Positions 1-64,000 of a stretch of 64,000 nt of DNA are shown here, piece by piece; within the stretch, counting starts at the first letter, position 1, and every line of letters begins with the position of its first letter. The notes beneath the pieces are model-generated. The model saw only the letters and a list, made by a program, of their open reading frames with translations, searched no databases and was not told where the DNA came from. The position numbers and the translations under genes were made by a program. Source of the DNA: Rosistilla oblonga (GTDB lineage: Bacteria > Planctomycetota > Planctomycetia > Pirellulales > Pirellulaceae); NCBI RefSeq assembly GCF_007751715.1, contig NZ_CP036292.1, positions 4,285,339 to 4,349,338 on the forward strand, given 5' to 3'.

Positions 1-246
1 CGTGCCCGCCTGCGTAGCGAGCGTCTGGAACTGAGTATCGCTGAGATGGAGCTTTCGGTTCGCACGACCAATTGCTTGGAAGAGACAGGCATCTTCACGG
101 TCCGCGACCTGCTGCAGGCTTCCCCAAAACGCTTGTTGGGAATTTCCAACTTCGGCGAAAAGACCCTCGAAGAGGTCTACGCAGCGTTGGAAAAGTTGGA
201 GTTCTATCGTCCGGGCCGCAGCGCCCAAAACGAAGTCCTCTGCTAA
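1..246 (+). CDS. C-terminal part of a protein with an RNA polymerase alpha-CTD-like domain (5' end outside window)
   Basis: The reading frame is open from the left edge to a TAA at 244-246. The visible 81 residues match the helix-hairpin-helix C-terminal domain of the RNA polymerase alpha subunit: the [10 protein letters not shown] segment, then a DLL helix, then the hairpin [13 protein letters not shown]. In rpoA this domain contacts UP-element DNA and activators. Planctomycetes also encode separate larger proteins ending in an alpha-CTD-like domain, so this could be rpoA or that paralogue. No ribosomal protein gene follows, as often seen after rpoA, but the upstream context is missing. The domain call is firm; the gene identity is open. 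Confidence 0.8.
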
Positions 247-298
247 GAAGCGATCGCAATGATTCCAAAGCCCCAGCGATCGTTGGGGCACAAAAAAA

Positions 299-325
299 GA
301 CAGGCCGGCAAATTGCCGACCTGTC
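299..325. terminator. Probable bidirectional intrinsic terminator
   Basis: A 27-base imperfect inverted repeat (GACAGG...CCTGTC) has one mismatch in a stem of about 12 bp. On the plus strand it is followed by ATCTTT. On the minus strand it is followed by CTTTTTTTG, so it fits best as terminator of the minus-strand YTV gene while also closing the plus-strand gene ending at 246. A second small hairpin (CCCCA...TGGGG, 271-288) lies beside it. Confidence 0.6.
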
Positions 326-537
326 ATCTTTGAATCAGGATTCACTCGAAGCGCGAGTGGGTTTTCAGTAGAAGCAACTCAATCGTTTGATTGTGGTCAT
401 GGCGACGGTGGTTTGCATCCGCTACGCCGGTCTTGTATCTCGCTTCTGTTGAACGCTTGATGAATTGAATTCTTTGTTTCCGTGCAAGGTCTTCCCAGTC
501 GACCGGCGACGTTTAAACGTTGCCAGCGAAGACTGTT

Positions 538-2016
538 TTAGTTGCAGCAGCAGTTGCAAGCTGGAACTTGGATTTCTTTGCAAACGTTCTTGCAGACCTG
601 AACTTCAACGGTTTGTTGTTCGCAGTAAGGAACGCAAACGGTGTAAGTCTCGGTGACTTGCTCTGGAACCTTCTTGCAAACGGTGTAAGAAACTTCACGA
701 GTGCGGCATTCTGGAACGCACACGGTGTAAGAAACTTCACGTTGGCGGGTTTCGCAGCGAGTCTTGCAAACTTGACGTTCACGAGTTTCGCAAACCATGT
801 TGACAACCTTGACTTCACGAGTGCGGCACTCGGGAACCATCACGGTGTACTTCACGGTACGAGTGCGAGTCTCGGGACGGCACTTCTTGACGGTGTAGCA
901 GCGAGTTCGTTCTTCGCAGCGAGTCTTGCAAACTTTGACTTCGCGTTGACGCGTTTCACAACGAGTCTTGCAAACTTGAACTTCGCGTTGACGCGTTTCG
1001 CAACGAGTCTTGCAGACGTTGTAGGTGCGAGTTCGCTCTTCGCAGCGAGTCTTGCAAACCTTGACTTCACGAGTTCGCTCTTCGCAGCGGGTCTTGCAGA
1101 CCTTGATTTCGCGAGTTCGCACTTCGCAACGAGTCTTGCAAACGTTGATGCAACGTGTGCGAGTTTCGCAACGAGTCTTCTGCACTTGGCAGCAGATCGT
1201 TTGAGGGCAACCACAAGCGTCGGTTACAACGCGAGTTTCGGTTTCGGTGTAAGGAACGCTAACCGTGTACTCTTCAGTGCGAGTTTCGGTGTAGGGAACG
1301 CTAACCGAATAGGTTTCGATCTTCGTTTCGGTGTAAGGAACGCTGACCGTGTAGGTTTCGGTCTTCGTTTCGGTGTAAGGAACCTTAACCATGTAGGTTT
1401 CGGTCTTTTGCTCGGTGTAAGGAACTTGCACCGTGTAATCGACAACCTTGGTTTCGGTGTAAGGAACCTGAACCGTGTAGTCGACGATCTTGGTTTCGGT
1501 GTAAGGAACCTTCACCATGTACTTGGCGGTCTTTTGCTCGGTGTAAGGCACCATGACCGTGTACGATTCTTCACGTGTGCGGCACTCGGGAACCATCACT
1601 TTGTAGTTGACGGTCTTGGTGCTGCACTGAGGGACGCGAACCGTGTAGGTTTGCGTTTCGGTGTAAGGAACCTTAACGGTGTACGATTCGGTGCGTGTTC
1701 GCTGTTGAGGAACTTTCACCGTGTAGGATTCGGTCCGCGAGCGTTGTTCTTGGACGTTGCGGTAAACCGTTTTCGTGCGAGTACGTTGCTCTTGACGCGT
1801 CTTGGCAACGTTGACAACGCGAGTTTCGGTAACCATTTGTGGAACGCGAATGGTCTTCGTAACCATCTGCGGGCCACAGGCAACGTCACTGGGGCTTCCT
1901 GCCACGCTGGCGTTGCTATCCGAAGTGCCACAATCATTGCAGTCGGCAAATGCCATTGGACACCAAACTGCAATCATCGCTGCAAATAGACCAGACATTA
2001 GGAAATGTCTCATCAT
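538..2016 (-). CDS. Secreted YTV-repeat, cysteine-rich surface protein
   Basis: The start at 2016 is chosen over an upstream ATG at 2070 because GGAAGGGAG lies 3-11 bases before it and the protein then begins with a signal peptide (about residues 1-24, ending AFA before DCNDCG). The 492-residue product is almost entirely 14-residue repeats. The N-terminal half has about a dozen VPYTETK-x-E-x-YTV units. The second half has units built on CKTRCEERTREVKV, so two cysteines recur every 14 residues. It ends in a Cys-rich tail (CNCCCN). The YTV repeat is a planctomycete-specific repeat seen in Rhodopirellula and proposed to occur in wall or surface proteins. Regular cysteine spacing suggests a disulfide-crosslinked fibrous protein; that is inference. 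Monocistronic, with a terminator downstream at 299-325. Confidence 0.88.
   Translation of the reverse strand: MMRHFLMSGLFAAMIAVWCPMAFADCNDCGTSDSNASVAGSPSDVACGPQMVTKTIRVPQMVTETRVVNVAKTRQEQRTRTKTVYRNVQEQRSRTESYTVKVPQQRTRTESYTVKVPYTETQTYTVRVPQCSTKTVNYKVMVPECRTREESYTVMVPYTEQKTAKYMVKVPYTETKIVDYTVQVPYTETKVVDYTVQVPYTEQKTETYMVKVPYTETKTETYTVSVPYTETKIETYSVSVPYTETRTEEYTVSVPYTETETRVVTDACGCPQTICCQVQKTRCETRTRCINVCKTRCEVRTREIKVCKTRCEERTREVKVCKTRCEERTRTYNVCKTRCETRQREVQVCKTRCETRQREVKVCKTRCEERTRCYTVKKCRPETRTRTVKYTVMVPECRTREVKVVNMVCETRERQVCKTRCETRQREVSYTVCVPECRTREVSYTVCKKVPEQVTETYTVCVPYCEQQTVEVQVCKNVCKEIQVPACNCCCN
880..1720 (-). repeat. In-gene 42-bp tandem repeats (YTV and CKTRC units)
   Basis: The DNA repeats with a 42-base period inside the YTV gene. 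Units around 1220-1700 encode the VPYTET type and units around 880-1190 encode the CKTRCE type. Sequence between neighbours is conserved enough (for example TTTCGGTGTAAGGAAC recurring) to allow slippage or unequal crossing-over that changes repeat number. Confidence 0.75.
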
Positions 2017-2197
2017 CGACTCCCTTCCAAGGATTGGTAACTTGTTCGTTTTAAGAAATCTGTAGAACACACATCACAAAGTGTGCTTGCTAGGGTATCG
2101 GGGGAATCTTGGGCAAATGACAGCATCAGTGAAAAAATGATATGTGTAACGATTCTAGGGCATCCAGGGAGAGTGCCGATCCGCGCGATACCCCGCT

Positions 2198-3157
2198 TTA
2201 ACCGGTCTCCAATCCCGCCAGGTTCATGGTCGTTTTTAGGTCGGTAATCGCGGTCGTTGCCCCGCTGGCGGTCACGCAAATTGCTCCGTTTGCCGCGGCC
2301 AGCCGCCCTGCATCTTGTGGCGTCATGCCCCGCAACAGTCCTGCGATCAGGCCGGCGTAAAACGAGTCGCCCGCTCCGGTCGTGTCGACGATCTCCCCCG
2401 GCGGTTCCACCGGGTCGATCTGCCAAAACGTTCCATCGGGCTCCTGCAGCAGCGCCCCGTCGCTCCCCAGCTTGACTCCCAACAGCCCCACCGCGCCGCA
2501 GCTGCGGTAGACGTCGATGATCGCCCGCGGATCCGACTTCCCGGTCTGATGTTCCGCTTCGCCATGGCTGGGGACATAGACGTCCAGATGCGGCAGGATT
2601 TGGTCCAACGGCTGCAGGTCGCCGCCGCTGCCCGCCGCGTCCATCGCAGTCATGCAACCGGTCTCGCGGATCTTCGCAAAGATCTCGGGAAGATCGTTTT
2701 GCAGATGCGGCAGCAAAGAATAGTACCCGATCAAAAACATCCGGCTGGCGGCGATCAGATCCAAATTGTCCAGGATCATCTGGCGATCGATCATCCGCGG
2801 CGCCCCTTGATGATGGGCGAAACTGCGTTGGCCCTCCGCATCGATCATCACGACGGTGGTGCTGCTGGGCAATTCGGCGTGCCGCAGCAAGCGGCTTGTG
2901 TCGACTCCTTCCTTCTTATAGTTTTCTCGCATGATGGTGTTCCAGGCATCGTTGCCTGTATAACTGAGCATCGCGACGCCCAGTCCCAACCGCGACATCG
3001 CGATCCCCGCGTTCGACGCCAGCCCTCCGGTCGTCAATCCGATCGGTTCGACACGATGCATCCGCCCCGCACCGACAGGTTCGTCCAACGACATCGGTCG
3101 CACCAAGATGTCCGCGGTACACGATCCACATACGACGCAGTCCCACTGTTTTTCCAT
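2198..3157 (-). CDS. PfkB-family carbohydrate kinase
   Basis: A 319-residue ribokinase-fold sugar kinase that phosphorylates a sugar or sugar derivative with ATP. The glycine-rich N-terminal signature is around residues 40-60 (GGLASNAGIAMSRLG). The second PfkB signature DTTGAGDSFYAGL, which includes the catalytic Asp and anion hole, is near the C-terminus. The start at 3157 is preceded by AGGTGG at 8 bases; a longer frame reaches 3226 but would overlap the divergent gene and add an unrelated N-terminus. It is divergent from the aldolase-like gene with only 20 bases between start codons. Kinase plus aldolase suggests catabolism of a phosphorylated sugar, but the substrate cannot be read from sequence. 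Confidence 0.9.
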   Translation of the reverse strand: MEKQWDCVVCGSCTADILVRPMSLDEPVGAGRMHRVEPIGLTTGGLASNAGIAMSRLGLGVAMLSYTGNDAWNTIMRENYKKEGVDTSRLLRHAELPSSTTVVMIDAEGQRSFAHHQGAPRMIDRQMILDNLDLIAASRMFLIGYYSLLPHLQNDLPEIFAKIRETGCMTAMDAAGSGGDLQPLDQILPHLDVYVPSHGEAEHQTGKSDPRAIIDVYRSCGAVGLLGVKLGSDGALLQEPDGTFWQIDPVEPPGEIVDTTGAGDSFYAGLIAGLLRGMTPQDAGRLAAANGAICVTASGATTAITDLKTTMNLAGLETG

Positions 3158-3177
3158 TTCAAACCACCTAAAGACTA

Positions 3178-4185
3178 ATGGACAAATCGCTCGACCAAAA
3201 ATTGGCTCGGATCGCCGCCGACCCAACCTGTAACGACTTCATTCTTGCCGACGCCAAAGATCCCGACCTGGCGTTTGGTTTGATGGGTCCCGGTCCCGCC
3301 GCGGCGGACCAACGGCATCGCTACCGCACCCTCGACGAATTCCGCGACATCATCCGCGAAATCGTCGATCGCAAACTGGTCGACATCATGCTGATGAGCG
3401 CCAGCACGAACGAGATCTTAACGATTGATGAACGGATTTTCGACGACAGTCCGGTCACTCCCGCCGCTCGCGCCAACGATACCACCGATATCTGGTTCGC
3501 TCCCGGGTCGCATTACCGCCACCAACCGTCGCTGCCATTCAGCAGCACCACGATCGATCACATCCAGTCGGGCAAATACGAGTGCCGAGATGTCGAACGG
3601 ACTCAAGGTGCCAACCTGGGCCTTTATTCGATCACGCTCAACAACGATGCCCAGCGCGATGCGTTGACGTTGAACCACTACAAGCAGTTCCGTTTAGAAG
3701 CCGAACAAAAAGGCTTCCGACACTTTTTGGAAGTCTTCGCCCCCAACGCGATCGTCCATCCCGTCGAGGATGTCGCCAGTTACGTCAACGACTGCATCGT
3801 CCGCTTGTTGGGCGGAGTGACTCGCGCCGGACGGCCGCTGTTTTTGAAGATGCCATACTTCGGCCCCGCCGCGATGGAAGCGCTGGTCCGTTACGATTCG
3901 TCGCTGGTCGTCGGCATCCTCGGCGGATCGGCAGGGACGACGATGGACGCCTTCCGTATGTTGGCCGACGCCAAAAAGTATGGTGCTCGAGTCGCTCTGT
4001 TTGGTCGAAAGATCAACTTTGCCGAAGATCAGATCGCCTTCATCGGATACCTGCGGCAACTGGCTGATGGGACGATCACGGCGGAAGAAGCCGTCCGCGC
4101 CTATCACGGCGATCTACAGACGCTAGGCAAGACGCCGCATCGCGAACTGGCCGACGATCTACAGATTACCCACTGCCCGATCTAA
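3178..4185 (+). CDS. Class I aldolase-like TIM-barrel protein
   Basis: A 335-residue cytoplasmic protein with no signal peptide. The C-terminal half reads like a class I DhnA/LacD-type aldolase barrel: a strand with a central lysine (LFLKMPYFG, candidate Schiff-base Lys), then a GGSAG loop, then ALFGRKINFAEDQ, the usual phosphate-binding end. The N-terminal part (LADAKDPDLAFGLMGPG, then MLMSASTNE) also looks like a barrel strand series. It is divergently paired with a PfkB kinase, suggesting a kinase-aldolase pathway. mutY follows 24 bases downstream in the same direction. The exact reaction is unknown; another lyase with the same fold is possible. Confidence 0.7.
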   Translation: MDKSLDQKLARIAADPTCNDFILADAKDPDLAFGLMGPGPAAADQRHRYRTLDEFRDIIREIVDRKLVDIMLMSASTNEILTIDERIFDDSPVTPAARANDTTDIWFAPGSHYRHQPSLPFSSTTIDHIQSGKYECRDVERTQGANLGLYSITLNNDAQRDALTLNHYKQFRLEAEQKGFRHFLEVFAPNAIVHPVEDVASYVNDCIVRLLGGVTRAGRPLFLKMPYFGPAAMEALVRYDSSLVVGILGGSAGTTMDAFRMLADAKKYGARVALFGRKINFAEDQIAFIGYLRQLADGTITAEEAVRAYHGDLQTLGKTPHRELADDLQITHCPI

Positions 4186-4209
4186 GCGACGGTGAAGGAG
4201 AAGGATCCC

Positions 4210-5313
4210 TTGAGTTCAGCAGCCGAATCGATCGATCACGATCCACGATGGCGCGATTCGGCATGGCGCAGTCGGCTGCGGCGGCGATTATTGCAGTGGT
4301 TTGAGACCAATTCGCGGACGCTCCCGTGGCGGCAGAGCCGCGATCCGTATCGCGTCTGGATCAGCGAGATCATGTTGCAACAGACGCAGGTTGCCACCGT
4401 AATCCCCTATTTCGAACGTTTTACCGAGAGCTTTCCCACGGTCGCCGAATTGGCGGCTGCCTCGGAACAAGAGGTGCTTCGGCACTGGGAAGGACTGGGA
4501 TATTATCGCCGCGCCCGCCAGATGCACGCGGCGGCGCAGAAGATCGTCGAAGAGCACGATGGCGAATTCCCCGAGGTGTTTGCCGACGTGTTGGCACTGC
4601 CTGGCATCGGTCGCTACACCGCCGGGGCGATCCTTTCGATCAGCCGCGACCAACGCCTGCCGGTCGTCGAAGCGAACACGTTGCGATTGTACAGCCGCTT
4701 GATTGGGCTTCGGTCGCCGCCAACGATCGCCGCGTCGCAGCGGGTGCTGTGGGAATTTGCCGAATCGATTTTGCCGCAGCGTGGCAGCGGACACCTGAAC
4801 CAAGCGGCGATGGAACTCGGCAGTCTCGTCTGCACGCCGCGATCGCCGACCTGCACGCATTGCCCGCTGGCCAACGGATGTGTTGCCCGCGAGATGGGAC
4901 TGCAGGAAACGATCCCCGGCAAGGTGAAAAAGATCCAATACGAAGACCGTCGCGAAGTCGCGGTTGTCGTTCGCGACGACAAACGATTCCTCGTCCGGCA
5001 GTGCCAACCTGGCGAACGATGGGCAGGGCTTTGGGATTTCCCACGCTGCGAAATTGCAGGGGACGCCGACGCGAGCCTGGTCGCCGCAGATCATTTGCGC
5101 GACGCGTTCAACCAAACGATCGAGCCACCGCAACCGCTGATGCGGATCAAACACGCAGTCACCAAGTACCGGATCACGTTAGAGGTTTTGAGCGCCAAGC
5201 TTCTGGATGAACCGCAGCCGATCGACGCCCCCGGCACGCGTTGGCTCACCCGTGGTCAGATCGGCAAACTGCCGCTGAGCACCACCGGGCGGAAGATCTT
5301 TCTAAAGCTGTAG
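4210..5313 (+). CDS. mutY: A/G-specific adenine DNA glycosylase MutY
   Basis: MutY removes adenine mispaired with 8-oxoguanine. Seen: TLPWR, the helix with the catalytic Glu (SEIMLQQTQV, Glu about 53), the HhH motif LPGIGRYTAGAI, the C-x6-C-x2-C-x5-C iron-sulfur loop (Cys about 208, 215, 218, 224), and a C-terminal NUDIX-like 8-oxoG recognition domain (ERWAGLWDFPRCE). The usual Asp of the DGN motif is replaced: the sequence here is VVEANTLRLYSR, so Glu stands at the position of E. coli Asp138. The frame is open from a GTG at 4192. I prefer TTG at 4210 because AAGGAG lies 9 bases upstream of it, inside the longer version. Confidence 0.93.
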   Translation: MSSAAESIDHDPRWRDSAWRSRLRRRLLQWFETNSRTLPWRQSRDPYRVWISEIMLQQTQVATVIPYFERFTESFPTVAELAAASEQEVLRHWEGLGYYRRARQMHAAAQKIVEEHDGEFPEVFADVLALPGIGRYTAGAILSISRDQRLPVVEANTLRLYSRLIGLRSPPTIAASQRVLWEFAESILPQRGSGHLNQAAMELGSLVCTPRSPTCTHCPLANGCVAREMGLQETIPGKVKKIQYEDRREVAVVVRDDKRFLVRQCQPGERWAGLWDFPRCEIAGDADASLVAADHLRDAFNQTIEPPQPLMRIKHAVTKYRITLEVLSAKLLDEPQPIDAPGTRWLTRGQIGKLPLSTTGRKIFLKL

Positions 5314-5365
5314 CCGGGCAACAGACGCGTTTGAGGCATCGAACTCGCTCGCGTATCACGCCGCT

Positions 5366-5385
5366 GCACCGGGGCCGCGGTGCTA
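5366..5385 (+). terminator. Short hairpin between convergent genes
   Basis: A perfect 6-bp stem GCACCG/CGGTGC with loop GGGCCG sits between convergent mutY and the pseudokinase gene, followed by TACTGTTT. It is probably a weak terminator for mutY; it overlaps the stop codon of the opposing gene at 5383-5385. Confidence 0.4.
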
Positions 5386-8300
5386 CTGTTTGATCACAAA
5401 TTCTGGCTGCAGCGTATACCCTGCCGCCTTCGCACCGTCGCGTGTTGTGATCAGAACAACTTTGCTGTCGGGAGCTTCTGGATCGGGGCCGACAAGCCAA
5501 ATAAGGGCCTGTTGAGGATCGGCCGGGTCGGTCAGATCTTTGACGATATTCGCGCGCTGAACCAACTGGGTCAACACATCGCGAACCTTGACCCCTTCGG
5601 CTTTGAAGTTTCGGATCTGTTGGTTTTGCGTGATCCCCATTTTTTGCAAGTCGTTGCCGATGATAACGACCTTCAACTCCGGGCTTCCCTTGGGGCGGAT
5701 GTTGTTGACTTCATCGACAACCGTCGAGCCGGCGAAGTGCAGCGGCTCTTGTTCAAAGCTGACCTTGATCGGTTTCTCCAACATCTCCTCGACCGTCCAC
5801 GGCTTGGTCGCCGCGGGGCCCGCCGCCATGCTGACAGTTCCCTCGGGCGTATTCATCGCCAACCATGAACCCAACAAAACGTTGGGGGCTGCGTGGCTGG
5901 GGAGGTAGAAATTGGCGACCGCCTGATTTTCGCTGACTCCGGTTCGCGATTGCGCACCAAGTGCGTCGAGCATCCGCGGCAAACGCAACGCCAGACCTCG
6001 CCACGACGGATGAGGCATCGAACGATTTAAGAACGCTTCCGCCTGCAGTGGGAAGTCGGAAAACTGCTGCTTCAGCCGTTGGCTCAGCGCTGCCGCCGAA
6101 GCGCCGCCGCCGGGAGCCAAGCGGACTTCGCCGTACCACGTCGGGGCAAACTGCATCGTCAGCATCGCCACCGAGCTGTCGGGGATCAGCATCTGTTTCA
6201 GCGGAGCGATCACGCTCGGTGCGTAATCGATCAACATCCGTTTGCCATCGGCAAACAGAAAGTTTGGCGTCGCGACAACGGTCAGGTCGCCGTCGCCGCG
6301 GACGTGATTCCAAGTCTGTTCAAACTGACGCGGCAGCGGGATTTCGCCGCCGCCAATTTCAGCCACCTGTTGAATTTGTTTGACCGACCCGACAGCAAAA
6401 TGCTGGATCGACATCGAATCGACCGGCGACTCTTTCGCCACATAATAGGCATCGGTATCGACAGCCTCCCCGGCGAAAATCGTTTGATCGCCGGCGACGA
6501 CCGCCGCTTCGGGATCGCCCCACGCTTTCCGCAAACTGCCCAACGACTTCTCATCGACAAGTTCGACCGAAAGCGCCGCTTGAATGCCGCCAGCGGAACC
6601 GCCCTCGATCGCCATCGTCAATCGTTCGACTTCACCCAACGGCACGCCGATCCGTTTTTCTAGCGCCGCCAACGCGGGCTGCAACTCGGTATCCAACGCA
6701 GCCATCAACTTTCGCCCAGGCCCCGACGCGATGATGTTCGCCGGACGTAGGACCACGATCATCTGAGGTCCCGGTGGCAACATCGACAGCTTCGGCGGCT
6801 GGCTCTCGTCCGGCGGCATCCACAACGCGAATCGGTCTTCGCTGACGAGATACGTTCCCCCGGGGGAACTGGTCGGATCGTCGGGGCGAGTGACCGCTCG
6901 CGGCGTCGTCGTCGCGACCGCCGTGGGAGCGGGAGCCGTTCCTCGCGCCACCGGATCGGCGGCGGGCTCGCGACGCGGTCCGCGATTGTTCATCAGCAGC
7001 ACTGCGATCAACAGGGTCAGCATCGAAAAACCGACGCCACCGATCACCATCGCCGCTGCCTTTTTCTTCTTTTTCTTTTTCTTACGCGTCCGTCCGGTTG
7101 GCCGCTTTTTCTTGGGAACCGCCGGATCATTGGCGATCGGTTCCGCAGCCACCGCGGTTCCCACAGGCGCGGCGGTCGGCTGAACCGGGGCGGCCGCAGC
7201 AGCGGCTGGTTGAGCGGGGACAACCGGCTGCGCAGAGGTCGGTTGAGTTGCAGTCGGCTGAGCTGTCGGTTGCGGTTGCTCGACAGGGCGTGCCGCGGCG
7301 GGCTTGGCTGGCTGAGCGGCTTGAGCTGCCGCAGCGTCCCGCTTGGCCGGACCGGCGGCAGCTGGTGTTTGCTTTTTGGTTGTTATCGGCGCATCGCCGG
7401 CAGGCTTCGTCGCAGCAGGCTGCGGTTTCGGTGGCACCGCCGCCGGTGCAGCGTCGGATTTCGCAGCCGGTTGAGGCGGAGCAGCGGCCGGCTTCGCAGT
7501 TGGCGTTTCCGCAGCAGCTTGCGGCGCGACGACAGCCTGAGGCGCGTTGGGTAATGGCGGCGGCGTGGCCTGTGGCGGTTGGGCCGCAGCAACCTGCGGC
7601 GCGGCGGCGGCGGCGGGAACTGCCGCGGCTGCAGCCGGGTCGGACTCGATGACTTCAAAAACCGAAAACAGATTGTCGGCTGAAGCGATTCGGGCGTCGC
7701 GGTTTTTCGCCATCAAGTGAGCGATTACGCGCAGCAGCGGATCGGATCGCTCACCCTTTTTGACCGGCATCAATCCGGCGGGAGTGGCGGTGGCGTGGAG
7801 TTGAATCAGCGCGTCGGGCTGGGCAGCCGAATAGGGCGGTTCGCCGAACCGGGCGAGATACAACAGGCAGCCCAGAGCGTACAGATCGGTCGATTTGTCG
7901 GGAGATTTTCCCGGAATGCTGAACTCGGGTGCCGCCATCGCGCTCGGCGGCAGCCCTTCGGATTCGACGCCGATCGAGTCGAGACAGCCGCTGGGCTGCT
8001 GTTCCAACGGCGATACCGGGCGAACGATCGGGTCGCGCAACAGAATCGCGTCGCCATGATCGGCGACCCAGATGTGTTCGGGGTGGATGCTGCCGTGAGT
8101 CAGGTCGGCAGCGTGCAGCGCCGACAGGGCCGCCGCCAAATTTTTACCGATCCGACCGACTTGATCCGCCGGCAACCGACCCTCTTGCATCCGCTGGGCC
8201 AACGTTTTCCCCGGCGGCAAATGCGACCATAAAACACGCTCACCATCGGGGGTAGCGATCAGGTCATAAGCCTGCAGATGATCCGACTGGATTCGTCGAG

Positions 8301-8673
8301 CTTGCGTGAAGCGAGCTCCAACGGTCTTGGCAGCTTGTTGCGGGTCGAGAAAAAAGAGCAGGCATTTCGAAGCGGCTTGCCCCAGGTCGCGGTCGAACGC
8401 GTGAAACCAGCGGCTTAGCGGGGGGCTGTCGACTGGCTCGGTCAACGCATAACGCTCAAAAACCAAGCGTTGCGACGAACCGGAAAGGAGGTGTTTTGCT
8501 TGGAAAAGCGTCAACTCTCCCGCCCCAATCATCCACTTGGCCAGATCCTTGGCACTGATCGGCGGGGCACCTTTGCTCTGGGCATAAGAGACAGCCCAAA
8601 CGCGACACTGCGCTGCGTCGGCGAGACCACTGTTTGTTATCCGATTCCAAAAATCGTTGACCGATACCGACAT
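5383..8673 (-). CDS. Membrane-anchored serine/threonine pseudokinase with extracytoplasmic C-terminal domain
   Basis: A 1096-residue protein. Residues 40-80 resemble the N-terminal lead of planctomycete kinases (LTLFQAKHLLSG). Residues 85-340 form a kinase-like fold: APE at 248-250 and DLYALG at 263-268 are present, but HRD is HGS (193-195), DFG is RDP (213-215), and no clear VAIK lysine is seen, so catalysis is unlikely. Residues 345-525 are a Pro/Ala/Gln linker. Then comes a lysine cluster (eight Lys in a row, 531-538), one transmembrane helix (about 541-561), and a 530-residue C-terminal domain that should face the periplasm. It probably senses or scaffolds rather than phosphorylates; this is inference. 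No strong Shine-Dalgarno site precedes the ATG at 8673. Confidence 0.82.
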   Translation of the reverse strand: MSVSVNDFWNRITNSGLADAAQCRVWAVSYAQSKGAPPISAKDLAKWMIGAGELTLFQAKHLLSGSSQRLVFERYALTEPVDSPPLSRWFHAFDRDLGQAASKCLLFFLDPQQAAKTVGARFTQARRIQSDHLQAYDLIATPDGERVLWSHLPPGKTLAQRMQEGRLPADQVGRIGKNLAAALSALHAADLTHGSIHPEHIWVADHGDAILLRDPIVRPVSPLEQQPSGCLDSIGVESEGLPPSAMAAPEFSIPGKSPDKSTDLYALGCLLYLARFGEPPYSAAQPDALIQLHATATPAGLMPVKKGERSDPLLRVIAHLMAKNRDARIASADNLFSVFEVIESDPAAAAAVPAAAAAPQVAAAQPPQATPPPLPNAPQAVVAPQAAAETPTAKPAAAPPQPAAKSDAAPAAVPPKPQPAATKPAGDAPITTKKQTPAAAGPAKRDAAAAQAAQPAKPAAARPVEQPQPTAQPTATQPTSAQPVVPAQPAAAAAAPVQPTAAPVGTAVAAEPIANDPAVPKKKRPTGRTRKKKKKKKKAAAMVIGGVGFSMLTLLIAVLLMNNRGPRREPAADPVARGTAPAPTAVATTTPRAVTRPDDPTSSPGGTYLVSEDRFALWMPPDESQPPKLSMLPPGPQMIVVLRPANIIASGPGRKLMAALDTELQPALAALEKRIGVPLGEVERLTMAIEGGSAGGIQAALSVELVDEKSLGSLRKAWGDPEAAVVAGDQTIFAGEAVDTDAYYVAKESPVDSMSIQHFAVGSVKQIQQVAEIGGGEIPLPRQFEQTWNHVRGDGDLTVVATPNFLFADGKRMLIDYAPSVIAPLKQMLIPDSSVAMLTMQFAPTWYGEVRLAPGGGASAAALSQRLKQQFSDFPLQAEAFLNRSMPHPSWRGLALRLPRMLDALGAQSRTGVSENQAVANFYLPSHAAPNVLLGSWLAMNTPEGTVSMAAGPAATKPWTVEEMLEKPIKVSFEQEPLHFAGSTVVDEVNNIRPKGSPELKVVIIGNDLQKMGITQNQQIRNFKAEGVKVRDVLTQLVQRANIVKDLTDPADPQQALIWLVGPDPEAPDSKVVLITTRDGAKAAGYTLQPEFVIKQ

Positions 8674-8921
8674 GAAGACTTAGGTGGTTAATAGGTTCCA
8701 AGCGAGGGCGGCGGGGGCACAGACCCTATTCTTTGCCCAGCAAGTTTAGTTCGCCAATTAACAACGACCCACCCACAGTATAGGGTAATCGATAACTCTT
8801 CAGAGAACCCAGGGGTAATCGTCGTGGCAGGTGCCGGTTTCTTGGGGTATGTTCAATAGAAGACTGTTCAGTATCGGGGACCAAGGGGCCCCCGCGCTGC
8901 CGAATTGTCGAGCATCATGAA
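8674..8921. other. Divergent intergenic region, pseudokinase / glgA
   Basis: This 248-base gap between divergent genes must hold both promoters. I see no clear operator, hairpin or small gene in it. Confidence 0.5.
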
Positions 8922-10442
8922 GTGACAGCGCCAGTGGATTCCAGCCCGTTGAATATCGTAATTCTCACTACCGAAGCGGTTCCGTTCGCCAAAACGGGAG
9001 GGCTAGCCGACGTCTGCGGCTCGCTGCCGCAACAATTGGCCCAGCGTGGCCATAAAGTGACGGTCATCATGCCCGCCTTTCGCCAGGTGTTTTTGGCGGG
9101 GCAGACGATCGAACCAACCGAACATAACGTCTCCGTCGCGATCGCTGGAAAAACAGTCAACGCGCGGCTGCTGAAGAGTCATCTGCCCGGCGATCAATGC
9201 GAAGTCCTGCTGATCGACCAACCCTCGTATTACGACCGCGAGCAACTTTACGGCGACGCGCAGGGCGATTTCTGGGACAACTGCGAACGGTTCACCTTTT
9301 TCTGTCGGGCTGCACTCTCGGCGATCGACACGCTCGATTCGCCCCCCGATGTGGTTCACTGCAACGATTGGCAAACCGGTTTGATTCCGGCGTACATCGC
9401 CAACCGCTTCGAATCGCATCCTTGGATGGATCATGTCGCGACGATCATGACGATCCACAACATGGCTTACCAGGGGCAATTCTGGCACTGGGATATGCTG
9501 CTAAACGGGCTGGGCTGGGACCAGTTCACGCCCGACAAGATGGAGTTCTACGGCCATCTGAACCTATTAAAGACGGGGCTCGTCTTCGCCGATTCGATCA
9601 CCACCGTTTCGCAGCGATACGCGGAAGAGATCCAGCAGCCGGAGTTTGGCTGCGGGTTGGATGGCGTGCTGCGAAACCGGCATCAGGTTTTGTCGGGGAT
9701 CGTCAACGGCGTCGATTATCAGATCTGGGATCCCGCGACCGACGAACATCTCGACGCCCACTACGGCATCGACGATTGGAAGGCTGGCAAGCGAGCCAAC
9801 CGGTCGGCGCTGCGGCAGGAGATGGGACTCGAAGACAATCCCGAGATCCCTTTGATCGGTCTGATCGGTCGTTTAGCCGACCAGAAAGGCTGGGATCTCG
9901 TCACCGAAATGATGAACAACTGGCTGGGCGAAGGGAGCCCGGTGCAGTGGGTGGTGCTGGGAACCGGCGACCATCGCTACCACCAAACGCTCTCCGATTT
10001 GGCCAGTCGCTACAGCAAACGCTTGGCGGTCCATCTCGGTTTCTCCGACCGCTTGGCTCATCGCATCGAAGCAGCATCGGATATGTTTCTGATGCCCAGC
10101 CGGTATGAACCGTGCGGGTTGAACCAGTTGTATAGCCTGCGTTACGGCACCGTTCCGATCGTCAATCCGACGGGTGGATTGTCCGATACGGTGACCGATG
10201 CGACTGAGGAAACGGTCCGCCTGCAGACGGCGACAGGTTTCCACATGTCCCACTACAACGCTCGATCGCTGGGCGAGACGCTCGATCGCGCGGTGACAAC
10301 GTACCGCGAAAATCCCGGCGTCTGGGATCAGATTGTGGCGACGGGCATGCAACAGGATTGGTCCTGGCAACAGAGTGCAACGCGCTACGAACAGATCTAT
10401 CTCGAAACGATCGACCGTTTGCACGGCGCCGCGGTCGGCTAA
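8922..10442 (+). CDS. glgA: Glycogen synthase (ADP-glucose type)
   Basis: A 506-residue GT5 glycosyltransferase that extends alpha-1,4-glucan from ADP-glucose. The N-terminal ADP-glucose-binding motif FAKTGGLADVCGSLP is at about residues 23-37. The C-terminal GT-B domain carries MPSRYEPCGLNQLYSLRYG and PTGGLSDTV, the classic acceptor/nucleotide-sugar loop. Length is close to E. coli GlgA (477). The start is GTG at 8922 with no convincing Shine-Dalgarno; a GTG 12 bases downstream is also possible. No other glg gene is adjacent, so it is not part of a glg operon here. Confidence 0.95.
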   Translation: MTAPVDSSPLNIVILTTEAVPFAKTGGLADVCGSLPQQLAQRGHKVTVIMPAFRQVFLAGQTIEPTEHNVSVAIAGKTVNARLLKSHLPGDQCEVLLIDQPSYYDREQLYGDAQGDFWDNCERFTFFCRAALSAIDTLDSPPDVVHCNDWQTGLIPAYIANRFESHPWMDHVATIMTIHNMAYQGQFWHWDMLLNGLGWDQFTPDKMEFYGHLNLLKTGLVFADSITTVSQRYAEEIQQPEFGCGLDGVLRNRHQVLSGIVNGVDYQIWDPATDEHLDAHYGIDDWKAGKRANRSALRQEMGLEDNPEIPLIGLIGRLADQKGWDLVTEMMNNWLGEGSPVQWVVLGTGDHRYHQTLSDLASRYSKRLAVHLGFSDRLAHRIEAASDMFLMPSRYEPCGLNQLYSLRYGTVPIVNPTGGLSDTVTDATEETVRLQTATGFHMSHYNARSLGETLDRAVTTYRENPGVWDQIVATGMQQDWSWQQSATRYEQIYLETIDRLHGAAVG

Positions 10443-10496
10443 ACGCTTCGTTCGCGCAGACACAGCGATCGACAAACACTCCCGTCACCCGCGACT

Positions 10497-12518
10497 TCAA
10501 CTCTGTCGCGCGCGAACTCGATGCACGACCCGATGGCAATCGGGCAACGATTCGAGAAAGATCCGACCATACGGTTTGGTCTTCACACGCGGATCGAGGA
10601 TCACGACCATCCCGGTATCGGTTGCGGTCCGGATCAATCGTCCAAAGCCCTGCCGCAGCTTGATCACCGCTTCGGGCAACTGGTAATCGACAAAAGGATT
10701 ACCGCCGGCGGCGCGGATCGCTTCCAGTCGCGCTTCCAAAAGCGGATGGTCGGGAACGCTGAATGGCAACTTGGTGATGATCACGTTCTGCAACGCGTCT
10801 CCCGGCACATCGACTCCCTGCCAGAAGCTGTCGGTGCCAAACAGCACGCTCCGCGGGTTGCTGCGAAACGCATCGAGGATCTGCGTCCGCGATTGGTCGC
10901 CACCCTGCGTGTACAGCGACATTCCCTGTTGGATCAACCAAGGGGTCACCGCTGCGGCGACTTTCTTTAACAGACCGTAGCTGGTGAAGAGCACAAACGC
11001 GTGCCCATCGGTCTCCAAAATGTAGCGTTTCACCTGCTCGGGAAGCGCCCGTTCGAACGCCTCCCGCTGGCTCGACGGATCGGGCAGCCCATCAACAACG
11101 ATCAGTGTCGCTTGGTCGCGGTAGTTGAACGGGCTGCCGACACGCAGCGATTCACCGCCGGTCAGTCCGACGCGCGACCGATAGAAATCGAAGTTCGCTT
11201 CGCTGCCGACCGCCAGCGTAGCGCTTGTCATCACGACCGAGCGGGTTTTCTGGAACAGCATCTCGCGGAGCGCTTCGCCGACATCGATCGGCGTCGCCGC
11301 CAGATTCACTCGATCGAATCCGCGATGCGATCGCGTCCGTTCGACCCAGTAGACGTAACCATCCAAAAGTTGATCGTTCCACGACTTCAGCGATTCGGCC
11401 AATACCGTCAACCGATCGTGGGCCGACATGAAATCTTTGCGAACCGATTCATTGTCCATCCCGTCGCCGTAGCGTTTCAATTGCTTGGCCAACGCGGATA
11501 ACGGATCGCTGACGACGTTGGGCGTCAGGTTCGGCCGGCGGACGCGGCCGTTGCGTCGCGGGTCCTCGTCCCACCAATCCAACAGCCCGGCGAAATATTC
11601 GTCGGCGGCAAAGTGGCAACGGTCGACGTCCTGTTGCAACCGCTGCAGATCGTGAGCGATCAACAGCCCCTTTTGCGTCCGCGGGTTATACAGCTTGTTC
11701 AGGATGTAATCGATCTGTCCATTGGAGACTCGGATTCCCAAGTGGTCCCCGGCGACAGCTTCGATCGTGTGGCATTCGTCCAAAATCACCGCGTCGTAAT
11801 CGGGCAACAGGCTGATGTCCTGCTGTCGCAGCGCCAGATCGCTGAAGAACAAGGCGTGGTTGACGACCAGGATCTGAGCGTTTTGCATCCGCCGGCGGGC
11901 TGCGTAATAGAAGCACTTGTCGTGCGTCTCGCATTTGCGCCCCATGCAGTTGCCGCTGTCGCTGGCGACTTCGTCCCACACGCCCGCTTCGATCCGCGTC
12001 GGCACGGTGCTGCGGCTGCCATCGGTCGTCTCTTTGGCCCACTCGGTGATCTGACGCAGCTGAACGTGCTGCGTGTCGCGTTCGAACATCCCGGCGGCTT
12101 TGGTCTGCGCCAGCTTCAAGCGTCGCAGCGAGATATAGTTCGATCGGCCTTTGACCAGCACCGACGAAAACTCGCGCGGGATCACACTGTTCAGCAGCGG
12201 CAGGTCTTTCATGATCAGCTGTTCTTGCAAGCTAATCGTGTGCGTCGAGATTACGACGCGCCGAGGTCGCGGCGCGTCGCCCGCCGAATCGTCCGTCTCC
12301 TCCTCGCGTTGGTCGCCGGTGGCGAACAGGATCGCGGGGACCAAATAGGCGTAACTCTTCCCCGTTCCGGTCCCCGCCTCGGCGACCAGATGGTGCCCCT
12401 GTTCGATCGCCGACGCAACCGCATCGGCCATCCCCAGCTGTTGCGGGCGGTGTTCGTACTGCGTCAGTCGCTTGGCGATGCGTCCATCGGGGCCAAGGAT
12501 ACTGGCGGCATCGAGCAT
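10497..12518 (-). CDS. DinG/XPD-type superfamily 2 ATP-dependent helicase
   Basis: Rad3/XPD-family 5'-3' helicase, 673 residues from ATG 12518 (a TTG at 12569 would add 17 unconvincing residues). Walker A is [10 protein letters not shown] (about 47-56) and the DEAH-box variant is DECH (about 247-250). [11 protein letters not shown] follows the iron-sulfur region, and the C-terminus has QGFGRLIRT and the D-x-R motif VI (ILDPRV). Three cysteines sit at about 191, 196 and 202 with the 5/6 spacing of E. coli DinG, but the first cluster cysteine of the KGRSNY-x-C motif is Ser (about 130). Probably acts on R-loops or stalled forks. Convergent with glgA, 54 bases apart. Confidence 0.9.
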
Positions 12519-12912
12519 GAGCGGACTTCGGTTCGGGAGAGCGGTGGAATGCGCCAAAGCGGCGTGCAAACCTGGAGTTTAACGCAGAAGGTCAGGGACG
12601 GAAATCACAACGGCTGAATTTGTAAGCTATCTTCCCAACAGAGGCGTGCGCGCCGGGGGCTGCCGAGTGAAACAGGACCTGAAAACCGTTGCAACCCGCG
12701 CCTGCCGCACCCCGTAATCGTTGTATTTTTCCAAATTCTCGCTTCCTCGTTAAGAATGATTGACGTTGGTTGGTGGGATTTGGTCCAACAAGCATTCCGC
12801 AAACCGAACACCAACGCCGCCCTCTGGCGTTGGCGGTGGAAATTTAAAGAGAGCCGCGAAGCGTTGCGACTAATCGCTCGCGCACTCTGCAAACCTATCC
12901 GTGGTAAAAAAC
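12519..12912. other. Intergenic region without recognisable gene
   Basis: About 394 bases between divergent genes. It must carry promoters for the helicase and the secreted protein. I see no clear hairpin, repeat or small gene. Confidence 0.5.
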
Positions 12913-14643
12913 ATGTCGACTCAAAACAAACCAGCACTTGCAATCGTCGTTCTGACGGCAGTCCAATGCTTGGCAATCGCTGCGCCCGCCCAAGCTGGCC
13001 CGCTTTGCGATTGGTTGTTTGGTCGCAACCGCACCGCCTACTACGTCCCGACGGGGACCTACATGCCGACGCCGCAGGGGCCGACGGTGACCGCCGGCTA
13101 CCTGCCGACCACCAACGTCGCTTACCCGCCGGTCTACAACGGCCAGCAGCAGTTCGGATCGACAGCCACTGCGTTCCCGCCGCAAGGAATGGCCGTCACC
13201 TCCTATTCGCTGCCGACAGCGAATCAGCCCGCGCTGCCGGTGGGAGCTCCCAATTATTCAGCCGGTTACCGTGGCGGTTCGCTGAACCAATACGCGCTGC
13301 CACCCTCGAATACCACGACAGCCTATTCGCCGATCACCGGCCCCAACGCTGGTAACCAGAGCGCTCCGCTGCAATCGGCTCCTTATTATTGGCCGAACCA
13401 ACCGCGGCAAAGCTTCTTCGGTTCGTGGTGGCCCAACGTCGGATCGTACTTCGGCACCGGCAACTACTATCCGTCGAACACGCCTTATCCGACCAACACC
13501 TATACCAGCAACTACTGGTCCAGCTACCGCGTCCCAACAGCTGGATCCGCTGGGGCGCAGATGTATCCACCGACGACAGCCGGATACCCGACGACGGGCT
13601 ACCCAACCGCCGCTCCCGTCACCGCTGGCTACCCTAGCTATCCGACCAATCCAGTTGTCAGCGGCAGCCCGGTCGTGACGACGCCTTCGTATTCCGCAGG
13701 TTTCTCGCCGCACACCAGCTACTCAACGAACACTTACAACGTTCCGGTCACCTATTACCGCCCGATCCAATCGGTCGATCCACGCACCGGTCAACAGGTC
13801 ACCACGATGCAAGGTTGCCAGTCGTACCAAACCCAGGTGCAACGCGTTCCCTCCTATTCGCTACGCGGATCGGCACCGGCATCGGCACCTCAGTGCTCGG
13901 GTGAACCGCAATGCCCTCCCGGTTCCTACGAATCGACTCCGGGCTACGGCAGCAACCAATACGCTCCCGCTGCGAACCCTTACAACCAACAGGTGACGCC
14001 GCCGGGAACGCCGACCAATCGACCTTCGTTTGGCAACGCTCCGGCTCAACCGAACTACGGAACGCCCCCCGCGGCTCAGCCAAACTATCCGGCTCAAGGA
14101 ACTCCGCAGGGAACGTATCCGCAGAGCACCTACCCGCAGGGGAACAACTACGGGGCTCCGCCACAAAACGGTAACGACCAGACGCCGATGCAGCAGCCTC
14201 AGTTGCAAACCAACAACAACACGTCGCTCAGTCTGCCATCGTTCCCTGGAACGGGAGCGAGCAATTCGCAACCTGGCTTCCAATATCAACAACAGCAACC
14301 GTCGACGCGATTGGATGTGAAACCGATCCCCGCACCGGCTCAGTATCAATTCCAATACAACACGACCGACGATCGCACCGCTCGTCGCGAACCGGCTCCA
14401 GCAGAACGTGGTTCGTCGAACGTTGCTCAAGCGACCTACAAGACGATCCAATGGGCAGTTCCTAAGTCGAACCAACGGACCTCCGCCGTCACGGTCTCGA
14501 CGCAACGCAACGAATTGCCACGGTTGACCGCACCGCGAAACACGCCACCGCAGCAAACCGCTCCGCGCTACAACGCTCCCGCTCGCCCTGCACCGCAAGG
14601 CAACGGCGGATACCGCGACAGCGGCTGGGTTAGCGGACGCTAG
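12913..14643 (+). CDS. Secreted Pro/Tyr/Gln/Thr-rich low-complexity protein
   Basis: A 576-residue protein with a clear Sec signal peptide (ALAIVVLTAVQCLAIAAPAQA, cleavage before GPLCDWLFGR). The segment CDWLFGRNRTAYYVP recurs at the N-terminus of secreted planctomycete proteins of unknown role. The rest is low complexity, rich in Tyr-Pro, Gln-Asn and Pro-Thr (for example TAGYPTTGYPT near residue 220), with no catalytic motif. It could be a surface or matrix component; no function is assigned. A GTG at 12901 would add four residues; ATG 12913 is preferred. A strong terminator follows at 14692. Confidence 0.75.
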   Translation: MSTQNKPALAIVVLTAVQCLAIAAPAQAGPLCDWLFGRNRTAYYVPTGTYMPTPQGPTVTAGYLPTTNVAYPPVYNGQQQFGSTATAFPPQGMAVTSYSLPTANQPALPVGAPNYSAGYRGGSLNQYALPPSNTTTAYSPITGPNAGNQSAPLQSAPYYWPNQPRQSFFGSWWPNVGSYFGTGNYYPSNTPYPTNTYTSNYWSSYRVPTAGSAGAQMYPPTTAGYPTTGYPTAAPVTAGYPSYPTNPVVSGSPVVTTPSYSAGFSPHTSYSTNTYNVPVTYYRPIQSVDPRTGQQVTTMQGCQSYQTQVQRVPSYSLRGSAPASAPQCSGEPQCPPGSYESTPGYGSNQYAPAANPYNQQVTPPGTPTNRPSFGNAPAQPNYGTPPAAQPNYPAQGTPQGTYPQSTYPQGNNYGAPPQNGNDQTPMQQPQLQTNNNTSLSLPSFPGTGASNSQPGFQYQQQQPSTRLDVKPIPAPAQYQFQYNTTDDRTARREPAPAERGSSNVAQATYKTIQWAVPKSNQRTSAVTVSTQRNELPRLTAPRNTPPQQTAPRYNAPARPAPQGNGGYRDSGWVSGR

Positions 14644-14691
14644 AGCTTCCGTTGCGATAAACCTGTCGCCAACGCAGCAAACAGCTTTCAG

Positions 14692-14724
14692 AGAGCTCCG
14701 ATTCGTCGGAGCTCTTTTCGTTTT
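14692..14724 (+). terminator. Intrinsic terminator
   Basis: A perfect 10-bp stem AGAGCTCCGA / TCGGAGCTCT with a TTCG tetraloop is followed by TTTCGTTTT, about 50 bases after the stop codon of the secreted protein gene. Confidence 0.85.
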
Positions 14725-14907
14725 GACGCAATGAAACCATAGCTCCTTTCATTCCGGCCACGCCGGTAATCTGCTCTGACACGACTGCGGTTTTGCTCTG
14801 TCAGCCGGCCGATTCGACGCTGAACCGACGCGGCAGGCGTGTTACAATACGCCTTCAAATGCTGCGTAAATCTTCCCTCCACCACCGCTCACGATACGGA
14901 ACCCGCC

Positions 14908-16200
14908 ATGCAAGCTGCTCGCCCCACACGCCGCACCGCGCTGAAAACCTCCGTCGCCTTTGGCGGCTATCTGATCGCACCGGAAGTTTCGGCAGCGGAT
15001 TCGACTTCGGCGAACGAACAATTGAACATCGCCTGCATCGGCATCGGTGGTCGCGGAGCGGCGAATGTTAACGGAGTGAAGAGCCAGAATTTGGTGGCGT
15101 TGTGCGATGTCGATCAGCAGCGGGCGGGCAAGGTCTTTGAGCAGCACAACCAAGCTGAGAAGTTTGCCGACTACCGCAAGATGTTCGACAAACTGGAGAA
15201 GCAGATCGATGCGGTTGTCGTCAGCACGCCCGACCACACCCACTTCCATCCGTCGATGGCGGCGATGGAACGAGGCAAACATCTGTACTGCGAAAAACCG
15301 ATGGCCCACTCGGTCGGGGAAGTTCGCCAGATGACGAAGATGGCGGTCAAGCAGGACGTCGCGACACAGTTGGGTTGCCAGCGACACGCTTTGGCCAATA
15401 TGCACCGTTCGGTCGAACTGATCCAAGCCGGCGCGATCGGCGACGTCAGCGAAGTCTACAGCTGGGTCGGCGGGTCGCGTGGGATGCCATCGATCCCAAA
15501 AACATTCCCCAAGGTTCCCGAGACCGTCGATTGGGACCTGTGGTTGGGACCGGCGATGCCTCGCCCTTACGATTCGACGTACTGTCCCTACGGCTGGCGT
15601 TTCTGGTGGGACTTCGGCACCGGCGAGACCGGCAACTGGGGCTGCCACATTCTCGACATCCCCTTCTGGGCGCTGGGACTGAAATATCCGTCGCGCGTCG
15701 AAGGATCGGGCCCGGAAGTCGATGACCAACGAACGCCCAAGCAGATGGCGACCAAGATGCACTTCGCAGAACAAGGCGTCGATTTGCACTGGGATCACGC
15801 CAGTGCTGGCCCCGCGAAACTGAAGGAACTGGGCATCGATGGCAAAGGGATGAACACGCTGTTTATCGGCAGCAAGGGTATGCTGTTGACCGGCTTTAAT
15901 AAGCTACGACTGTTGCCCGAAGAGAAGTTTGCCGACTTCAAAGCTCCCGAGCCGACGATCCCCAAGTCGCCGGGCTTCTACAAAGAATGGATCTCCGCCT
16001 GCAAGGGTGGCGAACCGGCGACCTGCGACTTCCGCTACTCCGGCCCCTTGGCCGAGACAGTCCTATTGGGCAACGCCGCCTACCGCGCCGGCGGCGGCTT
16101 CGACTGGGACGGTCCTTCGCTGACAGCATCGGGCAACGGCGCCGTCCAACCGTTCCTCAAAAGCGAATACCGCAAAGGCTGGGAAGTCGCCGAGGTCTGA
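14908..16200 (+). CDS. Tat-exported Gfo/Idh/MocA-family oxidoreductase
   Basis: An NAD(P)-dependent sugar-type dehydrogenase, 430 residues. The N-terminus carries a twin-arginine signal (TRRTALKTSVAFGGYL). The Rossmann motif is GIGGRGAANV, followed by the strand ending in Asp (ALCDVD). The Gfo/Idh signature EKPMAHS is present (Lys-Pro active-site region). The C-terminal half has the GETGNWGCH motif seen in planctomycete members. The start is ATG 14908 rather than 14839 because the Tat motif then sits at the N-terminus and GGA lies 8 bases upstream. Substrate unknown, presumably a sugar or inositol derivative in the periplasm. Appears monocistronic. Confidence 0.9.
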   Translation: MQAARPTRRTALKTSVAFGGYLIAPEVSAADSTSANEQLNIACIGIGGRGAANVNGVKSQNLVALCDVDQQRAGKVFEQHNQAEKFADYRKMFDKLEKQIDAVVVSTPDHTHFHPSMAAMERGKHLYCEKPMAHSVGEVRQMTKMAVKQDVATQLGCQRHALANMHRSVELIQAGAIGDVSEVYSWVGGSRGMPSIPKTFPKVPETVDWDLWLGPAMPRPYDSTYCPYGWRFWWDFGTGETGNWGCHILDIPFWALGLKYPSRVEGSGPEVDDQRTPKQMATKMHFAEQGVDLHWDHASAGPAKLKELGIDGKGMNTLFIGSKGMLLTGFNKLRLLPEEKFADFKAPEPTIPKSPGFYKEWISACKGGEPATCDFRYSGPLAETVLLGNAAYRAGGGFDWDGPSLTASGNGAVQPFLKSEYRKGWEVAEV

Positions 16201-16250
16201 TCCCAGCAAGCGGTCCAAACGCTGAAGCCCAACCGTCGACCGCCCCAATC

Positions 16251-16340
16251 GTTTAACCGCGTGCCCAACGGGCCGCGCGTCAACATCCCCAAGTCGCACA
16301 TGCAAAGACAACGCGCGGGGCGATGCCCGCGCGGTTAAAT
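16251..16340. repeat. 88-bp palindromic repeat, copy 1
   Basis: First of three copies of an imperfect palindrome. The left arm begins GTTTAACCGCGTG and the right arm ends in its complement, here with a terminal T instead of C. It has 90 bases, with small differences from copies 2 and 3. Confidence 0.8.
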
Positions 16341-16354
16341 AAAGCATTCAAATC

Positions 16355-16480
16355 GTTTAACGAAGCAGCCTCGGACCGTCGCAAGAATTAGCGGCGGGAT
16401 GTAGTGGACGAGGTTACGAGTCCCAGCGATTTGGTCTGATGCAAAAGGACTCGTAACCTGTCCACTACGCTTCGTTGAAC
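16355..16480. repeat. Degenerate outer palindrome interrupted by a second hairpin element
   Basis: GTTTAACGAAGC (16355-16366) and GCTTCGTTGAAC (16469-16480) are near-perfect inverted repeats. Between them sits an independent stem-loop at 16401-16468. This looks like a fourth, diverged member of the 88-bp family into which another palindrome was inserted; the insertion is inference. Confidence 0.5.
16401..16468. repeat. REP-like hairpin element, type GTGGA-GAGTCC, copy 1
   Basis: Arms GTAGTGGACgAGGTTACGAG... and the complementary ...CTCGTAACCTGTCCACTAC pair over 22 bp with one bulged base, around a 23-base loop. A related element is at 52816-52864. Confidence 0.75.
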
Positions 16481-16510
16481 AGTATTGCGGTTAAACAAAG
16501 TACGCCAATC

Positions 16511-16598
16511 GTTTAACCGCGTGCCCAACGGGCCGCGCGTCCACGCCCAAGTCGCACATGCAACGACAACGCGCGGGGCGTTGCCCACGCGGTTAAAC
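16511..16598. repeat. 88-bp palindromic repeat, copy 2
   Basis: The two 30-base arms pair as 13 + 5 + 8 bp blocks separated by two symmetric 2-base mismatches (CC opposite CC, GG opposite GG), around a loop of about 28 bases. Nearly identical to copy 3, with 14 bases (AAAGCACTCCAATC) between them. Confidence 0.85.
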
Positions 16599-16612
16599 AA
16601 AGCACTCCAATC

Positions 16613-16700
16613 GTTTAACCGCGTGCCCAGCGGGCCGCGCGTCCACGCACAGGTCGCACATACAACGACAAAGCGCGGAGCGTTGCCCACGCGGTTAAAC
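16613..16700. repeat. 88-bp palindromic repeat, copy 3
   Basis: Same architecture as copy 2 with a handful of substitutions. It ends six bases before the stop codon of the minus-strand gene at 16706, so it may also serve as that gene's transcription end. Confidence 0.85.
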
Positions 16701-16705
16701 TATCG

Positions 16706-17584
16706 CTAATTTGCCGCCAGCGATTGCGACAGCTTTTGCACGGTATCGAAGAACGATTGCGCGTCGTAGCGTTTCTTGGCGATCAACGTCGCGAGGTCGT
16801 CGTCGATCTTGTACTCGCGTCCCGGCGGCAGCGAGACGACTGCAAACGCATCCTCCGACGGAATGCCTAGCGTGAACCGGTCGCCATCGACATGCATCAC
16901 GCGATTTTCGACCAATTGAGGTCGCAGCAACACGATCTCTTTATTCGGGACCACGTATCGCGAACCACCGTACCCATCGAGGACCCAACAGACAGTCCCA
17001 ATGGATCCTTGTGGCGAGACCCAGACGAAGAAGCGGACGATTACCTTTTTATGTTTGCCGTCTCGCAACATGATCGTCGGCGCATCGAAGATCGCTCCGT
17101 CGCGGTATCGAGCGACCTGAACGATCTCCGACAGCGCCCGCTCGTTGGCGGAAAAGACGGCCCCGCCGATCATTCCCAAATCCGCTCCCAGCGACTTGTG
17201 CGTGTCGCTCGTGATCACAACATCTTGGCCATCGATCTTGGTCGTAAAACCGACACCAATTTTGTCCAAGGTGAATTTACCCTCGGCATCTTTGGCGACG
17301 TTAGCCATGTAGGCGATGTTAAAGAGCGAGGCGTAATGCTTCACGGTCGAGGAAGCTGCATCGACGTCCCCCTTGCCCAGCGAACCATTGACAAATAGCA
17401 ACAGGTCCGACCATCCCTTGGCTCCATCGGGCGTGATCACCGTTCCCGCCGGGATGCGTTCCAACGGCTGGATATTAAAGTCTCGCGACACCGCTTCGAC
17501 GCCAACGGCATGTTGCGTCGTCCCCAACGCAGCAAATAGAACGGCCAAAACAAGAGTTCGCTGGACAGGCTGACGAATATCCAT
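16706..17584 (-). CDS. Secreted protein of unknown function
   Basis: A 292-residue protein with a Sec-type signal peptide (about 1-28, RTLVLAVLFAALGTTQHAVG). The mature part is an ordinary globular sequence, with segments such as AGTVITPDGAKGWSDLLLFVNGS and GYGGSRYVVPNKEIVLL, and no motif I recognise. The ATG has AGGTGA about 8 bases upstream. It is divergent from rtcA across a 412-base gap and its 3' end abuts the 88-bp palindromes. It does not look like a member of a catalytic family I can name. Confidence 0.8.
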   Translation of the reverse strand: MDIRQPVQRTLVLAVLFAALGTTQHAVGVEAVSRDFNIQPLERIPAGTVITPDGAKGWSDLLLFVNGSLGKGDVDAASSTVKHYASLFNIAYMANVAKDAEGKFTLDKIGVGFTTKIDGQDVVITSDTHKSLGADLGMIGGAVFSANERALSEIVQVARYRDGAIFDAPTIMLRDGKHKKVIVRFFVWVSPQGSIGTVCWVLDGYGGSRYVVPNKEIVLLRPQLVENRVMHVDGDRFTLGIPSEDAFAVVSLPPGREYKIDDDLATLIAKKRYDAQSFFDTVQKLSQSLAAN

Positions 17585-17996
17585 CGCGTTTCACCTCAGT
17601 AAAGAAGAACAACATTGTCTGTTTGTATCTTGCAAGACGCGATCACGTCTCTCCATAGACTGGCCGCAGATTATCAAAATCGCTGGCGTCTGACAATCAA
17701 TCCGAGACTCCGATCTGCGTCCCAAAGGCCAGTTCCATCTGGGAATGGCCCGTCCAGAGAGCGACACGCAATGCAAGCATTTGCCCCGATGGGAGAATCC
17801 AGCCGCCGGCACCGGCCTGCGACCGCCCCTCCATTGCTGTTCTGGAACCAGCAATTTGCGTACCGCATGAGCGGACGAGAACTCAACGATCGATTCCCAA
17901 CAAATCCCCCAAATTGCGCGAGCCTCCGCCACGTTGGACTGTCCCTTACCGATACGATAGCGGAACGCAAGGTTCTGGTGAAATGGAGTGTGGGTG
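17585..17996. other. Intergenic region upstream of rtcA
   Basis: 412 bases between divergent genes. Minus-strand frames here continue into rtcA as its antisense and look non-coding. No rtcR regulator gene and no clear sigma-54 promoter could be identified. Confidence 0.45.
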
Positions 17997-19013
17997 ATGA
18001 TTGAAATCGATGGTTCGCGAGGCGAAGGAGGTGGGCAGATCCTGCGAACCTCCTTGGCTCTTTCCATGGTCACTGGCCAATCAGTCCGGTTTGAGAACAT
18101 CCGGGCCGCGCGCAGTCGTCCCGGTTTGTTGCGGCAGCACTTGACCGCGGTCAAAGCGGCCGCGGCGGTCAGTGGCGCAAAAGTCGATGGCGATCGTTTG
18201 GGTTCGATAACGCTCACGTTTGAGCCATCGAAGATCCAAGCGGGCGATTATCACTTTGCGATCGGTTCGGCGGGGAGTTGTCTGTTGGTGCTGCAAACGA
18301 TTTTGCCAGCTCTAATGATCGCCGACGGTCCGTCGCGAGTCGACTTGGAGGGCGGAACGCACAACCCGTTTGCTCCCCCGTTCGAATTCCTGGAGCTGAG
18401 CTTTTTGCCGCTATTGAAAAAGATCGGTCCCGAGGTTCGGTTGACTCTCGATCGACCGGGCTTTTATCCGGCCGGTGGTGGGCGCTGTAGCGCAGCGATT
18501 ACGCCAGCGGAAAAGCTGCAACCGATCGAACTGATCCAACGGGGAAAGCTGTTGAATCGCGAGGCGTTGGCGATCGTTTCCCGTTTGCCAGCGAAGATCG
18601 CGGCACGCGAACTGGAGACCGCCGCGCGGACGCTCGGTTGGCCAAAGAGTACCTTAAAAGTCGAACAAGTGACGACGTCGCCGGGCCCCGGCAACGCGTT
18701 GTTGTTGAGTGTCAGCTATGAAAACGTGACCGAAGTGGTAACAGGATTTGGCGACGTGAAGGTCTCCGCCGAACGCGTGGCGAAGCGTGCCGCCGGTGAA
18801 CTGAAGAAGTATTTGAATGGAACGGCGCCGGTGGGAGTTCATTTGGCCGATCAATTGTTGTTGCCGTTGGCCATGGCTGGCGGCGGCCAGTTCCGCTGCC
18901 AACAGACGACGCAGCATACGTTAACGAACATCGAAACGATCAAGATGTTTTTGGATTTGGAGATCGACGTTCAGCCACAAGAAGATGAATCCGTGTTGAT
19001 TCGAGTCGGTTGA
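17997..19013 (+). CDS. rtcA: RNA 3'-terminal phosphate cyclase RtcA
   Basis: RtcA converts an RNA 3'-phosphate to a 2',3'-cyclic phosphate through a covalent His-AMP. The 338-residue product has the N-terminal signature IDGSRGEGGGQILRTSLAL and, near the C-terminus, the nucleotidyl-His motif QHTLTNIE (His about 307, E. coli His309). GTHNPFAPPFEFL is also characteristic. ATG 17997 is chosen over GTG 17988 because GGAG lies 8 bases upstream. rtcB follows after 28 bases on the same strand, making an RNA-repair pair. Confidence 0.95.
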   Translation: MIEIDGSRGEGGGQILRTSLALSMVTGQSVRFENIRAARSRPGLLRQHLTAVKAAAAVSGAKVDGDRLGSITLTFEPSKIQAGDYHFAIGSAGSCLLVLQTILPALMIADGPSRVDLEGGTHNPFAPPFEFLELSFLPLLKKIGPEVRLTLDRPGFYPAGGGRCSAAITPAEKLQPIELIQRGKLLNREALAIVSRLPAKIAARELETAARTLGWPKSTLKVEQVTTSPGPGNALLLSVSYENVTEVVTGFGDVKVSAERVAKRAAGELKKYLNGTAPVGVHLADQLLLPLAMAGGGQFRCQQTTQHTLTNIETIKMFLDLEIDVQPQEDESVLIRVG

Positions 19014-19041
19014 TCGATGGGATGAGGGATGTGGGAGAATA

Positions 19042-20442
19042 ATGATGAAGACGCGTGAACTGAACAACTTGGGAATTCCAAAAGGGATCGCGATGCAAGC
19101 GGCTGTCGAAGCGGTCCGCAACGCGTCGGCCAAGGGACTCAAACGACCTGAATTGCGAACCGCGATCGCGGCAATTGTCGAAGACCCCGCGTCGGCGAAG
19201 GACGATCCTCTTTGGGGATCGTTGGCCGATGCTTTGCAGACCGTCTTCTCAGCTCAAGACCGTTACATCGGTCGCGACGAACCCGCTCCCTGGCGTCAGT
19301 GGGGTGACGGTCTGGAAGCGGGTGCGGTGTCGCAGATGGTCGACGCTTGCAAGCTGCCGGTGACCGTATCGGGTGCGTTGATGCCCGACGCGCACTTGGG
19401 TTATGGCCTGCCGATCGGTGGCGTGCTGGCGACGAAGGACTGCGTGATTCCTTACGCTGTCGGCGTCGATATCGCCTGTCGGATGAAGATGACCGTTTTG
19501 GACATGCCTGTCGAAACGCTCGATACCAATCAAGATCGATTGCGAAACGCGATCGAGCGGGAGACGCAGTTCGGGATCGGTGCGAGTTTCCGCAAACGGC
19601 GGCAACACGAGGTGATGGATGCCGATTGGCGCGTCTCGCCGATCACATTCCAGAACAAGGACAAGGCGTGGAAGCAGTTGGGAACCAGCGGCAGCGGAAA
19701 CCACTTCGTCGAGTTTGGCGTCCTGACGCTGCCGGCGGGCGATCTGGGATTGGCAGCCGGAACGTACTTGGCGCTTTTGAGTCACAGCGGGTCGCGGGGA
19801 ACGGGAGCATCGATTTGCGCGCACTACAGCAGCGTGGCCAAAGCGACGCACCCGGAACTGCCACGCGAACTGCAAAACCTTGCCTGGTTAAACTTAGATA
19901 CTCAGGAGGGCCAAGAGTACTGGAACGCGATGAATTTGATGGGGGAATACGCGGCGGCGAACCACGCTTGCATCCACCGTGAAATCGCAAGCCACTTGGG
20001 AGTCGAAGTCTTGTTGGATGTCGAGAACCATCACAACTTTGCCTGGCGAGAATCGCATGGCGGAGAGGATCTGATCGTCCACCGCAAGGGAGCGACTCCA
20101 GCGGGCCAAGGCGTGTTGGGAATCATCCCCGGTTCGATGGGAACTCCCGGATACGTCGTCCGCGGAAAAGGAGTCGAAGAGTCGCTGTTGAGCGCTGCGC
20201 ACGGCGCGGGGCGGCGGATGAGTCGCACCGCGGCGAAGAAGCAGTTCCGATGGAAAGAGGTGAAGAAGTTCTTGAACGATCGTGGCGTGACGTTGATGTC
20301 GGCCGGGCTGGACGAAGTCCCGATGGCCTACAAAGACATCGACCAAGTGATGGCGTCGCAGCACGACCTGGTCGAGACCGTCGCCCGCTTCGATCCGCGT
20401 TTGGTCAAGATGGCCGAGGCGGGCGAGCGACCGGAGGACTAA
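19042..20442 (+). CDS. rtcB: RtcB-family RNA ligase
   Basis: A Mn/GTP-dependent ligase joining 2',3'-cyclic phosphate or 3'-phosphate ends to 5'-OH. The 466-residue sequence has MPDAHLGYGLPIGG, the metal-Cys motif as GVDIACRM (canonical family members have DIGCGM; the Cys is kept), GTSGSGNHFVEFG, LLSHSGSRG, and HGAGRRMSR with the guanylylated His at about 387. GGGAG precedes the ATG. It pairs with rtcA 28 bases upstream. The DIACRM variant marks a divergent RtcB subgroup; whether it prefers tRNA, rRNA or damaged mRNA is unknown. Confidence 0.94.
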   Translation: MMKTRELNNLGIPKGIAMQAAVEAVRNASAKGLKRPELRTAIAAIVEDPASAKDDPLWGSLADALQTVFSAQDRYIGRDEPAPWRQWGDGLEAGAVSQMVDACKLPVTVSGALMPDAHLGYGLPIGGVLATKDCVIPYAVGVDIACRMKMTVLDMPVETLDTNQDRLRNAIERETQFGIGASFRKRRQHEVMDADWRVSPITFQNKDKAWKQLGTSGSGNHFVEFGVLTLPAGDLGLAAGTYLALLSHSGSRGTGASICAHYSSVAKATHPELPRELQNLAWLNLDTQEGQEYWNAMNLMGEYAAANHACIHREIASHLGVEVLLDVENHHNFAWRESHGGEDLIVHRKGATPAGQGVLGIIPGSMGTPGYVVRGKGVEESLLSAAHGAGRRMSRTAAKKQFRWKEVKKFLNDRGVTLMSAGLDEVPMAYKDIDQVMASQHDLVETVARFDPRLVKMAEAGERPED

Positions 20443-20475
20443 CGCCGGATGCTATGGCTGTCGCGAAGAAACTTC

Positions 20476-20507
20476 ACCCTCCCCCAACGAAGTTTACAGG
20501 GGAGGGT
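20476..20507. repeat. Palindrome between convergent genes, possible bidirectional terminator
   Basis: A perfect 9-bp stem ACCCTCCCC / GGGGAGGGT around a 14-base loop, followed by CGAACGAGCGGAGCGAAG and more G-rich sequence. It sits between convergent rtcB and the acyltransferase gene. The form resembles a dispersed planctomycete palindrome; there is no U-tract. Confidence 0.5.
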
Positions 20508-20631
20508 CGAACGAGCGGAGCGAAGTTCGGGGAGGGGAGTCTCCAGGCATCGATCCAGTATCGATGCCGCTCCCCGGCAATCTCGCTGAAGGCTCGTTTG
20601 CCGACCCTCTGAGCTTCGCCGGGCCGGTGGA

Positions 20632-23600
20632 TCAAACCGTTGGGTCGATGACGGCGGCGAGGATCTTGCCGTCCCCTTTGCCATCCACGTCGTGACTCAG
20701 TTCCGCGGTCCAGCGATGGCCGGCCATCGCTGGCAACTGGGCCAGCAAGTTGCCGGCGATTTCGGCTGTCGCTTGTCCCTCGCCGTCGCAGGCGGTGACG
20801 CGGACGTTTTTCCAGTCACCCAACAGCCCCAGTCCGGTCGCCTTGGCGACTGCCTTCTTCGTCGCCAGGATCGCCGCGAAACAGCGCTCACGGTTTTCGC
20901 ACGCCGACAACAGCGAGACCTCTTCGGGCAGCAACGCCTCTGCAAGCTGAGCCTCTTCGACCTCGGCGATCGGATGAACCGCAACGCCAACGCGGCGGGC
21001 TGTCGACGCAATCGCGTAGCTGATTTTGTTGCAATGAGCTACCGAGATGTTCGGCATCACCGCGTCGGCCGCTGGTACATCACCTGCGCTTGGATGTTGA
21101 GCTCGCCGTGGCAACGCATAGGGTCGGCCGTTGCCATCGTGCCGCGTGTCGATATCGGACATGTACAGCCGCTGACCGTGCTGTTCATGCCACAACCGTC
21201 GGACTGCATCTTTGGCGACGACGCGGCCAAAGACCCAGCGAACCTTTTCGGCGTGAGGGATTTGCGCGTCGATGAAGTCTTCGTATTCCTGTTCGCTCAA
21301 CAACACTTCGGCTGCCGCTCGCAACAGCGTCGGTTGCGACAGGTCGTCCAACCAAGCGAACCGCGCCGTGGCGATCGCATCGTCCGCCGCCGAAGCCTGC
21401 GTCGCAAACTCTTCCGACAAATGGTAGACGTTTTTGGGGCCGTGGAAATTGACTTCGTGAAACGGCAGATAGAAACGCCACAGTCGAACGCCGTTGATGC
21501 GATTCCAAACGCGTCCCTCGCTGTCGATCGAAACGACCGAATGAGTGAAGTGCCGCGGCGATTGCTCGTCCAAACTCCCGTGGCATTCAAACCGCGTTCC
21601 CACTGCGGGGCGAGGCCCGAAGAACTCGACACTCTTCACCACAAACGGCAACATGATCCGCCCAGTCTGATCGGGCTGTTCCAGATGCCAGGCCGCATTG
21701 GGATGCATCGCGACATCCAACAGGACCGGATCGCCAAGGAATTCGACCGGCCGATCGTCGCGGAACAGCTCATCCCGCGGCAGGACTTCGATCGTCGATT
21801 CGATTCCTTGTTTGCCGATCTTCGCCAGGCTGCGGACGCCCTGAAACAATTCGCCGTGAAACAAATTGTTATACATCGTCTTCAGCGTCGTCTCACACTG
21901 CTGAGCGTCGGTCAGTTCCAACGGCTGGCCGAGCGGAGCTTCCGGATACGCAGCGGCCAGGGTCACGGTGCCAACAGCCGCCAGCTTCGGTTTGTCGCCA
22001 AACGGCTCTTCCCGATTCCCGGTGTCCATCACACGGACCAGCACGCGCGTCGTCGCGTCATCGTCCGTCGGCATCAAGGTCGCTTCGATCCGGATCGTGA
22101 TCGGATCGCGCTCGTAAAACGCCAACCATCGCGACAACTGGACTCGGCTGATCGAACAGACGACCAGTTCGGGAGCCAGCTGCAGCGCCGCCTCCATCAT
22201 CATCTCCAGCGTGAACGTCATCGGCATCACCGGCAGCCCACATTGCTCGGGCCGGATCGCGCTCACCTCGCGGCCGCCGACGGTGTGATGCGTCGCGTAA
22301 TGTTCGATCGCGGGATCGAGCAGCCGATGCATGACCAGATGCATTCCAGGTTCAAACTCGCTGACTTCGCCCAACAGCGGCAATTCGGGACGGGGCAATC
22401 CTCCGTCGCCGCTCGCCGCTGCCTCAAACGCATGCTCATCGCCCGACCACAGACTTTCATCCGCCAGAATGTCGTCGGTGGGAAGCGCCGCCGCGGCGGC
22501 CAGGCGACGTCGCGATCGATTTCCGGCCGTCGCACGTCGTCCGCCGCGAGGACCGATCGTCCGCCCCGCGTTCTTGGCGACGAGAAACTGCTGCATCACA
22601 TCGCTCTGTTCCGCCAGCAACTGCTGCATCGTTTCCAGATGAGACGACATCACCGAGTCGCTGCCAGGAGCGATCGCTGCGGCAACCTCTGCGCGCGGCG
22701 ACGGCTGAACAAAGGAATTCCCTTGAGCCTGTCGGAACTGCGGATCCAACGCCTCCAATTCGATCGGAACGTGATGCGCAGCCAACTGAGCCGCGGCGTG
22801 GACGATCTGATCGGCGGTCGACAAACGGGGCGTGTCCATCGGGATCGCCGCATGCGGCTGGCCTCGCAAGATATCAGCGACAAAGGAACTGATATTCCCC
22901 CGCGGGCCAACTTCCAGGAACAGCCGCACACCGTCGGCGTACATCTGTTGAATCAGCGATTGGAACCGGACCGGGTTGTGCCAATGAGCCAACGAGAGCT
23001 GGCGGATCTGGTCGCTGTCGTCGGGGAAACGTTCGCCGGTGGCACACGAATACAACGGCACATCGGGCGATCGGAATCCAACGCGATCGAAGGCGGCACG
23101 CAGCGGGTCCATCAGCGGCGCGAACATCGGCGTGTGGTAGGGCTGCTGCAGCGAAAGCGCCTCGACGATCCAGCCCGCTTTTTCGATCGTCTCACGAACG
23201 CGCCGCGTCGCTTCGCGTCGGCCGACCACGATCGATTGATGCGGGCAATTGTCCATCGCCACCATCGCCTGGTCGCTCATCCCCGCCGTCGCCAACGCTT
23301 GGAAGACGACAGGTTGCACCTTGTCGGCGGCCGCGGCAACGGCCAACAGTTCCGCGTCGCCGCCGCCCGACTGAACCTCCATCTGGTTCATCACATTGGC
23401 AAACATCGGCAGTTCCGTCGTCAACTCCATCGACCCCGCGGTCATCAGTGCCGCCAATTCGCCGGCGCTGTGACCGGCGGCGGCTTGCATCGGCACGCCC
23501 AACATCTTGGCAACTTCGCTCAAGCACCAGCCCGCGCTCAAGACGCTCAACATCGCATTGTCTAACCGACGCAACAACTGTTCGGCTCGATCGCGATCGT

Positions 23601-24051
23601 CCTGCTGCCAACCATCGATAAAGTAACGCAGGCTGTGGAACGGCGGGCCAATCTGACGGGCAAAACCGTCGCACTGTTGGAGCACCGATTCGACTTCGGG
23701 CCACTGGGAATCGAGTCCCTGCAGCATTCCCAGGTATTGAGCCCCTTCGCCGGGAAAGAGCCACGCGATCCCACCGGACAAACCGAGCGGTTCGGGATAA
23801 TAATAGATCCCGCCGACATCGTGGATCGGTTTGCCCGGGCGTCGCTCCAAGCGATCGGCGGCGCGAGTCGCCAGCAGTCGCAGCGCTTCCTCGCCGTCGG
23901 CCACGATCAACAACCGCTCAGGAGCATGCGAATCTGAAGTTGCCGATTCCCCACCAGCCAACGCTCTCAGGTTCGCAACCAATTGAGGTTGCGATTCGGC
24001 CGCGATCACATACGGTTTCAATCGGTCGGAGCTTGCGTTGGTATCGGTCAT
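20632..24051 (-). CDS. Orphan acyltransferase - dehydratase-like - phosphopantetheinyl-transferase-like fusion
   Basis: A 1139-residue cytoplasmic protein. Residues about 95-410 are an AT domain: FPGEGAQYLGML (99-110), nucleophile motif GHSAGE (193-198, Ser195) and a later PYHTPMF with the partner His. Residues about 420-540 are a basic, low-complexity linker. Residues about 540-900 look like a double-hotdog dehydratase (HTVGGREVSA followed by LPVMPMTFTLEMM). Residues about 930-1130 resemble a 4'-phosphopantetheinyl transferase (GRPYAL, ISVAHCNKI, then KKAVAKATGLGL in place of the usual KEA). No ketosynthase or ACP gene is nearby. It resembles a subunit of PfaA/HglE-type iterative polyketide or polyunsaturated lipid synthases. 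The gluconolactonase gene lies 21 bases upstream. Confidence 0.8.
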   Translation of the reverse strand: MTDTNASSDRLKPYVIAAESQPQLVANLRALAGGESATSDSHAPERLLIVADGEEALRLLATRAADRLERRPGKPIHDVGGIYYYPEPLGLSGGIAWLFPGEGAQYLGMLQGLDSQWPEVESVLQQCDGFARQIGPPFHSLRYFIDGWQQDDRDRAEQLLRRLDNAMLSVLSAGWCLSEVAKMLGVPMQAAAGHSAGELAALMTAGSMELTTELPMFANVMNQMEVQSGGGDAELLAVAAAADKVQPVVFQALATAGMSDQAMVAMDNCPHQSIVVGRREATRRVRETIEKAGWIVEALSLQQPYHTPMFAPLMDPLRAAFDRVGFRSPDVPLYSCATGERFPDDSDQIRQLSLAHWHNPVRFQSLIQQMYADGVRLFLEVGPRGNISSFVADILRGQPHAAIPMDTPRLSTADQIVHAAAQLAAHHVPIELEALDPQFRQAQGNSFVQPSPRAEVAAAIAPGSDSVMSSHLETMQQLLAEQSDVMQQFLVAKNAGRTIGPRGGRRATAGNRSRRRLAAAAALPTDDILADESLWSGDEHAFEAAASGDGGLPRPELPLLGEVSEFEPGMHLVMHRLLDPAIEHYATHHTVGGREVSAIRPEQCGLPVMPMTFTLEMMMEAALQLAPELVVCSISRVQLSRWLAFYERDPITIRIEATLMPTDDDATTRVLVRVMDTGNREEPFGDKPKLAAVGTVTLAAAYPEAPLGQPLELTDAQQCETTLKTMYNNLFHGELFQGVRSLAKIGKQGIESTIEVLPRDELFRDDRPVEFLGDPVLLDVAMHPNAAWHLEQPDQTGRIMLPFVVKSVEFFGPRPAVGTRFECHGSLDEQSPRHFTHSVVSIDSEGRVWNRINGVRLWRFYLPFHEVNFHGPKNVYHLSEEFATQASAADDAIATARFAWLDDLSQPTLLRAAAEVLLSEQEYEDFIDAQIPHAEKVRWVFGRVVAKDAVRRLWHEQHGQRLYMSDIDTRHDGNGRPYALPRRAQHPSAGDVPAADAVMPNISVAHCNKISYAIASTARRVGVAVHPIAEVEEAQLAEALLPEEVSLLSACENRERCFAAILATKKAVAKATGLGLLGDWKNVRVTACDGEGQATAEIAGNLLAQLPAMAGHRWTAELSHDVDGKGDGKILAAVIDPTV

Positions 24052-24072
24052 CGGTTCCAGAGTCAGTCGAGG

Positions 24073-25068
24073 CTATCGCAGTCGAACGCGACAGAGGTAC
24101 GAATCGGCGGTGATAAATAGGTCCTTGCCGTCGGGGCCGCCGAGGGTGCAGTTGCTGGTTCGTTGGCCCGTCAGCAAACGGCCGATCAGTTTTCCCGAGG
24201 GTTCAAAAACGTAGATCCCGCCGGGGCCCGAGGCCCACAGGTTGCCTTGCGGATCGATGGCCAATCCATCGGGCAAACCAGGCAACTTGCCTACCTGATC
24301 GGTTGCATCATAAAGGATCGACATTGCCCCAGCGGTACCATCGTCATTCAAAGCAAAGCGAGCCCAGATTGCCTGTTTGGGGTCCGACTGAGCCACGTAC
24401 AACGTTTTTTCGTCGGGCGAGAGACCAATTCCGTTAGGTCGAGCGAGTTCCTTGGAGATCAGGGTCAGCGTACCATCGGTCGCCAAACGGTAGACGCCAC
24501 AGAAGTCGAGTTCGCGCCGCGGGTCGTCGTATCGCTTCGGCATTCCGTAGGGCGGATCGGTGAAGTAGATCGCTCCGGAAGAATGAAGCACCAAGTCGTT
24601 GGGGCTGTTCAGTCGCTTGCCTTGATAGTTGTCGACAAGCGTTCGCTTGCCGCCATCGCGCGTCAAGACGCTGACGCGACGATCGCCATGTTCACACATC
24701 ATGACTTGCCCCTTGGCATCCAAAGCCAAGCCGTTGGCTCCCGGTTCCAAGCCGTAATAAGTGTTGCCGGTGTAGCCACTGGGACTCATGAACAACGACA
24801 CGCCGCGCTTCGCATCCCAACGGAAGATCGAATTCCGTGGGATATCGCTCAGCAACACATAGCCATCCTCCTCGGGAACCCACAGCGGCCCCTCGGACCA
24901 TGTGAAGCCCGAAGCCAGGACTTCGATCTTTGCATCTTTCGCCAACAGCTTGTCTAGCGCAGGATCCAAGCGTTCGATGCGGCCAAGCGAATCCTGAGCC
25001 GAACTAGGTTGAGCGGCCAGTCCAAACAAAATCGCAGCCAGCGCAAGGGAGCGGAGAGCGAAGGTCAT
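24073..25068 (-). CDS. Secreted SMP-30/gluconolactonase-family protein
   Basis: A 331-residue six-bladed-propeller lactonase with a Sec signal peptide (LRSLALAAILFGLAAQPSSAQ). Metal-site motifs are present: SEGPLW (Glu), SPNDLV (Asn) and LPDGLAID (Asp). Members hydrolyse sugar lactones such as gluconolactone, here in the periplasm. The stop is 21 bases before the start of the acyltransferase fusion gene, so they may be cotranscribed, although no functional link is evident. Upstream lies the REP-like array. Confidence 0.9.
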   Translation of the reverse strand: MTFALRSLALAAILFGLAAQPSSAQDSLGRIERLDPALDKLLAKDAKIEVLASGFTWSEGPLWVPEEDGYVLLSDIPRNSIFRWDAKRGVSLFMSPSGYTGNTYYGLEPGANGLALDAKGQVMMCEHGDRRVSVLTRDGGKRTLVDNYQGKRLNSPNDLVLHSSGAIYFTDPPYGMPKRYDDPRRELDFCGVYRLATDGTLTLISKELARPNGIGLSPDEKTLYVAQSDPKQAIWARFALNDDGTAGAMSILYDATDQVGKLPGLPDGLAIDPQGNLWASGPGGIYVFEPSGKLIGRLLTGQRTSNCTLGGPDGKDLFITADSYLCRVRLR

Positions 25069-25270
25069 GATGAAGCCTCGAGAGAGTTTTTCCGGGGGGA
25101 AGAATCCGCTCCCGCACCCAGTGCCTATGGGGGCGTGAGAGCACGCGGAATAGCTTAACCACTCACCGCCCCAATGGAAACCAAATCAGAACCACCGCAC
25201 TCGATTTCCAGTCATCTCCTCCAAGACAATCGATCGGTGGTGCTTGGCTGGCAAGCTGTGACCTTCAGCC

Positions 25271-25558
25271 AAGCCGGAGGCTGGCACACGAACTGCCGGC
25301 GGCATAAGCCGCCGGTAATGAAGGTCGAGTCCCCGACTAGGCCGGAGGCCGGCACATGGACTACACACATGTGTCGGCCTCCGGCCTAGGGATTGGTGGT
25401 TCTGCGGGTACCGGCGGCTGACACCGCCGGCAGTTGGTGTGTCGGCCTGCGGCCTAGGGATTGGTGGTGCTGCCAGTACCGGCGGCTTACACCGCCGGCA
25501 GATCGAGTCATTCCGGCGGCTGACACCGCCGGCAGTTCGTGTGACGGCCTCCGGCCTT
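25271..25558. repeat. REP-like palindrome array, left block
   Basis: Contains 46-bp composite units made of hairpin A (CCGGCGG...CCGCCGG) and hairpin B (GGCCGGAGGCC plus GACACA). One forward unit is at 25271-25316 and reverse units are at 25410-25455 and 25512-25557. There is an extra A hairpin at 25478-25500. A head-to-head B pair lies at about 25339-25388. Confidence 0.88.
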
Positions 25559-25665
25559 ATGAATGTTGACACAATCGGCTGATACTTTGAGGCACGGGGG
25601 ATTTCATGAGCCGTAAAAATCTCATTCTCCCACCTTGATCAGGTACTGCACCAAGAGCGGCTTGC

Positions 25666-25805
25666 AGGCCGGAGGCCGAGACAACTAATGCCGGCGGTGT
25701 CAGCCGCCGGTGGTCAAGGCCGGAGGCCGACACAACTAGTGCCGGCGGTGTAAGCCGCCGGTTCTCAACTGGTCGGTTTTTCAACAAGGCCGGAGGCCGA
25801 CACAA
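25666..25805. repeat. REP-like palindrome array, block next to the transposase 3' end
   Basis: Two forward 46-bp units at 25666-25711 and 25717-25762, plus a lone B element at 25787-25805. The last lies 73 bases from the transposase stop codon. Confidence 0.88.
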
Positions 25806-25877
25806 GGAATGCCACCGAGCCAGCCGGGTACAAGCAGCGATCGAAGGTCGGCCAATGCAGCTCCCTAAACCTTCGGA

Positions 25878-26330
25878 CTACTCCCAAACTCGCGCTGGAT
25901 CGAATTCAATCTCATGTTTTGCCAATAGCGCGAGATACTCATCCTGGAAGGTCTGTTTCGCATGATGTGTCAACTGATTTTCGATATACCTGACAACCCT
26001 GTCGACTTGAGAAGGGCTAACCGTAAACGCGCCGTAGCCATCTTGCCAATGAAACTTGAGTTTTCCCGCTCGCGCGTCGTTAACCTGACGACTTGAATTA
26101 GACTTCAGCGCTCCTACAAAATCGGCAACCGCGACTTTAGCTGGAATCCGGACCAGTACGTGCGCATGGTCGTAGAAGCCACCAATTTTGATCGCGAACC
26201 CTTCCAGATTTTTTGCGATCCCAGCCATGTACGACCAGACTTGGGCGCGAAGCGCATCGTCTTGCAACAACGGGCGTCGATCCTTCACGCTGAAGACGAT
26301 GTGATAGAGCAACTGTTGATGCGTGGACAT
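25878..26330 (-). CDS. IS200-type Y1 transposase, REP-associated (RAYT-like)
   Basis: A 150-residue single-strand HUH transposase. It shows the HUH motif as DHAHVLV (about residues 54-60) and the conserved WQDGYGAFTVSPSQ followed by RYIENQLTHH, where the Tyr of RYIENQ is the candidate nucleophile. FQDEYLALL-x-KHEIEFD closes the protein. Length is typical of Y1 TnpA. GGTGGAGA precedes the ATG. It is surrounded on both sides by the 46-bp palindromic units, with no cargo gene and no TnpB. That layout matches the REP/RAYT arrangement known in other phyla, in which the enzyme processes dispersed palindromes rather than moving as a normal IS. That role here is inference. Confidence 0.88.
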   Translation of the reverse strand: MSTHQQLLYHIVFSVKDRRPLLQDDALRAQVWSYMAGIAKNLEGFAIKIGGFYDHAHVLVRIPAKVAVADFVGALKSNSSRQVNDARAGKLKFHWQDGYGAFTVSPSQVDRVVRYIENQLTHHAKQTFQDEYLALLAKHEIEFDPARVWE

Positions 26331-26466
26331 GCTGTTTCTCCACCGGAATCAATTGGTGTCGCGATACAATATTGTTTAACGAATCCAGCCTACACCGCTT
26401 CAACCTAATGTTAATAGTTTTTGAGGCAAATTTGATTGATCGCTTACCGGGATTCAACACTTGATT

Positions 26467-26996
26467 GTGCCGGCCTCCGGCCTAGGGAGTTTTCTTGGTC
26501 CTCCACATACCGGCGGCTTACACCGCCGGCAGATCGTGTGTCGGCCTCCGGCCTGGGTGGTTGCTGAAACATGTCCTTGAGTTTGGTGTGGTCGGGCAGC
26601 CGGGGGACTCGGTGCGCTGAAGGTATGTTGGTCGCCCCTCGTTTAGCACTACAGACAAGCGCAGTTTTTTAGGCCGGAGGCCGACATAACTAATGCCGGC
26701 GGTGTGAGCCGCCGGTAGCCAAAGCCGGATGCTGATCCAGGCCGGAGGCCGACACAAGGAATCCAAGAATGTGTCGGCCTCCGGCCTTGGGGGAGTTCTT
26801 GCTCGGCCGCCAACCGGCGGCTTACACCGCCGGCAGTTCGTGTGCCAGCCTCCGGCCTGGTATTTTCCTATCATAAAATCATACCGGCGGCTTACACCGC
26901 CTACAGATCGTGTGTCGGCCTGCGGCCTGAGACTTTGCTAATCGCCATATACTGGCCGCATACGCCGCCGGAACTGGATTTGTCGGCCTACGGCCT
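26467..26996. repeat. REP-like palindrome array, right block
   Basis: A lone B element at 26467-26483. 46-bp composite units at 26509-26554 (reverse), 26671-26716 (forward), 26813-26858, 26883-26928 and 26951-26996 (reverse, the last two degenerate in hairpin A). A perfect 18-bp head-to-head B pair at 26739-26787. The rest of this gene-free stretch, including about 26555-26670, shows nothing recognisable. Confidence 0.88.
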
Positions 26997-27026
26997 GGTG
27001 CTTGCTGAGATAGGGGACTGGGCACC

Positions 27027-28799
27027 CTACAGGCTGCGCAGGAAGGTCAGCAGATCTTCGAGGTCGGGTTGAGAGAGCGGTTTAGAGAGGGTGTGCTTGT
27101 GCTCGGTGAAGACAGCTTCTAACGATTCGGCTCGCAGGTCGTGGAAGTAGCGTGGGCCGCGCTGGCCGACGCCCAACAGCGATGGCGGGTTGAAGCGGGT
27201 GTGGCCGAGTTCGTCTTCGAGCCCGACGTCGTACAATTCCGCTGAGGTGTATTTGCTGCCGGCGTGGCAATCGTTGCAGCCTTGGCGTTGGAAGATCGCT
27301 TGGCCGCGCGCGATCGATTCGCCGACTTCGGGAATCGATGCGTCGACGACCGGTGGCGGTGGGACCAACGATTCCAGAAACGCTGTTAGCTGAGTCACCT
27401 GTTCGCCGGTGAGCTTATTGTGCCCCTGCATCGTCGTGCGGACGGTCCGCTGCAGTTGAGCCTCCAACTTTGCGTCGGCACCGATCCAGCCGAAGGGAGC
27501 CGTATCGGCGCGGCCCAGCAGCGAGAGCACTCGTTTGGGCGAGGTGTACGCGCCGTCGCTGAGATTATCCGCTCGTTCGTTCACCGCGTGGCCGCCGGGA
27601 TGACAACTGGAACAACTCATCCAACCGTCGTGGGCCAGCGACGCGTTGTGAAACAGACGTTCGCCGAGTTCGGCCGTCGTTGGAGTCCAGCCTTCCGACA
27701 AGCGAACTGTTTTCAATACGCTTCGCTCGCCGATGTCGATCTGGGTCAACGAATCGTCCAAACGATTGACGACCCAACCGGTCTTGCCGCGGCTATCGAC
27801 AGCAACCGCTACGGGATTGATGCCGACGGGCAGCCGCGCTAATTCGTAAAACTCTTCGTGTCCGATCGCTACTTCGTTCGCTCCGCCCAACGGAACGATA
27901 ACGATCCCGTCGACGGTGCAGACGAGATCGTTCGGATCGGCGCCTCCCTGCCCAACAATCCCGATCGGATCGATGTGCCCATCTTTGTAGAAATTCTCTT
28001 CGTCGGCTTCCATCACACGGCCGCGGTCCAACCAACGCAGATCGTTGGAAACCATCATGCCCCAGTGGATGTCGTTGTTCGATGATTGGGCGGCGGAGTT
28101 GAGCATCTGGTGCGAAACGATCAACCGCTTGCCGTCGGGATCGTCGACCATCCCGCGGATCCGATGCCCGTAGAATTCGATCTGGCGGAGTTGTTCCCCG
28201 GTCGACGCGTCCAAGTAGGCGATCTGGCTGCCAAACGCATCGACTGCCAACACGACGTTCTCCGGCTGCAACAACCGCAGTGTCTTGGGAGAGAAGTTTA
28301 GATTCTGAGTCCAGACCGGACGCGCCGGTTCGTCGATTGCGGGGCGAGCCACACATGTCACCTGACGACTCCACAGCCCCGCCACCAACAACTGGTTCGC
28401 TTCGCCAGCGATCACCGAAACGGGACTTCTCACACAATCGATCGTCGACTTGGCGATCAGCTTGCCAGCTTCCAGATCGATCTCGATCAAACGGTCACCC
28501 GCGGTATCAACCGCCCAAGCAGTCCCGCCAGGCAGGCGTTCGATCGCTGTTAGGTCGCCCCCGACAGTCAAGCGGGTTTTGACCGCTCCACTCGTGCTGT
28601 CCAACGCCAACACCTCGCCGCTGCGTTGGCAAACGACCAGCAACGTTTGGTCGTTGTCGAAGAAACAGGCATCGACTGGGCGAAGCGGCTGAGCGGCCTC
28701 GCTAGCACCAGCGAATCCAGCAACAACCAACAAAAACGTTCCGATCAAACGCGGGAGAAATCGGCAACGAGCGAGGGTGGGGAGAGAATCGCAGCGCAT
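27027..28799 (-). CDS. Secreted beta-propeller protein with two c-type haem sites
   Basis: A 590-residue protein with a signal peptide (LIGTFLLVVAGFAGASEA). Residues about 40-380 form a YVTN/NHL-like propeller (VCQRSGEVLALDSTSGAV and similar blades). The C-terminal part has two CxxCH motifs: CSSCH (Cys396) and CNDCH (Cys508). FNPPSLLGVGQRGPRYFHDLRA matches the di-haem cytochrome c peroxidase/MauG-like family tail. It likely transfers electrons or oxidises a substrate in the periplasm. It is separated from the upstream lipoprotein gene by a terminator, so probably has its own promoter. Confidence 0.87.
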   Translation of the reverse strand: MRCDSLPTLARCRFLPRLIGTFLLVVAGFAGASEAAQPLRPVDACFFDNDQTLLVVCQRSGEVLALDSTSGAVKTRLTVGGDLTAIERLPGGTAWAVDTAGDRLIEIDLEAGKLIAKSTIDCVRSPVSVIAGEANQLLVAGLWSRQVTCVARPAIDEPARPVWTQNLNFSPKTLRLLQPENVVLAVDAFGSQIAYLDASTGEQLRQIEFYGHRIRGMVDDPDGKRLIVSHQMLNSAAQSSNNDIHWGMMVSNDLRWLDRGRVMEADEENFYKDGHIDPIGIVGQGGADPNDLVCTVDGIVIVPLGGANEVAIGHEEFYELARLPVGINPVAVAVDSRGKTGWVVNRLDDSLTQIDIGERSVLKTVRLSEGWTPTTAELGERLFHNASLAHDGWMSCSSCHPGGHAVNERADNLSDGAYTSPKRVLSLLGRADTAPFGWIGADAKLEAQLQRTVRTTMQGHNKLTGEQVTQLTAFLESLVPPPPVVDASIPEVGESIARGQAIFQRQGCNDCHAGSKYTSAELYDVGLEDELGHTRFNPPSLLGVGQRGPRYFHDLRAESLEAVFTEHKHTLSKPLSQPDLEDLLTFLRSL

Positions 28800-28903
28800 T
28801 GAGAGGTTCCAATTCGATTCCAGACGGGGGGCAACGTTTGCGATATTTTAGCAAATTAGCGGCGGAAACCATACCACAACCTGCCGCGCAAACAGGGGGA
28901 ACT

Positions 28904-28938
28904 CATTTTCGGCGTTCGAGCAAGCCGAACGCCGAAAA
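28904..28938 (-). terminator. Intrinsic terminator of the lipoprotein gene
   Basis: A perfect 14-bp inverted repeat ATTTTCGGCGTTCG / CGAACGCCGAAAAT with a 7-base loop. It lies 57 bases downstream of the minus-strand lipoprotein stop codon. The U-run is the distal end of the stem itself. Its symmetry would let it act in either direction. Confidence 0.75.
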
Positions 28939-28994
28939 TCACCCTGCCCCTCATTTCTCTGAAATCACGCTACCGATCAAGTCAACGCTCCGAT

Positions 28995-29450
28995 TTAGCG
29001 TTTGGACTTGGAATCCAGTGAGATGTCGAAGTCGTTGTCGCCAGCGACTACCTCGATCGCGATCTCGCTGGTCCCGACGTCCTGATAATGCATGGGGATC
29101 TCGACCACGTTGGCGGCCGCCTGTGGATCGGTCGGCTTGCCATCGGGGCCAACTTCCACGGCGATCGGCATTACCGCGACAAGATATTTGCCAGGGGTGC
29201 AGGAGAGCGTGTAAGTCCCGTCGGCGGCCAGTTCCGCTCCGCCGCTAGCTCCCGATTCGGACAACAAGAGGATGTTGCCGCTGCCGAGAGGTTGATCATC
29301 GAGCGAGACGAACCCCGAGACGGTGCCGGTTCGTGGATCGCTGTCGTCGCACCCCAGAGTAAGCTGCAGCCCCAGCGACAAAGCCAGCAGGCTCGCAGCG
29401 TTGAAAAATTTGGCAACCGTCGATCGTGATTGGTTTGGATAGGATGTCAT
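28995..29450 (-). CDS. Lipoprotein with a carboxypeptidase-regulatory-like domain
   Basis: A 151-residue protein with lipobox LTLGC (Cys about 34) after a hydrophobic stretch, so it is a predicted lipoprotein. The mature part starts GTVSGFVSLDDQPLGSGNILL, the beginning of a transthyretin-like (CarboxypepD_reg) fold common in small planctomycete lipoproteins. Such genes often follow a DUF1559 gene, as here (122 bases downstream of it). A perfect 9-bp hairpin (29516-29545) lies between the two genes. Function unknown; perhaps it helps assemble the DUF1559 protein. Confidence 0.8.
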   Translation of the reverse strand: MTSYPNQSRSTVAKFFNAASLLALSLGLQLTLGCDDSDPRTGTVSGFVSLDDQPLGSGNILLLSESGASGGAELAADGTYTLSCTPGKYLVAVMPIAVEVGPDGKPTDPQAAANVVEIPMHYQDVGTSEIAIEVVAGDNDFDISLDSKSKR

Positions 29451-29572
29451 TGAGTTTTACGTTGTCCAAGAAATCGTCAAAAGGAAGCGAGGCGGATCGG
29501 TTCCACCATCGCTTGCAGCAGGCGAACGCAAACGTCCGCCTGCTGTTGAGAGAGGAGGGTTAGCAAGCCGGT

Positions 29573-30568
29573 TTAGAACACGTCGCCGGGGATCACGTTG
29601 CCATCGTCGCGGATGCAAAGGTTCCGCAGGACCAGGAATTCCATGGTCTCGGACAGAAATCCGACTCCACCATCACCACGCGTGACCTGGACACCGCCGG
29701 GATGCATCGAATGCAAAGCGTTGTTGACACCGTCGCGGTGGTTCCCGCCCGATCCGCTCAGTTGCAGCGTTGTACCGATCGGGTAACGCAGCGAGGTGAT
29801 CTGCCGGCAATATGGGTTGGCACTCCACATGTAGCTTGTGCCGTTGTTGGGCGGAGTCGTGCTGGCAGCCGAACCGGCCCAAGCACCCCATTCTGCGGAT
29901 GTGCGAATTTCAATTCGCGCTCCTGCTGCGGTCTCGCCCCACGACGACGATTCGCCGATCACAACAGTATTGCTGAGCCCATCGGTCAGATCGCGAAAGC
30001 GAACGGTGTCGTTTGGAATCATCGTACCGTTGGCACACGCGTATCCTTGGCCGCCGCTGATGCAGCGTCCCGCGCCGGTCGGATCGCTGCTGTTGGTGGC
30101 ACTGGTCGGCGCCCCAGCGATACCGATATATGACATCGTTGACATCTTGACGGTGTTCCCGGAAGTGACTCGCAGGTGCATCGGCGTCGCAGCACTCGAT
30201 GGGCACCAGAACATGTCGGGTGTCCAGTTATCGACGACGGCAGCATTTACTCCGTTGACGTCAAAGCCGTTCGGAAGGCCGATAGCCAATTGGTCGTAAA
30301 CCGTTTGTTGTTCCACGAATGGTAGGACCGGAACTGTCCAGCCTTGGATCAGGAAGCCAAGCGAACCGATCGGCAGCGAACGATTGATGTCGTGATAGTT
30401 GTGCAACGCCAATCCGATCTGCTTCAGATTGTTGGAACACTGCATCCGGCGAGCCGCTTCACGAGCCGCTTGGACCGCGGGGAGCAACAGACCAACCAAG
30501 ATCCCAATGATCGCGATCACGACGAGAAGTTCGACGAGCGTAAAGCCCCTACTAGAATTGCGGCGCAT
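29573..30568 (-). CDS. DUF1559 pseudopilin-like protein with prepilin N-terminus
   Basis: A 331-residue protein from ATG 30568, chosen over 30712 because AAGGAA lies 6 bases upstream and the type IV prepilin signal then sits at the N-terminus. The signal is [35 protein letters not shown], a prepilin peptidase site after Gly followed by the hydrophobic helix. [16 protein letters not shown] begins the DUF1559 domain, and the C-terminus ends in the usual [10 protein letters not shown]. These proteins are greatly expanded in planctomycetes and probably form surface or T2SS-like pseudopili. It precedes the small lipoprotein gene. Confidence 0.92.
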
Positions 30569-30834
30569 GGCAATTTCCTTGCGTAAAATGGAGTAAATAT
30601 CAACTAACGGGAACGGAAGGGAACGTTTCCAACAGGAGCATTCCGACAAAAAGCAACTCGCAAAAATTGCGAGCCAATCAAAACTCGACGCCAACACAAC
30701 ACTTCGTTGCACAGACGCGAAAGAGTCTAAAACGGAGGCGGGGCCCCGTCGCCACCGAAAGATCGCGACAGGGATTCAAATTTGTGAGCGTTTCAATAAC
30801 GCAAGGAGGAGGGATTTCAGCCGACGTTAACGAC

Positions 30835-32283
30835 CTAAGCGATGATCTGATCGATCGGTCTCCCGTGATCGATCTCGAGTCGTTTACGGCCGGGGATTTC
30901 AAGTTTGCGGGAATCGAGGCCCAGCTGTTTCAGGATCGTGGCATGGACGTCGGTCACATAATGGCGATCCTCGACGGCATGGAACCCGATCTCGTCGGTC
31001 GCACCGTGCACGACGCCCCGCTTCAGTCCACCACCGGCCATCCAAACGGAGAAGCCATAGATGTGGTGATCGCGGCCGTCGCTTCCTTGCGAACCAGGAG
31101 TGCGACCGAACTCGGTGGCGAAGACGACAAGCGTTTCATCCAACAGTCCACGCTGTTCGAGATCTTCCAACAGACCTCCGATCGGTTGGTCGACGGCGAG
31201 CGAATTTTTGGTGTGGTTGGCCTCCAACTTGCCGTGCGCGTCCCATGCTCCCGCACCGCCACCGCCGTGCTGGATCTGGATAAAGCGGACGCCCTGCTCG
31301 ACCAGCCGCCGAGCACCAAGCAACTGCATGCCAAACTCGCGCGAGTGCGGTTTGTCGATTCCATACATCGCTTGCGTCTGAGCCGTCTCTTGCGAGAAAT
31401 CGACGACGTCGGGAATCGAACTCTGCATCCGGAAGGCAAGCTCATACGAAGCGATTCGGGCAGCCATCGCGGGATCGTTCGGGTATTCCAACTGACGTCG
31501 ATTGTTGAGTCGTTGGATCAGGTCCTGGCCAATCTCTTGCGACGACCGCGCGAACGGACGCTCTGGGCTGCTGAAGTCCAAAGGATTGTCGGGGTCGACG
31601 CGCATCGGGACCGCGTCGTGCGCGGGCCCAAGATAATGGCCGTCCCGTTTGTTCCAATACTCCCGCTTACCGATCGAAATGAATTGCGGCAGGTTCTCGT
31701 TCAGCGACCCCAAGCCGTAATGGACCCATGCACCCAGCGTCGGATAATTTCCATCGTTCAGATGGCGGCCCGAGTGGAATTGCGTTTGGGCACCGTGGTT
31801 GCTGTCGGTCGTATACATCGACCGCACGACCGCCAACTTATCGACGTGTTTGGCGATGTGCGGGAACCAATCGCTGACCTCGATCCCGCTTTCGCCATGT
31901 TTCTTGAATCCCTTCTGCAGCGGATAGAGTTTGTTGCGTTGGTTCCCGTTGCCATCGGGAGCGGCAACGCGGGCCAGAGCGAGTTTCTCGGGATCTTGAG
32001 TCTCGGCAAACGGCGTTTCGGAAATGGTTTTGCCGGCATATTTCGTCAACATCGGCTTCGGATCGAAGCTCTCCATCTGGCTGACGCCGCCATTCATAAA
32101 CAACCAGATCACGCTCTTCGCTTTGGGCGGCATGTGAGGCTCGCCCGTCGGCGGTGCCCAGGCTGCGCCGTGGCCGCGCGCTTCGCGTTGCAGCATCGCT
32201 CCCAAAGCCAAACCGGTAAACCCCATGCCCATATCGGCAAGAAACGTACGACGTGGCGCATGGCCGTTGAACAACTTATTCAT
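30835..32283 (-). CDS. DUF1501-family (sulfatase-fold) Tat-exported protein
   Basis: A 482-residue protein of the DUF1501 family, related in fold to alkaline phosphatases and sulfatases. The N-terminus has a twin-arginine motif ([19 protein letters not shown]). Diagnostic pieces are [32 protein letters not shown], and near the C-terminus [14 protein letters not shown] and [17 protein letters not shown]. It is paired 30 bases downstream of the DUF1549/DUF1553 gene, the standard planctomycete arrangement. The pair is thought to act on polysaccharides or sulfated compounds at the cell surface; exact activity unknown. Confidence 0.93.
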
Positions 32284-32313
32284 ATCTAATTGTCCTCTCT
32301 CGATAGACGCCGG

Positions 32314-35300
32314 CTAACGCAGCGTGACAAAGTCGTTGTGGTTGATGATCGCCCAGATCAAGTTCCCGCGGGCCGAATCGTCGCTTCCCTCGGGCAATTC
32401 ACGCCAGGCGGTCAACGCCGATTGGCAGTCGTCGATTTCTTGAGCTGTCGGCTGAATTCCCAACAGCAACAGGAAGGCCTGTCGAACAAAGGCCTCGTCG
32501 TCAGGATGGTCGGCCGCGATCGTGCTGGCGATCTGTTGCGACGATTCGAGCACCAGACCGCTGTTCGAAAGCGCGAGCGCTTGTTGCGGTACGATGCTTT
32601 GTTCGCGCTGGTAACACTCGGCCACCGACGCTTCGTCGAACGTGCTCAACAGCAGGTTCTTCTCGTTGTTGCTATGGAAGAAGTACAAGCTGCGGCGATG
32701 CGATTTGTCTTGATCGGCGGGGAGCACCGACGGTCCGCCCATCGTATCGTCGAGCGTTCCAGCAACAGCCAGAACGGCGTCGCGAACCGCTTGCGATTCC
32801 AGCCGGATCGGGACTCTTCGCCACCAATGCTGGTTGTCGGGATCTTTTGCCAGTTGGTCATCCATTCCGCTCAGCGAGGAGTCCATGCGATAGGTGCTCG
32901 AGAGGACGATCAAGCGATGCAAATGCTTCATGTTCCAGCCGCTATCGATAAGTTCCGAAGCGAGCCAGTCGAGCAGTTCAGGATGTGTCGGGGCGTTCCC
33001 GTTGCGACCAAAATCGAACGTCGAAGCGACCAACGGCTGTCCCAAGTGCCGCGTCCAAATGTGATTCGCAGCAACGCGAGCTGTCAGCGGATTGCGAGGA
33101 TCGGTGATCCAACGGGCCAGCGCCGCGCGGCGCCCCGTACTCTGCTGAGGGAACTCGACATCGGGATCGTCTCTGCCCGTAAATTGGAAGCGGGTGGCGG
33201 TCCATTTCGCTCCCTTCAGCTGCGTGAATTGATCCGAATCCTTGACCTCCGCTTTCAGCGACGCCTCCGCTTTGGCAAGTGCCTCTTTCGCGGTGGCCAG
33301 CTTCTTTTCAGCCGCCTTCAATTTGTCGGCGGTCGCTCGTGCAACAGCTACCTGTTCCGCCGTCACCGTCGATCGTGCCTTCGCAACCGCGTGTGCACGT
33401 TCCGCCCGAATCGCTGCGACCGCTTGCTCGCGGATCGCCGCATCGTCGTTGGAATCCCAAGCGGTTCGCATCGCCAAGGCGCGGGCTTGCACGCTTTCCA
33501 GATCGGCCTTGCCGACAGCGGCCTGGGCCTTCGCGATCGCCAGTTCGAACTCCGCCGCGACCACGGGATCGACACTCGTCGCTCCGCTGGAGTCGCGTAG
33601 CTTCACGTCGCCGGGCAACGCGGAGAGCTTGAATTCCGAGATCGATGCGATCGCGTCAAAGGTGATCAACTGCAGCGCACCATCCACCCGAGCCAAAGGC
33701 GTCCGGAAAGCGATCAGCGGTTTGTCGTTTAACGATGCGTTGATCAGGTTGCCGCGAACCTGAACTCGCAGCGTGTAATCGGTGTCCAGCTGGATATCAG
33801 CTGCCGATCTTCCATCGCCAGGATACTTCGACTTGCCGTTTTCGAGAAACGAAGCCTGAACCTTGGGACCGCCAGCGTGCCCGCTCGCATAGACCAATTG
33901 CCGCGATTCATTGATCGAGTCGTCCTCTGCGATCGGTGCATCGAATCCGATGCCAACCGTTCGCCAGCCGCCGGCTCCATGAATTTGGAAACGAATGCTG
34001 GCGTCAAAATCGCGTGGCGGATTCTGCATCAACTGCAGGACCGACCGCGTTTGGCCATCCTTCGTCTGTTCGACTCGACCTGGTTGATGGTTCCATTCGC
34101 CAGCCCCCTGTTTCCAGCGCGAGTCGTCGAGCGTCGCGAAATCTTCCACGATGGGAGTAAACGGCGTGGTCGATTCCTCGACGGGGCTGCTCCCTTCGGC
34201 CGACTTGCGTGCCTTTTCCAAAGCAGCTGTCGCTTTTTCAACTCGCGTCTGGCTCGCTTGCTGACGCTTTTTTGCGGCGGCAAGATGATCGTCTAACACC
34301 CAGGGACGGCGGGCCGGTTGCCAAGCTTCCGGTGGCAGATCGACGGGCTCAATCGTCAGCTCTTCAAACTCAAACATCTTCGGCACGCCGGGAGCGATCA
34401 CCGTCGATTTGTCGGGTTGAGCTTCGTCGCCGCGAATGAAGCGGTAGGTCGGCGCATCGACCAACGCATCGAAGACGCGCGGGATGCCATCCTTGTTGAC
34501 ATCCAATTCACCCGGCACGTTGTCCAAGCGAACCAGATAGGGCTCAAAAAATGCCCGCATCTTGTAGTAGTCGTCATGTCCGATCGGATCGAACTTGTGG
34601 TCGTGACACTTGGCGCAGTTCATCGTCAGGCCCAGCAAGCCCTTGCCGACATGTTCGACCGTTTGGTCCATCCAGGTGTGCCGGTTGAAGATGTAGAAGT
34701 TGCGAGCCAGAAATCCGGTGGCCCGCAGTTTGGCAGGGTCATCGGGAGCAAGCTCGTCGGCCGCCAACATCAAGCGAACCATCTCGTCGTAGGGAACGTC
34801 ATTGTTCAGCGATTCAACGATCCAATCGCGCCAGTGCCACATGTGCCGTTGGCTGTTTCGCAGTTGAGCATTCAGCCCCCACCAATCGCTATAACGCCAG
34901 TTGTCCATCCAGTGTCGCGCCCAACGCTCGCCATGACGTGGGTCGTCCAACAACCTGTCGACAGTTTTTTCGTACCAGTCCGAAGACGGATCGTTAACGA
35001 CCGCAGCGATCTCTTCGCTGCTGGGCGGCAGGCCGATCAGATCGAACGACAGCCGGCGCAGCAACAGGACACGCGAAGCTTCGGATTGTGGCGTCAGTTC
35101 ATTCTCTTGATGGCCTTGAGCAATCCAGGCGTCGATGGGATTGCGTCCCCAGTTCGCATCGTCGACCACTGGAACGTCGGGACGGGCGAGCGGTTGAAAC
35201 GACCAGTGCTGCGCGGGATCGGCTTCCGGTACCTCGTCGGCTGGCGAATCGGCTCCCGCCGCGATCCAGCGTTTCAGAAGGTCGACCTGTTCGGCCGAGA

Positions 35301-35619
35301 GCGGTTCGCCTTCGAATTCCGGCGGCATCCGCGAGCCCGGATCGGTGTCAGCCGTCCGCTCGACCAGCAGGTTAAATTCGGGATCCTCTTCCAAATCGAC
35401 AGCCGCACCCGAATCGCCACCTTGGCGCATAAAGGCACCGGTATCGAGTCGGAGGCCTCCTTCCTGCTTCAGCGCTCCGTGGCAAGCGTAACAACGCTCG
35501 CGAAGCAGCGGCTTGACTTCGGTTTCGTAGTCGACTTGGGTGTCGTCCGCGAAAAGACTCGCTTGAGCAACGACCGCAAGGCAGATGATCGTCGCGCAGA
35601 TTCGGCTAGGAAGCTTCAT
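32314..35619 (-). CDS. PSCyt1-DUF1549-DUF1553 secreted cytochrome-like protein
   Basis: A 1101-residue exported protein (signal peptide about 1-24). The PSCyt1 domain has a single haem motif CYACH (Cys43), followed by DPGSRMPPEF. DUF1549 (PSCyt2) follows with RRLSFDLIGLPPS, ERWARHWMDNWRYSDWWG and MNCAKCHDHKFDPI, a second CxxCH (CAKCH). A middle insert of about residues 450-780 is a concanavalin/LamG-like and coiled-coil stretch rich in Ala/Lys. The C-terminal DUF1553 region has LARWITDPRNPLTARVAANHIW and SNNEKNLLLSTFDEASV. It lies between the GntR regulator (11 bases upstream) and DUF1501 (30 bases downstream), so all three are probably one operon. Confidence 0.93.
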   Translation of the reverse strand: MKLPSRICATIICLAVVAQASLFADDTQVDYETEVKPLLRERCYACHGALKQEGGLRLDTGAFMRQGGDSGAAVDLEEDPEFNLLVERTADTDPGSRMPPEFEGEPLSAEQVDLLKRWIAAGADSPADEVPEADPAQHWSFQPLARPDVPVVDDANWGRNPIDAWIAQGHQENELTPQSEASRVLLLRRLSFDLIGLPPSSEEIAAVVNDPSSDWYEKTVDRLLDDPRHGERWARHWMDNWRYSDWWGLNAQLRNSQRHMWHWRDWIVESLNNDVPYDEMVRLMLAADELAPDDPAKLRATGFLARNFYIFNRHTWMDQTVEHVGKGLLGLTMNCAKCHDHKFDPIGHDDYYKMRAFFEPYLVRLDNVPGELDVNKDGIPRVFDALVDAPTYRFIRGDEAQPDKSTVIAPGVPKMFEFEELTIEPVDLPPEAWQPARRPWVLDDHLAAAKKRQQASQTRVEKATAALEKARKSAEGSSPVEESTTPFTPIVEDFATLDDSRWKQGAGEWNHQPGRVEQTKDGQTRSVLQLMQNPPRDFDASIRFQIHGAGGWRTVGIGFDAPIAEDDSINESRQLVYASGHAGGPKVQASFLENGKSKYPGDGRSAADIQLDTDYTLRVQVRGNLINASLNDKPLIAFRTPLARVDGALQLITFDAIASISEFKLSALPGDVKLRDSSGATSVDPVVAAEFELAIAKAQAAVGKADLESVQARALAMRTAWDSNDDAAIREQAVAAIRAERAHAVAKARSTVTAEQVAVARATADKLKAAEKKLATAKEALAKAEASLKAEVKDSDQFTQLKGAKWTATRFQFTGRDDPDVEFPQQSTGRRAALARWITDPRNPLTARVAANHIWTRHLGQPLVASTFDFGRNGNAPTHPELLDWLASELIDSGWNMKHLHRLIVLSSTYRMDSSLSGMDDQLAKDPDNQHWWRRVPIRLESQAVRDAVLAVAGTLDDTMGGPSVLPADQDKSHRRSLYFFHSNNEKNLLLSTFDEASVAECYQREQSIVPQQALALSNSGLVLESSQQIASTIAADHPDDEAFVRQAFLLLLGIQPTAQEIDDCQSALTAWRELPEGSDDSARGNLIWAIINHNDFVTLR

Positions 35620-35629
35620 GATTGCCTCT

Positions 35630-36514
35630 CTACTTAGGGGCGGTGGGCGGTGGGGCTTCGGTGGGTGGTTTCGTCATCAAGACGGGGTGGTTCGATCGGA
35701 TGTGGTGAGAAAGGGCCGCTTCGGCTGACGCCCAATCCTCGTCGAGTAACGCTTGCACCACATCGCGATGCTGTTTCAATGTTTCCAGGGCTGCCGATCG
35801 GTCGTTATCTTCCCAACGGAACAACAACCGGAAATACCGGCCCTGGCGTTCAAAGAAGTCGCGGATGTAGGCGTTCCCCGACGTCGCAACTAAATATTCG
35901 TGCAGCGATTCGTCGACGGGGACGCGGTCGGCTGCCGATGTCGGCGACGCATTGCGTTCGAGGATCGCTTGCAGTTGCTGGTTGTCCAGTCGCGGACGCG
36001 CCAACTGCAACGCTTTCAACTCCATCGCTTCGCGGACCTCGATAAACGCTTGCAAATCGTCTTGTCGGAACGGTCGCAAACGCCAACCGCGGCGCGGGAT
36101 ATGGTCCAACATCCCTTCGCCAGCTAATTGATGCAAAATGTTCCGGATCGCCGAACGGCTGAGCGAATATTTCTCCGCCGTCACCTCTTCGCGCAAATAA
36201 ACCGATTTTCCTTCGAGACTCAACAGCACCAAATCATCGGCGATCTTTTCCGACGGATCGGCTGGCGGCTTGGGAGCCTCGGTCAACTGGTCGAATTCTT
36301 TCAGGGCGTTGGCCAGCGGACAGGCTTCGAGCCGCCGGTTTGCACCCTTCCTCAGCAAACCCTCATCGATCAGGTCGGCAACCGCCGCCCGCACGGGAGT
36401 GAAGCTGACATTATATAGTTCCGCCAACGAATCGAGCGTCAGCTGCGCCGGGAGATCGCGTCCGGATCGCAGCCGTAGTGCTAGATCGTTTCGAATGAAA
36501 TCGGTGATCGACAT
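35630..36514 (-). CDS. GntR/FadR-type regulator with two N-terminal winged-helix segments
   Basis: A 294-residue regulator, longer than the usual 220-240 of FCD-type GntR proteins. Two winged-helix stretches are visible: about 24-58 ([20 protein letters not shown]) and about 104-148 ([18 protein letters not shown] then [11 protein letters not shown]). The helical FCD ligand domain spans about 152-275 with likely metal ligands in [12 protein letters not shown] and SHHIRSNH. It is divergent from the sugar-acid operon, and two palindromes lie in the 157 bases between them. It leads its own operon with DUF1549/1553 and DUF1501, suggesting one ligand controls both units. A weak ribosome site precedes the ATG. 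Confidence 0.88.
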
Positions 36515-36529
36515 ACTTCAGAACAATAC

Positions 36530-36545
36530 TTGTCATTGGTGACAA
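36530..36545. promoter_or_regulatory. Probable GntR operator 1
   Basis: A perfect inverted repeat TTGTCA-TTGG-TGACAA, 16 bases upstream of the regulator start, in the divergent promoter region. Confidence 0.6.
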
Positions 36546-36557
36546 ACGCAAGTAACA

Positions 36558-36568
36558 TTGTCAGACAA
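36558..36568. promoter_or_regulatory. Probable GntR operator 2
   Basis: A perfect palindrome TTGTCAGACAA, of the form typical for FadR-subfamily GntR operators (TTGTC-n-GACAA). Its centre is about 25 bases from that of operator 1. Confidence 0.68.
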
Positions 36569-36671
36569 AAACAAATTTAGTTCGTGCTCCCGGTGAAAAG
36601 ACTGTAAATTCCCGGTGAAGGATCCTTGAATGATATTAGCCTCGCAGGACTTTAGTAGCAGAAAAAACAAT

Positions 36672-37850
36672 ATGAAAATCACCGCGATCGAAACGCACGT
36701 CTGTCACGCGAGGATGCGTAACTGGATCTTTGTCAAAGTAATCACCGACCAACCCGGCTTGGTCGGATGGGGCGAAGCGACGCTCGAATGGCACACCCGC
36801 GGTGTCGTGGGATCGATCCAAGATCTGTCCGAACTGCTGATCGGCGAAGACCCGACCAGCATCGAACATCTGTGGCAGATGATGTGGCGGCAGCATTTCT
36901 GGCACGGCAGCGGCGTCGTCCGCTCGACCGCGATCTCCGGGATCGACCTCGCCCTGTGGGATATTCTCGGCAAGGTGCACGGCGTGCCGTGCCATCGCCT
37001 GTGGGGCGGACCGGTTCGCGATTCGATCCGGATGTATTGCCATCTGGGCGGCGGAAACTTGGAAAGCTTCTACGAGACGCCGGTCGACAACGCCCGGCAG
37101 TTTGCCGATCTGGCTCAACAAGCGGTCGACGACGGTTTCAGCGCGTTTAAGTCGATGGCGGTTCCACCGACGATGCCCGTCGAAGGTTTGAAAGCGATCA
37201 AAGCGGCCGATGCCTGCGTCGCTGCGATGCGGGAAGCGGTCGGCGACGACATCGACATCATGGTCGACTGCCACGCTCGCCCATCCCCCGCGATGGGAAT
37301 GCAGTTCGCCAAGGCGCTCGATCAGTATGGACTCTACTTTTTTGAAGAGCCCTGTTGGCCGGAGAGCCTCGATTCGCTGGCCGCGATCAACGCGGCGGTG
37401 ACGACTCCGATTGCCACCGGCGAACGGCTGACGCATCTGGCCGCATTCCGCGATCTCTTTGCGGCTCGTGGTTGCGAGATCTGCCAGTTGGACCTGACGC
37501 ACTGCGGCGGTTTCACCGAAGCCCGCCGGATCGCCGCTCTGGCCGATGCGCATCGAATCGCACTGGCTCCGCACAATCCGCAGGGACCGATCAGCACGGC
37601 GGCTTCGCTGGAGTTCGGTTTCTCGCAGCCTAGCTACATCATTTGCGAAGCGGTTCACCAGGATGTCCCTTGGCGAAGCGATGTCGTTCAAGAGAGTTAC
37701 GTCGTCGACGAAGCGACGCGGACGGTCACAGCCGGGACCGCACCGGGATTGGGCGTTACCGTCGACGAAGATGAAATCCGTAAACATCCGTTCCAGCAAG
37801 AACTGCCGCAGCGGGTCTTTTATCCCGACGGCGCCGTAGGAGATTGGTAA
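36672..37850 (+). CDS. Enolase-superfamily sugar-acid dehydratase (galactonate/mannonate dehydratase-like)
   Basis: A 392-residue mandelate racemase/muconate-lactonizing-enzyme family member. Metal ligands are Asp199 (VDCHARPS), Glu225 (FFEEP) and Glu251 (ATGERL). His201, two residues after Asp199, and His301 (LAPHNPQGP) are the candidate acid/base pair. The 26/26/50 spacing matches the D-galactonate/D-mannonate dehydratase subgroup, so it probably dehydrates an aldonic acid to a 2-keto-3-deoxy acid. I start it at ATG 36672 where family similarity begins. ATG 36630, in frame, has a better Shine-Dalgarno (GAAGGAT) and would add 14 residues. First gene of a four-gene operon; its TAA overlaps the next ATG. 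Confidence 0.9.
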
Positions 37851-39244
37851 TGAGTGATTCGACCGCGACAGTTCCGGCTTTCCACCACGCTGCGTTTCAT
37901 GGACGCGTCGGGATCGCACTGAATGACATCACGCCGCCGGTTGGGATCTATTCTCGCAACTGGGGCGCGGCGGCGCACGATGTGGCCGATTCGATCCACC
38001 GTTCGTTGACGTTGACCGCCACGACGATCGCGTCGTTGTCGGGCGAATCGCCATTGGTTCTGATCGATGCCGATCTCGGATGGTGGCGAACGCCAGAACT
38101 CTTTCCGCGGTTTCAACAGCGGTTGTTGGAAGAGTTTTCGCTCGACAGTTCGCAGCTGATCTTTGCGTTGACGCACACGCACGCCGGGCCACCACTGCTG
38201 GAATCGACCGATCCGCTTCCTGGAATGGAACTGACCAAACCGTGGCTCGATTCGCTGCTTGAAACCGCGGTCACGACGGTCCGTCAAGCCTTCGCCGATG
38301 CCAGCGAAGCGACGCTGGAATGGCAGACCGGGCATTGCGGTCTGGCAACAACTCGCGACCTGCCCGATCCCGATTCGGAAGGCGATCGCTTTTTGTGCGG
38401 CTTCGATCCCGAGGGACAAGCCGATGGAACGCTGTTGTTGGGGCGAGTCACCGACGCGCAGGGCAACTTGCGTGCAACGATCGTCAACTACGCCTGCCAT
38501 CCGACCACGCTGGCTTGGGAAAACACGGCGATCTCGCCCGATTACATCGGTGCGATGCGCGAGACGATCCAGAAGGCGACAGGTGCTCCCGCAGTCTTCC
38601 TGCTGGGAGCGTGCGGCGACCAAGCACCTCGTTATCAATATGTCGGTGACACCGCGGTCGCCGATGGGCACGGTCGCGAATTGGGATACGCCGCGCTGTC
38701 GACTCTCGCCGGAATGGAGCCCGCCGGAACACAGTTGGCCTTCGAAGGAGCCGTCACGTCGGGAGCTCCCTTAGCGAAGTGGCGACACCAGCCGCGGAAG
38801 GCGTCCGAAAAAATCGCATCCGTCGAATCGTCGGTCGATCTGCCGCTGAAGGATTGGCCATCGGCAGCGGAGTTGGAAGCGCAGCGGATCGCATGTACCG
38901 ACCGCACGTTGCAGGAACGGCTGCTTCGCCGACGCGACATCCGGCTCCGCTTGGGCGATGGCACGACGTACCCGTTGCCGCTGTACATCTGGCGGATGGG
39001 GGACGCGGTGTTGGTCGGCAGTTGTTGCGAAGCTTATTCGATGTTGCAACGCGAACTGCGCAAACGATTCCCCAACAACGCAATTATTTGCATGAATCTG
39101 ATCAACGGCACGATCGGTTATCTGCCGCCTGCCGATCTGTACGACAAAGATGTCTATGCCGTTTGGCAAACCCCATTCGACCGTGGTTGCTTGGAAGCAA
39201 CTTTAGAAACTTTAACCCAGGAAATCGATGACATCCTCCGCTAG
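37850..39244 (+). CDS. Neutral/alkaline ceramidase-like hydrolase
   Basis: A 464-residue protein similar to the N-terminal domain of neutral/alkaline ceramidases. Seen: [15 protein letters not shown], the zinc-site motif THTHAGP (about residues 106-112), [10 protein letters not shown] and [16 protein letters not shown]. It has no signal peptide, unlike secreted ceramidases, so it probably acts in the cytoplasm. The start overlaps the previous stop (TAATG), and its own 3' end overlaps the next gene by 17 bases, indicating translational coupling. Its operon with a sugar-acid dehydratase and a DapA-like aldolase suggests an amidase or lactonase-type step on the same substrate, not ceramide breakdown; that is inference. 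Confidence 0.85.
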
Positions 39245-40148
39245 CGAAACGCTGCTGCGCGGCGTGCTTCCCGTCTTGCAAACTCCTTTCACCGAGCAGG
39301 GGGAATTCGATTTCGAGACGCTCGACCGCGAGATCCAATGGGCCTTCGACACGGGAGCCGATGGGATTGTTGTGGCGATGGTCAGCGAAATCTTGCGGCT
39401 CAGCGAACAGGGACGCCGCGAACTGGCCGAACATGTCTGCAAGGCAGCCCAGAGCCGCGGCACGTCGGTGGTCAGCGTTGGTGCCGAGAGCACACCGGTC
39501 GCTGTCGAACTGGCTCAGCATGCCGAATCGGTGGGCGCGTCGGCGGTGATGGCAATCCCGCCGATCTCGACCGGTCTCAGCAGCGCCGCCACCCGCGACT
39601 ACTTCGCCGCGATCGCCGCCAGCATCTCGATCCCGTTGGTGGTTCAAGACGCATCGGGATACGTCGGTTCCGCGATCGACATCGGTGTCTACAGTAAGCT
39701 GTTGGAACAATTTGGTGCCGATCGGATTTTGTTTAAACCCGAAGCGAGCCCGCTGGGACCGAACCTCTCCCGATTGCGCGATGCGACCGCGGGGAAGGCG
39801 CAGATTTTTGAAGGCTCCGGCGGGATCAACCTCGTCGATTGCTACCGACGCGGAATCGTCGGCACGATGCCCGGCACCGATCTGTTGGACGCAATCGTTG
39901 CCCTCTGGAACGCCCTGCAAGCGGGCGACGACGATCGGATCTACCAGCTGTCGCTGCCGATCAGCGGGATCGTCGCATTGCAACTGTCGGCCGGACTCGA
40001 TGGATTCCTGGCGATCGAAAAGCACCTGCTAGTTCGCCGTGGAATCTTCAAGAATACGGTGCAACGCCAACCGGTCGGCTGGACTCTCGATGCCGAGACG
40101 GCGGCGGAAGTCGACCGATTGTTCGATCGACTCCAAGACGCGATCTAG
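39228..40148 (+). CDS. DapA-family (DHDPS-like) aldolase/lyase
   Basis: A 306-residue class I (Schiff-base) pyruvate-type lyase/dehydratase. The substrate lysine is in ILFKPEAS (Lys170). The GAESTP loop replaces the usual G-x-[NS]-T motif. The Tyr that normally precedes the substrate pocket is absent: the strand reads PLVVQDASG where DapA has ILYNVPSRT. So it is not dihydrodipicolinate synthase but a paralogue, probably acting on the 2-keto-3-deoxy acid made by the dehydratase two genes upstream. AGGAAA precedes the ATG, which lies inside the end of the previous gene. Confidence 0.88.
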
Positions 40149-40187
40149 CCCGCGATCGAATCGCTCCTCCCCGACGGCCTACCTAAA

Positions 40188-41483
40188 ATGCTGCAACAGC
40201 CCACCACAATCCGCTATCGCACGATGGCCTGGCTGACCATCGCGTCGGGGCTGGCCTATCTTTGTCGCAATGCGATCGGCGTCGCGGAGAGTTCCGTTCG
40301 CGAAGATCTGGGCCTGACGTTGCAGCAGTCGGGGTGGTTTCTGGGAGCATTTTTCTGGAGCTACGCGTTATTCCAAGTCCCCTGCGGCTGGTTCGCCCAG
40401 CGACGGGGAACCCGATTCGCGTTGACGCTGTTTGCCGTCGGATGGTCGATCGCAGCGTTTGGCCTCGGCGTCGCCCCGGGCTTTGCCCTGTTGATCATCG
40501 CACAATTGATCATGGGCATTTCCCAAGCGGGTATCTTCCCAGCAGCTTGCAATTCGATTGGGCATTGGTTTCCGATGTCCCGGCGAACGCTGGCTTGCGG
40601 AATCTTGTGCGCTGGGATGCAAGTCGGCGCGATCGCCGCCAGCGGGCTGACCGGCGTGCTGCTGCAATCGATCGACTGGCGATGGGTCTTCATCCTCTTC
40701 TCGCTCCCCGGCATCGTCTGGGCGACAGGATTTGCGATCTCATTTCGCGATCGCCCCGAGCAATTGGAGAAGGTGAACGACGAAGAACTGAAACTGATCC
40801 ACGCTCACAAGACACAGCGGCCCGACGGCACCCACGCCCCGATCGGTGAACACACGAACGACCTGGGGCCGCCGCGAACCTCCGCGATCATCTTTTTGTG
40901 TGGCCAGCAGATCTGCCGAGCATCCGGATACATGTTTTTCGCCAGTTGGTTCCCGACATTTTTGCAGGCCACGCGCGGCGTCTCGATCGAAACGTCGGGC
41001 TTCTTGCAAAGCCTGGTCCTCTGCGGCACGTTAGCCGGCAGTTTGTCGGGTGGCTTCATCACCGATTGGATCTGGCAACGAACCGGCTCGCAACGGCTGA
41101 GTCGCAGTGGGATGGGATCGATGGCGCTTTGCGTCTGCGGTCTGCTGGTCCTGAGTGCGTGGCTTGTCAGCGACGTTTCGTTGGCGATCGCGCTGCTCTC
41201 CCTGGGCTCGTTCTTCGCGGCCTTGGCGGGACCGCCGACGTTTGCATCGACGATCGACCTCGGGGGAACCAAGGTTCCGCAGCTGATGGGACTCGTCAAC
41301 ATGTGCGGCAACCTCGCCGCAGCCGCCTGCCCCGTCCTGGTCGGGATGCTGTTCGAATGGACCGCCAACTGGAACCTCGTCTTGCTATTGTTCGCCGGCA
41401 TCTATCTCCTCGGCGGCATCTGCTGGGCACTTGTCGCTCCTCACGCTCCTTCACCGCGCCAACCGGACGCCAGCCTGACGTAA
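40188..41483 (+). CDS. MFS transporter, anion:cation symporter (hexuronate/sugar-acid) type
   Basis: A 431-residue permease with twelve predicted membrane segments. Typical motifs: [18 protein letters not shown] in TM2, the loop FAQRRGTR (motif A-like), and [18 protein letters not shown] in TM4, all characteristic of the ACS family (ExuT, phthalate and tartrate carriers). It lies 39 bases after the DapA-like gene as the last gene of the operon and is the likely importer of the sugar acid processed by the other three. Confidence 0.92.
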
Positions 41484-41571
41484 CCAACGAATTCCCAGAC
41501 AGCTTGTCGAATCGGCAAACCAGTTCATCGTGTCCGCGGCGCTTTGTTCCCGACACTACGGCCGCGACCGT

Positions 41572-41910
41572 TCAACCGGCTGACTTCGCTTCGCCCAGCC
41601 GATTGCTGTCCGATGCGACCAGGCTCTGTTTGGCTGGCCGCGAGAGAGCTTTGATGGCGAGTTCCCGCTTGAGCGCCGCACTTTGATCGGGCTGCACCTC
41701 GCGGTAGATGATCTCGACCGGAAGACGCGAGCGCGTGTAGCGGGAAGCCTTCCCCGCATTGTGTTGCTTCAGCCGGCGATCGATGTCTTTGGTGATGCCT
41801 GTGTAAAACGAACCGTCGCCGCAGCGGAGGATGTAGACGAACCACGGGGGCTGGTCGCGGGGAGGTTCAGCGTCGTTCGACGGATTCGAAATCGGCGGTG
41901 ACTTCGACAT
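41572..41910 (-). CDS. GIY-YIG nuclease-domain protein (UPF0213/YhbQ-like)
   Basis: A 112-residue single-domain protein. FVYILRCGDGSFYTGIT is the GIY-YIG core (here YIL...YTG), followed by RRLKQHNAGKASRYTRSR with the usual Arg and His, and Glu in REVQ. Such small proteins are related to SLX1/UvrC nucleases and may act on damaged DNA. The C-terminus ends in a Ser/Ala tail. The start is ATG 41910; a GTG at 41919 adds three residues. It stands alone, convergent with the MFS gene. Confidence 0.88.
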   Translation of the reverse strand: MSKSPPISNPSNDAEPPRDQPPWFVYILRCGDGSFYTGITKDIDRRLKQHNAGKASRYTRSRLPVEIIYREVQPDQSAALKRELAIKALSRPAKQSLVASDSNRLGEAKSAG

Positions 41911-42171
41911 GGGCTGCACGTTGGGGCGAGGGGGACAAAAGACGATCGCGGGAGCATCACAGGAAGTGGAACCGCAGCGATGCGCCGGGCCGGCGGAATC
42001 GTAGCAGAAAAGCGACCGAAACCATTACAGCGATTCTGGCGTGGCGCTGATCTCAGCGGCGGCAAGCGGTTGCCGTGGCGCACCGCAACGACCGGCGCAT
42101 CAACCTATTTACTGAGCCCAGCGAAGCAGGTGGGGTTTCCAGCACGCAGCGGGCTGATAATCTAATGCCAT

Positions 42172-42207
42172 CGCTTTCGCCGGTGCGATGACCGAAAGCG
42201 GTTTTTC
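42172..42207 (+). terminator. Terminator-like hairpin in the pyrF leader
   Basis: CGCTTTCG / CGAAAGCG forms a perfect 8-bp stem with a 13-base loop, followed directly by GTTTTTC. It sits 40 bases before the pyrF start codon on the same strand. It could be an attenuator of pyrF or just a terminator of upstream read-through. Confidence 0.6.
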
Positions 42208-42239
42208 AATTACCGAGACAACTATTACGAACATTAATA

Positions 42240-43151
42240 ATGATGAGCGATAACGCAGCTTTTGGCGATCGATTGGCGCAGGCGGTCACGGACAAAAAGT
42301 CGGTTGTCTGCGTGGGACTCGATCCACGTTTCGAACAATTGCCGTCCGGTTTGCGGGATGCGGCAGCCGCCAGTCCGCAGGGCCGCGCTGCGGCGTTCAG
42401 CCAGTTCTGCCGAGAGATCATCGACGTCGTCGCCCCCTTGGTGCCGGTCGTCAAACCCCAAGCCGCCTTCTTCGAACAATTGGGGCCTCACGGCACGATG
42501 GCCCTTGCCGAAACGATCGAATATGCCCATCGCAAGGGTTTGATGGTGATACTCGACGGCAAGCGGAACGATATCGGTTCGACAGCCGCCGCCTACGCTT
42601 CGGCCTATCTCGGTGCTGGCGACCGCAGCGCATGGGGCAGCGACGCTTTGACGGTCAGTCCGTATTTAGGGGCTGACAGCATCGAACCGTTTGTCGAGAC
42701 GTGCGACTCGCGACAAGCGGGGATCTTTGTCTTGGTGAAGACATCGAATCCCGGCGGCGGGCTGCTGCAAGATCGCCGCGGCGAAGACGGCAGCGTCTAC
42801 GAAGCGGTTGCCAATCTGGTGACTCAGCAGAATGCCGACCGCCTGGGAACCAGCGGCTACGGACCGGTTGGAGCGGTTGTTGGGGCGACGTACCCCGAAC
42901 AACTCGCCGAGCTGCGGCAACGGATGCCGTCGGCTTGGATCCTGATTCCGGGCTTCGGCGCTCAAGGCGGATCGGCTGCCGACGTCGCCGCCGGTTTTGA
43001 CGACAAGGGTCTCGGCGCGATCGTCAACAATTCGCGGCACATCATCTTTGCTCACGCCCGGCCCGAGTTCAAAGAGAGTTTTGGCGACGCGCGTTGGCAG
43101 GAAGCTGTCGAAGCGGCGACGCGTCAGATGAACGAGCAACTGAAGCGATAG
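42240..43151 (+). CDS. pyrF: Orotidine 5'-phosphate decarboxylase
   Basis: Final step of UMP synthesis. A 303-residue protein of the longer type 2 OMP decarboxylase group (the E. coli type is about 245). The catalytic motif is LDGKRNDIGSTA (Asp-Lys-Asp triad). VCVGLDPR is at the N-terminus and LIPGFGAQGG with NNSRHIIFA at the C-terminal phosphate-binding end. No other pyr gene is adjacent; rlmH follows after 21 bases and is probably cotranscribed. A terminator-like hairpin lies in the leader. Confidence 0.95.
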   Translation: MMSDNAAFGDRLAQAVTDKKSVVCVGLDPRFEQLPSGLRDAAAASPQGRAAAFSQFCREIIDVVAPLVPVVKPQAAFFEQLGPHGTMALAETIEYAHRKGLMVILDGKRNDIGSTAAAYASAYLGAGDRSAWGSDALTVSPYLGADSIEPFVETCDSRQAGIFVLVKTSNPGGGLLQDRRGEDGSVYEAVANLVTQQNADRLGTSGYGPVGAVVGATYPEQLAELRQRMPSAWILIPGFGAQGGSAADVAAGFDDKGLGAIVNNSRHIIFAHARPEFKESFGDARWQEAVEAATRQMNEQLKR

Positions 43152-43172
43152 TTTTGCGAAAAGGCAGCCGCG

Positions 43173-43643
43173 TTGAAAATTAAGCTCGTCTGGATCGGTC
43201 GCTCCAAAGACAAGAACTTTGCCGATCTGATCGATCAGTATCGCAAGCGTCTGTCGCACTACTGTTCGCTGGAGATCGCGGAGCTAAAAGAACTCAAGCC
43301 CGGCCGCTTATCGGCTGCTGAGCTGATGAAAAAAGAGGCGGAACTGCTGCTGCGGCAGGTTGCCGATCAAGATCTGATGGTCTTGATGGACGAGCGCGGA
43401 CGCCAATGGACATCGATGGAATTGTCGCAGTGGCTGCAGGCGAAGATGAATATCGCCACACCGCGGATGACCCTTGTGATCGGTGGCGCCTGGGGCGTCG
43501 ATGCAAAGGTAACCCAACGTGCCGACAGGATCTGGTCGTTGTCAAAGCTGACTTTGACACACGACATGGCTCGCGTCTTTCTGATCGAACAGATTTATCG
43601 TGGGTTCACGATTCTGCGAGGCGAGAAATATCACAACGAATAG
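43173..43643 (+). CDS. rlmH: 23S rRNA (pseudouridine-1915-N3)-methyltransferase
   Basis: A 156-residue SPOUT-class methyltransferase, the standard length. Diagnostic segments are LMVLMDERGRQWTSMELSQWL, the SAM-binding knot FVIGGAWG as LVIGGAWGVD, and the C-terminal MARVFLIEQIYRGFTILRGEKYHNE, close to the family consensus RVLLLEQLYRA...YHN. The start codon is TTG at 43173, with AAGG about 8 bases upstream. It lies 21 bases after pyrF. Confidence 0.95.
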   Translation: MKIKLVWIGRSKDKNFADLIDQYRKRLSHYCSLEIAELKELKPGRLSAAELMKKEAELLLRQVADQDLMVLMDERGRQWTSMELSQWLQAKMNIATPRMTLVIGGAWGVDAKVTQRADRIWSLSKLTLTHDMARVFLIEQIYRGFTILRGEKYHNE

Positions 43644-43791
43644 GCAGGCGGGTCGAGGACCGTTGGCAAATGGCGCCAAGGTCCAAAATGTCGAGCGGAT
43701 CGCAACGAATGGTCCAAGCTGAACCGTCGCCTCCGAACTGATATCGACAGCCGGCGGCATCGCCGATGTACAGCGACACGCTCGAAATAGT

Positions 43792-44013
43792 CTATTCCTG
43801 GCCGCGAACCGATTTGGTTGCATCGGTACCCAGTTGCGAAGCTCGCTGGTTCTCGCGTTGGATCGCGTCGTACACCTCTTGCCGGTGGACTGGAATGCTC
43901 TGCGGCGCATCGATGCCCAGTCGCACTTTGTCACCGCGGATGTCGACGATCGTGACCACAACGTCATCTCCGATCATGATGCTTTCGTCGCGGTGGCGTG
44001 ATAGAACAAGCAT
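43792..44013 (-). CDS. csrA: Carbon storage regulator CsrA
   Basis: A 73-residue RNA-binding regulator that blocks or stabilises mRNAs at GGA hairpins. The sequence MLVLSRHRDESIMIGDDVVVTIVDI is classic CsrA; Leu4 and Arg in PVHRQEV (equivalent to Arg44) of the RNA-binding surface are present. The C-terminal extension of about 12 residues is longer than E. coli CsrA (61). ATG 44013 is chosen because the protein then begins with the universal MLVLSR; a longer frame to 44082 is unlikely. It is monocistronic and downstream of the RiPP operon on the same strand. Confidence 0.95.
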   Translation of the reverse strand: MLVLSRHRDESIMIGDDVVVTIVDIRGDKVRLGIDAPQSIPVHRQEVYDAIQRENQRASQLGTDATKSVRGQE

Positions 44014-44389
44014 GGTGCTCTCTCTGAATGTTCGGGTTGTGTGAATATTTGCTAAATTCCATAACTCCGAGCAGAGCGGCACTCGCTCGCAAGATGGTCA
44101 TGGGAGACTCGACGGGAAGCGATTGAAGGTTCCCGACAAGTAAGTCTATCGGCGCCCCGTTCGTACCAATTCAAAGAGTTCTATCCGTTGGCGGTTTCGC
44201 AGATTCTGCGGGCGCTACCGGCCAACGCTAGCATCGGCTGGTCGAGATCTCACAACGCTCACGATTGTTACAGACCGCACGCCGCCGCCAGCGAAGCTCC
44301 AATTTCGCCGCGCTCACCATCCGATTGGAACAGGACACATCGCCCGACGCTCCACCTTTGCAGCCGCTGTTGGCAAGCTTTCGACGCCA
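44014..44389. other. Intergenic region upstream of csrA
   Basis: 376 bases between bufC-like and csrA, both on the minus strand. It should contain the csrA promoter. No clear terminator or small gene is seen. Confidence 0.45.
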
Positions 44390-45301
44390 TTAGCTTGCGG
44401 CGACGTGGAAGTCGACAAACATCTGGTCGGTCGCCCATTTCTGGAACCAGGCAAGCAGTCGTTGTGCCAGCGCTGTATCGTCCAGCGAGTCCAAAGCTGC
44501 GACGTTTGCGATCGCCGCTTCCAGCGAAACGCCCTCGCACAACTGCTGAAGGATCTGAAACTCACCCGGCTCCAGCTCGATCGTGCGGACGACGTAGCGT
44601 ATCCGTGTGATCGCGAGGTAGGTTGGCCGCATCTCAGGAAACGCCCCCTCGAGATCTGCCTGTTTGCGAACAGCAATCGCATAGTCGTGCGCGGCACTGT
44701 TCAGTTGCAACAGCCGCAGGCATGGGGCCGGCGTCAAGCAAATGCTTCCCATCGACTGCGGTGGTACCGTCGCCAACGCATCGCCGCGGAGCGTTTCCAT
44801 CTGTTCGATCCCCGGCCCGCTGAAGACCTCGCTATAGATCCGCTCCAGCTGGGCAAGATCGATCATCAAGTCGCTCCACGATCGTTCCAGCGAATCGGAG
44901 TCGGCATCCTCCTGCGCCGCGTCGCGGTACTGGCTTAGGAAGTGATGAAAGTTGGCACCAAGATCGGCCAGTGTGTAACTTTGCGACGGAAAGAACTGCA
45001 GATACTCGACGGCAAACGCGTTGAAGGTCTCCTCGCCCAACAGTTTCACCAATGCGGGAAACTCTTCGCTTAAACACTCCAACAGCCGTGCATAATACGC
45101 GTTTGCGTAGACCTCGATCCGCTGCTGGCTGTCGAGTCTTTGCGATGGCAGGATCAAGTCTTCCAGGCTCGCCCCGGCGGCTTCTCCCAAAGCGTCTCGA
45201 GCTGTCTCCGATTGCGATCCGCTCTGCACCCCATCGGGATGCGTGATCACCGCCTGCATCCATTGCTGGACGCTCTGCAATCCGCGCGATTGGGATTCCA
45301 T
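44390..45301 (-). CDS. DUF2063 partner protein of a DUF692 RiPP oxidase (BufC/HvfC-like)
   Basis: A 303-residue, mostly helical protein. The N-terminal DUF2063 domain (annotated as putative DNA-binding) is clear in RIEVYANAYYARLLECLSEEFPALVKLLG and YLQFFPSQSYTLADLG. In characterised bufferin and Hvf systems this partner binds the precursor leader and assists the DUF692 enzyme. A C-terminal domain (about 200-303, LEPGEFQILQQLCEGVSLEAA) resembles the second domain of those partners. Its ATG follows the DUF692 gene's TAG with no spacing, showing tight coupling. Not expected to bind DNA. Confidence 0.88.
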   Translation of the reverse strand: MESQSRGLQSVQQWMQAVITHPDGVQSGSQSETARDALGEAAGASLEDLILPSQRLDSQQRIEVYANAYYARLLECLSEEFPALVKLLGEETFNAFAVEYLQFFPSQSYTLADLGANFHHFLSQYRDAAQEDADSDSLERSWSDLMIDLAQLERIYSEVFSGPGIEQMETLRGDALATVPPQSMGSICLTPAPCLRLLQLNSAAHDYAIAVRKQADLEGAFPEMRPTYLAITRIRYVVRTIELEPGEFQILQQLCEGVSLEAAIANVAALDSLDDTALAQRLLAWFQKWATDQMFVDFHVAAS

Positions 45302-46294
45302 CTATTCGACCTCCGCTCGGCTGAACAACGCTGGCTGCGGAATCGCATTGCGACGCGTCGCGCTCGCCCGATCGACACTCGTCTCCACGGGAATTGTCGG
45401 ACGAACGCTGGCCGAATGAGGCGAAACATCGCCAACGTCCGACGGCTCCGCTTGCGCTGACCGCAGATAAGCTTTCGCCTTCAGCACCTCGGCATGCAGC
45501 ACGTCGAACTCGGGGATATTGGCGTCCCATTCCAACAGCGTCGAAGCTCGAATGCCGCGCAGGTAGGCGTATCGAAACAGCTCCCAAACGCGATCGACAA
45601 CGCGACCGTCGTGGGTGTCGATGCAGTGGGTTCCTAAATCGGTGTGCCCCGCCAAATGAAACTGAACGACGCGATCGGCGGGGATCGAATCGAGGTATTC
45701 GGTTGGGGAAAAATCGTGGTTGACGCTGGAGACGTAGACGTTGTTGACGTCCAACAGCAACTGGCATCCGCTTTCGATCGTCATCCGACGGATGAACTCC
45801 CATTCGCTCATCGTCGAATCGCGGAAGGTGACGTAGGTGCTGGGATTCTCCAGGACCAACGGCCGTTCGAGGACTTCCTGAACGATCCGAATTCGATCGC
45901 AGACGTGCCGCAGCGATTCTTCGTTGTAAGGGATTGGTAACAAATCGTGAGTGTTTTTTGCTGCGATCCCGGTCCAACAGACGTGATCCGAGACCCAGCG
46001 AGCTCCGGTCTCATCGGCCAGTCGTTTCAGCTTTTGCAGATATTCGAGGTTCAAGGGATCGCTGCTGCCGATCGACATCGAGACCCCGTGCATCACGATC
46101 GGATACCGTTCGGCGATTTGGTCCAGAACGTAACGTGGCCGCCCTTGGCAGTCCATGAAGTTCTCGGAGATGATTTCGAACCAATCGACCGCCGGCTGAT
46201 GCTCTAAAATGTGTGCAAAGTGAGCGGTCCGCAGCCCGACGCCAAGCCCCAAGCCGGAGACAGTAGGCGACAGATCTTGATTCGAATCGGTCAT
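45302..46294 (-). CDS. DUF692 multinuclear iron oxidase (MNIO, BufB/HvfB-like) RiPP-modifying enzyme
   Basis: A 330-residue TIM-barrel enzyme of the DUF692 family, which oxidises cysteines of precursor peptides to oxazolone-thioamide or thiooxazole groups using a multinuclear iron site. Metal-site motifs follow the family order: ISENF, MHGVSMSIGS, VSDHVCWTG, LENPSTYV, LLLDVNNVYV, FHLAGH, DTHDGRV, LLEWD. A C-terminal extension of about 45 residues, rich in Ser/Ala/Arg, is unusual. ATG 46294 is chosen over 46345 since the family similarity starts at GLGVGLR. It is second in a precursor-enzyme-partner operon; a strong hairpin lies between it and the precursor gene. Confidence 0.92.
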   Translation of the reverse strand: MTDSNQDLSPTVSGLGLGVGLRTAHFAHILEHQPAVDWFEIISENFMDCQGRPRYVLDQIAERYPIVMHGVSMSIGSSDPLNLEYLQKLKRLADETGARWVSDHVCWTGIAAKNTHDLLPIPYNEESLRHVCDRIRIVQEVLERPLVLENPSTYVTFRDSTMSEWEFIRRMTIESGCQLLLDVNNVYVSSVNHDFSPTEYLDSIPADRVVQFHLAGHTDLGTHCIDTHDGRVVDRVWELFRYAYLRGIRASTLLEWDANIPEFDVLHAEVLKAKAYLRSAQAEPSDVGDVSPHSASVRPTIPVETSVDRASATRRNAIPQPALFSRAEVE

Positions 46295-46326
46295 TGGTTC
46301 AAGGCTCCCGGAGGTGTTGCAACAAA

Positions 46327-46362
46327 CAACGGCTGGTCGTGACAAAACAGGACCAGCCGTTG
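46327..46362 (-). terminator. Hairpin between precursor and enzyme genes (attenuating terminator)
   Basis: A perfect 12-bp stem CAACGGCTGGTC / GACCAGCCGTTG with a 12-base loop in the 106-base gap after the precursor gene. On the minus strand it is followed by TTTGTTG. Partial termination or 3'-end protection here would give more precursor than enzyme. Confidence 0.72.
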
Positions 46363-46400
46363 GAATCGGTTAACGAACATGGTTTGCTGCGCGTAACGCT

Positions 46401-46829
46401 TTATTTAGGTGCTGGACCGACCTTCTTGTCGGCAGCTGTCATCAATTGCTCGAACTGCTTGCGAGCCAATTTCCAAGCGTTGGCGTTCAAAGGCACACTG
46501 CAGCTGCCCTTGCCTTTGCAGGTGTTCTGTCCGGGATAGCCGCCGCAGCCGCCTGCTCCCTTGCACTCATTGGCCCCCGCGCAGTCGTGTTTTGCAACGC
46601 TTGCACAAGATCCCATACCGGCGCAATTGTGATCGCCTTTGCCTTCGCCCTTGCAAGTGTTCAAGCCCTTGCAAGTGTTCGGAGCGGCGATCAACAACGC
46701 TGGATCGACTCCCAAGTCGGCCTTGCCACCTTCTGCAGCCGAAGCCATTTTACTGCCGGCAACGAGCCCGCCGGTTGCGATTACTGCCATGCGTCCAAAA
46801 TTACGGCGTCCGATGTTTGTGTCACTCAT
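46401..46829 (-). CDS. Tat-signal, cysteine-repeat precursor peptide of a DUF692-type RiPP (probable metal-binding)
   Basis: A 142-residue protein. The N-terminus is a twin-arginine signal (GRRNFGRMAVIATGGLVAG, about residues 7-25, RR at 8-9). The core at 51-112 holds nine cysteines (53, 59, 69, 75, 83, 89, 95, 104, 110), mostly arranged as C-[KA]-G-x3-C units. The C-terminal tail is helical and basic (NANAWKLARKQFEQLM). It is followed by the DUF692 and DUF2063 genes, so it is the expected substrate: selected cysteines would be oxidised, and the folded, possibly copper-loaded product exported by Tat. AGAAGG lies 9 bases upstream of ATG 46829. Function by analogy with bufferins/Hvf; not known for this sequence. 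Confidence 0.85.
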   Translation of the reverse strand: MSDTNIGRRNFGRMAVIATGGLVAGSKMASAAEGGKADLGVDPALLIAAPNTCKGLNTCKGEGKGDHNCAGMGSCASVAKHDCAGANECKGAGGCGGYPGQNTCKGKGSCSVPLNANAWKLARKQFEQLMTAADKKVGPAPK

Positions 46830-47537
46830 AGCTTGTACCTTCTTTCGGAATATTGAAGTAAACAACAAACGGCCTGCTGCCAGTTCACCCTTCGAATCGT
46901 TGATGCATCGGCTCGATCGTGCCGCCCAGCGGCGCGTCACACCAAGTTATCTAGCCCACAATCCGACCGCTGTCAGATCGTGCGCCCAACGCAGGATCAA
47001 CGGGCGACGATGCGTCGTCATATAAGACACGTCGCCAGCCAGTTTGTTGTTTCGCAGTCTACCCGGTCTGCGCAACCCCAATTGTGCGTCATCTAACAGA
47101 ACGCGAGGCAACGCCAAAAGAAGTAGCTGACAACCGATCGCGCCGCTCCCTTTGGCCACGTGCCCCCAGAAGGGCCAAAGCTGGTGATCGAGTCGAAACA
47201 AGCAACTGACGCAAAATCACAGGCCACTATGCTGAGCAACTCGGATACCCCATAATCCTGGCAAAAGCCGCTGGATCGGTCCTCCCTTTCCCATCGGCAC
47301 GTTGGCTTCGTGCGACATCTAGCATCGATTTTGTGATTGGGATAGCAGCGTTTATGCGGCAGCGCAGACCAACCGCAAACTCGCGTGGCAAGTGATCCGT
47401 CAACGTTGAGCAACACTCCACATTGCTCGGCGACAGAGAACTTCTGTTTTTCGATTTAGTCAAATTCGCATCGCCCCGCCTCAAGTCATTCCCCCAGGTG
47501 CAAGGCGTCGAACGATCAACTGGGAATGGAGCGATGC
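46830..47537. other. Gene-poor region upstream of the RiPP operon
   Basis: About 700 bases between the divergent RiPP operon and the DUF3592 gene. Minus-strand frames at 46947-47201 and 47227-47559 have atypical composition, no ribosome site and no recognisable similarity. Promoters for both flanking operons should be here; no operator was recognised. Confidence 0.4.
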
Positions 47538-49937
47538 ATGTACAAGCGAAGACATTCAAAGTCGAGTTCGTCTTCGATATCGAGCAATCAATTGTTGATT
47601 GGCGTCTTCTTGTTATTCCTGCTTGGGCTCACGCTCAACCTGAGTTACCGGTCCTATCGATTGGTGTCCCACGGTACGGTCGTCGATGCGATTTGCACGA
47701 AAATCGAAACTCACACTTCCCGTTCTGGCGGCAGTCGTAGTCGGCACACGACCTACTCCATCCGTTATCATGTCGCGGGACATGGGCAGATGGAGGGAAC
47801 GATCAATAGAGCTTTCACAGGACTGCAGCAAGGTCAATTGATCGAAGTCCTTTTCGATCGACGCGAACCAACCCATGTCGAAGCGAATCGGTTCTGGAGC
47901 TTGTGGGGATGGGCGACCGTATGTGGTGGAGCAACACTCTTCATGGGCTTTCAATTGCTGCGTTCCAGACGCAAGCAAACCGCCGGAAAAACTGCAGTTT
48001 CCACGAGGGTAACGCCAGCCACTTCGCACCGGAAATTTGAGGTGAAGAGAACTCCCAAATCGCCGGTCACTTGGGTTGCGTTGGGGACGGTCGCAGTGCT
48101 TCTGGTAACAGGTCTGGCCTGGGGAATGATTCGTTATCGAGCCGCCCACGCTTTTCCGATTCGCGCGATCGATGTCAGTTCCGACGGAACAACAATCGTA
48201 TCGGCCGGCGCCGCCGACGACTTTTCTGAAGTCGTGGTATGGGATCTAGAGGAAAAACGCAAGGTAACGAAATTTGCCGCGGGCGAGGGGCCTGTCATCT
48301 GGATCCGATTCCTGAACAGTTCTGGTTCTGCGGCGCTGATGCATTGCTTGCTCGAGCGTGGATCATCCCACGCTGTTACCCCAGGGCAGATGGTACTGTT
48401 GGACCTTGAAACGGGGCGAGAAATGGCCCGTCGTTCCACGCGAGGCTATCTCACAAAAACCGTCGTCTTGCCCAAGTCGGATCGCGTCGTCGTTCTTTCC
48501 TGGGACTCGATCGAATTGTTGCAACCCGATCTCCGACCGATCACCACCTTGCACAGCGGTTCGGACCTTCAGCTTCGAGCAGCCGCAGTCGACCGCGACG
48601 AAAAAATTCTCGCTGTCAGCGGCAAGGATCAACTTCACGTTTGGGATCTTGAAACGCAAACCGCACTTCCATCGCTTGTCGCCGAAGGCACGCGTTTTGA
48701 AAAAGTAGCGATCACACCCGACGGAAATTGGATCGCAATGACGGTCGACTCGAATTCCTACGATCAAACAGAGTTCCCTGTCTACTTGTGGGACCGCCGA
48801 AATCCCGAATCCGAGGTTCGCACGCTGATGTTCGAATCCGAGGTCAGTCATTTGGCGTTTGTGCCAGGCGATTCCGATCGTTTGCTAATCGTGTCAGGAC
48901 GCGATCGATTACCGTCTCAGACCACCCTTTATTCGCTGGCGGGCGAACCACTCGAAACACTCTACTCGGGCACGAACGCAGTCGATACCATCGCCTTATC
49001 CGCCGATGGCACCGAATTACTGCTGCAACTAAAACGAGCTGGCGGTTCACAACTTTGGGACCTGTCGGGCGACACGGCAACACAGTTATGGGACAAGCGG
49101 CCGTTCCCTTTGGGGAACGCAATCTTTTCACCGAATGCTTCCTCACTGATCGGATACAGCGACCCTTCGACAGTCCGTATCGTCGACACGTTGGACACAA
49201 CGCAGGAATTCGAAGGCCGTGGGTATCGCCGACCGTCCTGGGTTTGGCCGATCGGATCCTCCGCTGCAGGAGTGCTTTTCCTGGTGGGTGTTAATCTATT
49301 GACGAAGTTTTTTGCAGGAAAGTCACGCGAGCAGCGTGCGGCGGTGATCGACCAGGTTGCTGCTCAATTACGTTGGCAAAGATCGTCCTCGATCTCCGTT
49401 GAAGATCTCCCAGATTTTGAGTTCCTGAAGCAACGCGCCGGTGGAAATTTTGAATTCGTTCTTACGGGGCCGTCGCTCGATCGCGAGAGTTTGATGGGAT
49501 GGTTTAAGTGGACAACGCGGACGAACGACAGCCACCAAACCCATCGTGAGTTCTGTTTCGTTTATCCAGATACCGATTCGACCCTACCCGAGTTCTACAT
49601 CTTTCCGGAAAACTTCGTTTCGAAAATTTCCGCCCTGGCGGGTTGGCAAGACATCGATTTGGATCGAACCGAGAGTTTGCGAAAGTTCTCGGCCAAACAC
49701 GTACTACGCAGCAATCAACCCGATCGCGCCGCCGACGTGGTGACACACCAATTTGCCGAATTCCTATGCGACCATCCGGGATGGAGTATCGAATCACTCG
49801 ACGGTTCGCTGATGCTCTCATGGCAGAACGTGATTTCGTTTCAGGCTTTGAAATCGCGTCACAATGACCCTGTAAGCATTGTCAACCTGCAGAAAGATGC
49901 GGAACGTATCGCAGGTTTTTTGTTCGGAATCCGATAG
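47538..49937 (+). CDS. Membrane protein: DUF3592-like domain plus WD40-like propeller
   Basis: A 799-residue protein. The N-terminus (about 18-150) resembles DUF3592: one membrane helix (LLIGVFLLFLLGLTLNL), an extracytoplasmic beta domain with HGTVVDAICTKIE and YHVAGHGQMEGTI, then a second helix (WGWATVCGGATLFMGFQLL). A third helix lies at about 185-205. A WD40-like propeller follows (ISVSSDGTTIVSAG-type blades, VVVWDLEEK, LHVWDLETQ, QLWDLSGD), then a fourth helix (PIGSSAAGVLFLVGVNLL) and a 200-residue tail. ATG 47538 is chosen because GGAG lies 6 bases upstream. The downstream membrane gene is probably cotranscribed. Function unknown. Confidence 0.78.
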   Translation: MYKRRHSKSSSSSISSNQLLIGVFLLFLLGLTLNLSYRSYRLVSHGTVVDAICTKIETHTSRSGGSRSRHTTYSIRYHVAGHGQMEGTINRAFTGLQQGQLIEVLFDRREPTHVEANRFWSLWGWATVCGGATLFMGFQLLRSRRKQTAGKTAVSTRVTPATSHRKFEVKRTPKSPVTWVALGTVAVLLVTGLAWGMIRYRAAHAFPIRAIDVSSDGTTIVSAGAADDFSEVVVWDLEEKRKVTKFAAGEGPVIWIRFLNSSGSAALMHCLLERGSSHAVTPGQMVLLDLETGREMARRSTRGYLTKTVVLPKSDRVVVLSWDSIELLQPDLRPITTLHSGSDLQLRAAAVDRDEKILAVSGKDQLHVWDLETQTALPSLVAEGTRFEKVAITPDGNWIAMTVDSNSYDQTEFPVYLWDRRNPESEVRTLMFESEVSHLAFVPGDSDRLLIVSGRDRLPSQTTLYSLAGEPLETLYSGTNAVDTIALSADGTELLLQLKRAGGSQLWDLSGDTATQLWDKRPFPLGNAIFSPNASSLIGYSDPSTVRIVDTLDTTQEFEGRGYRRPSWVWPIGSSAAGVLFLVGVNLLTKFFAGKSREQRAAVIDQVAAQLRWQRSSSISVEDLPDFEFLKQRAGGNFEFVLTGPSLDRESLMGWFKWTTRTNDSHQTHREFCFVYPDTDSTLPEFYIFPENFVSKISALAGWQDIDLDRTESLRKFSAKHVLRSNQPDRAADVVTHQFAEFLCDHPGWSIESLDGSLMLSWQNVISFQALKSRHNDPVSIVNLQKDAERIAGFLFGIR

Positions 49938-50004
49938 TCGCACGACGTGTTCCCGAATACCAAACGCAGAAGTTGAACCTATCGCCCCGGAAGTTTGCAA
50001 TCTA

Positions 50005-50814
50005 ATGCAATCGATTCAAATCGAATACAAAGCGCCAACAACGATCGCAGATCCGCAGCTATTGGAATCCGAGGTCGAGCGCCAAATTCGCGCGCACCTC
50101 AAATCGATCACCGACGTTCCGGTTCGCGACGTCGATCTGAAGCTACAAGTGACGCAACTCGAAATTCGTGCGGGCACGGGAACCGTCGCAATGAAAATTC
50201 AAGGGGCAATCAATGGTTTGTCTTTCGACAGAGCTGTCAAAAGGAGCGAATCCGCTAGCAGCCGCATGGGCCAATCTGGCCTAGACCGCCTGATCACCCG
50301 AGCGTTCGCTAATATATTCACCCTGCTGGTTCGACTCTTCGTTCCTTCGACGATGACTCGCGCGATCGGCAACCGCCGCGTCAGCGAATACGCGGTTCGC
50401 GCCTGCAATGAATGTCTCGCAGAAGTCCGCATTGAAATCGACACCGCGATCGGTCGTCGCCAATCCTTTGGGCTACCTCAGTGGCAAACGACGAAGTCGA
50501 TCGCGTGGAAAGCCAGCCTCTTGACAGCAGCCATCTCTGCCGTCGTTTACTGGTACCGCCAAGATTCTTTTGTGGATGAGGTCCGCCCTGGTTTTGGATG
50601 TATCTTGATAACGTTTGGCACCTTGGGGTCTGTCATCGGAGCGGGAATCGCCACGCTTCCCACACGGTTCTTTCAATCAGAAAAAGCGGGGCGCAATCTG
50701 GTGAAGTTAGTCGGCGTGAAGAGCCCAACAGCCATCCGTGTCGTCGCATCGGGCATCGCGCTAGTTTCCACACTTTTCATTGTTATAGGCGGTTATTGGC
50801 TTCTATTGGAATGA
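50005..50814 (+). CDS. Membrane protein of unknown function
   Basis: A 269-residue protein. The N-terminal 150 residues are soluble, with an alternating pattern suggesting a beta-rich domain (DLKLQVTQLEIRAGTGTVAMKIQGAINGLSFD). Two or three hydrophobic helices follow in the last 110 residues (AWKASLLTAAISAVVYWY, ITFGTLGSVIGAGIATL, VVASGIALVSTLFIVIGGYWLLL). No family recognised. The frame is open from 49879, which would overlap the previous gene; ATG 50005 is preferred. It is 67 bases downstream of the DUF3592/WD40-like gene, so the two may form a complex. Confidence 0.65.
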   Translation: MQSIQIEYKAPTTIADPQLLESEVERQIRAHLKSITDVPVRDVDLKLQVTQLEIRAGTGTVAMKIQGAINGLSFDRAVKRSESASSRMGQSGLDRLITRAFANIFTLLVRLFVPSTMTRAIGNRRVSEYAVRACNECLAEVRIEIDTAIGRRQSFGLPQWQTTKSIAWKASLLTAAISAVVYWYRQDSFVDEVRPGFGCILITFGTLGSVIGAGIATLPTRFFQSEKAGRNLVKLVGVKSPTAIRVVASGIALVSTLFIVIGGYWLLLE

Positions 50815-50895
50815 ACAAAAGCAGTTCCATCGCATAACGTCCTCTGGCATCCGCTGTTTTGACACGGCACGTTGCTTGTAGCGTAACGATGTTGT

Positions 50896-51120
50896 TCAAG
50901 GTTCCAACGCCTCGAAACCAGATACGACGTCGAAGAGTTCTTCGTCGATACTGCTTTGTCGCTGACGACAAGAGGAGGCGTTGAGCGACAGAAGCAGCTC
51001 TTCAATATTATTGTCGGCGCGTTGCATCGCAGCCAATCGACTAGCGTTCTCGATAGCCAAGGACTCCGCACACGCGCGAAACAGCGAAACAAATAAGTAT
51101 TCGCCCGTCAGTTTACGCAT
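50896..51120 (-). pseudogene. Remnant of an ATP synthase gamma subunit gene (C-terminal end)
   Basis: The minus-strand frame encodes about 74 residues matching the C-terminal helix of F-type ATP synthase gamma: GEYLFVSLFRACAESLA, ENASRLAAMQRADNNIEE, RQRQSSIDEELFDVVSGFEAL. An intact gamma subunit is about 290 residues; nothing upstream (51121-51269) continues it and no other atp genes are nearby. The wording is closer to gamma of the second, Na-type (N-ATPase) operons found in planctomycetes; that assignment is tentative. No start signal; it is probably decaying. Confidence 0.75.
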
Positions 51121-51269
51121 CGTCTGGATAGTGTCTCCCAAATGCACCCTCGTGCATTGGCGCGTCTCGCCGGTCGTCTCACCCAACGCAACGCCAGACC
51201 TGTCGCAGAAGCAACCTCGAGCAGACTCAAAGAGCGAGCATCATTGCCACCGGCCGTATCGCCTGGGAT

Positions 51270-52724
51270 TCAGGATCCTTTGACTCCGTTTGCTATGCGA
51301 TTGCCAATCTCTTCGTCCACGTTTCGCCAGTAGGTGAACGCACGTTCGAGTACCGGATCCGTAACGCCCGCCTTCAGATGGCCAACCACATTGGAAACCA
51401 ATCGATCACGCGATGCGTCATCCATCACCTCTCGAACGAGCGTGCCAGCCTGACTAAAGTCATCGTCGTCCTTTCGCAGCGTGTACGCCGCGCGGGTAAA
51501 CTCGCCGTCGGCGGCCCAGGTTGTATCCTCGGGATAGCGCTGGCAATCCGCCGCCGGACCACCTTTCGAGTTCGGTGCGTAAACCGGATCGGAGACGTTT
51601 TGCGTTCGACCTTGTCCATCCTTGCTGTAGCTGAACACCGGACATTGCGGAGCGTTGACGGGAATCTGTTTGTAGTTCACGCCGAGTCGATGCCGGTGGG
51701 CATCGGCGTAAGCAAACATGCGGCCAAGCAACATTTTGTCTGGGCTGATGCCGATACCCGGCACAAGGTTGTTTGGCTCGAATGCAGCCTGCTCGATCTC
51801 CGTATGAAAGTCGGTCGGATTGCGGTTCAAGGTCAGACGACCGACTTCGTGAAGCGGATAGTCGTCATGCGGCCAAACTTTGGTCAAATCGAAAGGGTTC
51901 AGCCGATAGGTCTTAGCCTCCTCGTACGGCATGATCTGCATCTTCAGCGTCCAACTCGGATGCTCTCCTCGCTTGATGGCGTCAAACAGATCGCGTCGGT
52001 GATAATCGCCATCAGCTCCTGCCAAGCGATCGGCTTCGTCTTGGGTGAGAAAGTCGACTCCTTGGTCGGTCTTGAAATGATACTTGACCCAGTAGCGTTC
52101 TCCGGAAGCGTTGACCCACATGTAGGTGTGGCTGGAGTAGCCGTTCATGTTTCGCCAGGTCTTGGGAATTCCGCGATCGCCCATCAACCATGTGACTTGA
52201 TGAGCCGACTCGGGCGACAATGACCAGAAATCCCATTGCATATCGTGGTCGCGCAGACCGTTGTCAGCGCGTCGCTTTTGCGACCGGATGAAGTGCTGGA
52301 ATTTCATCGGATCGCGCAGGAAGAAGACGGGCGTGTTGTTCCCGACCATGTCGTAATTGCCTTCGCTGGTGTAGAACTTCACCGAAAAGCCGCGCGGGTC
52401 ACGCCAGGTGTCGGGGCTCCCACGTTCGCCGGCCACGGTGGAGAACCGAATCAACGTGTCGGTCTTCGTCCCCGGTTGGAACACAGCCGCCTTGGTGTAG
52501 GCACTGACATCGTGGGTCACTTCAAAATGCCCAAACGCCCCGGAACCTTTCGCGTGCGGTTGTCGTTCGGGAATGCGTTCACGATTGAAGTTGGCCATCT
52601 GCTCGATCAAATAATGGTCGTGCAGCAAAATCGGGCCATTGGGTCCGACAGTCAACGAGTGCTCGTCGCTTGCGACGGGGCAGCCCGCATCCGTTGTCGT
52701 CGGCTTCGAGTCGTGCTTTTTCAT
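51270..52724 (-). CDS. katA: Haem catalase, small-subunit clade
   Basis: Monofunctional catalase (2 H2O2 to O2 and water), 484 residues, typical of clade 3. The active-site His is in [13 protein letters not shown] (His57), distal Asn in [11 protein letters not shown] (Asn130), and the haem-ligand Tyr in [14 protein letters not shown] (Tyr339). ATG 52724 is chosen over 52796: AGGAC lies 9 bases upstream and family similarity begins just after. No signal peptide, so cytoplasmic. Flanked by a dead gene fragment on one side and a REP-like hairpin on the other, which hints at a rearranged locus. Confidence 0.96.
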
Positions 52725-52815
52725 GCTGAGAGTCCTTTGTTTTGGGGGTACTATCGCGCGACCGATCCGCCGGTCGGAGCTGCGTGAACGAACCAATACA
52801 AGTCACTGACTTCGT

Positions 52816-52864
52816 GGATCAGGTCGCGAGTCCCACAGCACGGAACTCGTGACATGATCCACCA
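52816..52864. repeat. REP-like hairpin element, type GTGGA-GAGTCC, copy 2
   Basis: Arms GTGGATCAGGTCGCGAGTCC (52816-52835) and its near-complement at 52844-52864 pair with two mismatches and one bulge around an 8-base loop. It shares the GTGGA...AGGT...CGAGTCC arm pattern with the element at 16401-16468. Confidence 0.7.
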
Positions 52865-53179
52865 CTAATTGCAGCACCTATTGTTCCGCTGGTTGTATTG
52901 ACTGATCCAATCTATCACACCTTCATCCGCTTCGGGCGAGTTGCCGCAACGGCTATCTCGGATTACCGCGTCATTTGCGTTCGACGTCGAGCTCGCCAGG
53001 ACCGATGCGATGGAAGAACGCCAATAGAACCGTGCCAGTGAACGGACGGCGAGCGATGCAAATTCGTATTTGTGATGTCGTCCACCACGATGGACCACAT
53101 CGCCCCCAGGGATAACGACGGCAAAGATTTCCAGCACCGCGCAGCGGAGACCGTCAAGCCGAACGTGTTTCAGCCGCGG
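52865..53179. other. Intergenic region without recognisable gene
   Basis: About 315 bases between the REP-like element and the SLC13 gene's stop codon. A minus-strand 90-residue frame is present but has no known similarity or ribosome site. Confidence 0.4.
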
Positions 53180-55024
53180 TCATGGGCTAAACGGAAAAAG
53201 CAACGGCACAATGGCGATTGTCGCGATGAGAATCAGCAGTTGAAGCGGAACGCCTACTCTTAAGAAGTCTCCGAATCGATAGCTTCCTGCACCAGCGACC
53301 AAAGCGTTGATCGGCGATGCAACGGGCGTGGAAAATGCCGTCGACGCCGCTAACGCGACACCCATCAGCAATGGATAGGGCGAGACGTCAAGCTGCGCGG
53401 CAAGTTCGAGTGCAAGCGGTGCGATCAGGACACTGGTCGCGGTATTAGAGATCGCTTGACTTAGGATCGAGGTCACCACGAAGAGCAACAACAGAAGTAC
53501 CCACGGACTCGTCAGGCCAGGGCTCTCCACAATCGCGTCCACCACCAAATCGAATGCCCCGGTCTTATCGAGCGCGGTCGCCAGCGGCATGACGGACGCA
53601 ATCAGCACAATGCTCTGCCAGTTGATGCTCTGGTAAGCATTGGTTCCACGAAACGCTCCAGCAATCACCATCAAAGTCGCGGCCACCAGCACGGCGGTTA
53701 CGTTTTCCGAGAGGCCGGTACTCATCGCAATCAGCATTCCAACCAGGATGCCGATGACCCAGTAGGCAACCGGCTTGAGCGGCGCGTCTCCTTCTTCGGC
53801 TTGCTCGCTGACCAGCAAAACATCGTTTCGCGATTTGCCAAGTCGCTTCAACGCGCTTGCATTAGCCGCGACCAGCAACGTATCACCAGGATGCAAGGGA
53901 GTGTCCGATGTCCGAGTGCTGACAGGTTGGTTTCCTTTGCGTAGCGCCAGCACCACCGCCCCATACACACGAAAGAAATCCAAATCCCGTACGGTCCGAG
54001 CGACAAATTTTGAACGCGGCGGAATGATGAGTTCAGCTAGATGGACGACCTTTGGCAAGCTCGCCGACGTGGTCACCATCTCGACCAGCCCTTCGCGGAT
54101 CAGTTTCGAAATGGCTTCCTCGTTCGCCGACTTAATGAATAGCGTATCGCCAACATGTAGAAGCGTTTCAGGAGAGCATTTGCGTACAATCGCCGACCGC
54201 ACACGGGATCGAATCTTATCGGGCGTGGAAACGGCCAGCACGTTGACATGAAAGGTGCTACGGAGGCCAAGTTCGCGAAGCGTGCGCTCGGCGAAGTTCG
54301 ATCCGCGTGGGATACGGATTTCGCAAATTTGTCCGTCGACGCCGTAACTGTGAATGAGTTCGGGACGTGACACGAGACCTTGATTTCGGCCAACGTCTGC
54401 GGCAGTGGTCGCTTGCGCTGGCAGCAAACGCGTGCCCAGGGTACACATAAAAACAATGCCGAGAGCCAGCATCAGAAGTCCGGCAGGGGCAAATGAAAAG
54501 AATTGAAAGGTCTCCAGTCCCGCGCCCCGTAGCTCCTGATTGACGACCATGTTGGGCGGTGTACCGATCAGCGTCAGCATGCCTCCCAGCGAAGCGGCAA
54601 ACGCCAAAGGGATCAGCAACTTGGACGGCGAAACTTCGGCGCGGCGACAGAGACTCAGGACAACCGGCAACATCACCGCGACGGTCCCCGTCGAACTGAG
54701 AAATGCCGAAAGCAACGCGCTGGCAAGCATCACGGCGACCGTTAGCCGGGTCGTGGAAGTACCGCCAAGTCGCCCTAACCACCTGCCCGCGACATCGGCG
54801 ACGCCAGACTCCAGGATCGCTCCCCCCACCACGAAGAGTCCCGCGATCATCAGGACCAGCGAGTTTGAAAATCCCGCGGTTGCTTCCGCTGGTGAGAGGA
54901 TGCCCGTGAGCAGAAGCGCCAACAGCGAAACAAATGCAACCAAGTCCATCCGGAAACGGTCAAGCACGAATGCAATGATTGTCGCCAGCAGAATACACGT
55001 CACTATCCAGATGTCAGTAGTCAT
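53180..55024 (-). CDS. SLC13/DASS-type permease with two TrkA-C (RCK_C) domains
   Basis: A 614-residue membrane transporter. Five or six N-terminal helices include the SLC13 motifs FLSSTGTVAVMLPVV and LGGMLTLIGTPPNMVVN. Two cytoplasmic TrkA-C domains follow (about 215-300, ICEIRIPRGSNFAERTLREL; about 315-395, HLAELIIPPRSKFVARTVRDL). The second transmembrane half repeats the SNTATSVLIAPLALELA and STPVASPINALV elements. Such proteins import sulfate, dicarboxylates or related anions with Na+. Monocistronic. The substrate is not determined by sequence. Confidence 0.92.
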   Translation of the reverse strand: MTTDIWIVTCILLATIIAFVLDRFRMDLVAFVSLLALLLTGILSPAEATAGFSNSLVLMIAGLFVVGGAILESGVADVAGRWLGRLGGTSTTRLTVAVMLASALLSAFLSSTGTVAVMLPVVLSLCRRAEVSPSKLLIPLAFAASLGGMLTLIGTPPNMVVNQELRGAGLETFQFFSFAPAGLLMLALGIVFMCTLGTRLLPAQATTAADVGRNQGLVSRPELIHSYGVDGQICEIRIPRGSNFAERTLRELGLRSTFHVNVLAVSTPDKIRSRVRSAIVRKCSPETLLHVGDTLFIKSANEEAISKLIREGLVEMVTTSASLPKVVHLAELIIPPRSKFVARTVRDLDFFRVYGAVVLALRKGNQPVSTRTSDTPLHPGDTLLVAANASALKRLGKSRNDVLLVSEQAEEGDAPLKPVAYWVIGILVGMLIAMSTGLSENVTAVLVAATLMVIAGAFRGTNAYQSINWQSIVLIASVMPLATALDKTGAFDLVVDAIVESPGLTSPWVLLLLLFVVTSILSQAISNTATSVLIAPLALELAAQLDVSPYPLLMGVALAASTAFSTPVASPINALVAGAGSYRFGDFLRVGVPLQLLILIATIAIVPLLFPFSP

Positions 55025-55625
55025 CTGCAGAGATTAACGCCCTGGATCGAATTGCGTAAGAGCAAGCCAGAGAACCCAATAATATGCGGCACGTATCCGC
55101 AATGCTGGTCGACGTCATCTGTCGCAAAGAAGCGAACCGCAGACTGCACTGGAGCTGCCGAGGCATTCGACGCGTTTGCGTTTCATCACCTGCCGTCATA
55201 GCAACCGCCCGGTGAAGAGAGCGGTCGACCGCTAGTCGATCGTCGCACGGACTGGAGAGTTATCGGGGACGTCTTGGTGCTCGGTGAGCGATCATGAAAC
55301 GTACCATCACAGATAAGGTGCAGTAAGAAAACCGCGCGATGTGGATTGCGTGATAGGGAGCGTGTGAGTGAATGGAATCGCCTGCATTTGGACATGCTCC
55401 AATTGCCGCCGGGAATTGACTTGTGAAATCCAAGAGAAGACACTTTGGACGGGAACGGAGTTCGGTTCGTTGCCACCAAGGGATCGGCGTTCGGTTTGCC
55501 GGCCGTGATCTCTTGTTTTTATACGTGCAAACGTCGCCACCAAGAGTGGCGAGCCGCGTGATTGAAACGAATGCCACTGACCGATAGTCCGTACGGCATC
55601 CGCCATTCCATTGAGAGGATTCAAC
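55025..55625. other. Intergenic region without recognisable gene
   Basis: About 600 bases between divergent SLC13 and sulfatase genes. Several short minus-strand frames, including one of 168 codons that runs into the sulfatase gene, show no domain and no ribosome site. Promoters for both flanking genes lie here. Confidence 0.45.
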
Positions 55626-57485
55626 ATGATCCAGTTCCTTGCCACGTCGACGCGTGTTTCTGGAACGTCCGGTTTCCGCCGAACATTCCCACGTCGTTTG
55701 CTACACACAATGACGACACTCGTTGTTCCGACGCTTGCAGCCCTGTTCGCACAAACCGTTTTCATGTCGTCACTTCGGGCCCAGTCCAACGACCGACCCA
55801 ACGTGCTTGTCATCCTGACCGATGATCAGGGATGGGGCGATCTAAGCGTCAACGGCAACACCAACTTAAGCACTCCCAACATCGACAGCTTGGCCCGCGA
55901 TGGGGCCAGCTTCGACCGCTTCTACGTCTGCCCAGTCTGCTCGCCAACGCGAGCCGAATTTTTGACGGGGCGCTACCACGCGCGAAGCGGAGTCTACAGT
56001 ACGTCGGCCGGCGGCGAGCGGATGAATCTCGACGAGCGGACGATCGCGGAGACCTTCCGCGACGGAGGCTACGCGACCGGAGCGTTTGGGAAATGGCACA
56101 ACGGAATGCAGTATCCCTATCATCCCAACGGCCGCGGATTCGATGAGTATTACGGTTTTTGCAGCGGTCACTGGGGCGATTACTTCAGCCCGCCGTTGGA
56201 CCATAACGGACTGATCGTTCAAGGCGACGGGTTTTGCATCGACGACTTCACCAACAAAGCGATCGCGTTTATGGAGTCCAGCGTGAAGCAGAACAAACCG
56301 TTTTTCACCTACGTGCCGTTCAACACGCCGCACGCTCCGATGCAGGTTCCCCATCCGTATTGGGATCGCTTCAAAGACAAGCCGCTGGCGATGCGTCACC
56401 GCGATCCGCAAAAGGAGGACGTCGATTTCACACGTGCCGCGTTGGCGATGTGCGAAAACATCGACGACAACGTCGGCCGCATGTTGGCCAAGCTGGACCA
56501 GTGGCAGATCGCCGACAACACGATCGTAATCTACTTCTGCGATAACGGCCCCAACAGTTGGCGTTGGAACGAAGGGATGAAAGGACGCAAGGGAGCGACC
56601 GATGAAGGAGGCGTCCGATCACCGCTGTTTATCCGTTGGCCCAAAAGCATTCCGGCGGGGAAACAAGTTTCTCAAATCGCCGCGGCGATCGATCTGTTAC
56701 CGACGCTGGCCGAATTGACCGGGCAGAAGGTAGGCGGTTCGAAGCCGTTGGACGGACGTTCGCTCGCACCGCTGCTGACCAGCGACGACGCCGACTGGCC
56801 CGATCGCAAGATCGTTTCCCACTGGAAGAATAAGGTCAGCGTTCGCAATCAACGGTTCCGATTGGACAATCGCGGCGAGTTGTTCGAGATCGCAACCGAT
56901 CCGCAGCAACGCGTCAACGTCGCCGAGAAGTTCCCCGAGGTCATGGCGGAACTGGTCGCGGCGGCCGAATCCTATCAAACCAATGTCGCCGCCGGATACG
57001 ACGACGACCAGCGTCCCTTCCCAATCGGTCACGCCGATTATCGGTACACGCAAGTCCCCGCTCGCGATGCGAACTTCAACGGCGGGATCCAACGATCCAA
57101 TCGTTTTCCAAACTGTTCGTATCTGAAGAACTGGACACAAACCGATGAGGTCATCTCCTGGGATGCAACCGTTGGCGCCAGCGGCATCTACGAGGTGCAA
57201 CTGCATTACACCTGCCCAGCCGAAGATATCGGTTCGACGATCGAACTGTCGTTTGGCGAAAGCAAATTGACGTGCCAATTGACCGAAGCCCACGATCCAC
57301 CGCTGCGTGGATTCGAGAACGACCGCGTCAAACGCCCCGAATCCTACGTCAAAGATTTTAAAGTCGTCACGCTGGGGCGGATCGAATTGACCGAGGGTCC
57401 CGGCCAATTGCAATTGAAGGCGTTGGAGATCCCCGGCGATCAAGTGATGGATTTCCGGCTGTTGTTCTTCACAAAGATCGAATAA
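55626..57485 (+). CDS. Secreted formylglycine-type sulfatase
   Basis: A 619-residue type I sulfatase hydrolysing sulfate esters, probably of marine polysaccharides. The N-terminal metal motif is [12 protein letters not shown] (Asp66-Asp67). The FGly site is [12 protein letters not shown] (Cys105, C-x-P-x-R form). GKWHNG and the later [26 protein letters not shown] complete the active site. A C-terminal domain of about 150 residues looks beta-sheet carbohydrate-binding-like. It is exported (hydrophobic stretch about 30-48). ATG 55626 is chosen over TTG 55611 because AGAGGA precedes it. No sulfatase-modifying enzyme is nearby. Confidence 0.93.
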
Positions 57486-57526
57486 GCGATCGCAGACGCT
57501 TCCTTCGATCGAGCCGACGTTGCAGG

Positions 57527-60500
57527 TTACTTTCGCGACCGTTCGGCGATCACTTTGAAGTACGCTTTGATTTGATCGCTGTATTGGCTAGCGAATTCGC
57601 CACGGCTGCCCGCCGTTGCGTTTTCGGCGTTCTTTTCACGCAACTTGCCCCAGTCGCTGCCGTTGCGTTCGGGAGCCCCCGCTGGCAATTTCCCGTCCGC
57701 CATCGCCTCCAATTCCGCTCCTTCACCAGCGTTCATCGAGTCCTCACCCGCCGGTGACGGTTGATCACTCTGCTGTTGGTTCTCAGATCTTCGCTTCGAC
57801 ATCGCAGCCGCCTGGTTCGCCGCCATCTGAGCGACGCTGGGCATCGAAGCGCTGGACGCCGACGCCGCTTGTCCCGACTCGCCCGATGGTTCGGACCGAT
57901 TTGAACTCGCTGCGATCGCTCGATCGAGATCGTCCAACATCTCAGCTAATCGTTCGCCTCGGGCGACTGAGGATTCATTGGCTCGTGGAGCCGTCGGAGA
58001 AGCTTGTCCCGCGGGCTTTCCGCCCGACGATGAAGCTTCCGCCGGCGAACCAGCACTTCCCGCCGGCGAGCTTGCCGCGGCGGGTTCTTCGCTCTGCATC
58101 CCCGTTGGTTTTGCATCGGCCTCTCCAGCCGGAGACTTTGATGCACTATCCTCTCCCGCGGGCGGAGTCCCCGCAGGCGATGGAGGCGTCGAAGCCGCTT
58201 CGCCAGTTGCAGCACCGGATTCCGAGTCACCGCTTTCGCTTGTCGCAGAAGGTGAGTTCGGCTCCGCCGATGCTTGCTCAGCCGCCGCGTTGGCAGCTTG
58301 TGATTGAGCTAACATATCGGCCACGTTTTCGGCTTGTTCGCCGATCGCGTCGCTCGCTTGTTGCACCGCTTCGGCAGCCTGAGCCGAAGGCGTTGGCGAT
58401 TCCCCCGCCGGCTTATCCTCTTGCTGCCGCGACTTTTCGGCCGCGGATCCAGCAGCTTTCTCGGCCGCCGCGATCTGCTCCTCAGCTACCTTGCCGACTT
58501 GCTTCGCGGCTTGGTCCAGCTGCGCCGCGGTCGCCGGTGATTGTTTCATCCGTTGTTCGTGCCGCGCTGCCCGGGCGAGATCTTCCGACGCAACGCGAAC
58601 ATCTTCGCCAAGGCTCTGCTGCTTTCGCTGTGTCGCTTCCAAAGCGTCGGCCGGCGCCGCCAGTTGTTGATCGGAAGTCGGCCGTTTTGCCGCGGCGTCC
58701 ATCTTGTCTGCCAATTGCTCCAGCATCGATCCCGCCTTCTCCGCGACCCGCTGCGTCATCTGAGCGGCGGGATTTTCGGCGTCGAATTTCCCCAGATCCA
58801 ACTTCTCCATCTGCTGCCGCTTCTCACTCGCTGCCTGCTTGCGTTGCTTGGCATCTTCGTTCAACTGCTTTTCCGCTTCAGCAACCGCTTGCGCCTGTTC
58901 GGCTCGCTGTTGTGTGTTTGCTGCATTTTCCTGATGCCACTCGTTGTCGGGATACTTTTTCGCCTCCTGCTGCGCTTTGTCAGCTTCGCGTTGCCGAGTG
59001 CGTAGAGTGTTTTCCGCGTTGCGGATCCGCTGCTCGGTTTGCTTCTGGTAGTTGTTAGCGTGCTGCTCTTCGCGACGGAACTCTTGGATCATCTGGTTTC
59101 TCAGATTCTTCGCGTCGTTTTCGGCGTCGCGTTTCATTCGATCCTTTTGATTCTGATCGGCGACCTCTTCTTTCGCAGCCTGCTTCGAATCCGTGGCCGC
59201 TTGTTGAACCGCCTCGGCCGCGCGTTGCAGCTTCTGATTCACATCGTCGACAGTATCCTGCATGTCGTTCAGCAGATCGTTATCGGTAACGCTCCGCGCC
59301 GCATCGGCGGCAGCTTTCAGTTGCTCTCGCGCATCGGTCAACTTCTTCGCAGTTATCGGTTGGTCCCCCTTTTTCGCATGGTTGCCCGCGATCGAAAGCA
59401 TTCGGTCGGCAACCGCGGACGCTTCGCGAGCTACCTGTTGCAGATCCTGCTGCAGCTTCCGTTTCTCGCTGAGGACCTTGGGATCGGATTGCTCCAACGA
59501 ACGCCGGGCTTGATCCTCTTGTTCTTTCGCATAGTCCAACGCCTGCAGGGCTTGGGCCGTTGCTTCGGCAGCGATATCCGAAAGAGCCGCTTGCATCTCG
59601 GGGCTCTTCTGCAGTTCCCGCTCCAACTGTTCCAACAAACGCTGCTGTTCCGACTGCGCTTGCTCAGCGATGTTATTCAGCCTCTCTAGCCGCGCGTATT
59701 CCTTCTCCAGCTCGCGAGCGTTCGGCAACTCCATCTCCGCCTGGCGAAGTGCTTCGCGACTCTCCGCGACATCCTCTCCCGCATCCAGCTTCTCAAAATG
59801 CTCCGCCACCTGCTCCAAGGCGTCGGCTAGTTGTTCCTGCTGGTCGGCAGCCTTCTGCAGCGCATCGGCCTGTTGCTGCGCGGATTTCGCCTCAGCCGCA
59901 GCTTGCAGTTCTTCAGCACTCGTTTCCGCCGGCTGTTGGATCATCCCGATGCTATCGTCGGCATCGCGTGCCCGCTGACGTCCCTCGTCTTCCATCAGAT
60001 CTTGGTTGCTGGCATCCTCGGCGAGCGCCGCCAGCAGCTCCTGAAGCTCCTCGCTCAGACTCTGTTGCTGTTCCTGCAAAGCTGCCAACTTTTCCTGCCG
60101 CGCCAACTCAGCCGCATCCGCTTCGGGATCCTGCTCCGATTCCGCCGCATCCGCATTCTCCGGCGTCTTGTTCTCCTCCTTGGCCTTCGCTTCCTCCGCC
60201 TTCGCCTCCTCAGCCAACGCCTTCGTCTGCTCTTCCAACTGCCGCGTCTTCTCCGCCAAATCATCGGCCAGTTGAGGAATGTTCGGAATCAGAGCGGCGA
60301 TCCGCTTCCGAGCGTCCGCCATAATCGGAGCGATCTCGGTGAGCCGTTCTTGGAAACGCGTCGCCAAGACTTCCACTCCAGCCGCCGCCGAGACCGATTC
60401 GCGTCGCCAACGACGCATCGTGATCCGTTCGCCCGCCTTGTTCAACGGATCGCCCCAACGCAGTTCGTTGATGTGATTGACGGTCTCGCGAGGATAGTCC

Positions 60501-63388
60501 GCCGATTTGGCGATCGCCGCAGCAACCTCGACCTCTTTGACGATTCCGTCCCATAAGCGTGGCCCTTCGATCCGCGAGACAAATGCTTGCGAATCCCATC
60601 GCTCTTGAGCCAACAACTTGCCAGCCAGCGGTTGCAACGCGGCAAGTTGATGCCCAACCTCTAATTGTCGCAACGCATCGCGGATCGTTCGCATGTCGTC
60701 GAGCGTCTGCCGCGCCGCGTCATCAGTGGGATCTCCATCCAATTGAGCGACGACGTGGTCGATCGCTCGTTGGGTAAGGCTGAGATCGGCCTGCATGATC
60801 GGCAGCGGATCGGGCCGAGTTTCCTGAGCGGTTCGACGATCGGCGATCTGATCGCGCAGCGAACGCACCCGCCAATCAAAAGCCTCCCGCGCACGATCGA
60901 CCACTTCTCGTGTTTGAGCGAGTTCGGCGGAGTCTTTGGCGGCCAACATCTTCCGCCGCGCGTCGACGAGTTCACCCGCATGCCGCGCGGCAAGATCGAC
61001 AGGGTCGGCGAGAACTCCCGCCCGTCGCACGAGTTCCAATCTCGCCCTGCCCAGTTGTTCGGGAAGGCTTCCATCGGCCATCGATTGATTCAGTCGAGCG
61101 TGCAGCTCTTTTGAAAACTGTTCGCTCGCGCGGCGCAGCGGCTGGATATCGTCGGCGTTGTCGAGCCCCAACTGCAATTTCTCACGATGCCGTGCAACCA
61201 ATTCCTGCAGGCTGACATAGGTTCGCTCCGACCGCGAACGAATCCGCGCCGCATGTTCTTCCATCAAGTCTTCCAACGCGTGGACGTAATTGATCGCTAC
61301 CTGTTGATGACGTCGCAACCGCGCTTCGGATATTTGCGACCCGGCATCGGCCACCAATTTTTGCTGTTGGTAGATCGCGTCGAGATCGATCGCGATCCCG
61401 CCCATCAAATCGTGCGATACGATCGTGCTGAAACGGTCTTGCAGCCAACGGGCCGTTTCACCCGCCAGCTTGAAGCGGTGGTGATAGTGTTTGTAGCGAT
61501 CCTCTTTCAGCTTGCCATCGGGCTCCAGTTCGCCCAACGCCGCGTCGAACGACTTCAACTCGCCCGCCAGCTCCCGTTGCATCTCGGAGAGCATCCGCAG
61601 AGTCACTTCCAAATCGTAAGCGTCCATTCCCGCGGGAATCTTCGGCATCAGCGTCCGGACGACGGTTGCCGCATCACCCGACTGCTGCTCGACTTTGTCA
61701 GCGATATCAATCAACGCGACACGATCCGCATCGGTCAACCGGCGCGTCGCTTGGTTGCGTTTGAAGATCTCGTCGGCGCTATCGGAACTGGCGGTCAGGT
61801 CGCGGGCGAGTTGATCCAGCCGATCGAAAACGAAGGCTTTGACCGTCAGAGCGTCGTGCCGGTTGGGATCGAAGTCGTCCGATGTGATCACGATTTTCAG
61901 CGGTACCGATTCACCACGCTGTCCCTTGCGGTCGATCGCCACCAACATCGTCGATACGGTGTCGCCGCTCTTGACGTTCAGCGACAACAGATCCATCTCC
62001 CAGTTCTTCCGAACCACCGCGGCAGGCGAGATCTGTAGCGGCGTCGCGGTCCATCGCCCGCCATTGATCGAGACCATTTGTCGCAGCGTATCCAGCGGCA
62101 GATCGTCTTCGGCCAGCGCCATCAACGGAACGATATCGTTGGCGGGACGCAGCAGCGTCGTTTCCTGTTGCTGCAAAAAACCGACTCTCGGAATCATGTC
62201 CGGTTCGGGGCGAATCTCATATTTGGGACTGAAGGTGTTCTCGAATCCGGTCTCCTCCGATTCCAGAAGGACCTTAAACACGCCGGCTTGGCGAATCGGA
62301 ATCGTCGCCGCGAGCAGGCCGTCTTCGCGAGCGACCGCATCGATCGTCCAAAGCTTATCGGTCCCCATCGTCTCGATCAAAATCTGAGCATGCGAGATCG
62401 GTTGGTCGGTCCCCAGCAACAGATCGACTTGCGTCCCCTCCAACGCGATCAGATCGCCATGCGTCTCGGTGATCGTTTCATCAGCCAACTGGGTGTAGTC
62501 GGGATAGTGGTACGTTTTTTGGAATCCTTCGACTCGCGGACGCGGCCGCGACTGCAGCGTGTAGTGCCGCGTGATCGCATCGCCGGCGAGGATTCGATAG
62601 TCGACCTGTGGATCGCGGACGGTGATGTTCGCCGCAAACCGCCGTTCGCCTTGCGCTCGCATCGTTTGTCGGGTCAGCCCCGCCGATTCGCCGTACGATT
62701 CCAACGTCACCTCGTTCGTTTCCGGCCCCGAAATCTCGACGACGATTCCGATCGTCTCGCCACGAGGCACGATCTGCGACGCGGGACTCGGTTGCAGCAC
62801 GCGGACCTTGGTGCTCGAGACACGATCGAGATTTGCTCCGGGTACCATCGCCCGAGTGATCAATTGCCGGAACGACAACCCCGGCAGCGATAACACAATC
62901 CCGAACAGACACGTTAGCGCGATCGCGCCGACCAACCAACGCCCGATCAAACGGATCGGCAACAGACTGCGGACGTCGACACGGCCGATGTTGCTGGCAA
63001 CTTTATCTTGCAATAGCTGACGGAACTGGCTCGAGCCGTTTGTCGCGGCGTTCTCTTGCGAAAGCTCGACCGCCGACAACAGGTTCTCCCGCAACTCAGG
63101 CTCTGCAACTTCGAAACTAGCGGCCAACGATTGCGGATCTTGGGGAGTGAACCAACGCCGCAGCGAAGTCCACCAAACGGCAAGGGCAGCGATCGCATAC
63201 GCGGCCAGACTCAAGGACCAGCGTGTTTTGTTGGAAAGGATCCACAACCAATCGACAAACGCGACAAGCGACATCAGCACCAACAGGCTGACGACGCCGA
63301 CGCACAATGCGCGTACGATCAGCAAGCGTTTCTGTCGGCTTCCGAATTCCGATAGCTTCGCAGCGGTTTCTGGGCTCAGATTCGACAT
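57527..63388 (-). CDS. Very large membrane-anchored coiled-coil protein (DUF4175-like)
   Basis: A 1953-residue protein. Three N-terminal membrane helices (about 22-48, 55-76, 150-172) precede a long extracytoplasmic region with beta-domain features (about 180-480). Helical and heptad-rich segments follow (about 620-930). A dense Glu/Ala/Gln/Lys coiled coil spans about 1040-1600 and a low-complexity Ser/Ala/Pro/Glu tail about 1620-1930. It resembles DUF4175-type proteins found next to VWA/BatA genes in planctomycetes, and the upstream gene here fits that. ATG 63388 has GGGAG 7 bases upstream; a TTG six bases earlier is less likely. Probably an envelope structural protein; function unknown. Confidence 0.82.
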   Translation of the reverse strand: MSNLSPETAAKLSEFGSRQKRLLIVRALCVGVVSLLVLMSLVAFVDWLWILSNKTRWSLSLAAYAIAALAVWWTSLRRWFTPQDPQSLAASFEVAEPELRENLLSAVELSQENAATNGSSQFRQLLQDKVASNIGRVDVRSLLPIRLIGRWLVGAIALTCLFGIVLSLPGLSFRQLITRAMVPGANLDRVSSTKVRVLQPSPASQIVPRGETIGIVVEISGPETNEVTLESYGESAGLTRQTMRAQGERRFAANITVRDPQVDYRILAGDAITRHYTLQSRPRPRVEGFQKTYHYPDYTQLADETITETHGDLIALEGTQVDLLLGTDQPISHAQILIETMGTDKLWTIDAVAREDGLLAATIPIRQAGVFKVLLESEETGFENTFSPKYEIRPEPDMIPRVGFLQQQETTLLRPANDIVPLMALAEDDLPLDTLRQMVSINGGRWTATPLQISPAAVVRKNWEMDLLSLNVKSGDTVSTMLVAIDRKGQRGESVPLKIVITSDDFDPNRHDALTVKAFVFDRLDQLARDLTASSDSADEIFKRNQATRRLTDADRVALIDIADKVEQQSGDAATVVRTLMPKIPAGMDAYDLEVTLRMLSEMQRELAGELKSFDAALGELEPDGKLKEDRYKHYHHRFKLAGETARWLQDRFSTIVSHDLMGGIAIDLDAIYQQQKLVADAGSQISEARLRRHQQVAINYVHALEDLMEEHAARIRSRSERTYVSLQELVARHREKLQLGLDNADDIQPLRRASEQFSKELHARLNQSMADGSLPEQLGRARLELVRRAGVLADPVDLAARHAGELVDARRKMLAAKDSAELAQTREVVDRAREAFDWRVRSLRDQIADRRTAQETRPDPLPIMQADLSLTQRAIDHVVAQLDGDPTDDAARQTLDDMRTIRDALRQLEVGHQLAALQPLAGKLLAQERWDSQAFVSRIEGPRLWDGIVKEVEVAAAIAKSADYPRETVNHINELRWGDPLNKAGERITMRRWRRESVSAAAGVEVLATRFQERLTEIAPIMADARKRIAALIPNIPQLADDLAEKTRQLEEQTKALAEEAKAEEAKAKEENKTPENADAAESEQDPEADAAELARQEKLAALQEQQQSLSEELQELLAALAEDASNQDLMEDEGRQRARDADDSIGMIQQPAETSAEELQAAAEAKSAQQQADALQKAADQQEQLADALEQVAEHFEKLDAGEDVAESREALRQAEMELPNARELEKEYARLERLNNIAEQAQSEQQRLLEQLERELQKSPEMQAALSDIAAEATAQALQALDYAKEQEDQARRSLEQSDPKVLSEKRKLQQDLQQVAREASAVADRMLSIAGNHAKKGDQPITAKKLTDAREQLKAAADAARSVTDNDLLNDMQDTVDDVNQKLQRAAEAVQQAATDSKQAAKEEVADQNQKDRMKRDAENDAKNLRNQMIQEFRREEQHANNYQKQTEQRIRNAENTLRTRQREADKAQQEAKKYPDNEWHQENAANTQQRAEQAQAVAEAEKQLNEDAKQRKQAASEKRQQMEKLDLGKFDAENPAAQMTQRVAEKAGSMLEQLADKMDAAAKRPTSDQQLAAPADALEATQRKQQSLGEDVRVASEDLARAARHEQRMKQSPATAAQLDQAAKQVGKVAEEQIAAAEKAAGSAAEKSRQQEDKPAGESPTPSAQAAEAVQQASDAIGEQAENVADMLAQSQAANAAAEQASAEPNSPSATSESGDSESGAATGEAASTPPSPAGTPPAGEDSASKSPAGEADAKPTGMQSEEPAAASSPAGSAGSPAEASSSGGKPAGQASPTAPRANESSVARGERLAEMLDDLDRAIAASSNRSEPSGESGQAASASSASMPSVAQMAANQAAAMSKRRSENQQQSDQPSPAGEDSMNAGEGAELEAMADGKLPAGAPERNGSDWGKLREKNAENATAGSRGEFASQYSDQIKAYFKVIAERSRK

Positions 63389-63413
63389 CGCCAAACTCCC
63401 TCGGATTCTTTCA

Positions 63414-64000
63414 CTACAACAGCCCGTTGCGTTTGCGCAACCACCATTCGACGCTCAACAGTCCAACAATGCACAGGAACCACGGCCAGCTTTGCCACAA
63501 CAACGTCTCCGACTGGACCACGCGTCCGGAACTGAGCGGCCGCAGCAGATCGACGATCTCGCCCAGCCGCTCCTCCTGCAAATATTCCCCACCGCCAGCC
63601 GAAGCCATCTCGATCAGAAGGGCTTCGTTGCACGCGATCTGTTCGAGTTCTTTGTTTTGAGGTGGAGCGACAACAAATTGAGTCTTCGCCTGGAACGCAG
63701 CCTCGTTGAACCCGCTCGCTCGAATCGTGACTTCGTATTCGCCCGGATCCAACGCCGCCGTCTCGCCGCGGTAATCGCCAGGCAGATTCTCCGCGGGTTG
63801 CAAATTGATCGTCGAAACGATCCGCCCGTCACGCCAGATCAACGCGTCGACGGTGGCATCGGCAACGAGATTCCCATCGGGGCCGCGCAGTTTCGCTCGC
63901 AGCGACGCGGAATCGCCCGCCTTGTATCGCAGCGGACCGCTATCCAGTGCCAGAAATTGGTCGCTGACAGCAAACGGTCGCGGCATCACCCAGCGGGCGA
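63414..64000 (-). CDS. C-terminal part of a BatA/VWA-type membrane protein (5' end outside window)
   Basis: The frame is open through the right edge; 195 residues are visible. It has an Ig-like/beta domain (YKAGDSASLRAKLRGPDGNLV, DPGEYEVTIRASGF), the phrase EMASAGGGEYLQEERLGEIVDLL typical of the end of BatA/glutamine-amidotransferase-like planctomycete proteins, and a C-terminal membrane helix (WPWFLCIVGLLSVEWWLRKR). It lies 25 bases upstream of the giant coiled-coil gene in the same direction, so the two form an operon, probably with MoxR/DUF58-type genes beyond the window. Confidence 0.78.
   Translation of the reverse strand, partial: ARWVMPRPFAVSDQFLALDSGPLRYKAGDSASLRAKLRGPDGNLVADATVDALIWRDGRIVSTINLQPAENLPGDYRGETAALDPGEYEVTIRASGFNEAAFQAKTQFVVAPPQNKELEQIACNEALLIEMASAGGGEYLQEERLGEIVDLLRPLSSGRVVQSETLLWQSWPWFLCIVGLLSVEWWLRKRNGLL

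Follow-up and report, generated by a model that had tools for sequence, protein, structure and literature searches.

What kind of system is formed by a single Y1 transposase gene embedded in a cluster of palindromes, and what could its enzyme act upon? The question is raised by a locus in the window, i.e., the whole 64,000-nucleotide stretch of the Rosistilla oblonga genome (G000; a single contig of 7.25 Mb) analyzed here, which a preliminary description had read as a REP/BIME architecture with its dedicated transposase. The island comprises ten 46-bp two-hairpin units (four on the forward strand and six on the reverse strand), one Y1 HUH gene and a set of single-hairpin fragments (Table 1). 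Extraction of the units bore out the layout first described: both orientations occur, every full copy is exactly 46 bp long, the head-to-head pair has perfect 18-bp arms and the Y1 gene is the only credible gene within the island. Positions 20632-24051 encode a protein of 1139 aa that combines acyltransferase, PKS dehydratase and phosphopantetheinyl transferase domains and belongs to a PUFA- or polyketide-synthase-like cluster; the protein encoded just beyond the island (27027-28799) has a di-haem cytochrome c peroxidase domain and a cytochrome c domain.

Table 1. Features of the island, in window coordinates.
Position	Strand	Feature	Basis
25271-25316	+	full two-hairpin unit, 46 bp	extraction and alignment of units
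25339-25356	+	lone hairpin A	
25370-25387	-	lone hairpin A, head to head with 25339-25356	
25410-25455	-	full two-hairpin unit, 46 bp	extraction and alignment of units
25478-25500	-	lone hairpin B	
25512-25557	-	full two-hairpin unit, 46 bp	extraction and alignment of units
25666-25711	+	full two-hairpin unit, 46 bp	extraction and alignment of units
25717-25762	+	full two-hairpin unit, 46 bp; start 51 bp past the preceding unit (25666-25711)	extraction and alignment
25787-25805	+	lone hairpin A (truncated unit)	
25878-26330	-	Y1 HUH transposase gene, 150 aa (P0001), TnpA-Y1 subclass 1.2 type	Pfam, equivalogs, alignments, structure model
26467-26484	-	lone hairpin A	
26509-26554	-	full two-hairpin unit, 46 bp; top genome match to the covariance model, 77 bits	
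26671-26716	+	full two-hairpin unit, 46 bp	extraction and alignment of units
26739-26787		hairpin A head-to-head pair; perfect 18-bp arms 26739-26756 / 26770-26787	
26813-26858	-	full two-hairpin unit, 46 bp	extraction and alignment of units
26883-26928	-	full two-hairpin unit, 46 bp; one arm of hairpin B damaged	
26951-26996	-	full unit, degenerate, 46 bp	extraction and alignment of units

Read in the A-to-B direction, the window unit consists of hairpin A (AGGCC-GGA-GGCC, with a core stem, GGCC-GGA-GGCC, of only 4 bp), a 13-nt linker (GACACAnnnnnTG) and hairpin B (CCGGCGG-TGTAAG-CCGCCGG). Folded as single-stranded DNA, it yields exactly these two hairpins (z -2.97), and an Rfam search returned sub-threshold chance matches only—hence no known RNA. 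DNA mini-hairpins whose loop is GNA or GNNA and whose closing pair is G-C are, as published, extraordinarily stable (PMC4686876). Since the GNA loop of A and the GNNA loop of B lie on the same strand, the unit has a defined strand; moreover, these loops being among the most stable known in DNA argues that selection sees the unit folding as single-stranded DNA. The stem of hairpin B was further assessed at sites picked by hairpin A alone, where its fifth pair is T-A in 39 cases, C-G in 23, G-C in one and A-T in one in the R. oblonga genome, and T-A, C-G or A-T in two congeners, where no more than two cells are mismatched; CCGTTGG/CCAACGG and CCGGGGG/CCCCCGG variants occur in relatives. Compensatory change therefore supports the B stem where B played no part in site selection.

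The protein encoded within the island, P0001, matches Pfam PF01797 (89.8 bits) and the IS200 equivalog (68.1 bits, above the cut-off of 55), and stays below the cut-off of REP_Tyr_transpos (31 bits versus 80). It displays a DHAH (HUH) motif at residues 54-57, a WQ pair, Tyr115 within YIENQLTHH and a C-terminal tail of the form F..EY..LL..H.I..D. Its structure model (pLDDT 89.6) adopts the HUH-Y1 fold, with TnpA of IS608 and ISDra2 as the best PDB matches—these two are also its nearest relatives in sequence—and the RAYT structure 4er8 ranking only 30th. Across 61 aligned sequences, H57, W95, Q96, Y115, Q119, H122 and H123 are invariant, and D54 and H55 almost so; all 61 match the IS200 model, 37 of them matching the REP model as well (E ≤ 0.001). 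Quentin et al. (2018; PMC6006769) describe TnpA-Y1 subclass 1.2 as proteins of about 150 aa with WQ, Y---Q--HH, DH[IV]H and a C-terminal tail of about 30 aa, present as few divergent copies per genome, mainly in Cyanobacteria and Bacteroidetes; the text of that survey has their genes generally devoid of terminal IS200 structures, and its table 1 gives 'no' for REP. P0001 has the WQ and Y---Q--HH motifs, the tail and the low copy number of this subclass, and deviates at the u position of DHAH, normally V or I but here a small residue: the window-type enzyme and its close relatives have DHAH or DHMH, as against DHVH or DHIH in the majority of other subclass 1.2 proteins. As judged from its sequence, P0001 is of the TnpA-Y1 subclass 1.2 type and not a RAYT/TnpA-REP by family, so the RAYT membership first proposed does not stand.

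Membership in class 2 (RAYT) was rejected on account of YIENQ in the place of Y---NP, together with the REP_Tyr_transpos score; TnpA-Y1 class 3 was likewise rejected by motif, NHVH, YV[VI]xEQ and the CnGA foot all being absent. Like a class-2 RAYT gene, the window gene occurs once and is bordered by dispersed palindromes of its own, and this REP-like dispersal, the presence of one gene among the repeats and an NTAG foot on hairpin B in many relatives would all agree with a RAYT/REP system exactly as in gammaproteobacteria. We nevertheless regard such an identity as very improbable, given the lack of Y---NP, the REP_Tyr_transpos score far under its cut-off, the low rank of 4er8 and a repeat that bears an extra GNA hairpin at fixed spacing.

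The distribution of the unit was explored through whole-genome searches and individual stretches, using a covariance model built from the ten window units (threshold, E ≤ 0.01). This two-hairpin model gave 138 matches in approximately 27 clusters over the chromosome, and hairpin A, with at most two mismatches, occurred 139 times, as compared with seven occurrences of a reversed control pattern—counts that are far above chance and exclude confinement of the unit to the window island. Inside the clusters, tandem neighbors are 67-72 bp apart (mode, 69) and head-to-head neighbors 27 bp. One cluster site (L207:9160-9440, at ca. 1.545 Mb) has window-type units lying between inverted parts of a GCCGC-type family with AGCCTGCGGCGCGAGCC, a BIME-like nested mosaic located where synteny with the congeners breaks; as a candidate empty site, its right flank had no match in the congeners.

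The genome carries five Y1 genes, and reading of their flanks placed each within its own island of differently sequenced two-hairpin repeats. Besides the window type (AGGCC-GGA-GGCC plus CCGGCGG-TGTAAG-CCGCCGG), these repeats are GTCGC-GAA-GCGAC plus CCTGGGA-CGCAAG-TCCCAGG; GCCGC-GGA-GCGGC plus a CCTGGcGGC-type hairpin; GCCCC-GTT-GGGGC plus CCCAGGGC-GTT-GCCCTGGG; and GGACC-GAA-GGTCC plus AGGCC-GAT-GGCCT. The five genes are mutually divergent, and no duplicate gene-bearing copies, as expected of multi-copy IS200/IS605 elements, were found in this genome.

The association between enzyme and hairpins extends well beyond this species. One genome per species was scanned by protein alignment across 84,980 species, giving 80 loci, many of them on MAG contigs, that a single peptide motif picked out and that were ordered by their similarity to P0001. 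Judged by record titles, they represent some ten phylum-level groups (Planctomycetota, Verrucomicrobiota, Bacteroidota, Acidobacteriota, Deltaproteobacteria, Ignavibacteria, plus four groups contributing one locus each), a sample without Cyanobacteria, a main host group of subclass 1.2. Most scans demanded perfect stems, and GNA-triloop hairpins, counted at stems of at least 5 bp, reached 2.20 per kb within 1 kb of the gene versus 0.25 per kb beyond 2 kb (330 in 150 kb near the genes versus 65 in 256 kb far from them). Other triloop classes differed by only 0.5- to 2.1-fold between near and far. The GNA profile peaks at 5.66 per kb within 250 nt of the gene and falls to background by about 1 kb, with near exceeding far at 66 loci and the reverse at four (p = 1.7e-15). 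A second hairpin was found 3' of the GNA hairpin only, its start offset by 12 nt in 61 cases, 13 nt in 17 and other distances in few. Strict composites of both hairpins numbered 132 beside 121 subclass 1.2 genes, versus one in 245,595 bases of far flank and none in shuffled sequence; around 45% of subclass 1.2 loci lack a strict composite, some of them merely through a shorter stem, and the window family is missed by the filter because its A stem has 4 bp.

The 81 distinct units, drawn from 47 loci, have a 12-nt linker in 54 cases and an 8-bp B stem in 64, and their four-base B loops are mostly GNNA. At the foot of hairpin B, 52 of them carry NTAG (GTAG in 18). The motifs had been called unlike the GTAG-type REPs, which is true of the window family, where hairpin B is preceded mostly by CTG or ATG, but not of the wider family, with its usually NTAG and often GTAG foot. 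The 8.6-fold enrichment of GNA hairpins and the fixed two-hairpin unit beside the genes thus depart from the published lack of REP association for subclass 1.2, and the initial remark that such systems are rarely discussed in planctomycetes is an understatement: the pairing is wider than planctomycetes, with relatives in many bacterial phyla. Among open papers, we found none describing repeats for subclass 1.2; some of the GTAG repeats that Di Nocera et al. (2013) assign to families in R. baltica may be B halves of units of this kind.

Could these hairpins simply be the end structures of an ordinary IS200-like insertion sequence, with the scattered units representing solo ends or MITE-like remnants of whole-element transposition? 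The closeness of P0001 to IS608 and ISDra2 TnpA in sequence and fold, and its score above the IS200 equivalog cut-off, fit this explanation, as do the subterminal hairpins that IS200/IS605 elements are described as carrying (PMC6006769). However, each Y1 lineage is present in single copy and, in contrast to IS copies, those sharing a genome have low identity to one another; the island occupies the same place in three species; and the units far outnumber the genes and mostly converge on them (70 oriented towards the gene versus 20 away). Additionally, in a control of about seven true subclass 1.1 loci, some of them duplicates, GNA hairpins were near background. An ordinary insertion sequence is, on this evidence, an unlikely source of the repeats.

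Comparison with related genomes indicated how closely repeat and gene travel together. The orthologue of the window gene (97% identity in two congeners, G001 and G002) keeps the window repeat, and the orthologues of a second (96%, G001) and a third Y1 type (98.7%, G002) keep theirs, while more distant Y1 types (33-57% identity) have different repeats. This pattern is the one-enzyme-one-repeat rule known from REPtrons. Among 60 genomes, matches to the unit model were most numerous in G000 (93), G001 (87), G002 (82), G029 (57) and G014 (55), the lower end being formed by G016 (19), G035 (4), G026 and G021 (2 each) and G012 (1). The gene in unit-bearing genomes shows 58-97% identity, with a fragment of 63% in G021 and one of 45% directly beside the unit of G012. 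The expectation that unit copy number tracks the transposase was upheld in that all seven relatives with a close homologue (one a fragment) have unit matches, versus two of the 52 others (Fisher p ~ 1e-7), but it breaks down in G014 (L256-L258), whose 55 window-type matches coexist with three Y1 genes of other types and no close homologue. Similarly, another repeat family, with 36 copies where its enzyme is present, persists at 7 and 16 copies in congeners that lack the enzyme. Both cases look like orphan repeats left after gene loss. A Y1 gene of G002 (G002:C1:1051834-1052262, in L242) contains one internal TGA and still lies amid GCCGC-GAA-GCGGC repeats, i.e., a decaying pair.

Most clusters are syntenic in the three congeneric species and differ mainly by whole tandem units. 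At one orthologous site (2.992 Mb), R. oblonga has three window-type units, G002 has the GTCGC-GAA-GCGAC family instead and G001 has neither; the flanks are 97% identical in G002, and 72% and 85% identical in G001. Finding two unrelated families in the same place favors insertion over slippage, with gain and loss unpolarised. The same region (L213:8050-8122) holds a further high-copy repeat, CACCCTCCCCCAAACGAAGTTTGACAGGGGAGGGTCGAACCAGCG..., of about 69 nt in arrays spaced by ca. 180-194 bp, which itself bears a GAA-triloop hairpin and has many matches in G001 and G002.

These site differences also bear on a passive origin, in which tandem slippage, gene conversion, or selection for a role in ending transcripts or as nucleoid sites would spread and maintain the units, and the Y1 gene would just happen to reside among them or bind them without moving them. 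The 69-bp tandem period and the whole-unit differences at orthologous clusters would suit such a scheme, and intergenic GC-rich hairpins could end transcripts. Yet it leaves unexplained why, across phyla, hairpins should be densest in the 250 nt next to one gene family, why the unit is retained by orthologues and changed in paralogues, and why a single site in sister species holds two unrelated families; the loop rules, moreover, fit single-stranded DNA stability. We therefore consider passive spread improbable.

The locus is probably best understood as REPtron-like but based on another transposase subclass, with a single-copy single-stranded DNA transposase that would act on composite two-hairpin units. 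The REP/BIME reading of the preliminary description is retained in this sense: dispersal, architecture and tracking with the gene agree with it, but the enzyme family is not RAYT. Against the REPtron-like interpretation count the whole-unit differences at syntenic clusters, which slippage or recombination can produce without an enzyme, the units of G014 and those of another family persisting in the absence of their enzymes, the subclass 1.2 loci devoid of a strict composite and the DHAH motif of P0001.

Under the REPtron-like interpretation, and by analogy with IS608 and TnpA-REP, a vertically inherited subclass 1.2 enzyme would recognize the unit folded in single-stranded DNA, the exposed template of the lagging strand being the likeliest place. 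From 5' to 3', this unit has a short GC hairpin A capped by a GNA triloop, some 12 nt of linker and then hairpin B, which is longer and has a GNNA-type loop. Cleavage would proceed through Tyr115 at a position adjoining the folded unit, close to a hairpin foot, and the strand would be rejoined elsewhere, which could seed and reshuffle units in intergenic DNA; the gene, with units converging on it from both sides, would not move. The constant spacing might allow the two hairpins to occupy both sites of a single TnpA dimer, and, with each enzyme matched to its own unit, five parallel pairs would coexist in the genome. A bolder and more tentative generalization is that subclass 1.2 might represent widespread, domesticated single-stranded DNA transposases, so far substrate-less, whose substrate is a pair of unlike hairpins with GNA and GNNA loops; one unit would then occupy both sites of the dimer, such that the 46-bp element could be mobilised alone rather than as a pair of ends. 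These results provide a concrete, strand-specific candidate substrate for a widespread transposase subclass that had none, making its function directly testable, and a new repeat type of two hairpins with a fixed 12-nt linker and highly stable DNA loops. They also offer a natural experiment, with five enzyme-unit pairs in one genome and orthologues and orphan repeats in congeners.

Set against known systems, the proteins resemble TnpA-Y1 subclass 1.2 as surveyed (PMC6006769) in WQ, Y---Q--HH, DH-u-H, a length of about 150 aa, a 30-aa C-terminal tail and few divergent copies per genome, and differ from the survey's 'no' for REP in that, in Planctomycetota, Verrucomicrobiota, Bacteroidota and others, the genes lie amid repeats of two hairpins. 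REPtrons (RAYT/TnpA-REP with GTAG REPs, as in E. coli and Stenotrophomonas) share the single-copy Y1 gene amid dispersed palindromes, the one repeat family per transposase and, in most relatives, a B foot (NTAG) resembling the GTAG guide of REPs; unlike REPtrons, the protein here lacks Y---NP and the repeat has two unlike hairpins about 12 nt apart, with GNA and GNNA loops, instead of one. With IS200/IS605 elements (IS608, ISDra2), the fold and catalytic motifs are shared, and one-strand hairpin recognition would be expected here too, whereas the gene is not in mobile multiple copies and the units converge on it and are also dispersed without it. TnpA-Y1 class 3, from Planctomycetes and Acidobacteria, is similar in its atypical hairpins near the gene, high copy number and overlapping host phyla, but not in the motifs and foot that define it (PMC6006769). 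Finally, mosaic clusters, head-to-head pairs and the nesting of different families recall BIMEs and REPINs, from which the present system differs in that the element repeated, at a tandem period of 69 bp, is itself a pair of dissimilar hairpins arranged in direct order.
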